Positions 1 to 64,000 of a DNA stretch of 64,000 bases are shown one piece after another. The notes under the pieces are model-generated. The model worked only from the letters and a program-made list of their open reading frames with translations, was not told where the DNA came from and did not search any database. A program made the position numbers and the translations under genes. Origin of the DNA: Rhizophagus irregularis (Eukaryota; Glomeromycota; Glomeromycetes; Glomerales; Glomeraceae). Positions within the stretch are counted from its first letter, which is position 1; each line of letters opens with the position of its first letter. Location: positions 2,067,501-2,131,500 of the forward strand of contig NC_089438.1 in NCBI RefSeq assembly GCF_026210795.1, written 5' to 3'.

Positions 1-69
1 GAAATTTTATTAGTCTAGAAGATTTTGTGTTTGTAAATTTTATTTAAATATTTTATTCAACTATTGTTA

Positions 70-2135
70 TTATTTAATTCCAACAATGACCATATTTCTT
101 GGACTTTTTAATTCGTCAAATATACCAAAACATTTGACTTCTTTTACATGATTATTTTCAAATAAATATAAACATTTATCTAATAATATAATACTCTCAA
201 AACATGGTCCTAACATAGCTCTTAATGTCCAAAATACAATAATTTTACGCATATATCCTTTTTGCTTAAATTCATTATAATATTTTTCTGATTCTGATTG
301 TGTGATACTATTTAATGGAAGAGAAAGTTTTTTTAATGCAGCATTGCAATATGTGGAAAATGATGTGAAACTTCGATGATGTAATTTTCCTATTCTTGGT
401 GTATCTTTGACTAAATCTTTTTTAATTAATATATACTAAAGAAGAAGAAATGCGATTTAGCAAAAAAAAAAGACTTTTTTATATATAAATAAATGTGTAT
501 GACTTAACCTGTAATAGTGCTCGAAAAAAATGATGTTCAAATGCTTTAATACTTGATTCTTGTTGAACTGACCATCTTGATGGTACTTGGCATGCAAGAT
601 GTCTGATAGTTAATCCCATATAAAAATTTTTTTCTTTAAAAAATTTACTTAATGGGAATGAACATTTAATATCTTCATCTAAATAAAAAAAATATATTAT
701 TATTATTTATATTAAAACAAAGATTTCAATAAAAGAAAAAGAATATTTTAGTCATAATTAATACCTTTTGAATTCTCTTGTTTAGAATTTTCATTTTCAT
801 GAAGTAAATGGTAACAACATCCTACATTTACTACACATTTTATTTCTTCATTTTTAATAAATAAATCTAACATTGTACTTGATAATTCTCCACATGAATG
901 TAATCCACATATTAAAAAATTATTATCTTGTTTTAAGTGTTTAGCTGAACAAGACCCATCTACGATATTTTTGTTATCATTAACAACCTTATTAAATTCA
1001 TAATCTCCCACCTCTCCAACGTTAAATTGTTCCTTATTCTTATTCCACTCTGATATTAAATTAGTTAAAGTTTCCGTAGTCACATGTTGAGTAACATGAG
1101 TTAACCCTCCTTTTTTCTCACTTATAAGTTCATTACTTTTATCATCAACTTCCTTTTTTCCCTTGCGCAATAATCCAAGACTTTTTTCTGTACGAAATTG
1201 ATATTTTTGTGCCCCACATGTTTGTATATTACTTGCATCTACAGCAAAGACACAAAGATTATATGTATATGCCAATACTCTACTTAAATATCCCTGTATA
1301 AAAGAGTAAAAATGATAAAGACGCTTATAAAATGAATTATCTTAACGCAAATTTATTACATACCTGTCCTGCTCCTAAATCAATTATTGAACTAATTTTA
1401 TTTTCTTTTGTTAACTTTGCTATTAAACAACTCAATATTCTAACCTACAAATAAAATATGGTTAATTTTTAATTAACGTATATTGAAAGAAAATAATTAA
1501 TAAATAACTACCTCATGTAACTTTTTTTCATTCATTCCTGGTAATATACGTTTATCAATTGATTCTTCACATTCTATCTGTAAATCTTTATAGTACTTTC
1601 ATTAACAAATTATCATTATTCGTATCGATACTATCTATATAAGACGCGATAATTAAACATCTAATAAAGTAACCAAAGAAACTAACCATTAATTGAAATG
1701 TCACGCATTAAGACTAACCCTTTCGTATTTCTAATAAATTGCTTTAAAGATTCGGGCCAATCTTCCTGTCATTTATTATAAATCTTAAGACCAACTTTTT
1801 TCCATAACCTTCCCTACACTCACTATTATTTTATTTACCTCATATTCACAAAAACTAGCGAGTCTAATCATTTTATTCATGAATTTTTTCTCTTCTCCTT
1901 CTTCAGTAATTCCATTCTCACTTTCACTCATATATTCAACTTTAAACGCGTCAGTCCATTCTTCTGGAATAACTTCTTCCCAAGTATTTTTAATAAAAAA
2001 ATCTACAATATGAGCATCCGCAAGTTTAGAATATTTTTTACAAAAGTTCATTAAAGTTTCTGCATAATCAAGTATATTATCTTTGTCATTTGTATAATTA
2101 TGTGGATGCGGAAGAAAAATTTTTCGCGTGGACAT
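70..2135 (-). CDS. METTL25/RRNAD1-type SAM-dependent methyltransferase
   Basis: A multi-exon minus-strand gene that starts at the ATG at 2135 and ends at the stop at 70. Exon 1 is a helical N-terminus. A following exon near 1768-1690 (DWPESLKQFIRN) and one near 1580-1510 (GMNEKKLHEV) match the METTL25 N-terminal signature. The SAM-binding motif IIDLGAGQ is split by the intron near 1310-1360 and continues as GYLSRVLAY, then AVDAS. Later comes CGLHSCGELS with NVGCCYHLL, the family's second conserved block. The last exon ends in SPRNMVIVGIK, the typical family C-terminus. The family (Pfam Methyltransf_32) is known in animals and fungi, with RNA or protein targets that are poorly defined. An insertion rich in Lys, Glu and Asn (about 930-1200) separates motif I from the CGLH block. 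Divergent from BDP1, with 155 bp between start codons. Exon borders other than those named are approximate. Confidence 0.85.
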
Positions 2136-2290
2136 TTTGAGTAAATAATTCAGTGTTAAAGTGATTCGCTATTGTTAATTCATCGTCATTTAATCATTCC
2201 TTTTTGGGTAAGCCGAAACTCGAGATTGAAATTGTCACTACTCCTCAAGGAAATATTTTATATCATATATATAATAATAATTAATGCAAA
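2136..2290. promoter_or_regulatory. Shared divergent promoter of METTL25-like gene and BDP1
   Basis: These 155 bp separate two start codons on opposite strands, so both promoters and both 5' UTRs must lie here or overlap the genes. No TATA box can be assigned with confidence because the whole stretch is AT-rich. The bidirectional role is inferred from the geometry alone. Confidence 0.5.
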
Positions 2291-4503
2291 ATGTTTAAAA
2301 ATTCAAAGTCGTTGCTTCGTTCTAAAGCAGGTAATAATGATGGTTTCAAATTTATCTAATTCAATTTATTTAACATATATATATTTGCATATAATTTAGG
2401 TAAGTCAAAAGGGACAATTATTGATGTTCCCGGGAAATCACTAGAACCAACTCCAATTACAATAGTACAACCTTCAAATTCACAGGAGTCTGGTGGTAGT
2501 AATAAATCTACTCAGTCGGAAACAAATCCCGATGCTATTATAGTTAATTATGAAGGCAACACGATTGATGTAGTTAGTCAAGCGCCACAAGATATTATGA
2601 TGGATGTTTCTCCATCAATATTACCAGCTAAGACGCGCTCTAATGAGAAACGATCCATAAATCGTACTGCTGACAATGTGATCAATAAATCCTCTGGAGA
2701 TGGAACACAAAGAAAATCTTCACAAAAATTTCCTACAAGTCCGAAAATCATTCTTTCATTTACTAATGACTCACTGGTTGAATCATCCTCCTCTTCAAGT
2801 GCTACTGGAATGGTTGAATCACAAAATACTCGACAAGATAGTGAAGACGCAATATCTCAACATATTGAAGAATCTGATGTAACGACTGAAGATTCATCTG
2901 TTAAAACAAGACAACGTAAAACAGCTATTACGAATAAGAAACGAGCAAGATCAAATAATGATGATGAACAATCTGAAGATTCAACGGTAGCAACATCATC
3001 ATCATCAAAACAGTCAAAACGTCGTAAACGTTCTAGTTCTATTGCATCCATAACGTCTTCAACTAATACGGATGGCAGTTCCACAAAAAGTAATTCTACA
3101 GCTGGTAGAAAACGACGAAGTAAATCACGTAAAGCGCGTACTACTACCCGTAGACAACAATCTAGTAAAAGCCGTGTTAAACCTTGGGAAGATGATCCTG
3201 AAGACGAAAATCCACTTGATGATTCTATTGTTACAATGGCCGAATTGTGTAAAGATTTAAAACGGGGTCGTAAATCTAATACTTATAAGGAACTAGAGTA
3301 TGCTAAGTATCAAAAATCACAACAAAAACGCAGACAACGTGCAGCAGCTAATAATATTAGAGATGATGACCAAATGAATGTTGGTGATGGTGAAACCCCT
3401 ATTTATCAACCTTTGGGGGATGAAGGTAATGAGTTAGCTCAAGATCAGAATATTCCCGGAGATCATCAAGATGAGCAAAATGAGCAAAATGAGCAAAATG
3501 AGCAATATGAAATTGAACAAAATGAAGAGTTTAATAATGATGGAAGCGAAAATTACGAAGAATATCATGAGAATAGAGAATGGGAGCAAGAAGGTTGTTA
3601 TGATGAAGATGGAAATTGGATTCAATATGAAAATTATGAAAACGAAGAGTATCAGCAAGATTATGAAATGGAAGAAGTGGAAGATGAGAATACACAAGGC
3701 GAAAATAACGAAAATGATAAGCCAACTCTTATGAAACGGTAATTTAATATATATGTATATTTTTTTTTTAAAAAAAAAGAAAGTCTTCTTTAATTAATTC
3801 TGTATAATTCAAATGAAAAGTCGCGTGTTTTCATCACGTGGCAGCAGATTTGTAAACGCGGATGGACAATATACAGTTCGCGAAGAACAAGATTCACGTC
3901 CACGTATTTATGAAAATGATGAAGGAATGGAAGTTGTAGAAGAAGATAAATTTTCTCATATTGTAAATTCTTTTACTTATTCTAAAAAGCCAAGAAAAAA
4001 TGAAAGATGGACAATTGATGATACTGAATTGTTTTTCAAGGTATTGTGAATATTCATAATATTATTAACAAAGTTTTATTTATTACTAATAACGGCACGA
4101 TAATTTGTTTTTATAATATAGGCATTGTCACGATGGGGAACCGATTTTGAGATAATATCTAGAAAAATATTTGATAATAGAAAATCTCGTGATCAAGTTA
4201 AAAATAAATATAAAAGAGAACGTAAAATTAATCCATTGCGTGTTTATAAGGCATTGGATACGCGCATTCCCATAGGTAATAATTAAATCTCAACTTATTT
4301 ATTCCAAATTTATACTAATTTTTTTTTTTAAACAAGAACCTGAAGAATTGGAAATCATTTCACGATATACCGAAGAACTAGCAACTATACAAGCAGATAA
4401 TGATATTCAAGGTGAAACTATAGAAGTAAATCAAGACGATATAGTAAATGATGTAGAAGGTGGTTCAACTGAAGAAAACCGTGAAGCATTTGATCTGATA
4501 TAA
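2291..4503 (+). CDS. BDP1: TFIIIB subunit BDP1 (B'' component), Myb/SANT protein
   Basis: RNA polymerase III initiation factor; in TFIIIB it binds TBP-Brf1 on tRNA and 5S promoters. Joined exons: 2291-2330, 2400-3738, 3821-4040, 4122-4275, 4337-4503; every junction keeps the frame with GT/AG borders. The start at 2291 gives MFKNSKSLLRSKAGKSKG. The middle is disordered, with Ser/Arg/Lys-rich segments and then an acidic Asn/Glu stretch built on a repeated NEQ unit. The diagnostic part is the SANT domain spread over exons 3 and 4: KKPRKNERWTIDDTELFF, then ALSRWGTDFEIISRKIF, then DQVKNKYKRERKINP. The predicted length is about 640 residues, close to yeast BDP1. A stop at 3740-3742 in exon 2 is removed by splicing, so reading without the intron would give a false truncation. 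Confidence 0.9.
3475..3519 (+). repeat. GAGCAAAAT microsatellite coding (NEQ)n in BDP1
   Basis: A 9-bp unit, GAGCAAAAT, is repeated about four times in a row and encodes alternating Glu-Gln-Asn. It lies in the disordered acidic region of BDP1, upstream of the SANT domain, so length variation here would probably be tolerated. Confidence 0.8.
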
Positions 4504-5483
4504 TTTTTTCAATGACAATGTAATTTTTTTTTGCATTTGCAAATCGAATTATTTCATTGTACATTTAAGACTATTTAATTCTGTAATTAACCAACAATTT
4601 GTAAAATAAATTTTTATAATAAAGTCTGGTTGAGAGAAATTTTATGAGGATTTGGGTTGGATGTGTACCAGTAGCAAATGATGGGTCAATGGACACCGGC
4701 AAGATGATATAATTTAGGACTAGCTAACCAAAGACTTTGGACGGAATACTAGCTAATTTTAAAATTTCGCATTGATTCAATTCTTTACTTTCAAAACCGT
4801 TGAAACAAATGATTCAAATTATAAGTACGCTTCGTTGAAAGCACCGAACAAAACTTGGACTATTTTCTGCGGAGCGTGTTGATTTCTTTTTTGAATCTAG
4901 TAGTAAAAATTCCAAATTTTTTAAATTTTTTAAGCTATTTATTGTCTTACACGCTCACAATTAACTTGTCCAAAGTTGATCAAACTTGATAATTTTCATT
5001 TATGGAGGCGGGTAATTCCCTCTTTCAATCATTCGGAAGTAATATAATGTGGTATTGTTTAACAATCCACTTAACGAATTCTCGTGTACTTTATTCAAAT
5101 CTTTTTTTCTAATTATTCCCTTCATGTATCATTTTGATGTTAAACCTCTTTTGTCACTAAATCCTTTGGAACTTGTTAGAAACTTCAATATCATTTTTCC
5201 CGGAGATTAGCCGGTCAAAATGTCCTAACTCCTGGATCTATTGCGTATTCCTCCACTATTGTCCATTCAGACAAATGACTCTTACTCTTAGTAATCAATT
5301 CTATTTTTAATTTCATGAGTGATACTCCTATACACAGTTGCCAAAAAAAGATAGTATAACACGTACACTGCCTTCCTGCGCCTCTTTCTGGTTTTCAAAT
5401 AGGTGGTGGTTTAAATAAATAGGTCAGGGTTTTTTTTTTCAGCATCAGTCTTTTTTTTTCAAACTAATTATCACTCTCATAAA
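4504..5483. other. Intergenic, no gene seen
   Basis: About 1 kb between the BDP1 stop and the tropomyosin start. It is somewhat less AT-rich than the later intergenic DNA. All frames carry stops and no RNA gene was recognised. It should hold the BDP1 3' end and the tropomyosin promoter. Two T-runs at about 5428-5460 lie just before the tropomyosin ATG. Confidence 0.6.
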
Positions 5484-6328
5484 ATGGATAAATTTAAGGA
5501 GGTTAGTCATATTAAATTTTTATATATTCTAGTTTAAAGGTCTAGAGTTGTTAAGTATGAGTGTAAGGAGAAGCGTAAAAAAATTTTTTATATAGATAAT
5601 GAACGATGTTAAGTTTCATAGGTTTCTAAAAGGAGGTTATACATTCATAAAGTTTTCAAGGAATTGTTGTTATATTCTTATACCCTTAAAAGAAATTTAT
5701 GTATCTTCTCAAATCAGTTTTATGAAAATCAAAATCATTTTCAAATATTTATTATTAATTTTTTTTATTTTTTTATTTATTTTTTTTGCAATAATTTCTA
5801 ATACTTCTAATTTAATAAATAACGTATTCTAATATACTTCAATTTTTTACTAATTTTCAATAATAGAAAGTTAGTTCTCTTCGCGCTGACCTTGATGCTT
5901 CTCATGCTAAAAATGAAGAGTTAACAAATGAAAAGAAAAAATTAGAAGAAGAAATGACGGCAAAAGAACAAGAAGCTAGTGGGCTTTCGAAAAAAGTTGA
6001 AAAACTTGAAAATGATTTAGATGAGACTGAAAAGACTTTGAGAGAAACCACGGAAAAGTAAGTTTAAGAATTTCAATCCCATCATCTACTACTATTCGTT
6101 ACTTAATTTAGTGCATATTTTGGTATCATCTACCTCTAATATAAAAATCTTTATTTTCTTTCTAGACTACGTGAACTTGAAATCAAATTCGAAAACAGCG
6201 AACGTCAAGTTGCTAAACTTGAACAAGAAAAGATAAAGTTAGAGGAGACTATCGAGGAACAAAGTGAGAAATTTAAACAGAAAGAGAAAGAACTTGAAGA
6301 AACTCTAAAGTCTATCGAAAATTTGTAA
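5484..6328 (+). CDS. Tropomyosin, short fungal form
   Basis: A coiled-coil actin-cable protein that winds along formin-made actin filaments in fungi. Joined exons: 5484-5501, 5867-6057, 6166-6328, giving 123 residues. The start MDKFKEKVSSLRAD matches the fungal tropomyosin start (MDKxREK type). The LRETTEK segment and the C-terminal SIENL also fit. The whole protein is a heptad-patterned coiled coil rich in Glu and Lys, with no proline. The first intron (365 bp) falls after codon 6. Other fungal tropomyosins are about 161 residues (four actin-binding periods) or 199. This one is about 38 residues shorter. The missing part falls inside the middle exon, not at a splice junction, which points to a three-period protein rather than a missed exon. 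Confidence 0.85.
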
Positions 6329-9000
6329 AAGAATTCTTTATAGTCATCCATATATTAGTTGAACCATATTTGTATGTATTGTATTTTATTTTCATAGTGC
6401 GTTTTTATTAATTAAATTTTTTTATTTTCATTAAATAACTGAATTATTAAATTATTAAATTATATACAACTATTTATATTACATTTTATAGATATATTTT
6501 TATTTTTTTTCTGGGTTTTAGTTGAACAAGAAACTTAAATTAATTTAATCCACTTTGTAGATATTATTTTGTTCTTAAAAGAAAATTAAATGCTGAAATC
6601 ATTGTAATAGTAATCCAAAATTCTCTCAAGTCTAATCTTATATAGAGATAATGTAATCAATTCATGGAACAAAATGATCAAAAAGTGGAAGAAAAAATTT
6701 TTTTTTCTTGATGGGATTTATTAAAGGATGAAAGACCATTGTATTTTTGTTCTAATTTACATTTGTCTTACCATTAATATATAATTAAATAATCACAAAG
6801 TTTAAATTACAGTACTTAATTGGTATAATCAAATAAATTTACCTCCTTAAAATGTTAGTAAATAATTAAGAATCGAATTACCCAAACCAACACGCAATTA
6901 AATTTTATGTTGTGCATTAATAATAAACTTTTGAGGTGGTAAATCTATGCATAATGACAATATTAAACTTGCATGTTTTCTGTAGCGTATCACTTATTAA
7001 ACTGAATTCTGGTCATATGGTCATATCGCAACACAAAGTTACGTCGTCATTTGCATGTCAGTTCTTAGACATATAATTCAAATTAACTAGTGATTATGGC
7101 ATAAAAAACCTTAGAACATATACAAATATACAATATTGTAAAAAAATGAAAAAAATGCAATTGGTAAAAAAACTCTTAGATAGTAAATGCTAATTTATAA
7201 AAATAATAGTTTCATATTTTATTTTATTCATTACACAAGTTTTATATTTAATATTCACTCATACAAATCTTAATAGGCTCTTATTTTTTTTATAATTTAA
7301 AGAATTTTAATATTTTTATTATTGTGCAAACTTCTGGAATAATTAAATTGACCTCATAATGGACATTCCAAATATCCTATATATATATATTTGCAGATAC
7401 TATAGTATTTCAGGTATAATACAAATTTCAGAGGTTTGCCCTTATACCTCTCTTTTATTTCTAAGATGTTAATCATTTTTTAGAAATTAAATAAATTTTT
7501 TTTCCAAGTAATTGAACAACTGAATCAATTTTACTATTTTTTTTTATAAGAAACTAATAATTTTTTTTGCTTAATCTTATTAACTAAACAAAATGAATGA
7601 AATAATTATAAGTATTTAAATAATCAATAATCATTTTTATAAAATACTATATCTGATATAAAATAAATAAAAAAATAATTATAGATAAATAATATATTTA
7701 AAAAAAAATATTATATATCAAAAGATTTTTTTTTTTTATAAAAAAAAGGAAAATTAATAAAAATGAATAGAAATAAAAATGCATGAGAATAAGGTTATCT
7801 TACTGTTATCTTTCTTGCAATCAGATCAGATAAACATAGTATCTATACGGTAAAAATGTCATAAGTTGGATTATCTCCTATCAATAATAAAAAATGGTAT
7901 CTAATAATATTAATAATTAGATAAATATATAATAATAATAAAGGTATTAACTAATATATATCATATTTTTTTTAAAAAATTAAATACCTCTTTTTACAAA
8001 AATTTTGAATAAAAAGTTTAAGATGTTTAATTTTAAAAGATTTTTATGAGTATTTTATATATAACTTTTTTAATATAACTTGAAAAGTTTAAGATAATGT
8101 TTAATTTTAAAAAATACTTAATATTGGAAAAATATAATATTAATAATTTAATATATACTTTATATTTAAATTCTAAAATAAAATATTTTGGTTAATATTA
8201 CATCTATAGAAATAAAATAGATATCAAAATATTTATTTTAACAAAATAAATAAAATTATTAAAATTATTGGTTCTTAAAATTATGAAATCAAATCTGAAT
8301 TTTTTCAAAATCCTGTTATTTTTTTTTGTTATTTACAATAAAATTAATAATATTTTTTTTAAAAAAAAAATTGATTTTTATTAGCTAATTTTAATTTATT
8401 GAAAATTTTATAATAATTAAATAGTAACTATTATAAATCTCTTAAATAAATAAATCCTATATAATTTTTTTATTTATAAGATAATAATTTATTATAAATT
8501 AAAATAAAAATAAAAATATTAGATTTCTTTTATTGAAATAAATCTAATAATATAAATTTTATTAAAATCTAGTTAGTAAATCTTTAAAAAATAGAAGTAT
8601 ATAAGTATGATATTTAAAGTTCTTAAATACTTATATTTAGTATTAACCATTAGTTTTATTATTTAAAAATTTAATTACTATCAATAAAAAAACTTTTTAA
8701 TATAATGCAATTTTAAAAAAGATATCTGCTTTATTTTAAATGATCTTTTACTCCAATAGTATTATTGGTATAAATTCTTAAAGTAACTATTTATTAAGAC
8801 AAATATTCTTAAGAATTATTTAAAATTAAATTTTTTTATCTTTTATCAAACATTTTTATAATTTATATTAGAATTATATTAATTTTGATCAGAATTATAT
8901 ATTACAAAATTTTATTATTCTATATACTTTATTTTAGATATTGAAAAGAGACTCTTTTCAGTTTTCACTAATCGTATGAACAATTTTTTTTATGAAATTT
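6329..9000. other. AT-rich intergenic DNA without genes
   Basis: Extremely AT-rich sequence with many homopolymer runs of A and T. All frames are broken by frequent stops, and no RNA gene, long repeat or clear element end was recognised. The first few hundred bases probably hold the tropomyosin 3' UTR. Confidence 0.6.
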
Positions 9001-9541
9001 CAGCAACATATTTTTGATAAAAATACTAAAAAATATGGACACCAAAGTACAACTAAATATGCAAGATGGTAAGTCCTTGCTCAACCTCTTGATGACGAGA
9101 AGTTTTACCTACTTTTTAAAAAAATGCTTGAAGTTTACCATTTAATTAGCACAACTGGTTTATCTCAAACCTTGAAAGAAATAAACTTCAAAACACACGA
9201 ACGTTTACTGGAACTCAAGTCTCCATTCAGTGAAGAACTTGAACAACTGGATGTTAGCGATAACTATGACAAGTTTTTGTTCCTTTTCTATACCTTCAAA
9301 GATTTTTGACACACCCTCTTCTATGAGGAATTATATGCTCAACAAGCAACAATATCATCATCTAATTAAATACTGGCATAACCGAATGATTACTCAATGG
9401 AAATAGAAATTTTAGAGAAACCCAAACACCAATCACTGGTTGTACTCCCTATGACTATACATGAAACTGAAATTGGTTAATTTTGACCTCTGAAATGGTC
9501 GAAATGGTCGAAATGATTTTGACGATTCCCCTTTTTTTCCA

Positions 9542-10758
9542 AAAGTCGAAATGGTCGAAATTACATCATAGTCATATGATTTTATAGTAAACAATAATAT
9601 TAAAATTCAAAGTTAACGAACTCCGCATCCAGTAAATCGATTTTTATGATCTTTACGCAGTTGGATTCAGCTCATCGAGAGGATTCCAATGATATGTATT
9701 TCATATTTGTAGCATCAATATTGACGGAGTTATTCACATTTAAAATTTGGTATTAAATAGTCTTAGGTCAAGTAAATAAAATTATTCGTTTCTCATAACC
9801 GGGCAGATCATGTAAATGTTAAAAAAAGATAAAAAAATTTATTTTATTTAGTCATGTGATTTTAGTTTTGACCAATCATAATCATAAAAAAATAATTTTT
9901 TTTTCTACCGGCAAAAAATTTATTAAATCAACCAATCAACTTCTAGGAATCGGCTAAATTTTTATTGAAAAATAAATTTTTTTCCGGGTGGCCGGGTCAA
10001 ATTTAGCAATTTTTTTTCATGAGAAACGAATAATTTTATTTCTTTGGCCTTATAATTTTTATAGTAAACAATAATTTTAAAATTCAAAGTTAACGATCTC
10101 CGCATCCAGTAATTCGATTTTTATGATCTTTATGCAGTTGGATTCAGCTCATCGAGAGAATTCCAATGATATGTATTTCATATTTGTAGCATCAATATTG
10201 ACGGAGTTATTCACATTTAAAATTTGGTATTAAATAGTCTTAGGTCAAGTAAATAAAATTATTCGTTTCTCATAACCGGGCGGATCATGTAAATGTTAAA
10301 AAAAAATAAAAAAATTTATTTTATTTAGTCATGTGATTTTAGTTTTGACCAATCATAATCATAAAAAAATAATTTTTTTTTCTACCGGCAAAAAATTTAT
10401 TAAATCAACCAATCAACTTCTAGGAATCGGCTAAATTTTTATTGAAAAATAAATTTTTTTCCGGGCGGCCGAATCAAATTTAGCAATTTTTTTTCATGAG
10501 AAACGAATAATTTTATTTCTTTGGCCTTATAATTTTTATAGTAAACAATAATTTTAAAATTCAAAGTTAACGATCTCCGCATCCAGTAATTCGATTTTTA
10601 TGATCTTTACGCGGTTGGATTCAGCTCATCGAGAGGATGATATGTATTTCATACTTGTAGCATCAATATTGACGGAATTATTCACGTTTAAAATTTTATA
10701 TTAAATTATAATTATAAAAATCACATGACTATGATGTAATTTCGACCATTTCGACTTT
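9542..10758. mobile_element. Composite TIR element with internal S-I-S-I-S structure
   Basis: About 42 bp at 9542-9583 (AAAGTCGAAATGGTCGAAAT followed by TACATCATAGTCATRTGATTTT) is repeated inverted at 10716-10758 with about one mismatch. Between these ends lie two full copies and one partial copy of a 477-bp unit; the anchor CTCCGCATCC recurs at 9621, 10098 and 10575. Each 477-bp unit is a spacer of about 190 bp (S) plus a 286-bp inner element (I). The inner element has its own inverted ends, at 9765-9796 and 10019-10050, and again in the next unit ending at 10527. There is no coding sequence, so it is non-autonomous. No confident target duplication was found. Confidence 0.8.
9621..10700. repeat. 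477-bp direct tandem repeat, about 2.3 copies
   Basis: Nearly identical units with an exact 477-bp offset, checked at several anchors: CTCCGCATCC at 9621/10098/10575, AGGTCAAG at 9765/10242, and the end of the inner inverted repeat at 10050/10527. Only a few scattered substitutions separate the copies, so the duplication is younger than the surrounding decayed DNA. Confidence 0.9.
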
Positions 10759-11026
10759 AATTTTGACTTTTAACCTTCCCAAGTTGAAATATTTCTACTT
10801 TTGGGCTTTAATTTCGACTTCATATATATCTGTGACATAAACAAAATTGAATGTACAAACTCAGCTATATACTCCAAAAGGAAAAAAGTACGTGACATAC
10901 ACTGAAATTATATTAGGTTTCAGTGCCGATGATTCCTGACTTACGTTACCATCCCTAAGAAAAAATGGAACACTCAAAATGCTTTCAAGAAGGGTAGTAC
11001 TCGTAGTACATCATCTAAACTACAGC

Positions 11027-11270
11027 TAAGGTTGCTTGCCGAAACCTAGGGGTTTAGGCAAAATGGCGTTTTGCCGAAAAGCGAAATTCTGCCAAAACTA
11101 TATTAAAGTTATATTAAAAAACTGGCGAAACTTTGGAGAAAGGCGAAACTGCCGAAACTTATTATAAATGCCGAAACTGCCAAAACTCTGCCGAAACTAT
11201 AATAAATCTATAGTAAAATTTTGACGAAACTAATCGTAGGATTTTGAAGAGGTTTAGACAAGCAATCTTA
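11027..11270. mobile_element. hAT-like MITE with 8-bp target site duplication
   Basis: A 244-bp element. The left end TAAGGTTGCTTGCCGAAACCT (11027-11047) matches the reverse complement of 11250-11270 at 18 of 21 positions. It is flanked by a perfect 8-bp direct repeat, ACTACAGC, at 11019-11026 and 11271-11278. An 8-bp duplication and short TIRs are the signature of hAT-superfamily transposition. The interior has no open frame but repeats the motif GCCGAAACT several times. It sits within the older retroelement-like remnant and so inserted after it. Confidence 0.85.
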
Positions 11271-12470
11271 ACTACAGCAGCAAAAGACAAAGAAGTTTAA
11301 GCTTACATTGGAGAAAACTATTTCAACTATTATAACCAGATATTTACCACAAAATACCGCTAATATCCGTAAAATAGTCATTTATAATATCCCTTTCACC
11401 ATGCCGCAACTCAATATCTTAACGAACCTTGAGAAATGGGTCAAGTAATTGCGTTTAAAATTAGACACAAAAGAAGTATATGACAGTGACTATGTCTATA
11501 GATTTTAACGAGTGGGCTTTACATAACTGGAATAATGGAGTATAGACTGCTCCATTTGGAGGAATGCCTATTAGATGGTTTCCTGCGTCCTGATCTTTGA
11601 AGCAGCACAAAGAGCATGAGAAATTCCAGATTGTTGTGATAAATGTGCTTAAATCTATTACTAATAATGTTATTTACAATGCAGAGAATCCAATCCAATC
11701 AATACTATCGCAACTGAATGCTACCTTAGCTTTCAAAATCATTTAAGATCATGGGAGAAGGAAGTTGATCGTATATTTTGACATTTGGGCAAGTTTAGAT
11801 AAAACTTTCAATACCAACTTCACTTTCTAAGAATTTAAAGGTGTTTGGACTAAATACTTTTCTCTCACCTTGAATCAGCCTAGAAATAGACTACCAAAAA
11901 AGATGGACTCTATATAGAAGCAGAACCAAGTGAAGACTCTGAATGTTTTACAGAAAGATGATAATGGTAGACAGAATAAGAAGGGAAGTCCAACAGAAAA
12001 AAAAAGTAATTCACTTCGAATAATAAGGGCTTTAACAGTAAGGACAAACTTACCATTTTAGCTGAAATTCAAACCTTGCTAAGATCACTGGCCAACTGAT
12101 GGGGTGATTGGGCCAAATACAGTGTATTAGAGATGAATAGTGTACTTGCTACTATGTTAATATATATATTAACCTTTTTTTTTACCTTAATTTTTTTTTG
12201 TTTAAAATTTTTTTTTGTTTTCTGTTTCGTAATGGGTTTTGTGAACTTTTCCTAAGAACGAGTATGCATGAAGAGCAGAAAGTATTCTCATAGCAAAATA
12301 TCTGCCTGACAGTGTATACGTGGAGTTTTTGCAAGAGAATATAATAAGTGATTTGAGGCTTAATAAATTAGTTTAGGATTTTTGTATATTTCGTGCTTGT
12401 ATTTTAAATTTATTTTATTCTAATAAAGTTCCAAATACACTGCAGTTAACAAAAAAAATATATATATATT

Positions 12471-15400
12471 TTAAAAGATCTACTGATTAAATTTTAATAA
12501 AATTTATATTATTAGCTTTATTTTAATTAAAGGAATTATTATAAAATGTATTTTATTATACATTATTTATGAGTTAAATAAAAGATAATTAAAATTTTCT
12601 TTAGGATTTTTCAGTCAAAACTAATCAATATTATTAGGTAAAGTTATTAACTAATCTGAATTAATTATATTAGTTTAAGTTAAATTTTCAGTTTAATGCA
12701 AATAAATAACTATATATATAATAGTATAATTTTTGCAAATCTTAAAATTATCAGAAATTGAACTTGCATTTTTAATTTTTATTATAATTAGACTTTATAA
12801 AAAATGTAATTCTATTAAATATTAACAACTATATCACCTTTTTAAGTTATACTTTTAAAACAAGTATAATATAGTAGCCTTTATTTTTATTAAAATTGTA
12901 AAATGCATTTATTACAAAACAAATAAAACTATATAGCTTTTTTAAAAAAAATATAAAATAAATTACAAATACTTCTTAGATTTTCTATAATTTATTTTAA
13001 TTATTTTAATTATATAATAAATATAACTATACTTACAAATTAATAGATATATTGTTTCTTCTAATTTGTTTTTTTACTTTAATAAAACTGCAAATGCGCT
13101 GCAGAAGAAAAAAAAAAATTAATAGATATAGAATTTACCTAAAGTTATTAGTTTGAAGTGCCTATTAGACTCCTAAAATTTCTATAAATTAATGACAGCA
13201 ATTAAAAGAAAAATTACAGTTTATTTTCAACTATATTGATCATAATTTAAGTATTTAAAATCATGTATCAGAATCAGACATTTAAAATTGTATATTAAAC
13301 ATTAAAATTATGTATTCAGTACTTTAAATTGAATAATTAATACTACTTAAAGATTAAATTTGATTCTTCTATAAAACTAAATCAACCACTCAGTTAAATT
13401 TTGATTTATCTAAACTTATTTATACTAATATGCTATTAATATTTATAGTGGAAATATTATAAAAGCTATTTAGATTTAGGTAATATTATTTATTTTTATA
13501 GGTTAAAAATCCAGATACTTTGAAATATATAGTAGTAATACATTATGCAAATAAAACTTTATACATCAATACATCAATATAGTAAGAAGATATTACTTTC
13601 AAGTATTTTATCATATTGATATATAGGTAATAAAAGTAATAAGGTAGTAATTTTAATTTTAACTTTGACTAAATTGTAATTTTAGCTAAAATTAAATATA
13701 TTAATTATTGTTGTAAATTAATTTTTTTTCTTATCTTACAGTATATGTTATATATGCTGTAATAATTAATTATCCTATTATTTAATACTTTATGCCAAAT
13801 AGATAGATAAATGGAAATTATTTGCAAATTGAAATACTAATAGTAAATACAATCAGCATCTTCACTAACACTTCAAAATTTTTACATTATTATATTAAAC
13901 TTAAATTATTAGCTTTTAATTATTAATAATCTTTTACTTTTATAGTTATTCAATTATTACATTTTAAATATTATATATTTATAACCAATTATTTTAAAGA
14001 TTTTTCTTAAATATACTATATTATCTCTTTTAAACTTTTTACAGATAGAGTTCACAAAATACATCAAAATCAAATAGCAATAATAGGTGTTAAATATAAG
14101 ATTGTTTTTTATGTATTTATTCAGTTAATATTTTTGAAAATAATTTGATATTTTTAAACTTCAAATGTTTTATTAAAAAAAATTCATCAAAATATATATG
14201 TTAAATATCATTTAAAGATGTAATTTTATGTTAAATTTAATAATATTCCTTCATATTGATTATGAGACATCTTAGCTAACTGAATATAAGTATGTGATTT
14301 AACTACGCCATTGTATGATTTGTATCAGTATCATGTGCGATTCATTATATACAGATCTCAATCTATAATGAACAAATATTCTGATTTTTATTCCAAATAG
14401 GAGCAATAATATTCATTTTACATAACGAACTTCCTATTTGGAGGTATTAGAAAATCCAAAAGTGCATGATTTTTCACCCTCATATGATTATCTGTTTTTC
14501 AAAAGATCTTAAAAATAAACAGTAAATTTTGTTATTATTAGATGGCGTTATAAATTGCTTTAGATAGAGAAAAAATGTAATTATGAAAACGTAATTATGG
14601 CGAATATGGTTACAGTATATTTCGCTAAAATCCATTTCACCGAAACCCATTAATTTTATTAACTTGTAGAGACATTTAGATTTACAACTTTTAGAGGATA
14701 TGATCAATTTAAGATAATATAATGAATGAATTATTAAAATTATTTATTAACAAAAATACTAAATTTCTTTCGCCTTTTATTCCATGTGGATTTAAATATC
14801 AAATACATAATATTTCATGGGCTGAACAATGCTTTTCAAGTCTTAATTTCCTTCATTGTGATTAATAAACTCATATATCATATTACAGCGATTAAAAAAT
14901 ATTCATCACGCAATGAAAATAAAAAAAAATAAAAATTAAATTATTTTTAGATCACTTTAACATTCACGTAACTGATATGATAATTGTTAAACAATAAATA
15001 AATAACTTTACTTTCCTGAAAACATTTATTCACGAAAAAGTAAATAAAAAAAGATTTTAAAATGTGTTATAAACGAACGACAAGATAAATTTAATAAAAA
15101 TCAGCTAATTTAAAAATTTTTCTAGAAAAGATTTCTTTATGTATTTAGTATAAAAACAATAAAATAACCAAATGAAATAAATAATTTTTCGGCGAAATGT
15201 CCATTCGAACGGTGAAATGGAATTCGGTGAAATGGAATGATTTATTCAAATCGTTTGGTAATCCGGTTCATCAGTAGTTAAATCAGTACAAAATTTTTGA
15301 AGTTCAAAAAAAGAATCATGCTTTTCATCGTGACGAAACGTGGCATAATTTTCTTTTTTTTAATTATTAAAATAAAATATTGTCGAATTGATCGCTCTTA

Positions 15401-16270
15401 TCGGATGTTTAAATGTTGCAAGTCACGTGCGTTCTTTATAATTATCTGAGGAAACTTGAACGTGTAAAAAAAACACTATTTGTCACAGTAACATTGCTGA
15501 CACACGCTTACATTTGTTTGGGACGTGCTAAATTGTGCTATAAACAGTAAACTATCTATATCACTGGTTACTACTCCACGTAAACCCCCTCCACACCTTG
15601 GTCGGCAAAAAGTCTTTCGGTATTCCGTAAAAATTTTATTCATGATTTTGTCATCAGCGATATGTTGCCATATTTGGTTTTCTTAAGTGTGCATGGAAAT
15701 ACGTTGTCTATCATTGATTTGAATACCTATACGACTGATATATTCAAAGCAACTAAAAACAAAATTCAATTCAATGAATTATAACTTTTATATTTCTATT
15801 TTCTCACCATGTATTATAATTGGTAGTTAAACGCGATGATTGTGTAGATGATTGCGGTCCTCCAATTTATGGAGGTAACCCATGATTGGTAAGAGAAATT
15901 GGTATATGTTGTTTTTAAGGAACTCTAAAAGACAAACATACTCATAATAATCTGATTTATTTATTTATTTATTATTTAATTTAATTTAATTTATTTATTT
16001 ATTTGCAATAATTTTTAAAACAGATCTATGTAACCAATCATATTTTGTTAATTAATTTATTAAATACAAAGTTACTTGTTTATTTTTATTGTGATAATAG
16101 AAGTATAGCGGTCACAAAGGAATATTATCTAGTCAATATTGATCGTTATTTTAGTTACGTGACTGCGAAATTTTTTGTCACGTTGGTTTTAAAAAACTTC
16201 ATAACAGACAAATACGCGTGTTAATACTTATGAAAAGTTTAAAAAAAGTCTAGATACATATCAAATATTG
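12471..16270. other. AT-rich intergenic DNA with element remnants, no gene
   Basis: Stops are dense in all frames. At about 13060-13115 the string TAATAAAACTGCAAATGCGCTGCAG plus an A-run resembles the tail of the remnant ending near 12455 (TAATAAAGTTCCAAATACACTGCAG plus A-run), so it may be a second, 5'-truncated tail copy. At 14617-15240 the motif CCATTTCACCGAA appears near one end and inverted near the other, perhaps a worn TIR element. No RNA gene was recognised. Confidence 0.45.
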
Positions 16271-16830
16271 TAACGATGAGCAAAAAAAAAAATATTCCCA
16301 ATTTAACACCACCAAAACCCGCTAAAAATTATAAAAAAAATCCCTCAATAGGAATTTCAAAAAATTCATTATCCCACTGCACAGAGGTACTCACACGGAA
16401 ACCTTTAGTAAAAGGCGAAAGGTTTATACGATTTTGCGAACACCTCATGGGAAAAAGATAAGGGGAAAACTCTTACGATATGTTTGATTATTTATATAAA
16501 AATTTTAAATTTATAAAAATTATGGGATTGATGGTCTTGTGGCGCAGTAACGTTACTAGCGTATGATGGACTGATGGTGACGCCTAATTTTGGTAATAAT
16601 TAAACATTTTTAGTAAAAAAGAATAACTAAAAATATAATAAATTAAAAAACGCCTAAAATGTATAATAATTCCATACTTGCTAAAATAAATAAAAACCAT
16701 AGACCGAAAAATTGAAGTCGCATCAAGCTACAGATCACAAAATTCATTTTGCAGTGTAGCAAAGCCTTTATCATCTATAATATGTAAAAAAAGAATTTTT
16801 TTAGTCCTTTAACTATAGAATACGGTTACA

Positions 16831-17055
16831 GTCAGTGTTGTACATTTTTGATGTCCGCAGCTTTTTTTGGTTGTCCCGGACATGTTCGCACTCTGCGGTC
16901 TCTGCCCGTACTCCGTACTCTTCTGTAACTTAAAAAACCCTGCAAAAATTGTATGTATTTATGCGTAATTGAGCACCGAAACAGGTTATCATAGTAAAAT
17001 TCGAGAGATTATCATTTCTTTTTTGTGTCACCTGTCCCGGCCCGTGACAACACTG
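16831..17055. mobile_element. Small hAT-like TIR element
   Basis: The ends are CAGTGTTGTAC (from 16833) and its inverted counterpart GTGACAACACTG (ending 17055). They are flanked by the direct repeat CGGTTAC plus one differing base, at 16823-16830 and 17056-17063. The CAGTGTTGT terminus and the roughly 8-bp duplication suggest a hAT-type non-autonomous element. The interior is GC-richer than its surroundings (for example CTCTGCCCGTACTCCGTACTC) and non-coding. A related GC-rich string recurs near 17755-17780. Confidence 0.55.
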
Positions 17056-17063
17056 CGGTTACT

Positions 17064-18853
17064 AATATGAGATAACTCTTGGTCGGTCTCTTGAAAATTT
17101 TTTTGAATTTTTTGGTTTTTTTTCTTGATCAAGAAATAAAGTAGTGAAAAGAGATAAAATTTTGCTAAAAAAAAGATAGTACTTTCGCCCGGAAAGATTT
17201 GACTGGAACAGGTAATGTTCTTGAAAGACTATCTAATAAAAGACTTACAAAGACGTAATTCATTAGATAGTTTATACATGAATTATTATTAAATTATTGA
17301 CGCTACATGAAAATGTTCCGTCTAAAAACAGGTAAAGAAATACCAGGTTCACTGTAACCGCAAATTAAACTAACCCTATCTGATATTCTGATATCTTGAT
17401 ATAACCGTACTAGTATTTCGTTGGATAATTTATTATATTATATCATTCTTTAAAAAATAAAAACTCAGATCAGGTTCATCATGAAGTAATTCGGATGATA
17501 ATTTACTCCCTGTCGTATTATCGATCAATTATTTATAAAGATTGTTGTGCCTTGTAGTGTGTGTATGGAAAAAATAGACATATAATTAAGTATTACCAAT
17601 TTTAAAACGATACAAAGTCATACAAAGGAAAAACGTAAAGAAAAACTAGCTCCCACCTTAGCGACTACCTTAAAAGATCGTCCAACAAAGTCCGTCAATA
17701 ATGCACAAAGGAGACTTAGTATGAAGAAACCATAATATATTTGGAGATATTTAGTACGGAGTAGTCGGAGTACGGACTTCCCGAGTCTCGAATAGGTATA
17801 GGCAATGAACTTGATGCATAACAAGTTCATAATTTTATTTGGCAATTTCGCGCCAAAACAAAATGTTAAAAATAATAATTGTTTTTATTATTTATATTTT
17901 ATTTTTTTTTCGAAACAATGTCAATAATTATACTTTAATAATAATTTATTCTATTTATAAAATTCCTTATAAACTGATTCTTCATCATTCAACCAGTGAA
18001 AATATAACACTTTTCTACTAAACATTTACTGTGAGAAATAAAGCCAAAATGAAAATTGTGAAACCAATACTTGTACGCAGCATTTTAAAAATCAGCTTGC
18101 AGATCAGTTTGCAGATTTTGCAGATCATATTCACATGTACTGTAATTTAATTATTTGAATTTCTGAGTGTAATCGTATACAATAGATAAATTTGTCATAT
18201 ACTTTTTGATATTTATTAAAATAATATTCTTTAAAAAAAAATTAAAAATTTTTTTTTTAAATTTTTTGTCATTCAAATTTGTATATTTTTGGATTAAAAG
18301 TATTAAATGTTACACGAATTCGGCTAAAGAAGTTTCGTTGATCATCACTTGAAACAATCAAAAAACGCGCATTTTTTCTTTATCCAACATTCAAACAAAT
18401 AAGCCTCGGCAAAAATGTCAAGATAACAATGATGATATTCCTTTAACACGAGATCTTTGTCTTTAACGGAATATTTAAAGTGGAGATTCATCTCCGTTTG
18501 GTTATTTAATGTTAAATTAATGGAAAATGAAACGTACCGGAAATAAATTTGCGGTATTCAATTCTTTTTAATTCTTTTTGTGGACGTTTCGTAACCGAAC
18601 TTTAAAAAGAGAGAGATTTCATTTAATTATTTCCTTTATAATCAAATCATTTTGTAAATGAAAAATTTATTCTAGAAATATCCTATTATTAATCACCCAT
18701 TTTTTGCTCAATATTGTACTGCATGAAGACTCAACAATGGATTATTAGTAATTTATTATAAATATCGATCATTTTTGCAATATTTATAAAAAAAAAAATA
18801 TTTTACCTTCAATATTAAAATATATCCTCAATAATCCTTGAAACATATTGAAT
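17064..18853. other. Intergenic stretch with element fragments, upstream of the 18.9-kb gene
   Basis: Non-coding in all frames. The part at 17350-17362 ends in ACTGTAACCGC, the inverse of the CGGTTACAGT at 16823, so an outer inverted pair may enclose the small element at 16831. The stretch 17620-17800 is relatively GC-rich and shares GTACGGAGTA-type strings with that element. The last few hundred bases should contain the promoter of the next gene. Confidence 0.4.
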
Positions 18854-19120
18854 ATGTCTAATCAAATAATAGGAGATTATGATCCTTGCCCTTCCTCTTC
18901 ATATCGACCTTGCAATAATAATCATACTTATCAATCTTATGGTATTAACGGACTGGGAAATGTATGGTGTAATAGAGGAGGAGGTACTGCACCTGGTGGC
19001 TCTTTCTATTATTCAAACGCGGATGGTTCTTATTTTTATCAAAATTCTGACGGTTCAAGGTACTACAACAACGGAAACGGTTATTCTCGATACTATCCAC
19101 CTCCACAAAATGGGCAATAA
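18854..19120 (+). CDS. Small Tyr/Asn/Gly/Ser-rich protein of unknown function
   Basis: An intronless frame of 88 codons from the ATG at 18854 (MSNQIIGDYDPCPSSSYRPC) to the stop at 19118-19120. The composition is strongly biased and the codons are less AT-rich than the flanks, which supports real coding. The C-terminal half has a degenerate repeat of aromatic and small residues (GSFYYSNADGSYFYQNSDGS, then RYYNNGNGYSRYYPPP). There is no signal peptide or membrane segment. Such Tyr/Gly/Asn-rich low-complexity tails resemble condensate-prone or prion-like sequences, but that is only a resemblance. I do not recognise a family. The 3' flank is long and T-rich. Confidence 0.6.
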   Translation: MSNQIIGDYDPCPSSSYRPCNNNHTYQSYGINGLGNVWCNRGGGTAPGGSFYYSNADGSYFYQNSDGSRYYNNGNGYSRYYPPPQNGQ

Positions 19121-19870
19121 ACGTAATGATTTGATATATCAATTATTAATTATGAAAAGAAAAAAAATTTGAAAAGGTATTGTTTTTGATTTTTTGATGA
19201 AAAAATCCTTTTTTTTTTTTGAAACAACTCTTTTCCCCTCAATTTTTTTTTTTACAATTTTTTTTTATCTTTTTTTTCTTTTTCTTTTTTTTTTGAATTA
19301 TTTGTATACACGGTATATATTTTTTTAAGTTTCTTGTAACTATTGAAATGTTAGTAAATAGTTAATGTAAATATGGTTTCAAATTCACTTGAAATATATA
19401 CATACTCATATATACTTTATTGTAAATAAAATGAACATATAGCATTTTTTAGGAAAAAAAAATAAATATTTTTTACATAATTTTTTCGTACATAAATTAA
19501 ATGTTTGTGTTTGTGTGCGTGACGCGCAAACTAAAATTGGGATCCGAATAATAACTATAAAAGGTAATGAATATAACTAAGGGTATTAAACCAATAAAGT
19601 TCATCCAAACAATGATTATCATAATATTTTTGCATTATTTTGACATTCATAATTGAATTAAAAACAAGGGTATCAAAAAATTAATTAGGGATTTTCATTG
19701 TTGAATCTTAAAATGATATGTTTGAGAAAAAAGGAAAGAGCATAAGTGAAATTATTATAAGTTAAATCTTAAAAAAACGATAAGAAATAAAGACATAATT
19801 TTTTTTAGGTCGAAAAAGAAAAAAAAAAAGAAAACGGGAAAATTCATTTTAACAAGCTAACAGATTAAAG
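19121..19870. other. T- and A-rich 3' flank, no gene
   Basis: Downstream of the small gene. It contains long poly-T and poly-A runs (about 19210-19290 and 19800-19835) and no coding frame. It probably includes the 3' UTR. Confidence 0.5.
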
Positions 19871-19874
19871 ACGA

Positions 19875-20255
19875 ATATAAAGACGAATAAAGATGTATAT
19901 TTATGTGTATATACTTATATATACACGGTATAATCCATGCGTGCGATATAACAAGGGGGTGAAAAAATGTATTAATGAGAAGAAGCAGCATCGTTGAAAA
20001 AAGTACTACGAATTCATTTGTAAAATAAAGATATACAGTATTTATATGTATATACTTATATACACAGTATCAGTATGAACCCATGCATGCGACATAACAA
20101 AGGTTTAATAAAAAGAAACGAATTCATTTGAAGAATAAAGACGAATAAAAGATATATTTAATGTGTATATACTTATATATACCCATGCGTGAGACATAAC
20201 AAGGGGAAAAGATGTATTTAATAAAAAGAAGTACCATTAAAAAAAGTACGAACTT
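19875..20255. repeat. Three diverged tandem units with TATATACTTATATA and CCATGCRTGMGAYATAACAA
   Basis: Three copies of a unit of roughly 120-140 bp. Each has GACGAATAAAGAT or a variant, then TGTATATACTTATATAYAC, then CCATGCGTGCGATATAACAA or a variant (19937, about 20081 and about 20182), then an A-rich part with AAAAAGAA and AGTAC. The copies differ by indels. The conserved GC-containing core in otherwise decaying DNA makes an old tandem array likely. Confidence 0.7.
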
Positions 20256-20273
20256 GTAAGTTATTAGAAGTTT

Positions 20274-20330
20274 GTGTAGTTAGACGAACTACACGATTCA
20301 ATGTAGATGCGTTGATCAACGCGCGTCTAC
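20274..20330. repeat. Two adjacent strong hairpins
   Basis: GTGTAGTT...AACTACAC (20274-20294) forms an 8-bp stem with a 5-base loop. Just after it, GTAGATGCGTTGATCAACGCGCGTCTAC (20303-20330) is a near-palindrome with stems GTAGA/TCTAC and CGTTGA/TCAACG. The two occupy one 57-bp GC-containing island. They may be a terminator-like structure, a transposon end or part of an RNA; the sequence does not decide. Confidence 0.55.
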
Positions 20331-20640
20331 AGTACCTCTGAATACGTTTTTGATGATATCTGGAGAGAGATTTCATTTTTATTTTTTTATTTTTTTTTCT
20401 AAATTTTTTTTTGTTAGAGGTTTTTCCCTACAGAAAATAGATCAAAAATACCCTTTATTTATAATAAATCATGATTTTTTAAAAAAAAGTTTGTTTATGA
20501 TAACAAATGTTGCAATAATATTTTTATTTTTATTTTTAAAGGATATGCATAAAATAATTCATGATCCGAGTAACAAATATGGCTCTTTCCTTGCAAAAAG
20601 CTTCAAAATATTAATAAACACTAAATATTGTAAATACTAA

Positions 20641-21480
20641 TAATAATAATTAAGCTGTAACATAGTACCAAAAAGTAAATAAATAATAATAATAGTACAG
20701 GTATCATATTTAGTAAAAGATAAGAATTTAAACAAGCCGATATCGTCTTAAGTCAACTTTATTAATTCTACTACTATTAAACTAAAATTGCCATAAAATT
20801 TAAGATGATTTCAAGCAACTTTCAGTTTTTTTTGCAAAACTTCCTTCCAAAATATCTTGAATCAAGAATCCCAATGTTGAAAGTGATTTTTTTAATTTGA
20901 AATCTTTGAAATCTTTAAAGTTTTTACACAACAAGTTTATGTGACTCAAAGATAACAGATAACAGATACCCCCTGGACAAAATTGGTTTATAACAATCTA
21001 AGTAATATATATATAAGGATTAGAAGGGAAAGTATTGAACAAATTTAATCATACATAATACCCAATTATAATGATTTTTCCCTTTTTTTCCTCATTGTTA
21101 AACTATGCAGGTACAGCATGGTCAATCTTATACTATTTCCATCTTAACGTGCCATTCAAATAACTATTAATGGATGAACACAAAAACTTATTTGTATTAG
21201 TTGCTCTTTTAAGAAATCTTAACTCTGAGAATAAATATGCAGAAGAAGTACGTACGTAAATTCGAATGTTAGAAGAGACTATAAGACTATAATAGGGAAA
21301 ATTAAATAAATTTGGTTACACCCTTAGGCATTATCGGTTAATACGTTAATGCAAAAAGTATTATATAATAAATAAACAATTAACATAAAAACTAAATTTA
21401 ATAAATCATGTCTCAAAAAAGGAATCTTATAGGCTCCCATTATAAAATTTCAAATCATTGCGATTACGAACAATTAAATT
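20641..21480. other. AT-rich intergenic DNA, no gene seen
   Basis: No coding frame, RNA gene or recognisable element between the hairpin region and the start of the tandem array. Confidence 0.5.
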
Positions 21481-22989
21481 AAAAATAATAATTAATTAGT
21501 TATAAACCGAATCGTTCGTTGAATTCTTGTCTAATATTATGACGTGATTGAGACGATCTAATGCATAAATAAATAATTCATACATACCACAATGCACATC
21601 ATTTTAAATCGAGACACATCCATTGTTATTAAACAATAGTGTAACTGTTTTATTATCAAAGCGATAATAGCAATACACCAATAATTTCCTTAATATTTAT
21701 ATAATATTATTATTAGAATAACATAATAGTGATCATTTGCATTTGTTTTAATTCAGTAATATGAAAACAAATCACTTCATACATGTATAACTTATTAAAG
21801 TTTTAATGAAATTTGCATATTATATTATTTTAAAATCATATCACTTCGAGAAGCGTGCATTGTTTTATAATGTAGCTATGTTGGTGATTTTTTCGTCAAA
21901 GTCTTATCAGCGTGATCTATATATATATATTACTGGTCATTTGCATCAGTTTGTTTTAATACAGAAATTTTTATAAATAGCCAATCAAATCATTCTGACT
22001 TTGTTTAAAATTATAAATTTGATCGATTTATAAACTTCATATATATACTGTATCATGAATCACTTTTAATTATTACAAATTATATTAACTTGCATAAATC
22101 ATTTTAAAATTGAATATACATGTGAAATGAATGAATTGTTTTATTTAAACAATCATGTAACCATGTCGGTTAATGTTTTCGTCGGAGTGACCAATTGATC
22201 CATTCAGTTAAACATTATTACTTATCATTTTGTATCTTTTGTATCATTGTTTTAATACATAAAAGTTTAATAAAAAAACCAATCAAATCAATCAAATAAT
22301 TCTGACTTTGTTTAAGATCGTGATTATAATTATAATTTTTGATCGATTTATGAATTTCATAAATGTACTGTATCATTATTACTAATTATTCATGATTATT
22401 GAACCTGCATATACCCATTTTAAGATCTAAAATAAATAAAACTCTATAAATGCTTCCTTATTGGAATGATAAAATGATAATAGTTCACCAATAGATTATA
22501 CCATTTCCTTTTGTTATTATGATAATCTTTGTTTATTTAGTTAAGAATTATTATTTACTATTTTAAAAATTATCATTTAAAGTTTTTTTTCATGAAATGC
22601 TTAATCAATCAAATCAAATCATTTAAGTTTGTATTCATAATTTTGATTCAGTTTAATACATGCATAACTTGTATAACTTACTACAAATTATGAACATTAT
22701 CTTCAAATCGAAAAATGATATCTTTCGAAAATTGTACATTGTTTTATTCAAAAACAGTGCGACTATGTCGGAAAAATGTTTTCTTATCAGAGCAAAAATA
22801 ATAGTTACCAATAGATTTACATCATTTCCTTTTGTTTATATATATTATAGGTTTTGTTTACTTATTTGCTTAGTTAAGACTTATATTCAATAGTGATTGT
22901 TATAATTCAAAAAAAAAAAAATTTTTAAATACCTAAATCAATCAAAATCAAATAATTTAAGTTTGTGATTGTATTTATAATTTGGATGA

Positions 22990-23460
22990 TTTACCACAAA
23001 AATTTCGACAATCAGAATATCCCCAACCCTGACAATCCGACATTCATTATCACAAAAATTTTAAAAAAATTATTTATTAAATATTAATCACTGAGTATAT
23101 TAAATTATATCATCATATGCAAAAAAAAATTGCATATAAAGCTGTAAACTAGGAATTTATTTTTTTATAATTAACTAATAACATTAAATAATAATTCACT
23201 AAATTTTGCAAAGTATTATTAAATATCAATATTGTTGATTTTACGAATTACGATGCATTAATAAAAAAAAAATATTGATTTTTACAATAAAGAACCTTAA
23301 TTCTTGCGAAACATTTTCATATATCAATAAAAATATTAATTGTTAATGATACAGAGTAATACAAAATTATTAAAAAAAAAAATTGTGTTCGGGGATAATG
23401 AGTGTCGGGATTTGAATCTTCATTTGTTCATGATTCTGATCGTCGGGATTTTTTGAATGG
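22990..23460. mobile_element. TIR element inserted in the tandem array
   Basis: The left part, AAAAATTTCGACAATCAGAAT followed by ...AATCCGACATTCATTATC, is mirrored at the right by GATAATGAGTGTCGGGATT and GATTCTGATCGTCGGGATTTTTTG. The inverted ends extend over roughly 60 bp with indels. The interior is AT-rich and non-coding. It interrupts the spacing of the surrounding array. No target duplication could be assigned. Confidence 0.6.
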
Positions 23461-24058
23461 TTCCCAATTTGAAATGTATACATTATAAATTATTTACCCA
23501 TTAAAAATCTATATTTCGAAGTTGTTTATAATTCAGAAGATTTTACCTAAAATAAATCATTTTTGTAATTATGATTTTAATTTTGTGTTATGCTTATTCA
23601 ATTTAAGATTTTTTATATTAAAAAAATATTGAATATATTTTGTGGGCTGAATTCATTGTTTTATTTAAACAATAGTGTAACTATGTCGGTAAAATGTTTT
23701 CTTAATCAGAGTGATGATACTGTAGTTCACAATAAATTATAATTCAAGTGATCTACATATTTATAAACCAATCAAAAATCAAATCATTTTTGCCTTTTGT
23801 TTGTAATCGTTATTTTTATAAATTATAATTTTGATTCAATTTATAGATTTCATACATGTACTATATTAACTTGCAGTTTGTTACAAACTATAATGAAACT
23901 TTAACATTATTTTTAAAAAATCGAAGAATTGCGTAACGTGTCCATTGTTCTAATAAACAATAGTGTAACTAAATGTCGGCAAAATGTTTTCGCCGGAGTC
24001 TTATCAGTGACCAATAGATCTATTCAGTTATTACTGGTCAGTTGCATCAGTTATATAT

Positions 24059-24237
24059 CCCTGTAAAAAAAAGTCAATCCGTTTTTTATATTCCAACTTT
24101 TTTCCGTAAAAGGCTCACATTTCCGGAATTAATAACCTTATATCGCGGAATTATTTACATTTTCCGTGAATGGATCCGTGAAAGGCTCATTTTTACGGAA
24201 TTTTTACAGAAATAACGGATAAAATTTTTTATAGGGT
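24059..24237. mobile_element. 179-bp TIR element (MITE)
   Basis: The left end CCCTGTAAAAAAAAGTCAAT (24059 on) mirrors the right end, which closes with TTTTTTATAGGG at 24237; the inner ATCCGTT strings also match inverted. The interior repeats AAAGGCTCA and CGGAATT. It sits in one of the long gaps of the 285-bp array, and removing it restores a spacing of about 245 bp. Flanks share only TTAT, so the target duplication is uncertain. Confidence 0.6.
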
Positions 24238-25278
24238 TATTTTAATAAAGAAAATTTTCATCTATCCTTGTTTAGGATTGTGATTATAATATATTTCATA
24301 TATGTATATACAGATTACAAATGGTTTACATAATCATTTTAAAATGAAAAAAATGTTAAACTTGTGCACTATTAATTAATCATTAGTGCAACTATATCTT
24401 TTCTTATCAGAATGGATAATAGTTCACAATAAATTTCTTTCTTTTGTTTATACTTTATATAGTTTAGTTTATTTATTTATTATCTTAAAATGATTTAAGT
24501 GATCATTTATTTGCATTTGTTTTTAAATAACGATTTTTATAAAACAACAAACCAATCAAAATCAAATCATTTACCTTTCATACATGTACTCACTTACAAA
24601 TTGTATTGAAACTTAACAAAAACTTAAAAAAAAATCAAAAATTGCGTAACGTGTCCATTGTTTTATTAAACAATAGTGTAACTATGTCGGTAAAATGTTT
24701 GCTCCGGAGCGTGACCAATAATCAATAGATTTACTTGATGATCATTTGCATTTTATAACCAATTGTTTAAAAATTGAGATACATGTACTGTACTGTATTC
24801 TTTCAGAATATCTTACAAATAATGCAGTGAACTTATTAAAAATGAATGTTCAAACAATAGTGTAACTATTTAATGTTTTCTTATAAAGTGATAATGATTC
24901 ACTAGTACACCAATTAAAGTTCTTTCGACTTATATAGTTTTTGTTTGTGATCTTTTGACATGTGTTATTTATTAACTTATTAATTTATTAATTTAGGAAA
25001 TTTTTTTTTTATGGAATGCCCAATAAATCATTCTGCCTTTGTTAAAGTACATTTTCTATACAAAATAATTAAAGTGTAACTTATGTCAGCAAAAAGTTTT
25101 CGTCAAAAAAAAAATCGAATATTTTTTTATACTTTTTAAATATTGTGAATCACAGGAAAAAAGATTTGTAAATTTGGTATTTTAAGCTGACGAAAAATTC
25201 CAATTTCGATAATCGTTACGAAGCCCAGAACTTATCACGTTGGAAATGATACAATAACATGAAAGGTCAAACTATACT

Positions 25279-25516
25279 TGCCATCGGAATTAATTGCGCT
25301 TATACCGTAATATATTAAAATCGCCGTGATACTGTAATTATTTTAATGCCAAATATACAAAAATTACACAAAAGAAAGTAAATATTTTTTTTATTATTAT
25401 TATGCCGTAAATAATAATTTGTAATCCGTAAATCTATAATGCTGATCTTGAAAATGGTAAAATCCATATTTCGTAATGCCGTAATTTCAATTCGGCAATT
25501 CCGATTTTCGATGGCA
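25279..25516. mobile_element. 238-bp TIR element
   Basis: TGCCATCG at 25279-25286 is mirrored by CGATGGCA at 25509-25516. Further inward GGAATTA/TAATTTC-type and TACCGTAAT/CGTAATGCCGTAATT strings also pair inverted, with gaps. The interior repeats CCGTAA and is non-coding. No clear target duplication. Confidence 0.5.
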
Positions 25517-26257
25517 CCTAATCTATAGGTTAAACAAAGAAAAAAATAGGCAAAGCTGATATATATTATTTGATTCACTTTAATTTATTTTGCATTTGTT
25601 GTATACAAATTTGTACAAAAAAAAATAATACTGTTAGGTAGGGAATGATTCACACTATACTAAATTGTTTGTGTAAATGACTACTTGAGTAATTTATTTT
25701 GTTTCATATTTGTTATAAAATTTTTATATTTGGGTGCGTTAAAAAAATTACACATTTGTAATACATGAACTAATTATATATCGACTCAAGGGAGTATCAC
25801 CTCATCTAAAAATATATAGTCCTTCGCTTACGCTAATGGGAATCACAATGTTTCAAAAAATATTTTTTTTTGGTGGGGTATACACACCATTTTGAAACAG
25901 TCACTTGCAAATAAGGTAATCATGAGTGTGTATTAACCAAATATTGATTTTTAAAAATATCAAAAAAAAATTGTATAAAACGGGTTGAACCAATCAAATC
26001 ATAAAGTTTATTTTTAATACATGTATTCTATCATGATCACTCATGATTATAACAAATGAATCTAATAAAAATATAAAAAATTTTCCCATACTAATAAAAG
26101 TTGAGTAAATATTAGTCAGATCAGATGTTTAATAACCTGATTAGTTGATATTAAACTAAATTCGGAAAGTGAGAATTCATAATTTATAAAATTGATAAAT
26201 CTCTGATCTTTTTTTTTTTTTTTTTTTCTTCTCTTTCTTTTTTAATAATTATCAAAC

Positions 26258-27076
26258 ATGTCAGAAGTCAGAAATATATTAATAATTGGACGAACAGGCA
26301 ATGGAAAATCAACACTTGCTAATGTTTTAAGCAATTCATGGAATTTTTTAGAAAGTTCAGGTAGTATTAGTAAAACTAAAAACTTCCAAAGTGAAACTTT
26401 TGAATGGGGAGAAACAAAATATCGTGTATTTGATACTATAGGAATTGGAGATACACAATTATCCAAAGCAACTATTTTATATAGAATTGCGGAAGGTATT
26501 AATTTTATGGAAGGAGGGATAAACCAAGTACTTTTTATTGTAGGAGGAAGATTTACAGAAGAAGAAGTAAATGCTTTTAATTTGTTTCGACTTGTCCTAC
26601 ATGAATCTCGAATTCTTGAATATACAACACTTGTGAGAACCAAATTTTCTCGATTCAAAAATTCCGAAAAATGTCGAGAAGATAATGAAGAATTACTTAG
26701 AGAGAATGAAGAAATTGTTAATTCATTTAAGAAGGTTATTTATGTAGATAATCCATCGATAGATACGGATGATGAGGAAGAAAGAAGAATTAATGGAAAT
26801 AAGAGAGATCAATCAAGAGAAATTATATTAAATTATTTGAAAGATGAATGTAATGATAATTATGAGTTAGAATGTTGGAGTAGAATAAGCCTTAATTTTT
26901 CTAGTTATATAGGAAGGAAATTAGAATTGGAAAGGAAGAATGGAGAAGAGAATGATTCATTCTTTTTAAAATTAGAAAGTGCAAGAAATGAATTAGCCCA
27001 GAAAGTATCTACATTACTTCAAAGAGAGATTCCTTCAATTAATGATAACAAACGGTCTTGGTGGTCACTTTTTTAA
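26258..27076 (+). CDS. AIG1/GIMAP-type GTPase
   Basis: An intronless 272-residue protein from the ATG at 26258. The P-loop GRTGNGKST is at residues 11-19 and the G3 motif DTIGIGD at 59-65. An RTKFS string at 127-131 sits where AIG1 proteins carry their G4-like motif. The early AIG1 pattern ILIIGRTGNGKSTLANVL is typical of the family. The C-terminal third is charged and likely helical, ending in RSWWSLF, with no membrane segment. AIG1/IAN GTPases form GTP-dependent assemblies in plants and vertebrates. In fungi their role is unknown, and I infer only GTP binding. A pyrimidine tract (26207-26240) lies just upstream, and the gene stands alone next to the tandem array. Confidence 0.8.
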   Translation: MSEVRNILIIGRTGNGKSTLANVLSNSWNFLESSGSISKTKNFQSETFEWGETKYRVFDTIGIGDTQLSKATILYRIAEGINFMEGGINQVLFIVGGRFTEEEVNAFNLFRLVLHESRILEYTTLVRTKFSRFKNSEKCREDNEELLRENEEIVNSFKKVIYVDNPSIDTDDEEERRINGNKRDQSREIILNYLKDECNDNYELECWSRISLNFSSYIGRKLELERKNGEENDSFFLKLESARNELAQKVSTLLQREIPSINDNKRSWWSLF

Positions 27077-28736
27077 TTATTACCTTTGACCTTTAGAAAA
27101 TATATTATAGTTGTTTACGTTTTATCATGTATATCTTTTTTTCCAATTGATTTAATAAATATTGATATTAACCTGTATTGCGAAATCAAATATGACGTAA
27201 ATCAATGTGCAAGTAAAGAATGATATGTTGTACAAATTGTTTAATTGGTTGACTTTCAGCTGATAGGCTCAGATATCGATCTCACGCTATTTGACATATG
27301 GTAAAGTCTCACGTTTTTGAGGGTGAAAGTTGTCAGAGATTATCAAGTATATCAAGTATATCAGGTAATCACTGTCGCTTTCGAAATAGTCTAAATTGAA
27401 TGATATCCGGTTTTTGATTTGTAATCGTATGGGTAATCTACATCCGTAAATTAAAGAAAAACTGTGTATAACTGATAATATTTTTATGGAAAATTTTGAT
27501 AAATAAAGTTTATAAACCTGAATCAATTTTAACTCTTGTTTTTTTCTTCCGAGTTCCGACCGGTTTGTAAGTATCACAAGTAAAAGTATCTTGAAAGTTT
27601 AATAAACAAAACTTTAATTAAATCATTTAATTCATCATTTTTTTAAATAAAATTCATAAATTCATCAACTTTTTTTTTATATTTCTCCTTTTCATCTTAT
27701 AAATAAAAATACTAATTTTTAAGTAAAAATTTGGTAAAAATGGGGTTAACGTTAAAGTATCGAATTAATTCTCTTTTATTTCTATTAACCAATGTAAATA
27801 CATATGATTCAATGTAAATGCATATGATTCATATGATTCACAATTCAATTGAGATCAATATGTGGCTCTATACACTAACATTCTTAATATGTAATCATTT
27901 CAAACATGACTAGATGATTTAATATTTAGTTGACAAAGAAATTTTTTAAAAAGTAAAATGTACAATAATATCTTTTTAGTCGCTTACAATAAAAAGGTGT
28001 ATCAGAAAGTGTGTTTTGTGTAATGAAAATGTAATAATTTTAATCCATCTTAAAAAGTTAATCCGTCCCGATTGAAAGATATTTTCTCATTTTACCACAT
28101 GTTCTATATTAAACCTTAAAAATCAGCGTGAGAATAAAAAAAAGGAGATTACACTAAAATTATACCATACAAAGTAAACTGCCAAGATTATCAAAATTTT
28201 AGTTTTTTTAGCCCAGTATAAATTAATTCATTTTCAACATTTATAACGGATAATTAATTCCGTACACAACGCAGTACGCAGATTTTTAGAAATTCTAATG
28301 AAATAAAGAGGACAATAATAAATATTGTTTTTTGTCTATTTATGATACCAAATTAAGAAAACTTTGTATCATGATCGAGAAACGTAATGCATGATATATG
28401 CATTAAACTTTCTTTGAATTAATTAAGTTTCATTTTATCAAAAAGTTGTTCTTTATCATTATAACCGGTTTTTTTTTTTCTAATATTTCTTTTTTTAGAT
28501 TAAAATGATCAAAATGATCAAATTTGATCCTTTTCGGTTCTTTTGAACTTTCGAAATCCCTTTCATCAATTACCAATTAAAGAATTCTTCATTTCAATTA
28601 TCGGAAATGGGTTTCCATAAGTACTTTATCATCAAATCATCAAAATTTCATAAAAAATTTTCTCTTTTAAACGACTTTTTCTTGGCAAAATAAATTTTAT
28701 TCAAAAAAAAAAATTAAAATAAATTTTTTTTTTAAG
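27077..28736. other. Intergenic, no gene seen
   Basis: AT-rich with dense stops in all frames. Short direct repeats occur, such as ATCAAGTAT at 27343-27360 and ATATGATTCA at 27800-27840. A T-run and A-rich leader precede the HMG-box gene start. No RNA gene recognised. Confidence 0.5.
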
Positions 28737-29312
28737 ATGGAAACATTCGATGATTATAATAATAATTCGGATGATAAACCTTTCGAAGATCCATTACAAA
28801 ATCCATATTTTAGATATTATTTAGAATATATTAATAATTCTTATGATTTTATAAAACTACAAAATGATGTTACATACTTACAAAACGCTTATAATGATTA
28901 TTTTGATAAATTAATTGAATATTGTAGACCAAATTATCCTCCTTATATAAACGTAGAAGAATATACTTTAAGTTTTGATGAAATTATTAAAAATAAAAGA
29001 AGGGTTAAGGATATAACAAAAAAGAACGCAGGAAATTCTTTTATGTTATATAGAAAATATCTTTATAAATATTTAGAAACTTCTGGAATAAATATTCCTA
29101 TGCAATCTCTTTCTTCTTTAGCTGGTCATTTATGGGCAAGTGAACCAAAATTTGTAAAAGATTATTATAAGAAACTTTCAGATCAAATAAAGAATTTACA
29201 TAATGAAAGATTAAAGGATTTAATACAGAGTATACCTAATAAACGTAAACAACCATCAGATGATGATCAATTTGAGTTATTATATGCCAAATTTCAACGT
29301 TTAAGCGAATAA
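28737..29312 (+). CDS. HMG-box protein (MATA-HMG-like)
   Basis: An intronless 191-residue protein. The HMG box lies at about residues 96-160: the NAGNSFMLYRKYLYKYL start matches the fungal mating-type (MATA_HMG) pattern NxFxLYR, and SLAGHLWASEPKFVKDYYKKL matches the usual helix 2-3 region with its conserved Trp. The N-terminal 90 residues are Asn/Tyr/Asp-rich and end in a basic stretch (IIKNKRRVKDITKK). A basic KRK follows the box and may act in nuclear import. HMG-box genes of this type are known to be expanded in Rhizophagus, so this need not be a mating-type regulator. DNA binding is expected from the fold; the target genes are unknown. Confidence 0.8.
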   Translation: METFDDYNNNSDDKPFEDPLQNPYFRYYLEYINNSYDFIKLQNDVTYLQNAYNDYFDKLIEYCRPNYPPYINVEEYTLSFDEIIKNKRRVKDITKKNAGNSFMLYRKYLYKYLETSGINIPMQSLSSLAGHLWASEPKFVKDYYKKLSDQIKNLHNERLKDLIQSIPNKRKQPSDDDQFELLYAKFQRLSE

Positions 29313-29612
29313 TTATAATCTTGGGAATAAAAGATTAGTAAGATTTAGATTAAGAAGATTTAAGATGTATTGAGATTATGATGATGATTGATTAGTGTTT
29401 TTATTATTAGCTTAGGCCTTAGAGATAGTTCCTTGGAACATTTATATAAATAGTATTTTCATTTAGCATTTTATCAATTTTATCAAGAACATTTTTAAAT
29501 GTATTTGTTTTTCAAATACTTTTCTATATTAATAAATAATTTATTTATTTTACTACATGTAAATGCTATTAAGTTCGTATAAATGCGCTATCTAATTATT
29601 ATTCTAGAATTT

Positions 29613-30577
29613 CTACTTTTTAAGAAGGCATGTTAAAAGAAAAGTTGTATCAAAATATTTAGCATGACTAAGAAGGGATTTAAAAGGAAGTGAATTACTA
29701 CATCTTTTATCTTCAGCATTTTGACAAACTACCACTTCATTTTTTGGATCAATCCAAATTTCTGGTCCATAATGATTATAACTAAGTGAACGAAAAGGTA
29801 AATGAGGTATAATATCATTCTTATTTACTATTCTAAAAAATTTATGTCCTGAATTCGTAACAAATTGTGTGAATTCTTTATTACCAGTACGTGGTTGACC
29901 ATAAGTATAAGTAAAAAGGTTTGAAGGATTTAATCCTGGTGTACCAATTAAATCTAAAGTTTGAAATAATGCCAAACTTCCTCCTAATGAATGTCCTGTT
30001 GATATTACTTTATAATTAGGATTCTTTTTAACTAATTGTTTAACTAATTCTGTAATCTCATTTTTTGTATCATTATAAGTAGAAAAAAATCCTGAATGTA
30101 CTTTAGCTTTAGGTACAGATGATGAAAATGGTATTAATTTAACTTCAAAATCTTGTAAGAATGATTGTTCATCAGATGTGCCTCTATAAGCTACTATAAT
30201 AGCTTTTTCTTTATCATTAATAGCAACATAACCATTATTATCTCTTTTTGGTGAATCTTTAAAGAATTTTATTAATCGAGTTCCTTCCGTTTCACCTTCA
30301 CATGCTTTACCACATTTCCAATCTGTTACATCACAATATGCGGCACTAAAAAAATGGTAACCTGGTTAATTTTGATGTTTTTCACGTGATTTGATAAAAG
30401 AAAACTTTCTTTTTACCTAGCATATTTTGCCCATAATTTAAATTCTCGAATATCGGATTCAGATGAAATATCTTGACGTTTATTAATAGGAGATGCATCA
30501 GATGTAATAATCATAATGGTTAATGCTAATACAAGAAATTTTCCAATCAAGGAAAAAATAAAGTATAAACCAGTCAT
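29613..30577 (-). CDS. Secreted class 3 lipase (Rhizomucor/Thermomyces type)
   Basis: Two exons, 30417-30577 and 29613-30345, join in frame to 297 residues. The start at 30577 gives an N-terminal hydrophobic segment (about residues 4-25, FIFSLIGKFLVLALTIMII) followed by NKRQ, so a signal peptide and perhaps a Lys-Arg propeptide cut. AIIVAYRGT contains the oxyanion-hole region of lipase_3. GHSLGG holds the nucleophile serine at about residue 173. The likely catalytic Asp is in NKNDIIPHLP and the His in LLSHAKYF near the C-terminus. The family hydrolyses acylglycerols outside the cell. The length fits secreted fungal lipases. The convergent neighbour is the HMG-box gene, 300 bp away. Confidence 0.9.
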
Positions 30578-33318
30578 TTTTGTTAAAAAAGGGATATTAT
30601 AGGATTTAGGAATTTAGGAATTAATTTTGTTGGAGAAGGAGAGTGAAAAAAAAAAATTAATCTTTTTATGAATACAGTAATTCTTTTTTTTTCTAGAGGT
30701 GATTGCGGATAATGACTGAAGGGATGTTTAATGATAAAGAAGGCACAACTGAAAGGAGAGAGAGAGAGAGAAAGGAAGGAAGGAAATGAAGGGAAAAAGA
30801 GAGAAAAAAAATGAAAGGAAAAAGAATTAAAGAAAGTGAATTAATATTTGATCAAAGACTTCGGGGTGGTTGGATTTTATAGACATTTTTTGTAACATAC
30901 CATTTGTTAATAATAATAATATAATTTCATTGATAAATTAACCAATAATAACAAAATCATATCGGAAAATGTGTGATGTGAATCGATTTTGGAAAACAAA
31001 AAAATTTAATCTTTGTACCGCAAGATGATCATTTTTTTTGGAATTCAATGAAATAAAATAATCCTGCATAAAATAATTCGAATTAAAAATAAAAAAAAAA
31101 TATATAAAAATAAAATATATTTTTTTTTTGGGAATAAGACTTACCAAATTTATATCACTAAAAGGGATTTCTTACAATTAAAAAAGAAAAATATATATTT
31201 GGTTTGAAACTTCTTTGTGTTATTTCCATTTTTTAAATATTAACAATGTAAAATGGAAATTATGTGTTCAATATTTAATTTAAATATGGTTAATACTAAA
31301 AAAAATTAAACGTTATATTCGTTATATTCGTTATATTACGAATTTATTTACGAATAATAAGTTTTTTTATTTGTAATATTTATTAACTTTATTCGATCAT
31401 TTAAAATTAAAGTTTTTTTTTTAAGTTTTTTTTTTCAGTCATTGCCAAATTAGATATTATAATGCGGAGGTATTTCTAACGCATGGAAAGCGTGAGAATT
31501 CAGTAAATGATTATTTTATTTATGATATTATGTAAAAAATTTTATCTGCCAAGAAATCTTTTATTTTTAGAGTATGGAGAAAAGAAAGATAATATTATTC
31601 CATTATTTGTAATTTTTTGGGAAAAAAAAAATAATTAATAATAAAAAAAAACAAATTTATTTTTTTACGAATTTGTCTCTTTCTATCGTATTAATTCATA
31701 TGGTATCGATTTTTTTTTTCTTTTTATTAGTCTTTTTTTAATAATTGAATTTAATTACAATTCACGTAATTTGTTTTACGTACCTTCCCTCCTTATTAGA
31801 AGATTTATTAGAATAAAAAATGAGAATTATAGATTTAGTACTCGTACTCCATTGAGAGAATCACACAAAAATTTGTATCTACGTGTTAAAAGTTAAAAAA
31901 AAGTTAATTTAAAGTTTAAAAAGTGTGACGAAACCGGATCAAATCAACTTTATGCTGGTAAATAAGCATGTGGCAGTGCTATTATTAATGGTATATCGAT
32001 TATCGATTTAAGGATTTAAGATTCTGATGCTTGATGATTTTTATCTAACAGATCAAATTGGAAATAATGAAATAATAATTTTGTTTTTTAAAGTTTTAAA
32101 TTATCACTTATAGTCAATGATACGATCGATTACGAGATCACAATTTCATTAATTTCATTATAGATTTAGAGAGAACTTTTGATGTTCTGTCTGATAAATC
32201 CGAAATAAACAACGAGAGTGAGAATCACTCGTTTTTTTTAAAAATTTGATAATAAACTATTGTCCGAATGTTTATTGTGTAAGATGTTCTGTTTCGTTGA
32301 ATTGTTGATGCGTTATTAAAATGATTCGCGTATTTACATTTTACACTCAAATCTATATATCTCGATGAGGTGATTATCAGTTCGCTGGTACCCTGCAAAT
32401 TGGAATCTCTTAAGATTTCAAGCCTCCATTATTGATATTCCAAGTTAAAGGTTTCAAGATATTCAAGGATCATGACAGAAAAAGAAGACTAAATAGATTT
32501 TTCTGCCACACAATCAAAAGACAACTAATTCATTGCACTTTATTTTTATTTCATTTAAAAAAAGGCAAGAACAACTGCAATATCTTTTACTCTCATAAAT
32601 ACATATACTGATTACCTTATTTACCTATGATGAAATGCGAGTAGAGCACGTGCTCATTTCTAAAATGCGAGTTATTATATACATTTTAAACTGGATGAAT
32701 CGTGCTTAATAATGGTATGATGTGGCGAAAAGCGCCACAATAATAATTAGTATTAAAATCTTTGATAGTTTTCAATGGTTTAACTCATGAATGATATACA
32801 TGTTACTATCACTTATCGCAACAAATCACGAAAATATTGAAAATATTAATATATTAGTATTTTACACTTTCTCATATTTGACAGAGGCTTTTAAACGCAA
32901 GGCTTCTTAACGGTAAAAAACCTAGAGGTTTTCTCTAACGGTTAAAAGCCTGGAGGCTTTCAAATACAAGGCTTTCTAATGATTAAACGCGCTTATTGCT
33001 TATATCAAATAATACCACTATGCAAAGAATTAACAATAGGTAATATAAAATATATAATGAATTATTCACTTATTTACATTCTTTTAACTTTATTGTTATA
33101 CATAGCATTTATAGCACGTATTGTATTGTTAATTCTAAAAAGCACGAAATGAAAAATATTGTACAAAATACAAAATTTACATGTTAAGACAAAAGACTTA
33201 AAATCGGCGACTTCATTTGTCGTACATATGAATTTAATTAGATATCTATAAAAAAATTCTTTTCGTTCTCTTTTTTTTTTGAAAATTTGGACTCGCCTAT
33301 AATATAATTGTGTAAATC
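30578..33318. other. Intergenic, mostly AT-rich, no gene seen
   Basis: A purine-rich GAGA/GGAAGG stretch (30750-30830) lies upstream of the lipase. A CGTTATATT repeat is at 31311-31335. Two tandem palindromes sit at 32917-32960. No frame looks coding and no RNA gene was recognised. Confidence 0.5.
32917..32960. repeat. Paired short palindromes AAAACCTAGAGGTTTT and AAAGCCTGGAGGCTTT
   Basis: Two perfect 7-bp inverted repeats, each with a 2-base centre, start 28 bp apart (32917-32932 and 32945-32960) and are separated by CTCTAACGGTTA. Related GGCTT and TTAACGGT strings flank them (32886-32915 and 32960-32985). They look like a small tandem array of a palindromic motif. Confidence 0.7.
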
Positions 33319-34639
33319 CTAGTATGTATCCTTCTCTTCAGATCGAATATTCTTTCCATAATACCTTGCTTCATTCTTTACATGATGTACCAAACAACTC
33401 TCAGAATGCTTATCAGTAAAGTTCATGTGCGCATTAATCCATTTCATACTCTTACAATCTTTAAATTCTTTTATACAGCTTGTCCGCAGCTCCCTCTCTT
33501 TCAATAAAGCGGTCCATCGATTTTGAGCAATCACACATTCTTTAAGAAAAGATAGTTCCAATGGACTCTCGAAATGTTTTCTGGTAGGAGAAGTTGAAGT
33601 TTGATTCCGTCCGTTTCGTTGTTGGTAAGCCGTATAAGTCGTACCCCGAAGTACACCAGGACGTCGAGGTTGACCGTTTGCTTGAGGATTATCTTTTAGC
33701 AAATCATAATCATATGCATAACTACTAAATCTTTTATTAACATTAGCATGTAACTCCTTTGTAATAGGTGAAAATTGATAGATCATCAATTCAAAAAAAG
33801 AATATATTCTCTTATTTCTTGGTTTACCAACTAGGCTTTGACGTTTCATTTGCATTGCTGAAGAAATTATCTCTTCTCGTGTTTCCTTCATATTATGAGT
33901 ACAAAGCATAACTGTTGGATACTTCCCATTTACGGCTTTAACATGAGAAGGATCAGCAGTTTGTTTTGCATTCATGAAATTAGTATGAGGTGGTCGCGTC
34001 CCATTAGTAGGTTCAGCATAAGAAGGATAAGAAAGTGGTGTTTCTTTCATGGAGTTCGCAGGAGATGAAACAGGTGGAACTTCTTTAAAGACGTCATTAG
34101 ATTTATTATTTATCGTTTTATTATCCATTTTTTTCTTAGGTGTTTCTTGTTCTAGAGACTTTGATGTAATCTGCTCATTTTGTATCATTTTACTTTCTTG
34201 AACGTTATTTACATTTGAATTTTTTGTTTCATTTTTATAATCTCTTCCAAAATTAAGATCACACAAGAGCTGATCGATCATAGAAACATTTACGTCTTGA
34301 ACCGCTTTTCTAATAGGATCACTATCAAAATTATCGTCATTAGAAATTAACCAGTCATCATCAAAATTCATTAGATCAACAACGGTTGACGTGTCATTAA
34401 AGTTAGAAGACATTTGTGGCTCTTCTTCAATGGTACCCGCTGTTTATTAATATAGAATACCTTTAATAAAAATATATATATTTTTTTTTTATGACTTTAA
34501 AAACTCTAAAAAATTATTTACCCTGTACTGAATCTTGTAAAGATACTTGATCACTAACAGACTTAAGCTTGATATTTATCGTGTCGTAGCTGACCTTTTT
34601 CACTTCTTGAGGAAGCTGCGGAACTACAGGGTCACACAT
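33319..34639 (-). CDS. Unrecognised, largely disordered protein
   Basis: Two exons, 34522-34639 and 33319-34439, join in frame to 412 residues. The start MCDPVVPQLPQEVKK at 34639 is the first ATG. The N-terminal half is acidic and rich in Asn, Asp and Ser. The C-terminal half looks folded: GKPRNKRIYSFFELMIYQFS, a basic Arg/Gly/Gln-rich stretch (QANGQPRRPGVLRGTTY), then a helical Cys-containing region (LKECVIAQNRWTALLKEREL, SCLVHHVKNEARYYG). I recognise no family, signal peptide or membrane segment. Codon use and the clean intron support a real gene. It is divergent from the Tat-SF1-like gene, with a 459-bp gap, which weakly suggests shared expression. Confidence 0.75.
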
Positions 34640-35098
34640 TATTTAAGCTATTTGTAAAAAGAAAACGCGTTAAAGTTTACGTAATAAAAAGGAAAGAAGA
34701 AGAAGAGGAAGAAGAAAAAGTAATTATTAAATACCTTCCCGAATAACTTTATTTTGAAATAATAAAGAAAATAAGGGAGGAAACGAATTCGGAACTTTGT
34801 AACGAGCTTATAACTAGTTTATCTAACTAGTTTTAAAACATGTATTTATTTATGTCACATGCGATTTATTAATTGTGCATGGGAAATATGAGATTAACAA
34901 AGATCAGGCTATATGTTTATCAATTTAATCGAGTTAGTAAAGTTAGTATTTATATTTTTATATATCACATCATTGTATTAAAAAATGTGACAAACTGTGA
35001 CTGTGTTAAGTAATTGTTTTTTAAGCAGTGTGATTTTTATCGGACTTTAATCGCGGACTTTTATTTCAAATCAACTCTTTTACTTGAAAAATAAAAAA
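34640..35098. promoter_or_regulatory. Divergent intergenic promoter region
   Basis: 459 bp between start codons of two genes on opposite strands. It has a purine-rich GAAGAAGAAGAG tract (34693-34720) and an AT-rich middle. No specific factor site is assigned. Confidence 0.4.
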
Positions 35099-36935
35099 AT
35101 GTCTACTAATACTAATAAAGGAGAAAAAAATAAAGTTCCAGTCAAACCTGGTCAAGAAAGTAACAAAGAAGTAACTTCTACCTCTGACTTCCTTTCAGAT
35201 CCTAAAATGCACTTTGTTGAGGCGATTGGTAAATGGACTTATACAAATGACGACGGAGTAACCTTACAGTTTGACGAAGATCTGCAGCAATGGACTCAAA
35301 TCGTAATTTATGCTCTCGTTTATGATAACCAAAAGCAAACCATTTTATGTTTTGATAAAAATAATGTTGATTTTTTTTAGGATGAGGATCTTTTGCTTAT
35401 ACTTCAACAATCTGCTTATTCAGTTCCTGGTGTTAACGAAAGTGTAAGATATATATTACTATAAAAAAGTTAGAAATTTTCTTCAGGAATACACATAGAT
35501 ATTGTTTTTTTTCGCCACCAAAGGAGCCCGCTGTCCCTTTAAAACGAGGCAAACGGAAAAATGATGTTTATACCTCTAACGATGTATGTATTTTCAAGTT
35601 GATCTTTTCATATAATATAAATTTAATTTATAATTAATTTTTTATATTAATTTCTTAATATATAGACAGAACAAGATTCCAAAAAGCAAAAGCAAAATAG
35701 TCAAAAGAAAAAACCCGTAAACACATCTGTTTACGTTACCGGTTTACCCCCCGATGTCACTGTTGAAGAATTAGCTGAAGTATTTTCTAAATATGGAGTT
35801 TTAATGGAAGATCTGGTTGCCGGTAATTAATTTATTATAATATTACTTAAATCGATCGTTTATTGATTCTTATTATCAACAAATTTTAGGAGGACCAAAA
35901 ATAAAACTTTACAAGGATGATAAGGATCGATTAAAGGGAGATGCTCTTGTTACTTATTTAAAAGAAGAATCTGTTGCATTAGCTTGTCAATTGTTGGATG
36001 AAACACAGCTTCGTCCAGAGGAAGTTTCTGTAATACGCGTACAAAAAGTAATGTGATATAATTATTATTATTTTCGTCAACTTTTAACAGGCCATAATAT
36101 TAATTTTTATAATTTTTATAGGCACAATTTAGAGAGAAAGAACCAAAACCAGATGCAAATCAAAATGATAACAAGTTAGATAAGAAAAAAGTTCAAAAGA
36201 AATTGCATCAACTTGAAAAGTATGATGTTATAATAAGAAAAAAAAAGAAATATTTCATACATTATTTGAATTAACTTGATATATGACTTTTTTTGTTTAT
36301 TAGGAAATTGGATTGGTATGAATCTGAACCCGGGAAAAAAGCTGAGCGATATAATAAAATAGTAATTTTGAAGCACATGTTCACTTTAGAAGAATTAGAG
36401 GTATGAACTTAAATATATATTATGAATTATGAATTTAAATTATCAACAAATATATTGATTTTTAATCTTTATCGTTAAAAGAGCGATATTACTTTACTCT
36501 TGGACTTAAAAGAAGATATTCGTGCAGAATGTGAGAAATTAGGAGAAGTTACCAATGTGATATTATATGACGTATGTGTAATTTTATTACAAATTATTTG
36601 TAATAGGCCAAAACTACAACTTTTTTTTTCAATTTAACAGAAAGAACCGGAAGGAGTAGTGTCTGTAAAGTTTAAGGATCAATTAAGTGCTGATGCATGC
36701 GTAATGGTATATATTTAATTGAAATGAATGAATGATGTGACGGTATATTAAAAATTGTATTTATGTGATTTATTAGAAAATGAATGGACGATTTTTTGCT
36801 GGTCGTCGTATTGAAGCAGAAATATTCGATGGCAAACAAAAATATCAAAAGACTAATGCGAAGTCTGGAGAGACTGAAGAAGAAGAATCTGTACGACTAG
36901 AAAAGTATTCTAAATGGTTAGAACAAGAAGTTTAA
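35099..36935 (+). CDS. Tat-SF1/Cus2-type splicing factor (U2 snRNP-associated)
   Basis: A multi-exon gene with the start MSTNTNKGEKNK at 35099 (an earlier in-frame TTG is not used). The stop is at 36933-36935. Exon 1 ends at 35302; the next begins at 35381. About seven to eight introns split the rest. After an N-terminal segment (GKWTYTNDDGVTLQFDED) comes a first RRM beginning TSVYVTGLPPDVTVEELAEVF. Later a second RRM of the UHM kind carries NGRFFAGRRIEAEIFDG with the R-x-F motif. The ending EEEESVRLEKYSKWLEQEV matches the family. Yeast Cus2 and human Tat-SF1 act on U2 snRNP and SF3b1 before spliceosome assembly; this role is taken from the family. Nuclear location is expected (KKQKQNSQKKKP). 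Confidence 0.9.
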
Positions 36936-37282
36936 AAACGAGTAAATAATTTTATTAGACTAAGGTAAGCTGTTAACTCAGTACATTTGTTGGTTAGTTA
37001 ATTTAATAATAAAGAGTATATTGAAGAACATTTTAGGAACAAAAAGCTTTGTTTAATTTTTTATTAGTTTATTAGTTTATTAGTTTAAACATTAATCGGT
37101 ATCTGGATGGACTTTTTTTTACATATACTTAAATTAATATAGCTTATTTCAAATTATTTAATTTATTATAAGATAGATATATTATTATTCTTGATTCATT
37201 ATAAATTAAATTTAATTTTTTTTTTTCTTTTGATAATAAAAAATTGTTAAAATATTATTAGTGATATAAGAGATAAAGTCCA
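36936..37282. other. Convergent 3' region, no gene
   Basis: About 350 bp between two convergent stops. A TTTATTAG repeat lies at 37060-37085, followed by T-rich sequence. It probably holds both 3' ends. Confidence 0.5.
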
Positions 37283-38078
37283 TTAAAATAAAGTTATTGC
37301 AAAGAGAGCAGCTAAAGTTAAAACACTAAACCCATAATTATGAATAGAATTTGAAGAACTCTTAGGTGTAACAGATGGAGCACTTGAAGAAGTTGGCGAT
37401 GGTGTAGGAGTAGGAGTAGAATAAGCTGTTGGCGTGGTACCAGCTTCTTTAATTTCAAAAGTTTCCGAAGTTGCATAAATTGAATTAATATTTCCAATAT
37501 CTGTGAAAATCAATTGAAAACCTGTGTAGTTGTTTAAAAGAATAATTAATAAAATGAATAAATGTTTAATTAAAAGTGTATAAATTTTATAAAAATTATT
37601 TACCAGTGTAATTCATATTTGCTCCTATTTCAACATCTTTTTTACCAAGTCTTGGATCAACATTATTAGCAACAGCAAATTGTTTTAAATCGGAAATATT
37701 CTAATATGGGAAAAGATAAATAAATAAATGGATAAATAAGTAAAAAAAATAAAATTATAACTTGTTTTAAAAAAAATGATTGTTAATTTTTACCGCATTT
37801 ATTAAAAAGATCGAAAATGGTAAAGTATCAGTTATTTCAGAAGTCCACATTATTTCATTGGTTTGACCTGCTACTAAATAGTATTTAGATGATGGAAATA
37901 AAATATTTATCGTGGCTTTTTTTGTCAAAAAAAAAAAAAAAAAATTGGAATTAGTAAAATTAGCAAATCATTTTATTTTTTTTAAATAGTTTATTATAGT
38001 TTAGTTTAGTTTAATTTTACCTGATACAAATGTTGCAATAAATGCTAAGAGACAAAAAGTAATTTGAATAATCTTCAT
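37283..38078 (-). CDS. Kre9/Knh1-like GPI-anchored cell wall protein
   Basis: Four exons on the minus strand; the start at 38078 gives a signal peptide MKIIQITFCLLAFIATFVS. The next exon encodes ATINILFPSSKYYLVAGQTN followed by EIMWTSEI, the pattern of the Kre9/Knh1-like N-terminal domain (Ser-Thr-rich GPI-anchored family). Then comes VDPRLGKKDVEIGANMNYT, then TSETFEIKEAG. A Pro/Thr/Ser stretch (TPTAYSTPTPTPSPTSSSAP), likely O-glycosylated, leads into the C-terminal hydrophobic tail GFSVLTLAALFAITLF, as needed for a GPI anchor. It probably sits at the plasma membrane or wall. Family members are linked to beta-1,6-glucan in yeast, but most such small proteins have no known role. Confidence 0.8.
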
Positions 38079-40420
38079 GATTTCTGAATAAATTCTCGAG
38101 AAAAAAAACAAGAAAAACAAGAAAAAAGCAAGAAAAAAAAAAATTGTTTTTTTCCTAGTTCGAATTTAACGGTAGGATTTTATGGAGTATATTTAGTATA
38201 TTTATATATTTTCTATTGTCAAAAACCTTATGATGTTCTTTAATTAGCATCGTTTTTTTTTCTTTTTTTGCAACACAAAATATAAATAATTCCCCCCGCA
38301 ATGTTACTATGACCCATAACTAGAAATATCCAATTAGTGAAGTACATGCTCTCAAATGACGACTTTCGATCATAAACTCTAGTACACAAATAGCTTAAAT
38401 CATTGTCTAAGCCTTTTCATATATGGAGTTCATACATACATATGGAGTAAATTCATCCCTTTAACCCGTTCATTCATTCATTCACTGAGTGAATCATCTT
38501 ATTTCAAAATGTTATAGCAATAGAAAAATAATAGAAGGCATCAGGTTATGTTGATCAATCTATATAAAGGCTGTTCTAAGAGGGTTAAAATTAATGCATA
38601 TGTATGTTCACTACATTAATTATCACTTTTTTAATTGAATATAATTATTTATATTTAATGTATTAGAGTGACAAATAGATTGTAATTACGTCTTTATCCT
38701 TCATGGCAACTTTTGAAAGATGGAATCACCAGATTTTCTGATCACAGCCCAAACTAATTTTAGAATTTTTTTCTAACATACTGAATATATTTTTTTGGTA
38801 AAACTGTAACTACTTTATTCATTTAAAAAAGTAAAATGATTACAAATCGTAATCTAAATCTAATAGTTTTGCAGATAATATAACGATAACATACGTTTTG
38901 CTAATTCTCTCTCACTTAATTCACATGTTCTATCTACGGATCTACCGTCTTTTATTATCCCGGTGTCTCAATTTATTATTAGAATGAAAATAAAAAATGA
39001 ATATACAATTACAAACAAAAGAACTAACCCTTAAATAGAAATACTTTTTGAAGTAATCCTTTGAACTAAGCCTTTTGAATAAGCCTTTCGAATTTCTCAT
39101 GTTCTATTATTATAATCGTTATTTATCATTGTCAACTATTTATAACTATTTAGAATTTTCGTTTTCTTTTAATTAATTAAAAGATATTTTGGTTATAGCA
39201 TAACAAAATATGATTTTTTTTTAATTTAGTAATGATTTATTTAATATATTATTTGCAATTTAATATATAATTTGCAATTTATATTACTACTTAAAAAAAA
39301 TTTGAATTTTTGTAAAATAATCCATAAATATTGACAATATTCATATTAAGTTTGGCACTTTAAAAATTCTTTAGTTGTTAGTAGTTGTTAATAGTAAAAG
39401 AAATATATAGAAATTTTTCATTTGGTTTTATCTATTTTGAAATCAAATTATGAAATAAAGTAATTCAAATTTCAAAATAAATATACTGTACTTATATACA
39501 TTTAAAAATTATATTATATTTTTATTTATTTAATAAATAATAACTTGGTAATAATAATTCTTTTTTCTATATTATTAAATATATACTGTATAATTATATA
39601 CTTTTTTTATATCAATTATTAAAATATTATTTTATACTAATCATTCTTTAAATTACCTGCTACTTATTTTTATACTAAAAAATGGAATTAAATTGATTAA
39701 AAAAAAAAGACTAATTATTGATCTATTAATAATTAATATTAATTTGAAAAATACAAACAAATTATATAATTTTTTTTTTGTTTTTTTTAAAAAAAAACAA
39801 ATTAATAAATATGAGAAAAAACAAACAAATTAATTACCTATATATGATTTTTTTTTTATTTTAATAATAATATAAAGGGTAAATTATTTATTTAATTCTA
39901 TTATTACTTGTTTATATAATATTTACATATAATTTATATAATTTCAAGATTTTTACTTCAAATCACCAGGGTGATTAAATGATTAATTGGTTTAATTATA
40001 ATTAATTATAATTAAATATTTCTAATTGATATATTAAACCAACTTATATTTATTTAATAAATTTATAATCAATCAGTTATTAATCAGTTATTAATCAGTT
40101 ATTAATCAGTTTATCTAATTCTATAAATTTTTTAAGAAAGTGAATTTAAATTTGGTAATTTATTATTATTATTATTATTATTAGTTTTATTCAAATTAAC
40201 AAGTAAATTAGGCAAATCAGTGACGATCTGCACTATATAAACATTACGTTATCACGTCACACGTTACATTTGTTCTTAAAAATTTTGATCTTTGAATTAC
40301 TTCTTATCGGTTCCAAATCGGTCCAAATATTTACTTTTAATCAAATGTTGTACATACCCAGGCAAAAGCGGGGCTTTGCAAATTGCAATAGCGTTAGAAA
40401 CCAATTCTTTATTCGATATA
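38079..40420. other. AT-rich intergenic DNA, no gene
   Basis: No coding frame. The stretch 39200-40140 is extremely AT-rich. A tandem repeat of TTATTAATCAG lies at about 40071-40112 (about four copies). The last 150 bp before the DUF4238 gene are less AT-rich and include ATCACGTCACACG at 40250, possibly part of its promoter. Confidence 0.5.
40071..40112. repeat. 11-bp tandem repeat TTATTAATCAG
   Basis: About four head-to-tail copies of an 11-bp unit with almost no change. It is a simple minisatellite in AT-rich intergenic DNA. Confidence 0.8.
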
Positions 40421-41734
40421 ATGGATCAATACCACCACTACATTCCCAGATTCCTTCTACGTAACTTTGCTATTGACAAATATGAAAGGATATTCGAGAG
40501 CAATATAAAACAACAGAAAAAGAAAAATCGGAGGAAAGCTGAACTTCTTCAAACTTACGATAGAAATAAAGATCAACTGGGTGTTTACTTAATTAGTAGA
40601 ACATATGGATACCAAAATATGTACAAAGATCTTAATAATAAAGACGTAATGCACGTAGAAGAAAGGCTGGCTAAACTTGAAAGACGAGCATCAGAAACGA
40701 TCCACAATATTGTGAAGGCATCTAGAGTAGAAAATCAAGTCGTTTTACTTAGGAGAGATCTCGGAGAGCTACGCAAATTCCTCTTCATAATGAACTATCG
40801 AAACTGTCAAAGATGGTCTCAGTTTACTGACGAGAAATTTGATAGCATTACTTTGTCTATGGTAAAAACTTTTATGCAACAGCACAACTTACAAAAACCT
40901 AAAGAAGTATGGTTACAAAATATCAGTGAAATACTAGACACTCCGCATGAAGAAGTCGGAAATAATCAGAAAATCTTTTCTATAGATAGGGAAGACTACA
41001 AGCAGCGCATGATCGATTGTTTTCTAATAATCTGGCAGGCTGGCGAAAATGATGAATTTATTATAACCAGCAACGGATTTGGAATCTTTGAAGGAGTATC
41101 TGGTAACATGTTCGGAGCATTTCCATTTCAATATGCTTTCCATTCGTTTTATGTCATTTCTCCAAAGCTAGTGTTGGTCCTCTGCCCTACTGTGTTTCGA
41201 AAAGAAGTTGGAGCTGACGAGTTATACCGATTTTTTGGTGGTCAGCGCTCGATATTTGAAAACGTTCCTCATCCAGGTGCAACTCCGAACTATGTTAGCA
41301 CTGGGAATTCTTCTCGCAGTAAACCAAAAAATGAGCATAGCCACTCAAAATTTGACGCAACTGACCCATTTGACTTGCGATCTCGCGCATTTGACATGAC
41401 TTTAAACAGCATGGGTATTGAAAGACAGTGGAACGATACATTTACTTTTTCCTTTGTCAAACTCGATTCGGCCACCGTTCACCTCGTAAATTATATCTTG
41501 CTCAATGAGACTAAACCAGACTTAGTTTTGACTTTCCTTTCCCGTCCGTATCTTTATAAAACAATTGCCAAATACCATAAGAAAGTAGGTGTACAACATG
41601 ACTTCTCGAATTTGAAAAAAAAGTTGTTTATAGCATTGAATAGGACTCACAAGGATGACTTGCATCTCCGGAAAAACATTCCGACCGGCCAGACATACAG
41701 TTGGAATGTACGTGAAACGAATTCAGAATCCTGA
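40421..41734 (+). CDS. DUF4238 domain protein
   Basis: An intronless 437-residue protein. The frame is open upstream to 40292, but the first in-frame ATG is at 40421 and gives MDQYHHYIPRFLLRNFAI, the DUF4238 start signature (xQHYVPRFLLRNF). It continues with LISRTYGYQNMYKD, ERLAKLERRASETIHNIV and LRKFLFIMNYRN, all typical. Later, IITSNGFGIFEG and SPKLVLVLCP follow the family pattern. The function is unknown; the domain is found in bacteria and in some fungi. There is no signal peptide or membrane segment. It lacks introns, and its codons are visibly less AT-rich than those of ATP23 or DPH4 next door, which could mean transfer or recent family expansion. Confidence 0.85.
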   Translation: MDQYHHYIPRFLLRNFAIDKYERIFESNIKQQKKKNRRKAELLQTYDRNKDQLGVYLISRTYGYQNMYKDLNNKDVMHVEERLAKLERRASETIHNIVKASRVENQVVLLRRDLGELRKFLFIMNYRNCQRWSQFTDEKFDSITLSMVKTFMQQHNLQKPKEVWLQNISEILDTPHEEVGNNQKIFSIDREDYKQRMIDCFLIIWQAGENDEFIITSNGFGIFEGVSGNMFGAFPFQYAFHSFYVISPKLVLVLCPTVFRKEVGADELYRFFGGQRSIFENVPHPGATPNYVSTGNSSRSKPKNEHSHSKFDATDPFDLRSRAFDMTLNSMGIERQWNDTFTFSFVKLDSATVHLVNYILLNETKPDLVLTFLSRPYLYKTIAKYHKKVGVQHDFSNLKKKLFIALNRTHKDDLHLRKNIPTGQTYSWNVRETNSES

Positions 41735-42158
41735 TTGGGATTTGGATTTGAATTTTAATGGCACATATAAGCAAAATTTTGCAAAAAAAAGCTTTTACAT
41801 GATGAAAGAATTTGGATTTATTATGAAAATTTCACTAAATAAGATCACAAAACACTACATTTGTCGTATGGTTACATATAATATGTATTAATTCCAGCCA
41901 ATCCAGATCTTAATTAATGATCATGTTAATTATTTACGATTTACGATTTACAAAAGTAAAATGTAATGATTGTCTTTTCATTCTTAATAATTTTTAAAAA
42001 TAATTTTTCAATACGAGACAAAATAAATTTGTAAATTGTGCCATAAGTTTTACTCTACATCTATGTTGAGAGGTTGGAAAAATACTTAATTTACTTAATT
42101 AACATAACAATAAATGTTATAAGCTATCTTTACAAATAAGTATATACTATAAGGATAT
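41735..42158. other. 3' flank between DUF4238 gene and DPH4
   Basis: About 420 bp with no long coding frame. Codon-like sequence runs on past the DUF4238 stop to about 41890 in another frame, but no domain is visible in it. The rest is AT-rich and probably holds two convergent 3' ends. Confidence 0.4.
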
Positions 42159-42846
42159 TTATTCATCATTTACTTCATATAATATATGAATTTTTAATGA
42201 ACAATTTGTACATCCTGTAATATTTGCTCCTTTTTCTAAATCTTGTTCTGTTATAATATAATTTCCACTACAACGACATGATATAGAATATAATTTCATT
42301 TCTATTTGTAAAAAAAAAAGAAATTATTATATCAAGATAATTAATAGAAATTTTCTTTAAGACTCGAAACTTCGTACCTTCGTTGTATTCCATATCATCT
42401 AAATCAACGTCTGCGTTATAAATTTCATGTTTTAATCGCATCGCTTATGACACATTTAATTAGTTTAACTTATTTTAAATTCTCTCTATAAAATAAATTA
42501 AGCGAGTTACCTTTCAATTCATCATCGTATACCTTCTTCAATTCAGGGTCTCTAAGCACTTTCCATGCTTTAATAATGGATTCAACTTTATGTTCTTTAT
42601 TATAATTATTTTTGATATTCTCATCATCATTATTCATTACAAACCCTGTTTTATCTGGATGATGCTTACATCCTCGTCAGTTTATCAATTACATATACTC
42701 TGATATAAAGAATTAAGAAAACTTACGAGAAGTAATAATTTTTGATATTGTTGTTTAATTTGTTCAATTGACACATTTTCATCAGAAATTTCAAGTATTT
42801 CGTAATATGTTTGCGATTTTGTAAATACTTGACGATTAATATCCAT
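42159..42846 (-). CDS. DPH4: Diphthamide biosynthesis J-protein DPH4 (DNAJC24)
   Basis: Four exons; start at 42846 (MDINRQVFTKSQTYYEILEI), stop at 42159. The J domain is split by the first intron and carries YYEILEIS, IKQQYQKLLLL, then HHPDKTG with the HPD motif, and IIKAWKVLRDPELKKVYDDEL. The last exon carries the CSL-type zinc-binding region, CRCSGNYIITEQDLEKG and GCTNCSLKI. The J domain plus CSL zinc finger is diagnostic for DPH4, which serves Dph3/Dph1-Dph2 in the first steps of diphthamide synthesis on eEF2. It is divergent from ATP23 with 150 bp between start codons. Confidence 0.9.
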
Positions 42847-42996
42847 TGAGAGTTGATAAAAAATATAAAAAATTAAAAAATTTAATAATCTCGAATCTCT
42901 CGTCACTTTTAAATTAATAATCCTGTACAACACGATCTTGCATTTAATGCGTGTATTAGTGTATATATATATGTATTTCACAAATTCCCAAAAATA
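42847..42996. promoter_or_regulatory. Shared divergent promoter of DPH4 and ATP23
   Basis: 150 bp between two opposed start codons. It contains a TATATATATATGTATTT run at 42960-42977, 20 bp before the ATP23 ATG. A bidirectional promoter is inferred from the spacing. Confidence 0.5.
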
Positions 42997-43819
42997 ATGG
43001 AAAAAGATCCGATTGAAGAAAAATCAAAAGAACAAAAAAATTTTGATAAATGGAGAAAAAGTTTGATGTATATAACAGGTTTAGGTTTATCAATAGAAGA
43101 TAAAAAAAAAATCGAAAATGAATTAGAAAAGGATTTAGAAGATTATCAATGTAAACGATGCGAAAAGTGGAGAGATATATTAATGAGAAATAGTAAATAT
43201 CATCAATTTTTTTTTTTTAAAAAAAAATTAACTTTATATTATCGTTCTTTATTTTACACAGGTCCAATAGTAACATTTATGTTAAAATCATTGGAAGAAG
43301 CAGGTTGTAAAATTGATAAGAGACATTTACAGTGTAAACCATGTGATGAAAGTCGTAGCGGTGGATTTTCTCCTGATCATGGAATACTTTTATGTCAAAA
43401 TAGATTTTTTAGTAAAAAACATCAAGAAGATACTATGGTACACGAGATGATACATTTATTTGATCATTGTAAATTTAAAGTTGATTGGAATAATTGTTTA
43501 CATCATGCCTGTAGCGAAGTTAGGGCTGCTAGTCTTAGTGGTGATTGTAGATGGACTCGTGAACTTCGTCGAGGGTTTTTCAATTTCACAAAACAACATC
43601 AGGTTACTTGTTTTTTTTTAACTTGTATTTATTTATTTACACAAAATTAATCTAACCGTTTGTTTTTTCCTACAAAAAAAGGCTTGTACAAAAAGACGCG
43701 CAATACTTTCCGTAAAACAAAACGATGCATGTTCAGCTCCTGGTGTAGCAGAACGTGCGGTTGCTGAAGTATTTGAAAATTGTTTCAACGATACACAACC
43801 CTTTGATGAAATTTATTAG
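42997..43819 (+). CDS. ATP23: Mitochondrial inner membrane metalloprotease ATP23
   Basis: Three exons, 42997-43192, 43262-43602 and 43682-43819, giving 224 residues. The zinc-protease motif HEMIH is at about residues 126-130, in MVHEMIHLFDHC. Before it come QCKRCEKWRD and GGFSPDHGILLCQNRF, and after it HHACSEVRAASLSGDCRW, all hallmarks of the ATP23 family. The protein processes the Atp6 precursor and helps F1Fo assembly in the intermembrane space; this is known from yeast. The many Cys residues fit import by the Mia40 route. The frame stays open into intron 2, so an unspliced reading would end in a false hydrophobic tail. Confidence 0.92.
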
Positions 43820-43977
43820 TACTGTATTTCTATATTCAATAATTAAAATATCGAAAATTGACATCCAGTAACATATAAGTTACAAACAGTGTACATAAAC
43901 AAAAGAAAAATATACTATAATTAATATAAATTTACAATCTAAAATTGAAATCTTTCTATTATTATTGTAATAATTTA

Positions 43978-46900
43978 TTATGAAACCTCTCGATCGTCTT
44001 TATCATGTTCTTTAGCATTTATATCTGGTTCTTGTTCATCCTCTTCTTGTTCTTCATCTACTTCATGTCCCGATTCGTGTTCTGTTTGTTGATCTCCTTG
44101 TATATCATCATCTGTTTCATAATCTTCCATATCTATTTCCGGCGTTTCTTCATCATCTTCGTATTGCTCCACCTCATCATGCTCGTCGTAATCTTCCTCC
44201 TCTGGAATATTTACTAATTCCATCAATATTTCTAATTCTCCAGTTTGCCCACATAAATGTCTAAACAAACTGTCTGGATTATTTATGAGACGATATGGCG
44301 TATCAAATTCAACTATTTTACCATCATCTATTATATATTCCCCATAAAATAACATTAGATTAATGACATTAAAATGAAATTTACTCAAAACCAAAACTTA
44401 CTCAGAACGAGAATTCGGTCCGAATGTATAATGGTTTTAAATCGGTGTGAAATGCATAATACTGTGGCGTTGTTAAACTCTTCTCTTATAGTTTCCTGTA
44501 TTTTGTTGTCCGTTTCTGGATCAATGTTAGCAGTAGCTAAAAAAAAAAAGGTAACATTAAAATTAATGCTTAACAATTAACAGATATTTATCTTAGGCAT
44601 CAACATACCTTCGTCCATTATGATTATCTATCCAAAAAATTAAAGTAAATAAAATAAATTTCACTATATCTTAACCTTTTTCATTACAAATCACATTTTC
44701 ATACCTTTGACTGGCGCAATAATGCTCTAGCTAAACAAAGCAATTGTCTTTGACCTCTAGAAAAATTATGACCACCCTCATTTACAGGATCTTCTAGGTC
44801 CGTTATTGGTCCAATAATAATAAATTGATTATTCGTCTGATCTTCTTCTTCAATGTGAATAAGGTGAACTCTTCTCAATACTTCCCATAAATCTTGATCT
44901 TCATATTCATTTCGAATATCCAAATTTGATCGAATAGTTCCTTCAAATAGAATAGGATCTAATAGGAAAATAAATATATTTAAAAAACTTATTTGAACGA
45001 GAGGAAACAAATTGCAATTACAATTAATACCTTGAGATATTATAGTTAACCGTGATCTTAAATCTTCTAAACCTAAATTAGAAATATCTATCTCATCAAT
45101 AACAATACGCCCTTCAGTTGGTTCAGTCAGACGAAGAAATGAATTAGCCAGTGTTGTTTTGCCAGAACCTGTTCTGCATATTAATAACAATAGTCATCTT
45201 TGTTAAAAAAGTTCCATATATACGAAAACAAGATTAGATTATACCTTCCGACAATTCCGATTTTTTCTTCAGCGTTCACAGTAAATGAAATGTCTCGAAG
45301 TACAGGTTCAAGTTGTGGTGAGTATTGTATCGTTAGGTTTGATACTTTAATTGTACCACTGGTTGGCCACTATTAATTTACTAAGATTAGAACCTATAAA
45401 CTATATTACTAAAAGTAGTTAAATAAATTTATACATTACTGCAGCTGGAAGTTGTGCATTTTCAATAACAGCAGGTGGTTCCTGTGGCATTTCAATATAT
45501 TCTTTAATACGTTCTACACTAATGAGGTAATAATATCAAATTGGCAAATTAACAAGGCAAATTATAATTGACTATTAACTAACATGACAATATAAAAAGT
45601 TTACACTGCTTTACCTACTCAAACTCGTTTCCATTGTAGTATAATCTTTGACGAGCATCTTCACAGAAATTTATTTTAAAATGTTATTGAAAAATAATAT
45701 AAGAACTTGACAAAGTAATGTGTGAATGGAACTTACAAACACAATTTGAACGAATCCAAGTGCATAACTTAAAGAGAAACCAGCCAAACCAGCATCAATG
45801 TCATAATGCCAAAGAATGAACACTCCGGCCAGATATGATGCTACAGCTCCGATACTACCCATGCGAATTGACATCCATCGATTAGACATATGCAAAAGAT
45901 ATGTCGTCCTATTAGATGTATTAAGCCTAAACAATATGTATAAATATAAATAAAGTCTATTTTATTATTGACAAAAGATATCAACACAAATTTAAAACAA
46001 ACCTTTCAATAAACTTTTTGACGTATCGATCCTCAGCATTGAACGCCCGGATAGTTGCAATACCCCTGGAGGAATAATATTCTTTCTATTATTATCAAAA
46101 ATGTGATGTTAGGAAAAAAAATATTCTTTACTTACGATATTGTTTCGGAATACCATAATAGAACAGGAGATCGAGTAATTGATTGAAGTCTCTTTAATTC
46201 TCGAGAAACATTTATATACATCCCTCCAATGATTAGATACAAAATGACTATAATTACAATAAATCTTCAATTCTTTTTTTTTAAAAAAAAAATGGTTAAA
46301 TAAATGATGATAAAAACTTACTAACAACAACAGAGACCAGGAAAAATTCATATGTTACAGCTGTTACAACTACAAGAACACTTATTGCGCCTATGGCATT
46401 TCCAAGAAAACTTGTAATAACAGTTACAAGTCCTTGATCTACCATTCCTAGATCTTTTGAAAACCTATTCATTACCCTGCCCAATGGAGCTGTGTCAAAA
46501 AAGCTTAACGGCGCTCTAAGTATTGCATTTAAAAGTTTTGAAAATAAAGTCCTTGAACCTTTAAGTGAAACAAGAAAGAATTGCCACGCCATACGAATAA
46601 TAGTGAAAACGGCAGATGCTAAAGCTATAAGAGCATATATCGGAATGTATTTTGCCAAGGCTGGATTGTCTTCATTATTTCCTTCAGACCATACGGACCA
46701 TACTTTTAACCAATAGGTTTCACCCACCGTTAATAGTCGTATGATTATAAATAAAATTATGAGTATAAACCACAATATTATTCCACCACTAGATTTAAAA
46801 TAAAAGTAGTAAACTCCTAGTTGGACCTTTCCTTGGAAACGAGCTGTATATAAAATAGACATTTTAGTTCGTTGTAATAATATTGATATATGCGGAATTA

Positions 46901-49900
46901 CTGCTTAAATATATTAACCTTCTTCAATTGCCCAATTTTTTTTGTCAGCAACTGATTTTTCTATAGCCTGATTTACCAGATTCTGGTCTGTTTTATCTAT
47001 ATGTTCTGGTTCTGGTTTAACCTCTTTTCCGAGCACTTCTTCAGTAAGTGAACCGGCTTCACGCAATTCTTCCGGAGTACCTTTAGCTTGAACCAAACCA
47101 TCTCCAAGTATAGCAATATAAGCTGCATTATCCACAAAATATCTCACATGTTGGGTTACCATTATTACAGTTCGACCATGAATTAGCGGACCATTAAGAC
47201 AATTATCAATAATTTGATGTGCTAAAAAATAAACGATGAATACTCAATACGAAATGATAAAATGATAATAAGATAAATAAATCATTATAAACCTGTACTC
47301 GCATCTAGAGATGATAAACAATCATCTACAAGTAAAATCTTGGCAGAGCTGTACAGAGCCCGAGCAAGTGCTACACGGGCCTTTTGTCCATCATTAAGAA
47401 TCATATTTTTCTCGTCATACTTTATTACATTAAGATGTAAGTTAAAATTTGAATAAAGAAATAATGAAATCACAAATTACTACTTATAAATCGTACCTCC
47501 GTGAAATCAGCTTGCTCAAAATTCTCAAAGTCTTTTGTCAAACAACAAGAATCAACAATGCTCCAATAACGATCATCATCAAAAGGTTCACCAAATAGGA
47601 TATTGTCTCTAAAGGTTGCATTCTCCAACCACGCTTGTTGAGGGACATATACAATAGGCGAGGCAGGGAAATGAATTATCCCCCGTAAAATAAAAGTTTC
47701 GCGAAGAAGTGAAAGCATAAGAAGGGATTTGCCTGAAAATTTATTACCACCTTTTTTTTTGTTTCAGAAAAAAAAAATGCCAATCTATCATATAAGTATA
47801 AAGAATAAACTGATTCAAAAGAAAGAAATTAATATCCACCCATACATACAGATAAGACTCAGTTTACCCATAGGAAATTCCAAATTAACACCTTTCAATA
47901 TAAAATCACTAGGACCTCTAATATGTTGACTCCAAGCAATATCAACATTATTAAATGAAATAGTAGTCCTTGCAGGGACTATGTTGAAACCTGGGCTTTC
48001 TCTTTGTACATCAGGTCCATGTAAAAACTTTTCAACTCTTCCTATAGCTACACCCAAACTTACAAGTTCAACAACTAAATTAGGGAATATCTGTAAAGGT
48101 TGTTTAAGTGTATTGAACAATGTGATACTTGTAAAGGCAATAGCAGCGGTCAAAGTGTTACCACTTGTGAACGCTGCAAAAGCAAATAATGTTACAAGGA
48201 ATGGAGTGAGATGAACAAGCAATGTATGCATCGTGGTGCGCCAAAACAAACTTCGCAAATAAGTAAGTTCTTTTTTGCGCGATACTAACAATATAAATAA
48301 TCAAAGGTTCAATATTAAATGATGATAGAATAATAATTTAAATAAAGTAATTATTGATCATTGATTGAAAATTAGACAATTACACATTAATCGTTCATGA
48401 AAACTACGTTCCCAAGCAAACATTTTAATCATTCGAACCGCATGGAGTAGCTATTTATAATTAAAAATTAATTTAGGGAACGTCATTAAAATAATAGAAT
48501 ATATAAATTATTATATATTTGTACCTCAAAAATTTCGCCGACTCTTTCATCTCTCGCTTTTTTCACTCGCTTTTGTAATCTGGTTATGCGTCTTCCAAAT
48601 CTTTTATTGCTCCAAAGACATAAAATCATTACCCCAACACCAACAAGACTAGACCAGCCCAATAAAAAATATAAAAAAATCGTAGCAATTAAGATTTCGA
48701 GAGGTATTGTAATAATGAAGGGTAGATTAGAGAAAAAAGTCGCAATGTCATCGACATCCGTCGTAAGTACATTGCTTGTTCTGTTATTGGCAGATCTAGG
48801 AGACGCCTTCATACGCAATTGTTTTTTATATACTAAAATGCTAAGCATTTGTTCCACTCTAATTCCTAGCCATACCAACTGATAGTTCAATTGATTTAGG
48901 AAAATAATTCTTGAAATTTCAGACAATAATATTCCAAATATATAAAGATAAGGTTCTTCTGTATAATTTAATTTGTTTTTATGTGCTAAAGAAATACATA
49001 TCAACAAACGATATAGGAAGAATGGAGTAGTAAAAGCAAAGACTGATCGAAATATCGCGATAATAAGAAAAAAAACTAGATTTGTAGCATTTGCGGCGAG
49101 TAATCGTGATAAAAGATCCATATTGTTCATTCTAAAAGCATGAATAAGCACGATCATGATGAGAAAATTTTTATGAAAACAGCACTATCAATATTCAATT
49201 ACAATAATTAGAAATATTATACTTACTTTTCTAATTCATCATAACATTGAGCAGCTTGGCACCTTAATGGCAGTTCCCATAAATCTTCCTCTGAAAGAAC
49301 ACGTTTGTTCCCCAATTTAATAATAGGTGTCATCCATGCAAAAGATAATAATGACCATATGGAAGCAATCGTGTCATGAGATATTTCTCGGTTACTAGTA
49401 TATTTCAATTCTGGATTTCTTGGTCTTTTAAGAGAGCAAGCTAATAATATACCACAAGCAATGACATTCCATATCGAAAAAACTAACTCGTAACCTTTCA
49501 AATCATGTCTGAGCATTGATCTGAGATTAATACAAGCAACTATTATAGAATACGTGTAAAACAAAAGAAGATGCCTTATATATGCATATTGGGTTTGATT
49601 TCTTCGTGTCATAAAATGGCACGCTATTAATGCACCAATATATAACTATGAATATTATAATTATATGAAATAAGTTAGTGATATTAAGAAAATCAAATTA
49701 AAATTCGTTCGAAAATAATACTCACCCAGGTAACAAATTGACCTATAGCACCAATTACTAAATATGGCTTAGCATTATCTTCTTCATATTTATCCATCCT
49801 CCAGCCGAAAAGAAATCCAATAAATCCTAAATGAAAGAAAGATATTACAAGTTGGGCAATATCATACTTCGAGACTGGTATTACCGGATCGCTTGGTAAA

Positions 49901-50282
49901 GGAGCATAATGACTTTGCCCGCGACATTGACGAACTATTAAATTTGTCACTGATAAAAGGATAATACATAGAGGAACGGCAGCATTAAGAATGCTGAATA
50001 ATAAAATCGTTTAATTTCTTTTAGTAAAAGACCATGTATGTATGCATGCATATATACACTTCCTGGGCAAATAATTAATGAATTAATAAAAGTTTATAAA
50101 AAAAGTTGTTATGTAAACTTACATTTCTCGAGCGCAAGGAACAAGTTCAATGTTAATCGGATCCTAACCACAAATAAATAGTTCATAATTAATTGCACTA
50201 GCAGAATCGAATGCACGCGTAAGTGGTTGGTTAAACTTACCCAAACATCCGAATCACATAACCACTTCGTGCTTCTCAACAT
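43978..50282 (-). CDS. ABCC-family (MRP/Ycf1-like) ABC transporter
   Basis: A large multi-exon gene from the ATG at 50282 (MLRSTKWLCDSDVW) to the stop at 43978. Order: an N-terminal TM region (TMD0-like, 49950-49500); TMD1 (49160-48000); NBD1 (about 47920-47100); TMD2 (46860-45500); NBD2 (about 45360-44200); and an acidic tail. The NBD1 Walker A reads CGNKFSGKS across an intron with a GTATGT donor at 47849. Its signature is LNDGQKARVALARAL and its Walker B ILLVDDCLSSLDAS, with Asp in the catalytic position, as usual for ABCC NBD1. NBD2 is canonical: GIVGRTGSGKTTLA, FSRGQRQLLCLARALL, IIMDEATANID. The family exports glutathione conjugates or drugs, often at the vacuole; the substrate here is unknown. 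The last roughly 85 residues are Asp/Glu-rich, which is unusual. Small exon borders are approximate. Confidence 0.88.
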
Positions 50283-50563
50283 GACAAAAAACTTGAATTC
50301 TTAGTTGTAGATCATAAAAAATAAAAAACAGAGTACAGTATTTAAATGCCTAGAATCGGAACCGATTGATAGATAATCGCGTCTCCAAAAAGTATTTATT
50401 TACTGCACTAATGCACTAGATTGTTAGTTCTTGCATTGGCTAAAGATTATCCAATCGGAAATTTTTTGATGAGACGTTAATCGAATGTTGCACGCATTAG
50501 TGAATTTATTATCTAGGATTGATCTGATGATCAGATCAGAAGTTTGATTTCTTTGAGCGCAAC
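50283..50563. promoter_or_regulatory. Divergent intergenic region with palindrome TGATCTGA-TGA-TCAGATCA
   Basis: 281 bp between opposed start codons. At 50520-50538 an exact 8-bp inverted repeat with a 3-base centre lies 26 bp before the plus-strand ATG. It could be a factor site or an mRNA hairpin; which one is not shown by the sequence. Confidence 0.5.
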
Positions 50564-51604
50564 ATGTCACATTCCATTTCTAATGAAAATTTATCAATTT
50601 TATCTGCAATAAAATTGCCACCATTTCCCGAAAATGAAACAAAATCACATTCGTTCTATAATCACATTTTTAATAGGATTGCTAACTTTCTTTTGTACAA
50701 TACTCGGCTTTACCTTCCCACGGAACGCACATTTAAGTTTTTGGAAATTGAATTTTATTTAAATGATGCTACAAATGATCATGATGACCCATATTCTCAT
50801 GGACATGAGCATCAATTAACTTGTGGAGAATGGTATTTTCATCGTGTTGGAAAAAGCGGTTATCGAGGCGGGACAAGAAAAGGAATTGATATTACATTTG
50901 GCTCAGCGGAAAGAAAAATATATGGAGGAATATTAATACGAGCTATTCAAGATGAATTGACCAAAGAAGTTATAGAAGGACCAAGCCTTGTTGTTGACAA
51001 AATTCTAGAGGCATGTGGTGTAAATCAAGGAGGAATTCGAGAAATGGTAGAAAATGTATGGAAAGGAAAAAGCGAAATTTTACATGATATGAATAATACT
51101 AACGGTTTGGTTTATTTGATACAAGTAAATGATGAATTGACAAATATCGATGACATTGTTAAAAGAGACAAGAAAAGACTAAAATACTCAACAGGCCTTA
51201 CTTCTCCATATTTTGATCAGAAGTCCTCCGGTACGCCATTGACGAGAGATAGCAATAAAATATATACTTCACCAAGAGTCGGAATTACGTTATCCAATAA
51301 AATGCCGTCGGTTAATCTTCGTTTACAATATTTACTAAAACCCTATAGATTCTTTACTTCGCCACACCTTCTAGATAAAGGAAAAGCTCAACTTATTATC
51401 GGATTGTATGATCATTTTAAACAAATTGACAAAGTTGCAAAAGTAGCAGGTATTAGCCAATTTCAGGTAGAAAATTATGTTCAAGAAATGACAAATGGAA
51501 TTAAAAATGGTGATCTTAATGAATTCATTGGAAAAAAAGGAAAAGGTATAAAAGGGATTGAGTATTGTCAAATGGCCGGGGCCGTGAAAAAAATTCTCGG
51601 CTGA
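50564..51604 (+). CDS. Conserved uncharacterised protein (glycosylase-like fold suspected)
   Basis: An intronless 346-residue protein from the ATG at 50564. The conserved core at about residues 60-150 has FLEIEFYLND, DDPYSHGHEHQLTCGEWYFH, GYRGGTRKGIDITFG, YGGILIRAI and EGPSLVVDKIL. I know this set of motifs from uncharacterised bacterial and fungal proteins; the arrangement recalls alkyladenine DNA glycosylases (EIEFY ... H ... FHR), but that is a resemblance only. The His/Asp/Glu-rich part (HDDPYSHGHEH) could bind metal. The C-terminal 60 residues look helical, with a helix-turn-helix-like KVAKVAGISQFQVENYV. No signal peptide or membrane segment. Divergent from the ABCC gene. Confidence 0.75.
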   Translation: MSHSISNENLSILSAIKLPPFPENETKSHSFYNHIFNRIANFLLYNTRLYLPTERTFKFLEIEFYLNDATNDHDDPYSHGHEHQLTCGEWYFHRVGKSGYRGGTRKGIDITFGSAERKIYGGILIRAIQDELTKEVIEGPSLVVDKILEACGVNQGGIREMVENVWKGKSEILHDMNNTNGLVYLIQVNDELTNIDDIVKRDKKRLKYSTGLTSPYFDQKSSGTPLTRDSNKIYTSPRVGITLSNKMPSVNLRLQYLLKPYRFFTSPHLLDKGKAQLIIGLYDHFKQIDKVAKVAGISQFQVENYVQEMTNGIKNGDLNEFIGKKGKGIKGIEYCQMAGAVKKILG

Positions 51605-51848
51605 AATTTACTACTTTATTTGTATGATAATAGCAAATATTTGATTGTTACACGTAAATGTTTTACAGATGTTAGTAACGTCACACTTTGGTGGCTTTCG
51701 AAGATTATCCAAACATATGATTCGCAGATCGTATTAATAAAAGTACATTATTATTAAAGTTTTCAGTATCATAAATTATTATTTCTAACATCATTTTTCG
51801 AAAATACATAAAAAACTTTTACAAGTCGATTTAAATTCATTGTCCCAA

Positions 51849-53995
51849 ATGAGACCAAACAATAACGTTCGACGTGGTACCCCAAATTGTTTTTGTGGCC
51901 TTTCAGCATCGCCAGCTTATTCTGAAGAATTCGGATTATTATATGAATGTCATTATTTACACAATAACCCATGGAAGGAAGTTAATGAGGATCAATCCGC
52001 GGTTTCTGAAACTGTGAACGGGCGAGCAAGTCCTGATAGTGATCAGGTAAGATTAAAAGTACTTGATGAAATTAAATGCAATATTAATGATTTTACATTT
52101 CTCAAACTTACCAAATGCAGTCGGATAAAACTTGTGTTGCGTCTTCAAGTATAGATCATTCTTTGTCATCATCTGCTAAACAAATAGATAAACCTGTTTG
52201 TGGTTATCATATTCATAAGGATGCTTGGGATAGTTTTTTTGATCGTAAATATAATATAAATGCGGAACATCAAGAACTCGCTATTTGTCCATTTTTTAAT
52301 TTCACGTTTTGTGCTTTCTTTGATTTACGAAATTCTTATCCTTTAAGCCATCCATCTCCTCCAAACTGTTTTTGTGGTCTTCCTGTTATGATGAGACACG
52401 AGTTTCATGGAAAGTTGATGTTCACATGTCCAAATTATCTTATTGATGGTGCGAGACCTAAATGTACATGGAAATTATGGGCAAACGAGGTCCCATTTCA
52501 AAAAACTAATGGGTGTACACATCCTTTACAAAAACAAGGTATAACTAGACTTTTAGATCCTAGTCGACAAATACAAAATTGTAATCGCTCAATTGTAAAA
52601 AGAGAAACATTCAATAACCGCAATACTTTTTCAAGAAGTCGATTCGAAAGAAATAATTATAATAATAGTGGAAGATTCCAACGAGAAACAAGGCCCAACA
52701 GCGATAAGTATTCATCTTACAAAAGGGATTCTAATTATCATTCTTCAGAGAGATTGGATCGTAATTATAGAAGAGAACATGATTTCGGATCAAGGGATCA
52801 TAATTACCAGTATCAACAAACTACATTTAATAATAGAAGTTCAAACGTATCGAGAAGAATAAGTAATGGGACAGGATGGGACCCTGGACGTAATCGGAAT
52901 AAGGGCCAATCGCGACAATACACTATAAAGGGGTGTAAACCTCCAACTCGATGGAATAGTAATGATTCGAATTATTCATATCATGGAGATAATTCGAATG
53001 GACAGTCAATAGAATCTAATAAGTCATTGAATATTAATGGAAACAATGTAGAAAAGGTAACAGTTAATGAAAGTCTTCTAAAGTCAGAAAATGACGAATT
53101 AAAGCGTTGTAAAGATAAAGATTTATGTAATAATCGAGAGAAGAACAATATTATTTCCAATGATACAGAAAATAAGGAATTAAGATCATCAGAAATGGTA
53201 AATAATTCAAATAGAGAACAACCTGTTTCTAATGTTAGAAAAAATGGAGTTGATAAATCTGTGAAAAATTGTCTTGAAAAAGACATTATAAAGGAACCCT
53301 TATATGTTAGAGATAATCCTCGAACTAGTTCAGAAAGATCGGATTGCAGCGAAAAACGTTATAACGAAGAAAATGGTTCTTCGTCATCATTATCTAATAG
53401 AACCGATTCATCGAGACTTTCAATGAAGATTCATGTGAGGGAAATTCCTTATATTTCGACTTACAGTGAATTTTCCCAAACAAAACCCACAGATATTACA
53501 AATATGGCTCCAAAATGTGATTTCGTCGCAGAAACATCACGTCTTTTGACGGAAAACCAGAAGCTGATATCTGAAAATAAAAGTTTGAATTCTAAACAAG
53601 AAATTGATCAAATGGAAAAAAATGATTTACTTATGCAAGTGGAACAATTAAAAAATCGGGTGAACTACCTTGTTAGTAGGGTTGGACATTATAGATCTGA
53701 ATACGATTCTGAACATAAATTCAGACAGTCTAGCCAGAAGAAGTTGATTGAACTTCAAGCACAAGTCGCAGATGTAATGAAGGAAATTGATGAATTACGT
53801 TCTTCAAGGGAGAAAGAAAGAGAAGAAATTGCTATGGGAAATATGAAATGTAAAGTATGTTTTGAAGGTCACATCACGCATGCCCTTTTACCCTGTCATC
53901 ACTTTGCTTTGTGTAGTAAGTGTTCTCAGGTGATTACTAAATGCGTTATTTGTAGAAAACCAAAGGAAAATGTTGTTAGAATTTATTTGGGATGA
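51849..53995 (+). CDS. RING finger protein with GRF-like zinc fingers
   Basis: Two exons, 51849-52046 and 52121-53995, give 690 residues. Two related Cys motifs begin TPNCFCGL (about residues 11-18) and PPNCFCGLPV (about 146-155). The second continues FTCPNYL and ARPKCTWKLW, a GRF-type zinc finger. Between them CGYHIHKDAWDSFF and CPFFNFTFCAFFDLRNSYP form a further conserved Cys/His block. The middle (about 190-460) is Arg/Asn/Ser-rich and disordered. A coiled coil follows (about 495-630, LTENQKLISENK). The C-terminus is a C3HC4 RING (about 642-690: CKVCFEGHITHALLPCHHFA, then CVICRKP) of the kind found in IAP/MULAN-type E3 ligases. It is probably a ubiquitin ligase that binds nucleic acid; substrate unknown. 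Confidence 0.82.
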
Positions 53996-54388
53996 TAACA
54001 ATATTTACATGAGATCAAGGCATTAAACCATAACATCATAAATTGTAACATAATTTATCCATAGAAACAACTTCAATATTATTTTGTATATATATATATA
54101 TATATCATTTATTTTATTATAATTGCAAGATGTGTTAAGAGGCAATGATCAAAATTCCTAAACACATTAGTTATGCTAATTTTTTCAATCATATCAGTTA
54201 TTAAAAAAAGTTTTTGAGTTTGATCTTTTTTGTGCTATTTATTTATAAAGAAATAAATTTATTTATTCAATTTTTTAAATTTTTTAGTTTCAAGTAATAT
54301 GTATAAAATTAAGTCAAATGCAATTATACTATTAAGTACAAATAAGTATTGTTCCAACTTCCTCACACAAAAGTTTTCATCTCTTTAT
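53996..54388. other. Convergent 3' region with TA microsatellite
   Basis: About 390 bp between two convergent stops. A (TA)n run lies at 54088-54105. No coding frame or RNA gene seen. Confidence 0.5.
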
Positions 54389-55453
54389 CTAAATTGTATG
54401 ACCATAAATAACTCTAGCTTGTTTTCTTTCTTTTTGAATTTTATCCAACATTAATTTTCTTTGTACTAAACCATCTCTTGCAGCTAAACTAAGTATACCT
54501 GCTAATAATTCAATACCTCTAACAGAATCATCGTTAGCAGGTATAGGCCAAGTAACCTTACTAGGATCAAAATCAGTATCAACTATACCAATAGTAGGAA
54601 TGTTACCGTATCGTGCTTCCTCAAGTGCAATCTCATTTTCTAAAGGATTTAATAAAACCAGTAAATCAGGTTTAAATGTTTTTGAAATAACATCATTTTC
54701 ATTTTTTGGTATTAAATGACCTAAAGTTTGTTGAGAATTTGTTATAGTACCAGGTAACCAACGTGTAGTTAATTGATATTGATTGCAACGTTTAGCAGCT
54801 TTTATTACACTCCTAGAAAATAATCCTCCTCTCGTGTTAATAAATAATATTATGCCGCCATTATATGAAATTTCTTTCATCACCTTACATGCTCTACGTA
54901 AATAGATTAACGTATAATCTAAATTTATTATATTTATACCATATCTTATACCAAATATAAATGGTGATGTTTTTGGATTCCAAAGCGACGTTGAATGTCC
55001 TAAATGTAAATTTGCTGACAACAAAGAAGACATTGTTAAATCATATGGCGAAGGCGGAGATTCTAGGTTTTTTGTTGCTGAAATGGAAACCTTTTTAAAA
55101 GATCCTGTTTGTTTTACAAATTCCGGAACTAAAAGAAATTTTATAAAAAAATATTATTTATTTTTTCCTTTTTTTTAAAAAAAAATATTTTTTTTTTACC
55201 ATCGTCTTTTAATTTCAATTTTGCCGAATCAATAGGTTTATCGTCAAAAGCTTTAAAAAATCTATAAGATAATTCCTGTTTAAAATCATCATAATCATGA
55301 TCTATAACTTGCTGTTTAGAACTGTTTAAAGGCAAATCCTTATATAAGGATGATATGAATCTCGTTGATACTAGTAATTAAATAGTTAGAATAAAAATTG
55401 TTAAAACTTTTTTTTTAAAAAAAAAACCAAATGCTTACTAGTAAATTTTCCAT
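54389..55453 (-). CDS. MRP4: Mitochondrial small-subunit ribosomal protein uS2m
   Basis: Three exons on the minus strand. The last exon carries NLHLGHSTSLWNPKTSPFIFG, IINLDYTLIYLRRA, GGIILFINTRG, CNQYQLTTRWLPGTITN, PDLLVLLNP, NIPTIGIVDTDFDPSKVTWP and IPANDDSVRGIELL, a complete uS2 pattern. Upstream, DLPLNSSKQQ and VPEFVKQTGS join across the intron at about 55130-55200. The first exon is very short, MENLL from the ATG at 55453; the only phase-keeping acceptor I find is AAG before GATTTGCC, near 55337. That makes the very N-terminus less sure. The protein acts in the mitochondrial 28S-like subunit. It is divergent from ORC1 with a tRNA gene in between. Confidence 0.85.
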
Positions 55454-55610
55454 ATCGATTGTGGTATAATACTCGAGATAAAAAAGCGCGCGAATTATTT
55501 CGAAGAGATTGAATTGAATACATTAAAGATAATTTATCTAAAAAAACATTTTTATAATTTGTCACATTATCATGATCTAGTTTGTAATACGATCAATACG
55601 ATCTACGAAC

Positions 55611-55619
55611 AAAAAAAAA
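55611..55619 (-). terminator. RNA polymerase III terminator of the tRNA-Asn gene
   Basis: On the minus strand a run of nine T lies 11 bases after the tRNA 3' end, as required for Pol III termination. Confidence 0.7.
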
Positions 55620-55630
55620 CGAGATTAAAT

Positions 55631-55704
55631 CGCCCCCACCTGGATTCGAACCAGGATCCTTTCGGTTAACAGCCGAACGCGCTAGCCGGTTGCGCCATGG
55701 AGGC
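55631..55704 (-). tRNA. tRNA-Asn (anticodon GTT)
   Basis: A 74-nt cloverleaf on the minus strand without intron. The acceptor stem GCCTCCA pairs with TGGGGGC (one G-T pair), discriminator G. The D arm contains box A TGGCGCAACCGG. The anticodon arm is TTCGG-CTGTTAA-CCGAA with anticodon GTT. The T arm CCTGG-TTCGAAT-CCAGG includes box B GGTTCGAATCC. It lies between the divergent uS2m and ORC1 genes. Confidence 0.97.
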
Positions 55705-55915
55705 TATGCTGTATGATGCAAAGTCATTTGTTTATATTTAAATCATTTGTGAGAATTAGGACAGCGTTCAGTGTCACGATGTATCATTCACACATGATCT
55801 GCATTTATAAAGTCGCGTGAAGTTGAATGATCTTCTAAATGACAAATTTTGACTAATATAATTGAACTTCTTTGCAATAAATATCTACTGTAAAACGTCG
55901 CGTAAAAGGAACAAA

Positions 55916-58022
55916 ATGACAAGAACAAAGAGGATGAACTCATTCCCTTCTCCTGATACACCAAAGCGCAATAAGAATTCTATTAGAAAAAGCGTTGAAG
56001 ACGAGTATGTTGAAGACGAGTATGTTGAAAACGAATATACTAAAGACATTGAAACTGACTTTGTTGTTACACCAAAGCGTAATAAGAGGATTAATTATAA
56101 TGAAGGCGCGGGGACCATAACACCTAAGCGTAATAAAAGAGTAGACCCAATGGTTACTGTACTTATTACGCAAAAAAAAAATGAACCCCTGAAATCAAAA
56201 ACTCACGATATTGTTTCAAATTACGCGAATGAGGCAGTTACACCCGGAGAACAGCCCGTTGTTACTGTACTCATAACGCCCAAAAAAAATAAAACGCAAA
56301 TTCCTAAACAAATCGTTACTCCCCCCTCTATAAGGTAAGTGTTTTTTGATGTTCTTTCAATTGTTGTAAAATAATTAACTTCTCTTTGAAAATATATAAC
56401 AGAAGAAGGACAGGTCGTTTATCTTCAAGTATTGATAATCGTATTCAACCTATCAATAAACCTTTAACAAGATACGATATTGCAAGAGAACAATTACGAC
56501 TTGAAGAGGTTCCCATAAATTTTCCTTGTCGTGAAAAAGAATACGATCAAGTCTACAATAAAATTAAGGAATCAATTGATGAACTTAATGGTCGTCGTAT
56601 TTTCATATCTGGTCAACCTGGTACTGGTAAAACTGCTACCGTACGACAAGTTATTAAAAATTTGAAAGAAAAAGTTTGCAAGAAAGTTAGTAGATTCGAT
56701 AATTCGCTAATTATTTCAAATCTAAAAAAAAGTTAATCATTTTAAATATAATATAGGAATTAAATCCATTTGAATTCGTTGAAATTAATGGAATGGAAAT
56801 TAAGCCTCCTGAAAAGGCATATAGTGTCCTTTGGGAAGGTTTAACCGGTGATCGTATTTCTCATAAAGATGCTGAATTTTTATTGAATGAAATGTTTAAT
56901 GATGAAGATAATGAAGTTTCAATGTTTGTGATTTTTTTTTCTTTTTTCTCCCTTTTTCAATATTATTAATTAAGAAGATTTTTATTTGATTCTTTATAGT
57001 GTCTTCATGATAGATGAATTTGATTCGCTTATCTCAAAAAGGAGTATTGTATTTAATAATCTTTTGGAATGGACTGCTATACCAAATTCTGGATTTGTTT
57101 TGATTGCCCTAACTAATGAAATCAGATTACCGCACTCATTATTAACCAAAAGTCAAGAAAGCAAATTTAGTTAGTATCAATATTTATAATACGTGAAGAG
57201 TGTGCGGGTTTAACTGGTTTAACTTTTTTTATCGAATTTATTTTAGGATTGGAAAGATTAGATTTCGAGCCATATACGCATGAACAGCTTTTCACTATTT
57301 TGAAATCTCGACTTGAAAATATAGAGATATTTGCAAAGGAAGCTGTCGAATTTACTGCAAGAAAAGTGAGCGCTATTTCACAAGATGCAAGAAACGCTCT
57401 ATGTATTTGCAGGTAATAATTTAAATAATTGTTTGAATGTTAAAATGGCGCGATCATTAAGAATAAGATTATTGAGAATAATCAATCATTGAAAATTTTT
57501 AGATATGCCGTGGGTGTTCTTGAGGCACAAGTGAAAAATAAATTTGTATCGGAAAATAGTTATGTAACTATACCAATGGTTCTAGAAGCTATAAAGAAAA
57601 CTAATACTCCTTGGAAGAGATATATTAGTACAAGTTCTCTACGAGTAAAAGTATTCCTTTGTTCCTTATTATTATTATTGAAAGAAAGCAGAAAAAGTGG
57701 TAAAGATGAAATTGAATTTAAATCTGTAAGTTATGATATTTAATATATATTTAGATTCCCCGGATTCTTTACTAATAATTATATATTTATTTATATAATG
57801 TAATAGGTTATAAGAAAATATAACAAAATATGTGAATTTAAAGGTTTACCATGTCCTCCACTTGCCGAATTAACGAATATTGCCTATGATCTTTTATCAT
57901 CTTCAATGTTGATAATGGATCCCAGTAAAGATGTTGATTCTTTAATTAAATTTAATGGAATCGAAAATGATGTTAATTCAGTATTGTCTAGTGAACTATT
58001 TTTTAAAGATTTAGTTGGGTGA
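55916..58022 (+). CDS. ORC1: Origin recognition complex subunit 1 (ORC1), short form
   Basis: Seven exons starting 55916-56334 and 56403 on; about 550 residues. The start MTRTKRMNSFPSPDTPKRNK at 55916 is the first ATG in frame. The first 140 residues are basic and disordered, with TPKRNK or close variants five times and an Asp/Glu/Tyr repeat (VEDEYVEDEYVENEY). The AAA+ part follows: VPINFPCREKEYDQVY, Walker A GQPGTGKTATV, FEFVEINGMEIKPPEKAY, Walker B VFMIDEFDSL, LIALTNEIRLP. ISQDARNALCICRYAV belongs to the lid, and EFKGLPCPPLAEL to the winged helix. These match ORC1 better than Cdc6. It loads MCM at origins with ORC2-6. No N-terminal BAH domain is present. The box VII position reads ESKFRLERLDF, with Lys where the SRLG-type Arg is usual. 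Confidence 0.9.
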
Positions 58023-59742
58023 TAAGAATATAAGCTAATCAAAAAACATTTTAATTAAAGACTTTTAATTTGTTAAAAAAAACAAAATATATCATTAATT
58101 TAATCTTTGAATATGAATTTAATAATTTAGATTGGATCTTGGGTATAATTAGTGCACTTTATATCAAACACGATAATAAACAGTCTGTATAACCGTTTCA
58201 ATTGATTGAGCTTGCTAAATATTACGTTATTTAATTTTTTTCTTTGACGTTAGACGATACAAAAGATAACATAATATTCATAATAATGATTAGGTTGAGT
58301 TTGTTGAAAATCATAAAATAAAAGGAGTTATTGGATATAATTATCGTAATAATGATTTTTATGATTTTTGGAATTATGAGCAAGACGTATTATAATAGGA
58401 ATTGTTTGGAGGAAATAACAACATATTTGTGTGCAAGATCAATGTTCGTCTTGACGATTATGGCTGAGAAAGATTATGAATTTCAGATTTAAACAGACTA
58501 TAATTTAAAGCAACATTAAAGTATTATTATCCCAAAAATTTATACTAATTCTGGCCAAACTCATAGTGCCAGCGAAATTTAATGAAATTCAATCCGGATG
58601 AAAATCCGGATAAAACCGCTACGGATCGAAGCACTAATCTTCGTCTCATTTAATATGAATTATTGAAAATGTAGACTGCTGTAACAGTGATCAGCCAAGA
58701 AAAAATAAATTATTATTTTTTTTGTTAATCCAGTAGACAAAAGATCATATCGCATTAAACTGTAATCAAGCCCTGAAAAGTCAAAAGAGATGAATTAGCT
58801 GAAGCAGTTCGTGCTTTCTTCTTATTGGTGAATAGATAATTCGTGTAGTCGTTTTTGATGGGTCTTACTCATTTATTACCTCATTTATTACATGTCATTA
58901 ATATAAGGATATATAATAATACACACCACTACCATAATTTACCAGATTTCATAACATTACTTATTGATTTTCAAGCTGCAAAGAGGTTCACGAATTTTTA
59001 ATAAAACTTAGCCGAAATTTTTTATTTTTCGTATATTGAAAAGAAAGAAAATTTTTAGAATATTAAAGGCTGTAATAAATCAGCTTTCAAATAAAAAAAA
59101 TTGTCTGAATTCAATTAAATTTTTTTTTATTTGAAAGATATTGATATGTAGTTCTTATTTATTAAGAAAAAGGAGAATAGTTTTAAAACATTAAGAAATT
59201 ATCTCATTGCTAATTATAATAAATTCTTTCTTTGCAATAAGAAAATTTTTATTTTTAAAGTTTTTTTATTTTTTATTAATAAAACTATGTAACCAGCTTA
59301 AAAATCAATAAGTGAATTTTATGGAATCCAGTAATTTATGATAAGGGTGTGTAGAATAATAAAATTCTACTTTTATTTATAAAACTAACTATATGCAAAA
59401 ATCTGCTTTATATTTATTTATGTTAAAATTATACTTATAATTTATATATTGAAAAATATACTAGTAAAATTGAAGTATTCCATTATTTCAGTTGTTTAAT
59501 TAATTAAAATTTAATTAAAGTATTGATAATACTTGTAATTACTATTTTATCCTATTAGATTTCAAATAAAACTAAGAATTAAAACTTAAAAAAATATATA
59601 TAGGTTAAATTATGTTATTTAAACAATTTACCTATAATATTTTTATTTTTTTTACAACCTGAAGTTAGCCTATAATTTTAACTAGCATTACTATTAATGC
59701 AGGTACAAATAATACCTTATAATTAATTATTATTGCTTGGTA
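58023..59742. other. Intergenic DNA with possible element remnant, no gene
   Basis: No coding frame. A less AT-rich patch at about 58550-58660 has the direct repeat ATCCGGATGAAAATCCGGAT (58601-58620) and looks like a fragment of an old element. The rest, mainly 59000-59700, is AT-rich with long A and T runs. Confidence 0.45.
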
Positions 59743-60804
59743 TCAGGCTTTTTCCTTATCATCTTTTAGATTATTTGTAGTCTTATCTTTTGATTCTGAA
59801 TAATTAATTTCATCTTTTAAAGATCTCTTTAAATCATCATTTATAGATAAATCTTTTTCCATTCCCTTAATCAATATATCAGCAATATTGCCAACACTTG
59901 GGGCCTTTTTATCACCATCATCATTAAATCTTTTTTCAACATTGATATACATTCTAGATTCTTCTTTAGTTTTAGCATTTTTAAACATTCTTTTACCTAC
60001 ACCTAACTCCTCCCATTCCCAACGAGTCACTCTCATACCAATGCCAGGAGGACAATTTTTAGACAAATATAATAATAATTTATCAATAACATTTTTATTT
60101 GCATCCTTAAATGTTAATAACCTTTTATGAGTTTTTCTTTCAAAATTTTCTTGGGATTTCTTATGCACAAAAGGTCCTCTTGGAACTGTCCATCGTGTTG
60201 TTTGTGTTGGCAGATAAACTACACCTGAACATGGGATTGAAAGGTGAAATGCCGTACGACGTGCAAAATCAACAAAAAAATCCATTGGTCCCAGTATATA
60301 TGAACGAAAATGTATATTACATACGGTTATATTATGTTTTTGAGGAATTCTTTGTGGTTCTAATTTTATTTATATATAAAAAAAGTGAGGAATATTAATT
60401 ATGAGATGATTATTGAAAGGTTTATTTACCTAAATAAATTGGATCGATTTGTTCTTCTTGGCTATCCGTTTCTCCATCAATTTTTCCAAAGGGTTTTTGA
60501 ATTCGATCAATTGCTTGCAATTGATTTTCTCCAAATAAATCTCTAGAACCCACTCTATAAACAATTTAGAAAAAAAATAATTTTATATTGCAAAATCAGA
60601 ATGTTAGCGAATGTAGCGAATGTTCAAAAATCCGAAATATGTAATTACACATATCCACGTAAGCTTGATATTCTTGAAAATACCAAAATTCGAGTTTTAC
60701 TCTATTCATATAAATAATAAATGCTTAATTAATTGAAGAATTTACTAAAAATATTTTCGTTTAAAGCTTACATTTGAAATAACTGATTTAAAGAAGCTCG
60801 ACAT
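59743..60804 (-). CDS. RSM10: Mitochondrial small-subunit ribosomal protein uS10m
   Basis: A minus-strand gene ending at the stop at 59743. The main exon, from about 60330, carries VCNIHFRSYILGPMDFFVDF, ARRTAFHLSIPCSGVVYLPT, TTRWTVPRGPFVHKKSQENF, ERKTHKRLLTF and PPGIGMRVTRWEWEELGVG, a full uS10m pattern. The preceding exon encodes GSRDLFGENQLQAIDRIQKP, and the join at 60367/60430 keeps the frame. The probable start MSSFFKSVISN at 60804 looks like a mitochondrial presequence. Linking it needs a small extra exon near 60680-60655, so the N-terminus is tentative. The C-terminal 60 residues are Lys/Asp-rich, longer than usual. Divergent from ORC5, 132 bp apart. Confidence 0.85.
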
Positions 60805-60936
60805 TACAGGTTATAGATGAAATTGATGAAATTTCTATCTATTGCAGATCTATACAACCTATCGATCGACATTTTAATGACAAAATTATTGAACCCGATT
60901 TTGCTACTACCAAAAATTGTCAAATTTTAAGAAAAA
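60805..60936. promoter_or_regulatory. Shared divergent promoter of uS10m and ORC5
   Basis: 132 bp between two opposed start codons, the tightest pair in the window. It contains ACCTATCGATCGACAT at 60858-60873, a partly palindromic site. The bidirectional function is inferred from spacing. Confidence 0.5.
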
Positions 60937-62774
60937 ATGTCGAACGCTATAAACGGATTGGTTGAAGAATTTCCTGGAAGAACGCGTCAAATTGAGGCCT
61001 TAATAAATTGGTTTGGTGAAGTAAGTACGTAACAATAAAAACAAATAAAATAAAATAAAATAAAATAATGTATCTAAAGTTTATTTGTTATCAGCCTACA
61101 GAAAAAGCGCCAAATTCAATTTTTATACACGGAAATAGAGCGTTGGGAAAAACTGAAATTGTAAAGAAACTCTTCAAGATTTGGTTTCCTACATTCAATT
61201 ATTCGATCCTAAATTGTAAAATATACTTTCAACTCGAAGATATATTTGAAGTTTCATTAAAACACTTGACTGGTAAAAACAATAAATGTAAAAATATTGA
61301 TGAATTTGCCACGATGTTGCAAATAATTTGCGAAACAAATGAAGAAACGAGATATCTGGTAGGGACAGCAGTTAAAATATTCATTATTTAATTAATTATT
61401 TCTTTAATTTTCTTTTTTGATTTACAGATATTTGATAACGCGGAATTATTGTGGAATTTTTCTCAAACTTTAGTTCCTGCTCTCTTAAATCTCCCTCAAT
61501 GGGTAAAATTATATATAATTTATTATGGTTATACTAATTTTATATTCTTTGCTTATTATGGATTCCTTCTTACTATTTAAGACTGGTACAAATCTTTGTG
61601 TAATCTTAATTACACAAGTTCCTTGGGAGAAATTTCGAAGATATCCAGGAATAACTGAGCCTATCCAATTATATTTTCCAGAATATTCAAAAAATATCCT
61701 TTCTTGTTCTGTTATTTCTCATACCGTTATTTTTTAATCATACAAATCCTTAATAGATTTAATAACGCGATATAATTCAGATTCTTGAGAAAACTTGTCC
61801 AAAAGATGAAGACATTGAATTTTATCGTTTGTTTGTAGATTATATATATAGTGTATTTTTTGACTCTTGTGATTTAATTGATTTATTCCGCGTTATACCA
61901 GATCTTTATATAAAATTTATTCAGCCTGTAAATGAGGAAAGAGGTAAACGGTATAGTTTATTCTTGATTATCGATTTCTATTCTTATTATATTATTACTA
62001 AATATAAATTTGACATGGATAGTATCAAGAAATGATTATTCGCTCTTATTCAATGAATTAAATCCGCACATAGAATTGGTATTAGATAAATTATACTCGC
62101 AGCATATAACACCATTAATAGGTAAGCGATTGAAAAAATTCGAATTATAATAAATCTACATTAATAACTTTTTACATTTTCTTTATATAAAAGAAAATCA
62201 ATTGCCTATATGGTCGTTATACTTGTTAATTTCCGCATTTCTTGCATCTTATATTCCGCAAAACCTTGATAAACATCTTTTTTCAAAAGAACATGAAAAA
62301 CAGAAACATTCCCGGAAAAGAAGAAAAAAAGAAATCAATGCATTAAAGGTTCATTTATTATATTTATTAATATATAAATTATATAGTTTGAAAAACAACT
62401 TTATTAAAACTTTTTTTATGTGAAAAAAAAGTTTAATGAACAATTTACAGGTCCCCAATCAAGTGAGATGGAGCGAATTTTTGCTATATTTCAAAGCATT
62501 TATCAGGATTCAATGATTCCCTATATATTACTTTTACAGCAGGTTCGGAAAATTAAATTTTAAACATTCATTTTTGTTTTAAAGAAATATTAATTATTGA
62601 TTAAATTCTTTTTAATAGTCAGAAACATTTGTGACTTCTCATCTTTTCACTCGTACAGAACGTAATAATGTTCAATTATTTAGGTGTAATCTTAGTTTTG
62701 ATTATATCAAACAAATTTCTAAAAATATTAATTTTGATATTTTTAGATATTTAGATGATTCTTTCACTTTGTAA
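60937..62774 (+). CDS. ORC5: Origin recognition complex subunit 5 (ORC5)
   Basis: About nine exons; the start MSNAINGLVEEFPGRTRQIE at 60937 is the first ATG and the stop is at 62772-62774. The AAA+ N-terminus has FPGRTRQIEALINWFGE, then SIFIHGNRALGKTEIVKKLF with Walker A GNRALGKT, and IFDNAELLWNF in the Walker B place (DN, not DE, as common in ORC5). Next come LCVILITQVPWEKFR and LIDLFRVIPDLYIKFIQPV. The C-terminal domain has LISAFLASYIPQNLDKHLFS with RKRRKKE, GPQSSEMERIFAIFQSIYQD, and FDYIKQISKNINFDIFRYL. These are signature ORC5 elements. The acceptor that keeps the frame before FNEQFTGPQ is at 62430-62431 (AAAAAAAAG), not the nearby TTTACAG. It belongs to the same complex as ORC1, 3 kb upstream. 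Confidence 0.88.
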
Positions 62775-64000
62775 AATAAATTTTAAAAAAAAGCAAGTAT
62801 ATATGTGCAAATAAATATATTTTAAATGACTTTATTAAAACACACCACTGGTATAGTTACTATAGTATGTATTTTCACAAAAACTATGGCCTAAATCAAA
62901 GAAGTTGTTCTAATTAAAATTGCTCAGCATCTTTAAAAATGGTCAGAAAAATGGTTTAGTTAGTATTATTCTTATTTTTTTATGCTGCAAAATAAAAAAA
63001 TTTGAAAAACTTAGTAAAATATAAGCAAAGTATAGAACTCCGAACATTTCTCATTTTTAAACTCACAAATAATATATAATAAAATGTATTTTTTAAAATA
63101 ATTCAGTTAATATTAATAGTATGAATGCAATTTTCCCACCATTAAATATGATATAAAATTCAACCAGTAGCCCTTTTAAAATCAGAAGTGTGTAGAATAA
63201 CAAATTTTGAATATATTCCTATAATATGTAATTAATATATAAACCTACTTTTGAATTTAATTATTTAATAATATTAACTAACAATAGGCAAATTAATATA
63301 CACTACTTGGATAAAAGTAGCAGAAATTCATATTTTATTAATTACTTGAAAACGTACATAATAATAATACCTGAAATTTTAATATATGATAATATAGACA
63401 ATACAGAATAATTTAATATTTCAAAAAAACTCAAAAAAAAATTTTAATAATTATCTATATATTATATAATAAAAATAAAAAATAAACAAATAGTCTGATA
63501 TTGGCAGTTTATTCAGAATTATACATAATAATAATACCAGAAATTTTAATATGTGACAGTATAGAATTTTAATTAATATATCTACAAATTTCTTTTTTCT
63601 AGTTTTTGTTATTATTTTAAAAATAACAGTACTGTTATTCTCACAATTTTTTAAAATTTTATATAATAAAATGCTTTAATTTTTATATTGTTTAAAAGCT
63701 ACAGTTTTGAAGAATAAATATATAATTTTTATATTTTTACTTTTTTAAAAATTAGTATATATCTAAAAAATTAAATATTATTAAAAAAATTATATTTTAA
63801 TTTAATAATCATTAGAAATTTTTTAATTAATATAGCTGCATAAAAGTTAAAAACATGAAAATTTGACTTTATATTCTTTAAAATTTATATTATCTCATAT
63901 TAAAATTTTAAGAATTATTATTATATATAATCTCAAATAATACTACTATTTTTATATAAGTAATGTAGCAATTACTAAATTTTTTTTTTAATTAATATAG
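62775..64000. other. AT-rich DNA with a short direct duplication, no gene
   Basis: All frames have dense stops. A 44-bp string, TACATAATAATAATACCTGA followed by AATTTTAATATATGATAATATAGA, at 63355-63398 recurs with a few changes at 63524-63567, 169 bp downstream. No RNA gene or coding frame seen up to the window end. Confidence 0.5.

Follow-up and report, generated by a model that had tools for sequence, protein, structure and literature searches.

ORC1 and ORC5 each face a mitoribosomal small-subunit gene in Rhizophagus irregularis: two compact divergent pairs, probably adjoining by chance

Gene content and geometry of the cluster

In the window analyzed here, a 64,000-nucleotide stretch of the Rhizophagus irregularis genome on contig C10, the genes for two ORC subunits, ORC1 and ORC5, lie close together, each head-to-head with a gene for a mitochondrial small-subunit ribosomal protein. 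The genome searched comprised 146,748,485 bases on 32 contigs; the published description of R. irregularis DAOM197198 assembly GCA_026210795.1 gives 32 scaffolds, 146,773,001 bp, and 30,209 genes (PMC10234402). The features of the cluster are as follows.

54389..55523, minus strand: uS2m (MRP4-type mitochondrial small-subunit protein), exons 55523-55439, 55370-55200, and 55128-54389 (splice model, Pfam, PDB)
55631-55704, minus strand: tRNA-Asn (GTT), between the uS2m and ORC1 start codons (ARAGORN)
55705..55915: ORC1-side stretch with two copies of GTCGCGT (ACGCGAC), at 55812 and 55897
55916-58022, plus strand: ORC1, with AAA+, Cdc6/ORC lid, and winged helix, 7 exons (splice model, PDB, Pfam)
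59743..60804, minus strand: uS10m (RSM10-type), exons 60804-60772, 60701-60649, 60554-60430, and 60359-59743 (splice model, Pfam, PDB)
60805..60936: gap between the uS10m and ORC5 start codons, a candidate bidirectional promoter of 132 bp lacking ACGCG
60937-62774, plus strand: ORC5, 9 exons, 417 amino acids (splice model, PDB, Pfam)

The block from 54389 to 62774 runs exactly from the uS2m stop to the ORC5 stop and consists of two divergent pairs placed tail-to-tail, with ORC1 and uS10m convergent and 1.7 kb between them. In the splice models, the start codons of uS2m and ORC1 are 392 bp apart and those of uS10m and ORC5 132 bp apart. With start codons standing in for TSSs, both pairs show the geometry of bidirectional pairs, namely, opposite strands and starts less than 1 kb apart. 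The splice models and ARAGORN thus bear out the order, strands, and coordinates given in an earlier note on this DNA, as well as its statement that each ORC gene is head-to-head with a mitochondrial small-subunit gene, and PDB and Pfam matches confirm the four protein identities that it had proposed.

Splice models were built from reading frame and GT-AG junctions, with exon joins deduced from the genomic sequence alone. None of the four protein genes is disrupted, and their introns measure 65 to 94 bp. uS2m (3 exons, 331 amino acids) matches Pfam Ribosomal_S2 at 8.5e-59, its closest PDB chains are mitochondrial uS2m/MRP4 (5.5e-56), and a presequence was judged by eye to be present. uS10m (4 exons, 275 amino acids) matches Pfam Ribosomal_S10 at 1.9e-30, with a mitochondrial S10 as its closest PDB chain (2.7e-33). 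Its refined model adds two short 5' exons, which by eye give a presequence-like N terminus and which bring its start to only 132 bp from that of ORC5. One further, lower-scoring locus per family was found in the genome, on C4 for S2 and on C6 for S10; both were taken as presumed cytosolic paralogues.

ORC1 (547 amino acids, 7 exons) matches a PDB ORC1 chain at best at 4.4e-63 and Pfam AAA (6.8e-14), Cdc6-ORC lid (4.3e-07), and Cdc6_C (5.4e-06), and Walker A (GQPGTGKT) and Walker B (IDEFD) motifs are visible by eye in its translation. A misnamed CDC6 was rejected, as the best CDC6 chain scored 1.1e-37 against 4.4e-63 for ORC1. Many ORC1 proteins have an N-terminal BAH domain. The 547-residue model gave no Pfam match to one, possibly through a missed 5' exon, and we treat the domain as nonessential for calling the gene ORC1. 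Seven of the eight genome matches to ORC1 fall at the window locus; the eighth, a weak match on C16 (E 0.03), lies inside what appears by eye to be a retrotransposon and was dropped as a paralogue. Separately, the 140 N-terminal residues (window 55916-56334) contain four TPK(R/K)NK near-repeats, which we take to resemble CDK sites, and at window 57140-57260 the SSRLGL of the best-matching ORC1 chain is ESKFRL in the model, the motif arginine being replaced by lysine.

ORC5 matches a PDB ORC5 chain at 3.7e-43 and Pfam ORC5_C (1.6e-23) and AAA_16 (3.9e-11), with ORC5_lid (4.7e-05) falling under the curated cutoff; in its model, the exon 7/exon 8 junction is the one most open to doubt. Searches with PF07034 and PF05460 returned no match for ORC3 or ORC6, which does not show that they are absent.

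Neighbors of mitoribosomal and replication genes elsewhere in the genome

The neighbors of 13 mitoribosomal protein (MRP)-type genes outside the window were surveyed. Eleven were found by searching with 12 E. coli ribosomal proteins joined into one query, with 14 of the 20 match rows used; the other 6 (C26:1777516, two on C3, C31:2530935, C32:1000194, and C21:2969825) were set aside on inspection by eye as probable cytosolic or weak homologues. Identity rests on the E. coli query alone for 7 of the 11 (uL2m, uL3m, uS5m, uS7m, uS12m, uL14m, and uL15m) and is also given by Pfam for 4 (uS11m, bL17m, uL16m, and uL4m). The remaining two genes are PF05047 matches. A third PF05047 locus, L017, was excluded from the count as NDUFA2-like by eye; its gene is divergent from an Rrp40-like gene.

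Mitoribosomal genes in this genome often have a divergent partner. A divergent neighbor was found for 8 of the 13, two (L024 and L032) have a same-strand upstream neighbor, and for three (L022, L023, and L028) none was recognized. The divergent partners are malonyl-CoA decarboxylase, mL58 (MRP-L20), ATP adenylyltransferase, glyoxalase, an RFC small subunit, F-box-like and chorismate mutase genes (both weak matches below cutoff), and one minus-strand gene without a Pfam match. One pair consists of two mitoribosomal genes, uS7m (minus strand) and mL58/MRP-L20 (plus strand), facing each other about 175 bp apart (L027:2734-4477, C25).

A replication gene was recognized in one of these eight partners, the RFC small subunit. 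It lies on the minus strand, head-to-head with an mS25/mL61-like gene on the plus strand, with starts about 160 bp apart (L019:1853-3545, C30), and the latter gene matches mitoribosomal L51/S25-domain chains (best, 8.5e-08). We count this as a third divergent pair of a replication gene and an MRP gene, and as such it favors the earlier reading of the cluster as a coupling of the two functions.

The reciprocal survey, a partial look, covered two loci for ORC2, one for ORC4, and seven of MCM type. Reading ORFs of at least 75 amino acids by eye, together with Pfam matching of 10 ORFs (nine neighbors and one ORC4 fragment), recognized no MRP gene at any of these loci, although under these limits an MRP gene with short exons may have been overlooked. 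Among the neighbors, Pfam identified a ubiquitin hydrolase, a helicase, a GILT-like protein (weak), an ABC1 kinase, a syntaxin, and a DnaJ protein; three more neighboring ORFs had no Pfam match. At a second RFC locus (L033, C23), no MRP neighbor was recognized by eye. The two ORC2-like loci are L006 (C19:3814290-3815091) and L007 (C3:2299235-2299971), and a brief tract of degenerate, telomere-like TTAGG/TTAGGG repeats lies about 300 bp upstream of one MCM gene (L009:3930-3980, C7).

CGCG-core elements upstream of replication genes

MBF and SBF in fungi bind ACGCGT and CGCGAA (PMC4862756). Upstream of ORC1, ACGCG occurs at -15 and -100, between the tRNA gene and the start, and a third copy at -237 falls inside the tRNA gene. 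With CGCG-core elements so near upstream, ORC1 is a candidate MBF/SBF target. ACGCG is absent from the uS10m/ORC5 gap, and the nearest copy on the ORC5 side lies within ORC5 exon 1; the ORC5 promoter may therefore depend on the uS10m side.

The motif was noticed first at ORC1, and ACGCG was then listed at the loci examined and counted in fixed stretches upstream of starts. Within 350 bp upstream, ACGCG was found in 8 of 12 replication genes versus 1 of 13 MRP genes (two-sided Fisher P = 0.004), with approximate starts in one MCM gene, exon edges used for 4 MRP genes, and an MRP set that differs from that of the neighbor survey in including mL58 and keeping the RFC-facing mS25-like gene apart. 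The P value was the same at 250 bp (0.004), and at 500 bp the counts were 8/12 versus 2/13 (P = 0.015). When ORC1, the source of the motif, is left out, 7 of 11 replication genes carry ACGCG. Six of seven other pentamers gave 1 to 2 of 12 versus 0 to 1 of 13; the overlapping pentamer CGCGA gave 7/12 versus 0/13. The RFC gene at L033 and a weak MCM match at L015, whose starts are not defined, were excluded from the count.

The positive genes are ORC1, one ORC2 copy (C19), five of the six MCM genes counted, and one RFC gene (L006, L009, L011 to L014, L019, and the window), and those without ACGCG in the 350 bp upstream are ORC5, ORC4, the second ORC2 (C3), and one MCM gene. The split between the two gene classes suggests that replication genes have a cell cycle element of their own, and the reading that we favor is that many of them may do so at G1/S regardless of position. 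ACGCG also lies within 350 bp of each of the three MRP genes that adjoin a replication gene across a common intergenic region; these sites belong to the partner or the tRNA, and ACGCG alone therefore cannot tell whether the MRP partner responds. As a by-product, putative MBF-like elements at 8 of 12 replication genes offer an entry point to the cell cycle of an experimentally difficult fungus.

Origin of the arrangement and comparison with known systems

Most probably, two independent, compact, divergent housekeeping pairs adjoin here by chance, and the layout does not require that licensing and mitochondrial translation be specifically linked. The earlier note had itself allowed that the arrangement may be chance in a compact region, and the neighbor survey, motif counts, and chance estimate together make this the most likely account. 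Divergent neighbors, mostly of assorted function, are found for 8 of 13 other MRP genes; no MRP gene was recognized, in a partial look, at the other replication loci; and ACGCG divides replication from MRP genes. Any two of six ORC subunits would fall within three gene positions of each other with a probability of about 0.003 with 26,634 to 30,209 genes, or about 0.011 if some 8,000 core genes are counted, and with 8,000 co-complex gene pairs, 1.6 to 6 coincidences of such closeness are expected per genome, both figures of 8,000 being assumptions. Under that expectation, and since the window was scanned for anything notable, one such cluster is unsurprising. Set against chance, it is a striking double coincidence that two ORC subunits within 8 kb should each have an MRP small-subunit partner, and the RFC/mS25-mL61-like pair surfaced among just 13 genes surveyed.

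In this account of chance adjacency, transcription of each pair would begin in a small, open intergenic stretch. For uS10m and ORC5 this stretch would be shared outright, and uS2m and ORC1 would have separate core promoters, one on each side of the tRNA-Asn gene. ORC1 would be switched on at G1/S through CGCG elements of its own, MBF/SBF-like in type, a mode of control that may extend to 8 of the 12 replication genes examined, and the mitoribosomal genes would be constitutively driven.

An alternative hypothesis is that the block is old and conserved: divergent pairs whose promoters overlap are difficult to separate, and the combination would persist as microsynteny with no regulatory purpose. 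The very short gaps between start codons at uS10m/ORC5, uS7m/mL58, and RFC/mS25-like genes are consistent with such a constraint. One scan of a genome contig collection with ORC1 and one of a viral contig collection with ORC5 each returned no relative outside this genome, as expected in both for fungal genes. We consider this explanation unlikely.

Under the hypothesis of the earlier note, each ORC gene and its mitoribosomal partner would be coupled through a shared divergent promoter, and licensing would rise in step with mitochondrial translation capacity. At uS10m/ORC5, where the start codons are only 132 bp apart, a shared promoter is plausible; the case is weaker at uS2m/ORC1, where the tRNA-Asn, a Pol III gene, separates the two and ORC1 has its own CGCG sites at -15 and -100. 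These G1/S-like sites between the uS2m and ORC1 starts, like the existence of the RFC/mS25-mL61-like pair, fit a coupling. The wider link finds little support in the genome: among the divergent partners of other MRP genes, one in eight is a recognized replication gene; the partial look at ORC2, ORC4, and MCM-type loci recognized no MRP neighbor; and upstream ACGCG occurs in 1 of 13 MRP genes. Coupling of this kind is very unlikely, and if the pairing were selected, it would represent a rare hard-wired link from nuclear DNA replication to mitochondrial biogenesis. Least probable, in our judgment, is that the lineage preferentially places replication genes (ORC1, ORC5, and the RFC subunit) head-to-head with mitoribosomal genes, such that G1/S divergent promoters would also boost the supply of mitochondrial ribosomes in a coenocytic fungus, where the nuclei lie in a common cytoplasm. 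We retain chance adjacency of two ordinary divergent pairs as the preferred reading.

The earlier note knew of no report of this arrangement, and our literature search likewise found none of ORC1 or ORC5 head-to-head with mitochondrial ribosomal genes. A search on R. irregularis bidirectional promoters returned nothing on such an arrangement, and one on the origin recognition complex together with mitochondrial ribosomal proteins and bidirectional promoters returned solely work on a human deletion syndrome. A related case is the human ORC3/RARS2 head-to-head pair, in which an ORC subunit likewise faces a mitochondrial-translation gene, although both subunit and partner differ from those here; a search for its bidirectional promoter found nothing.

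Compared with the MBF/SBF (MCB/SCB) G1/S genes of fungi (PMC4862756), 8 of 12 replication genes here are alike in having candidate CGCG-core sites near upstream; the difference is that four (ORC5, ORC4, the second ORC2, and one MCM gene) have no site within 350 bp. A close parallel to the layout itself is the human catalogue of head-to-head genes, in which 27% of mitochondrial-function genes versus 11% of random genes are so arranged (PMC7817982). By that precedent, housekeeping genes facing mitochondrial genes are a known kind of arrangement. The pairs described here share with the human bidirectional pairs their opposite strands and starts well under 1 kb apart, mitochondrial and housekeeping genes being overrepresented in the human set; they differ in belonging to a fungus, in being recognized from gene positions, and in having a tRNA gene within one of the two gaps.
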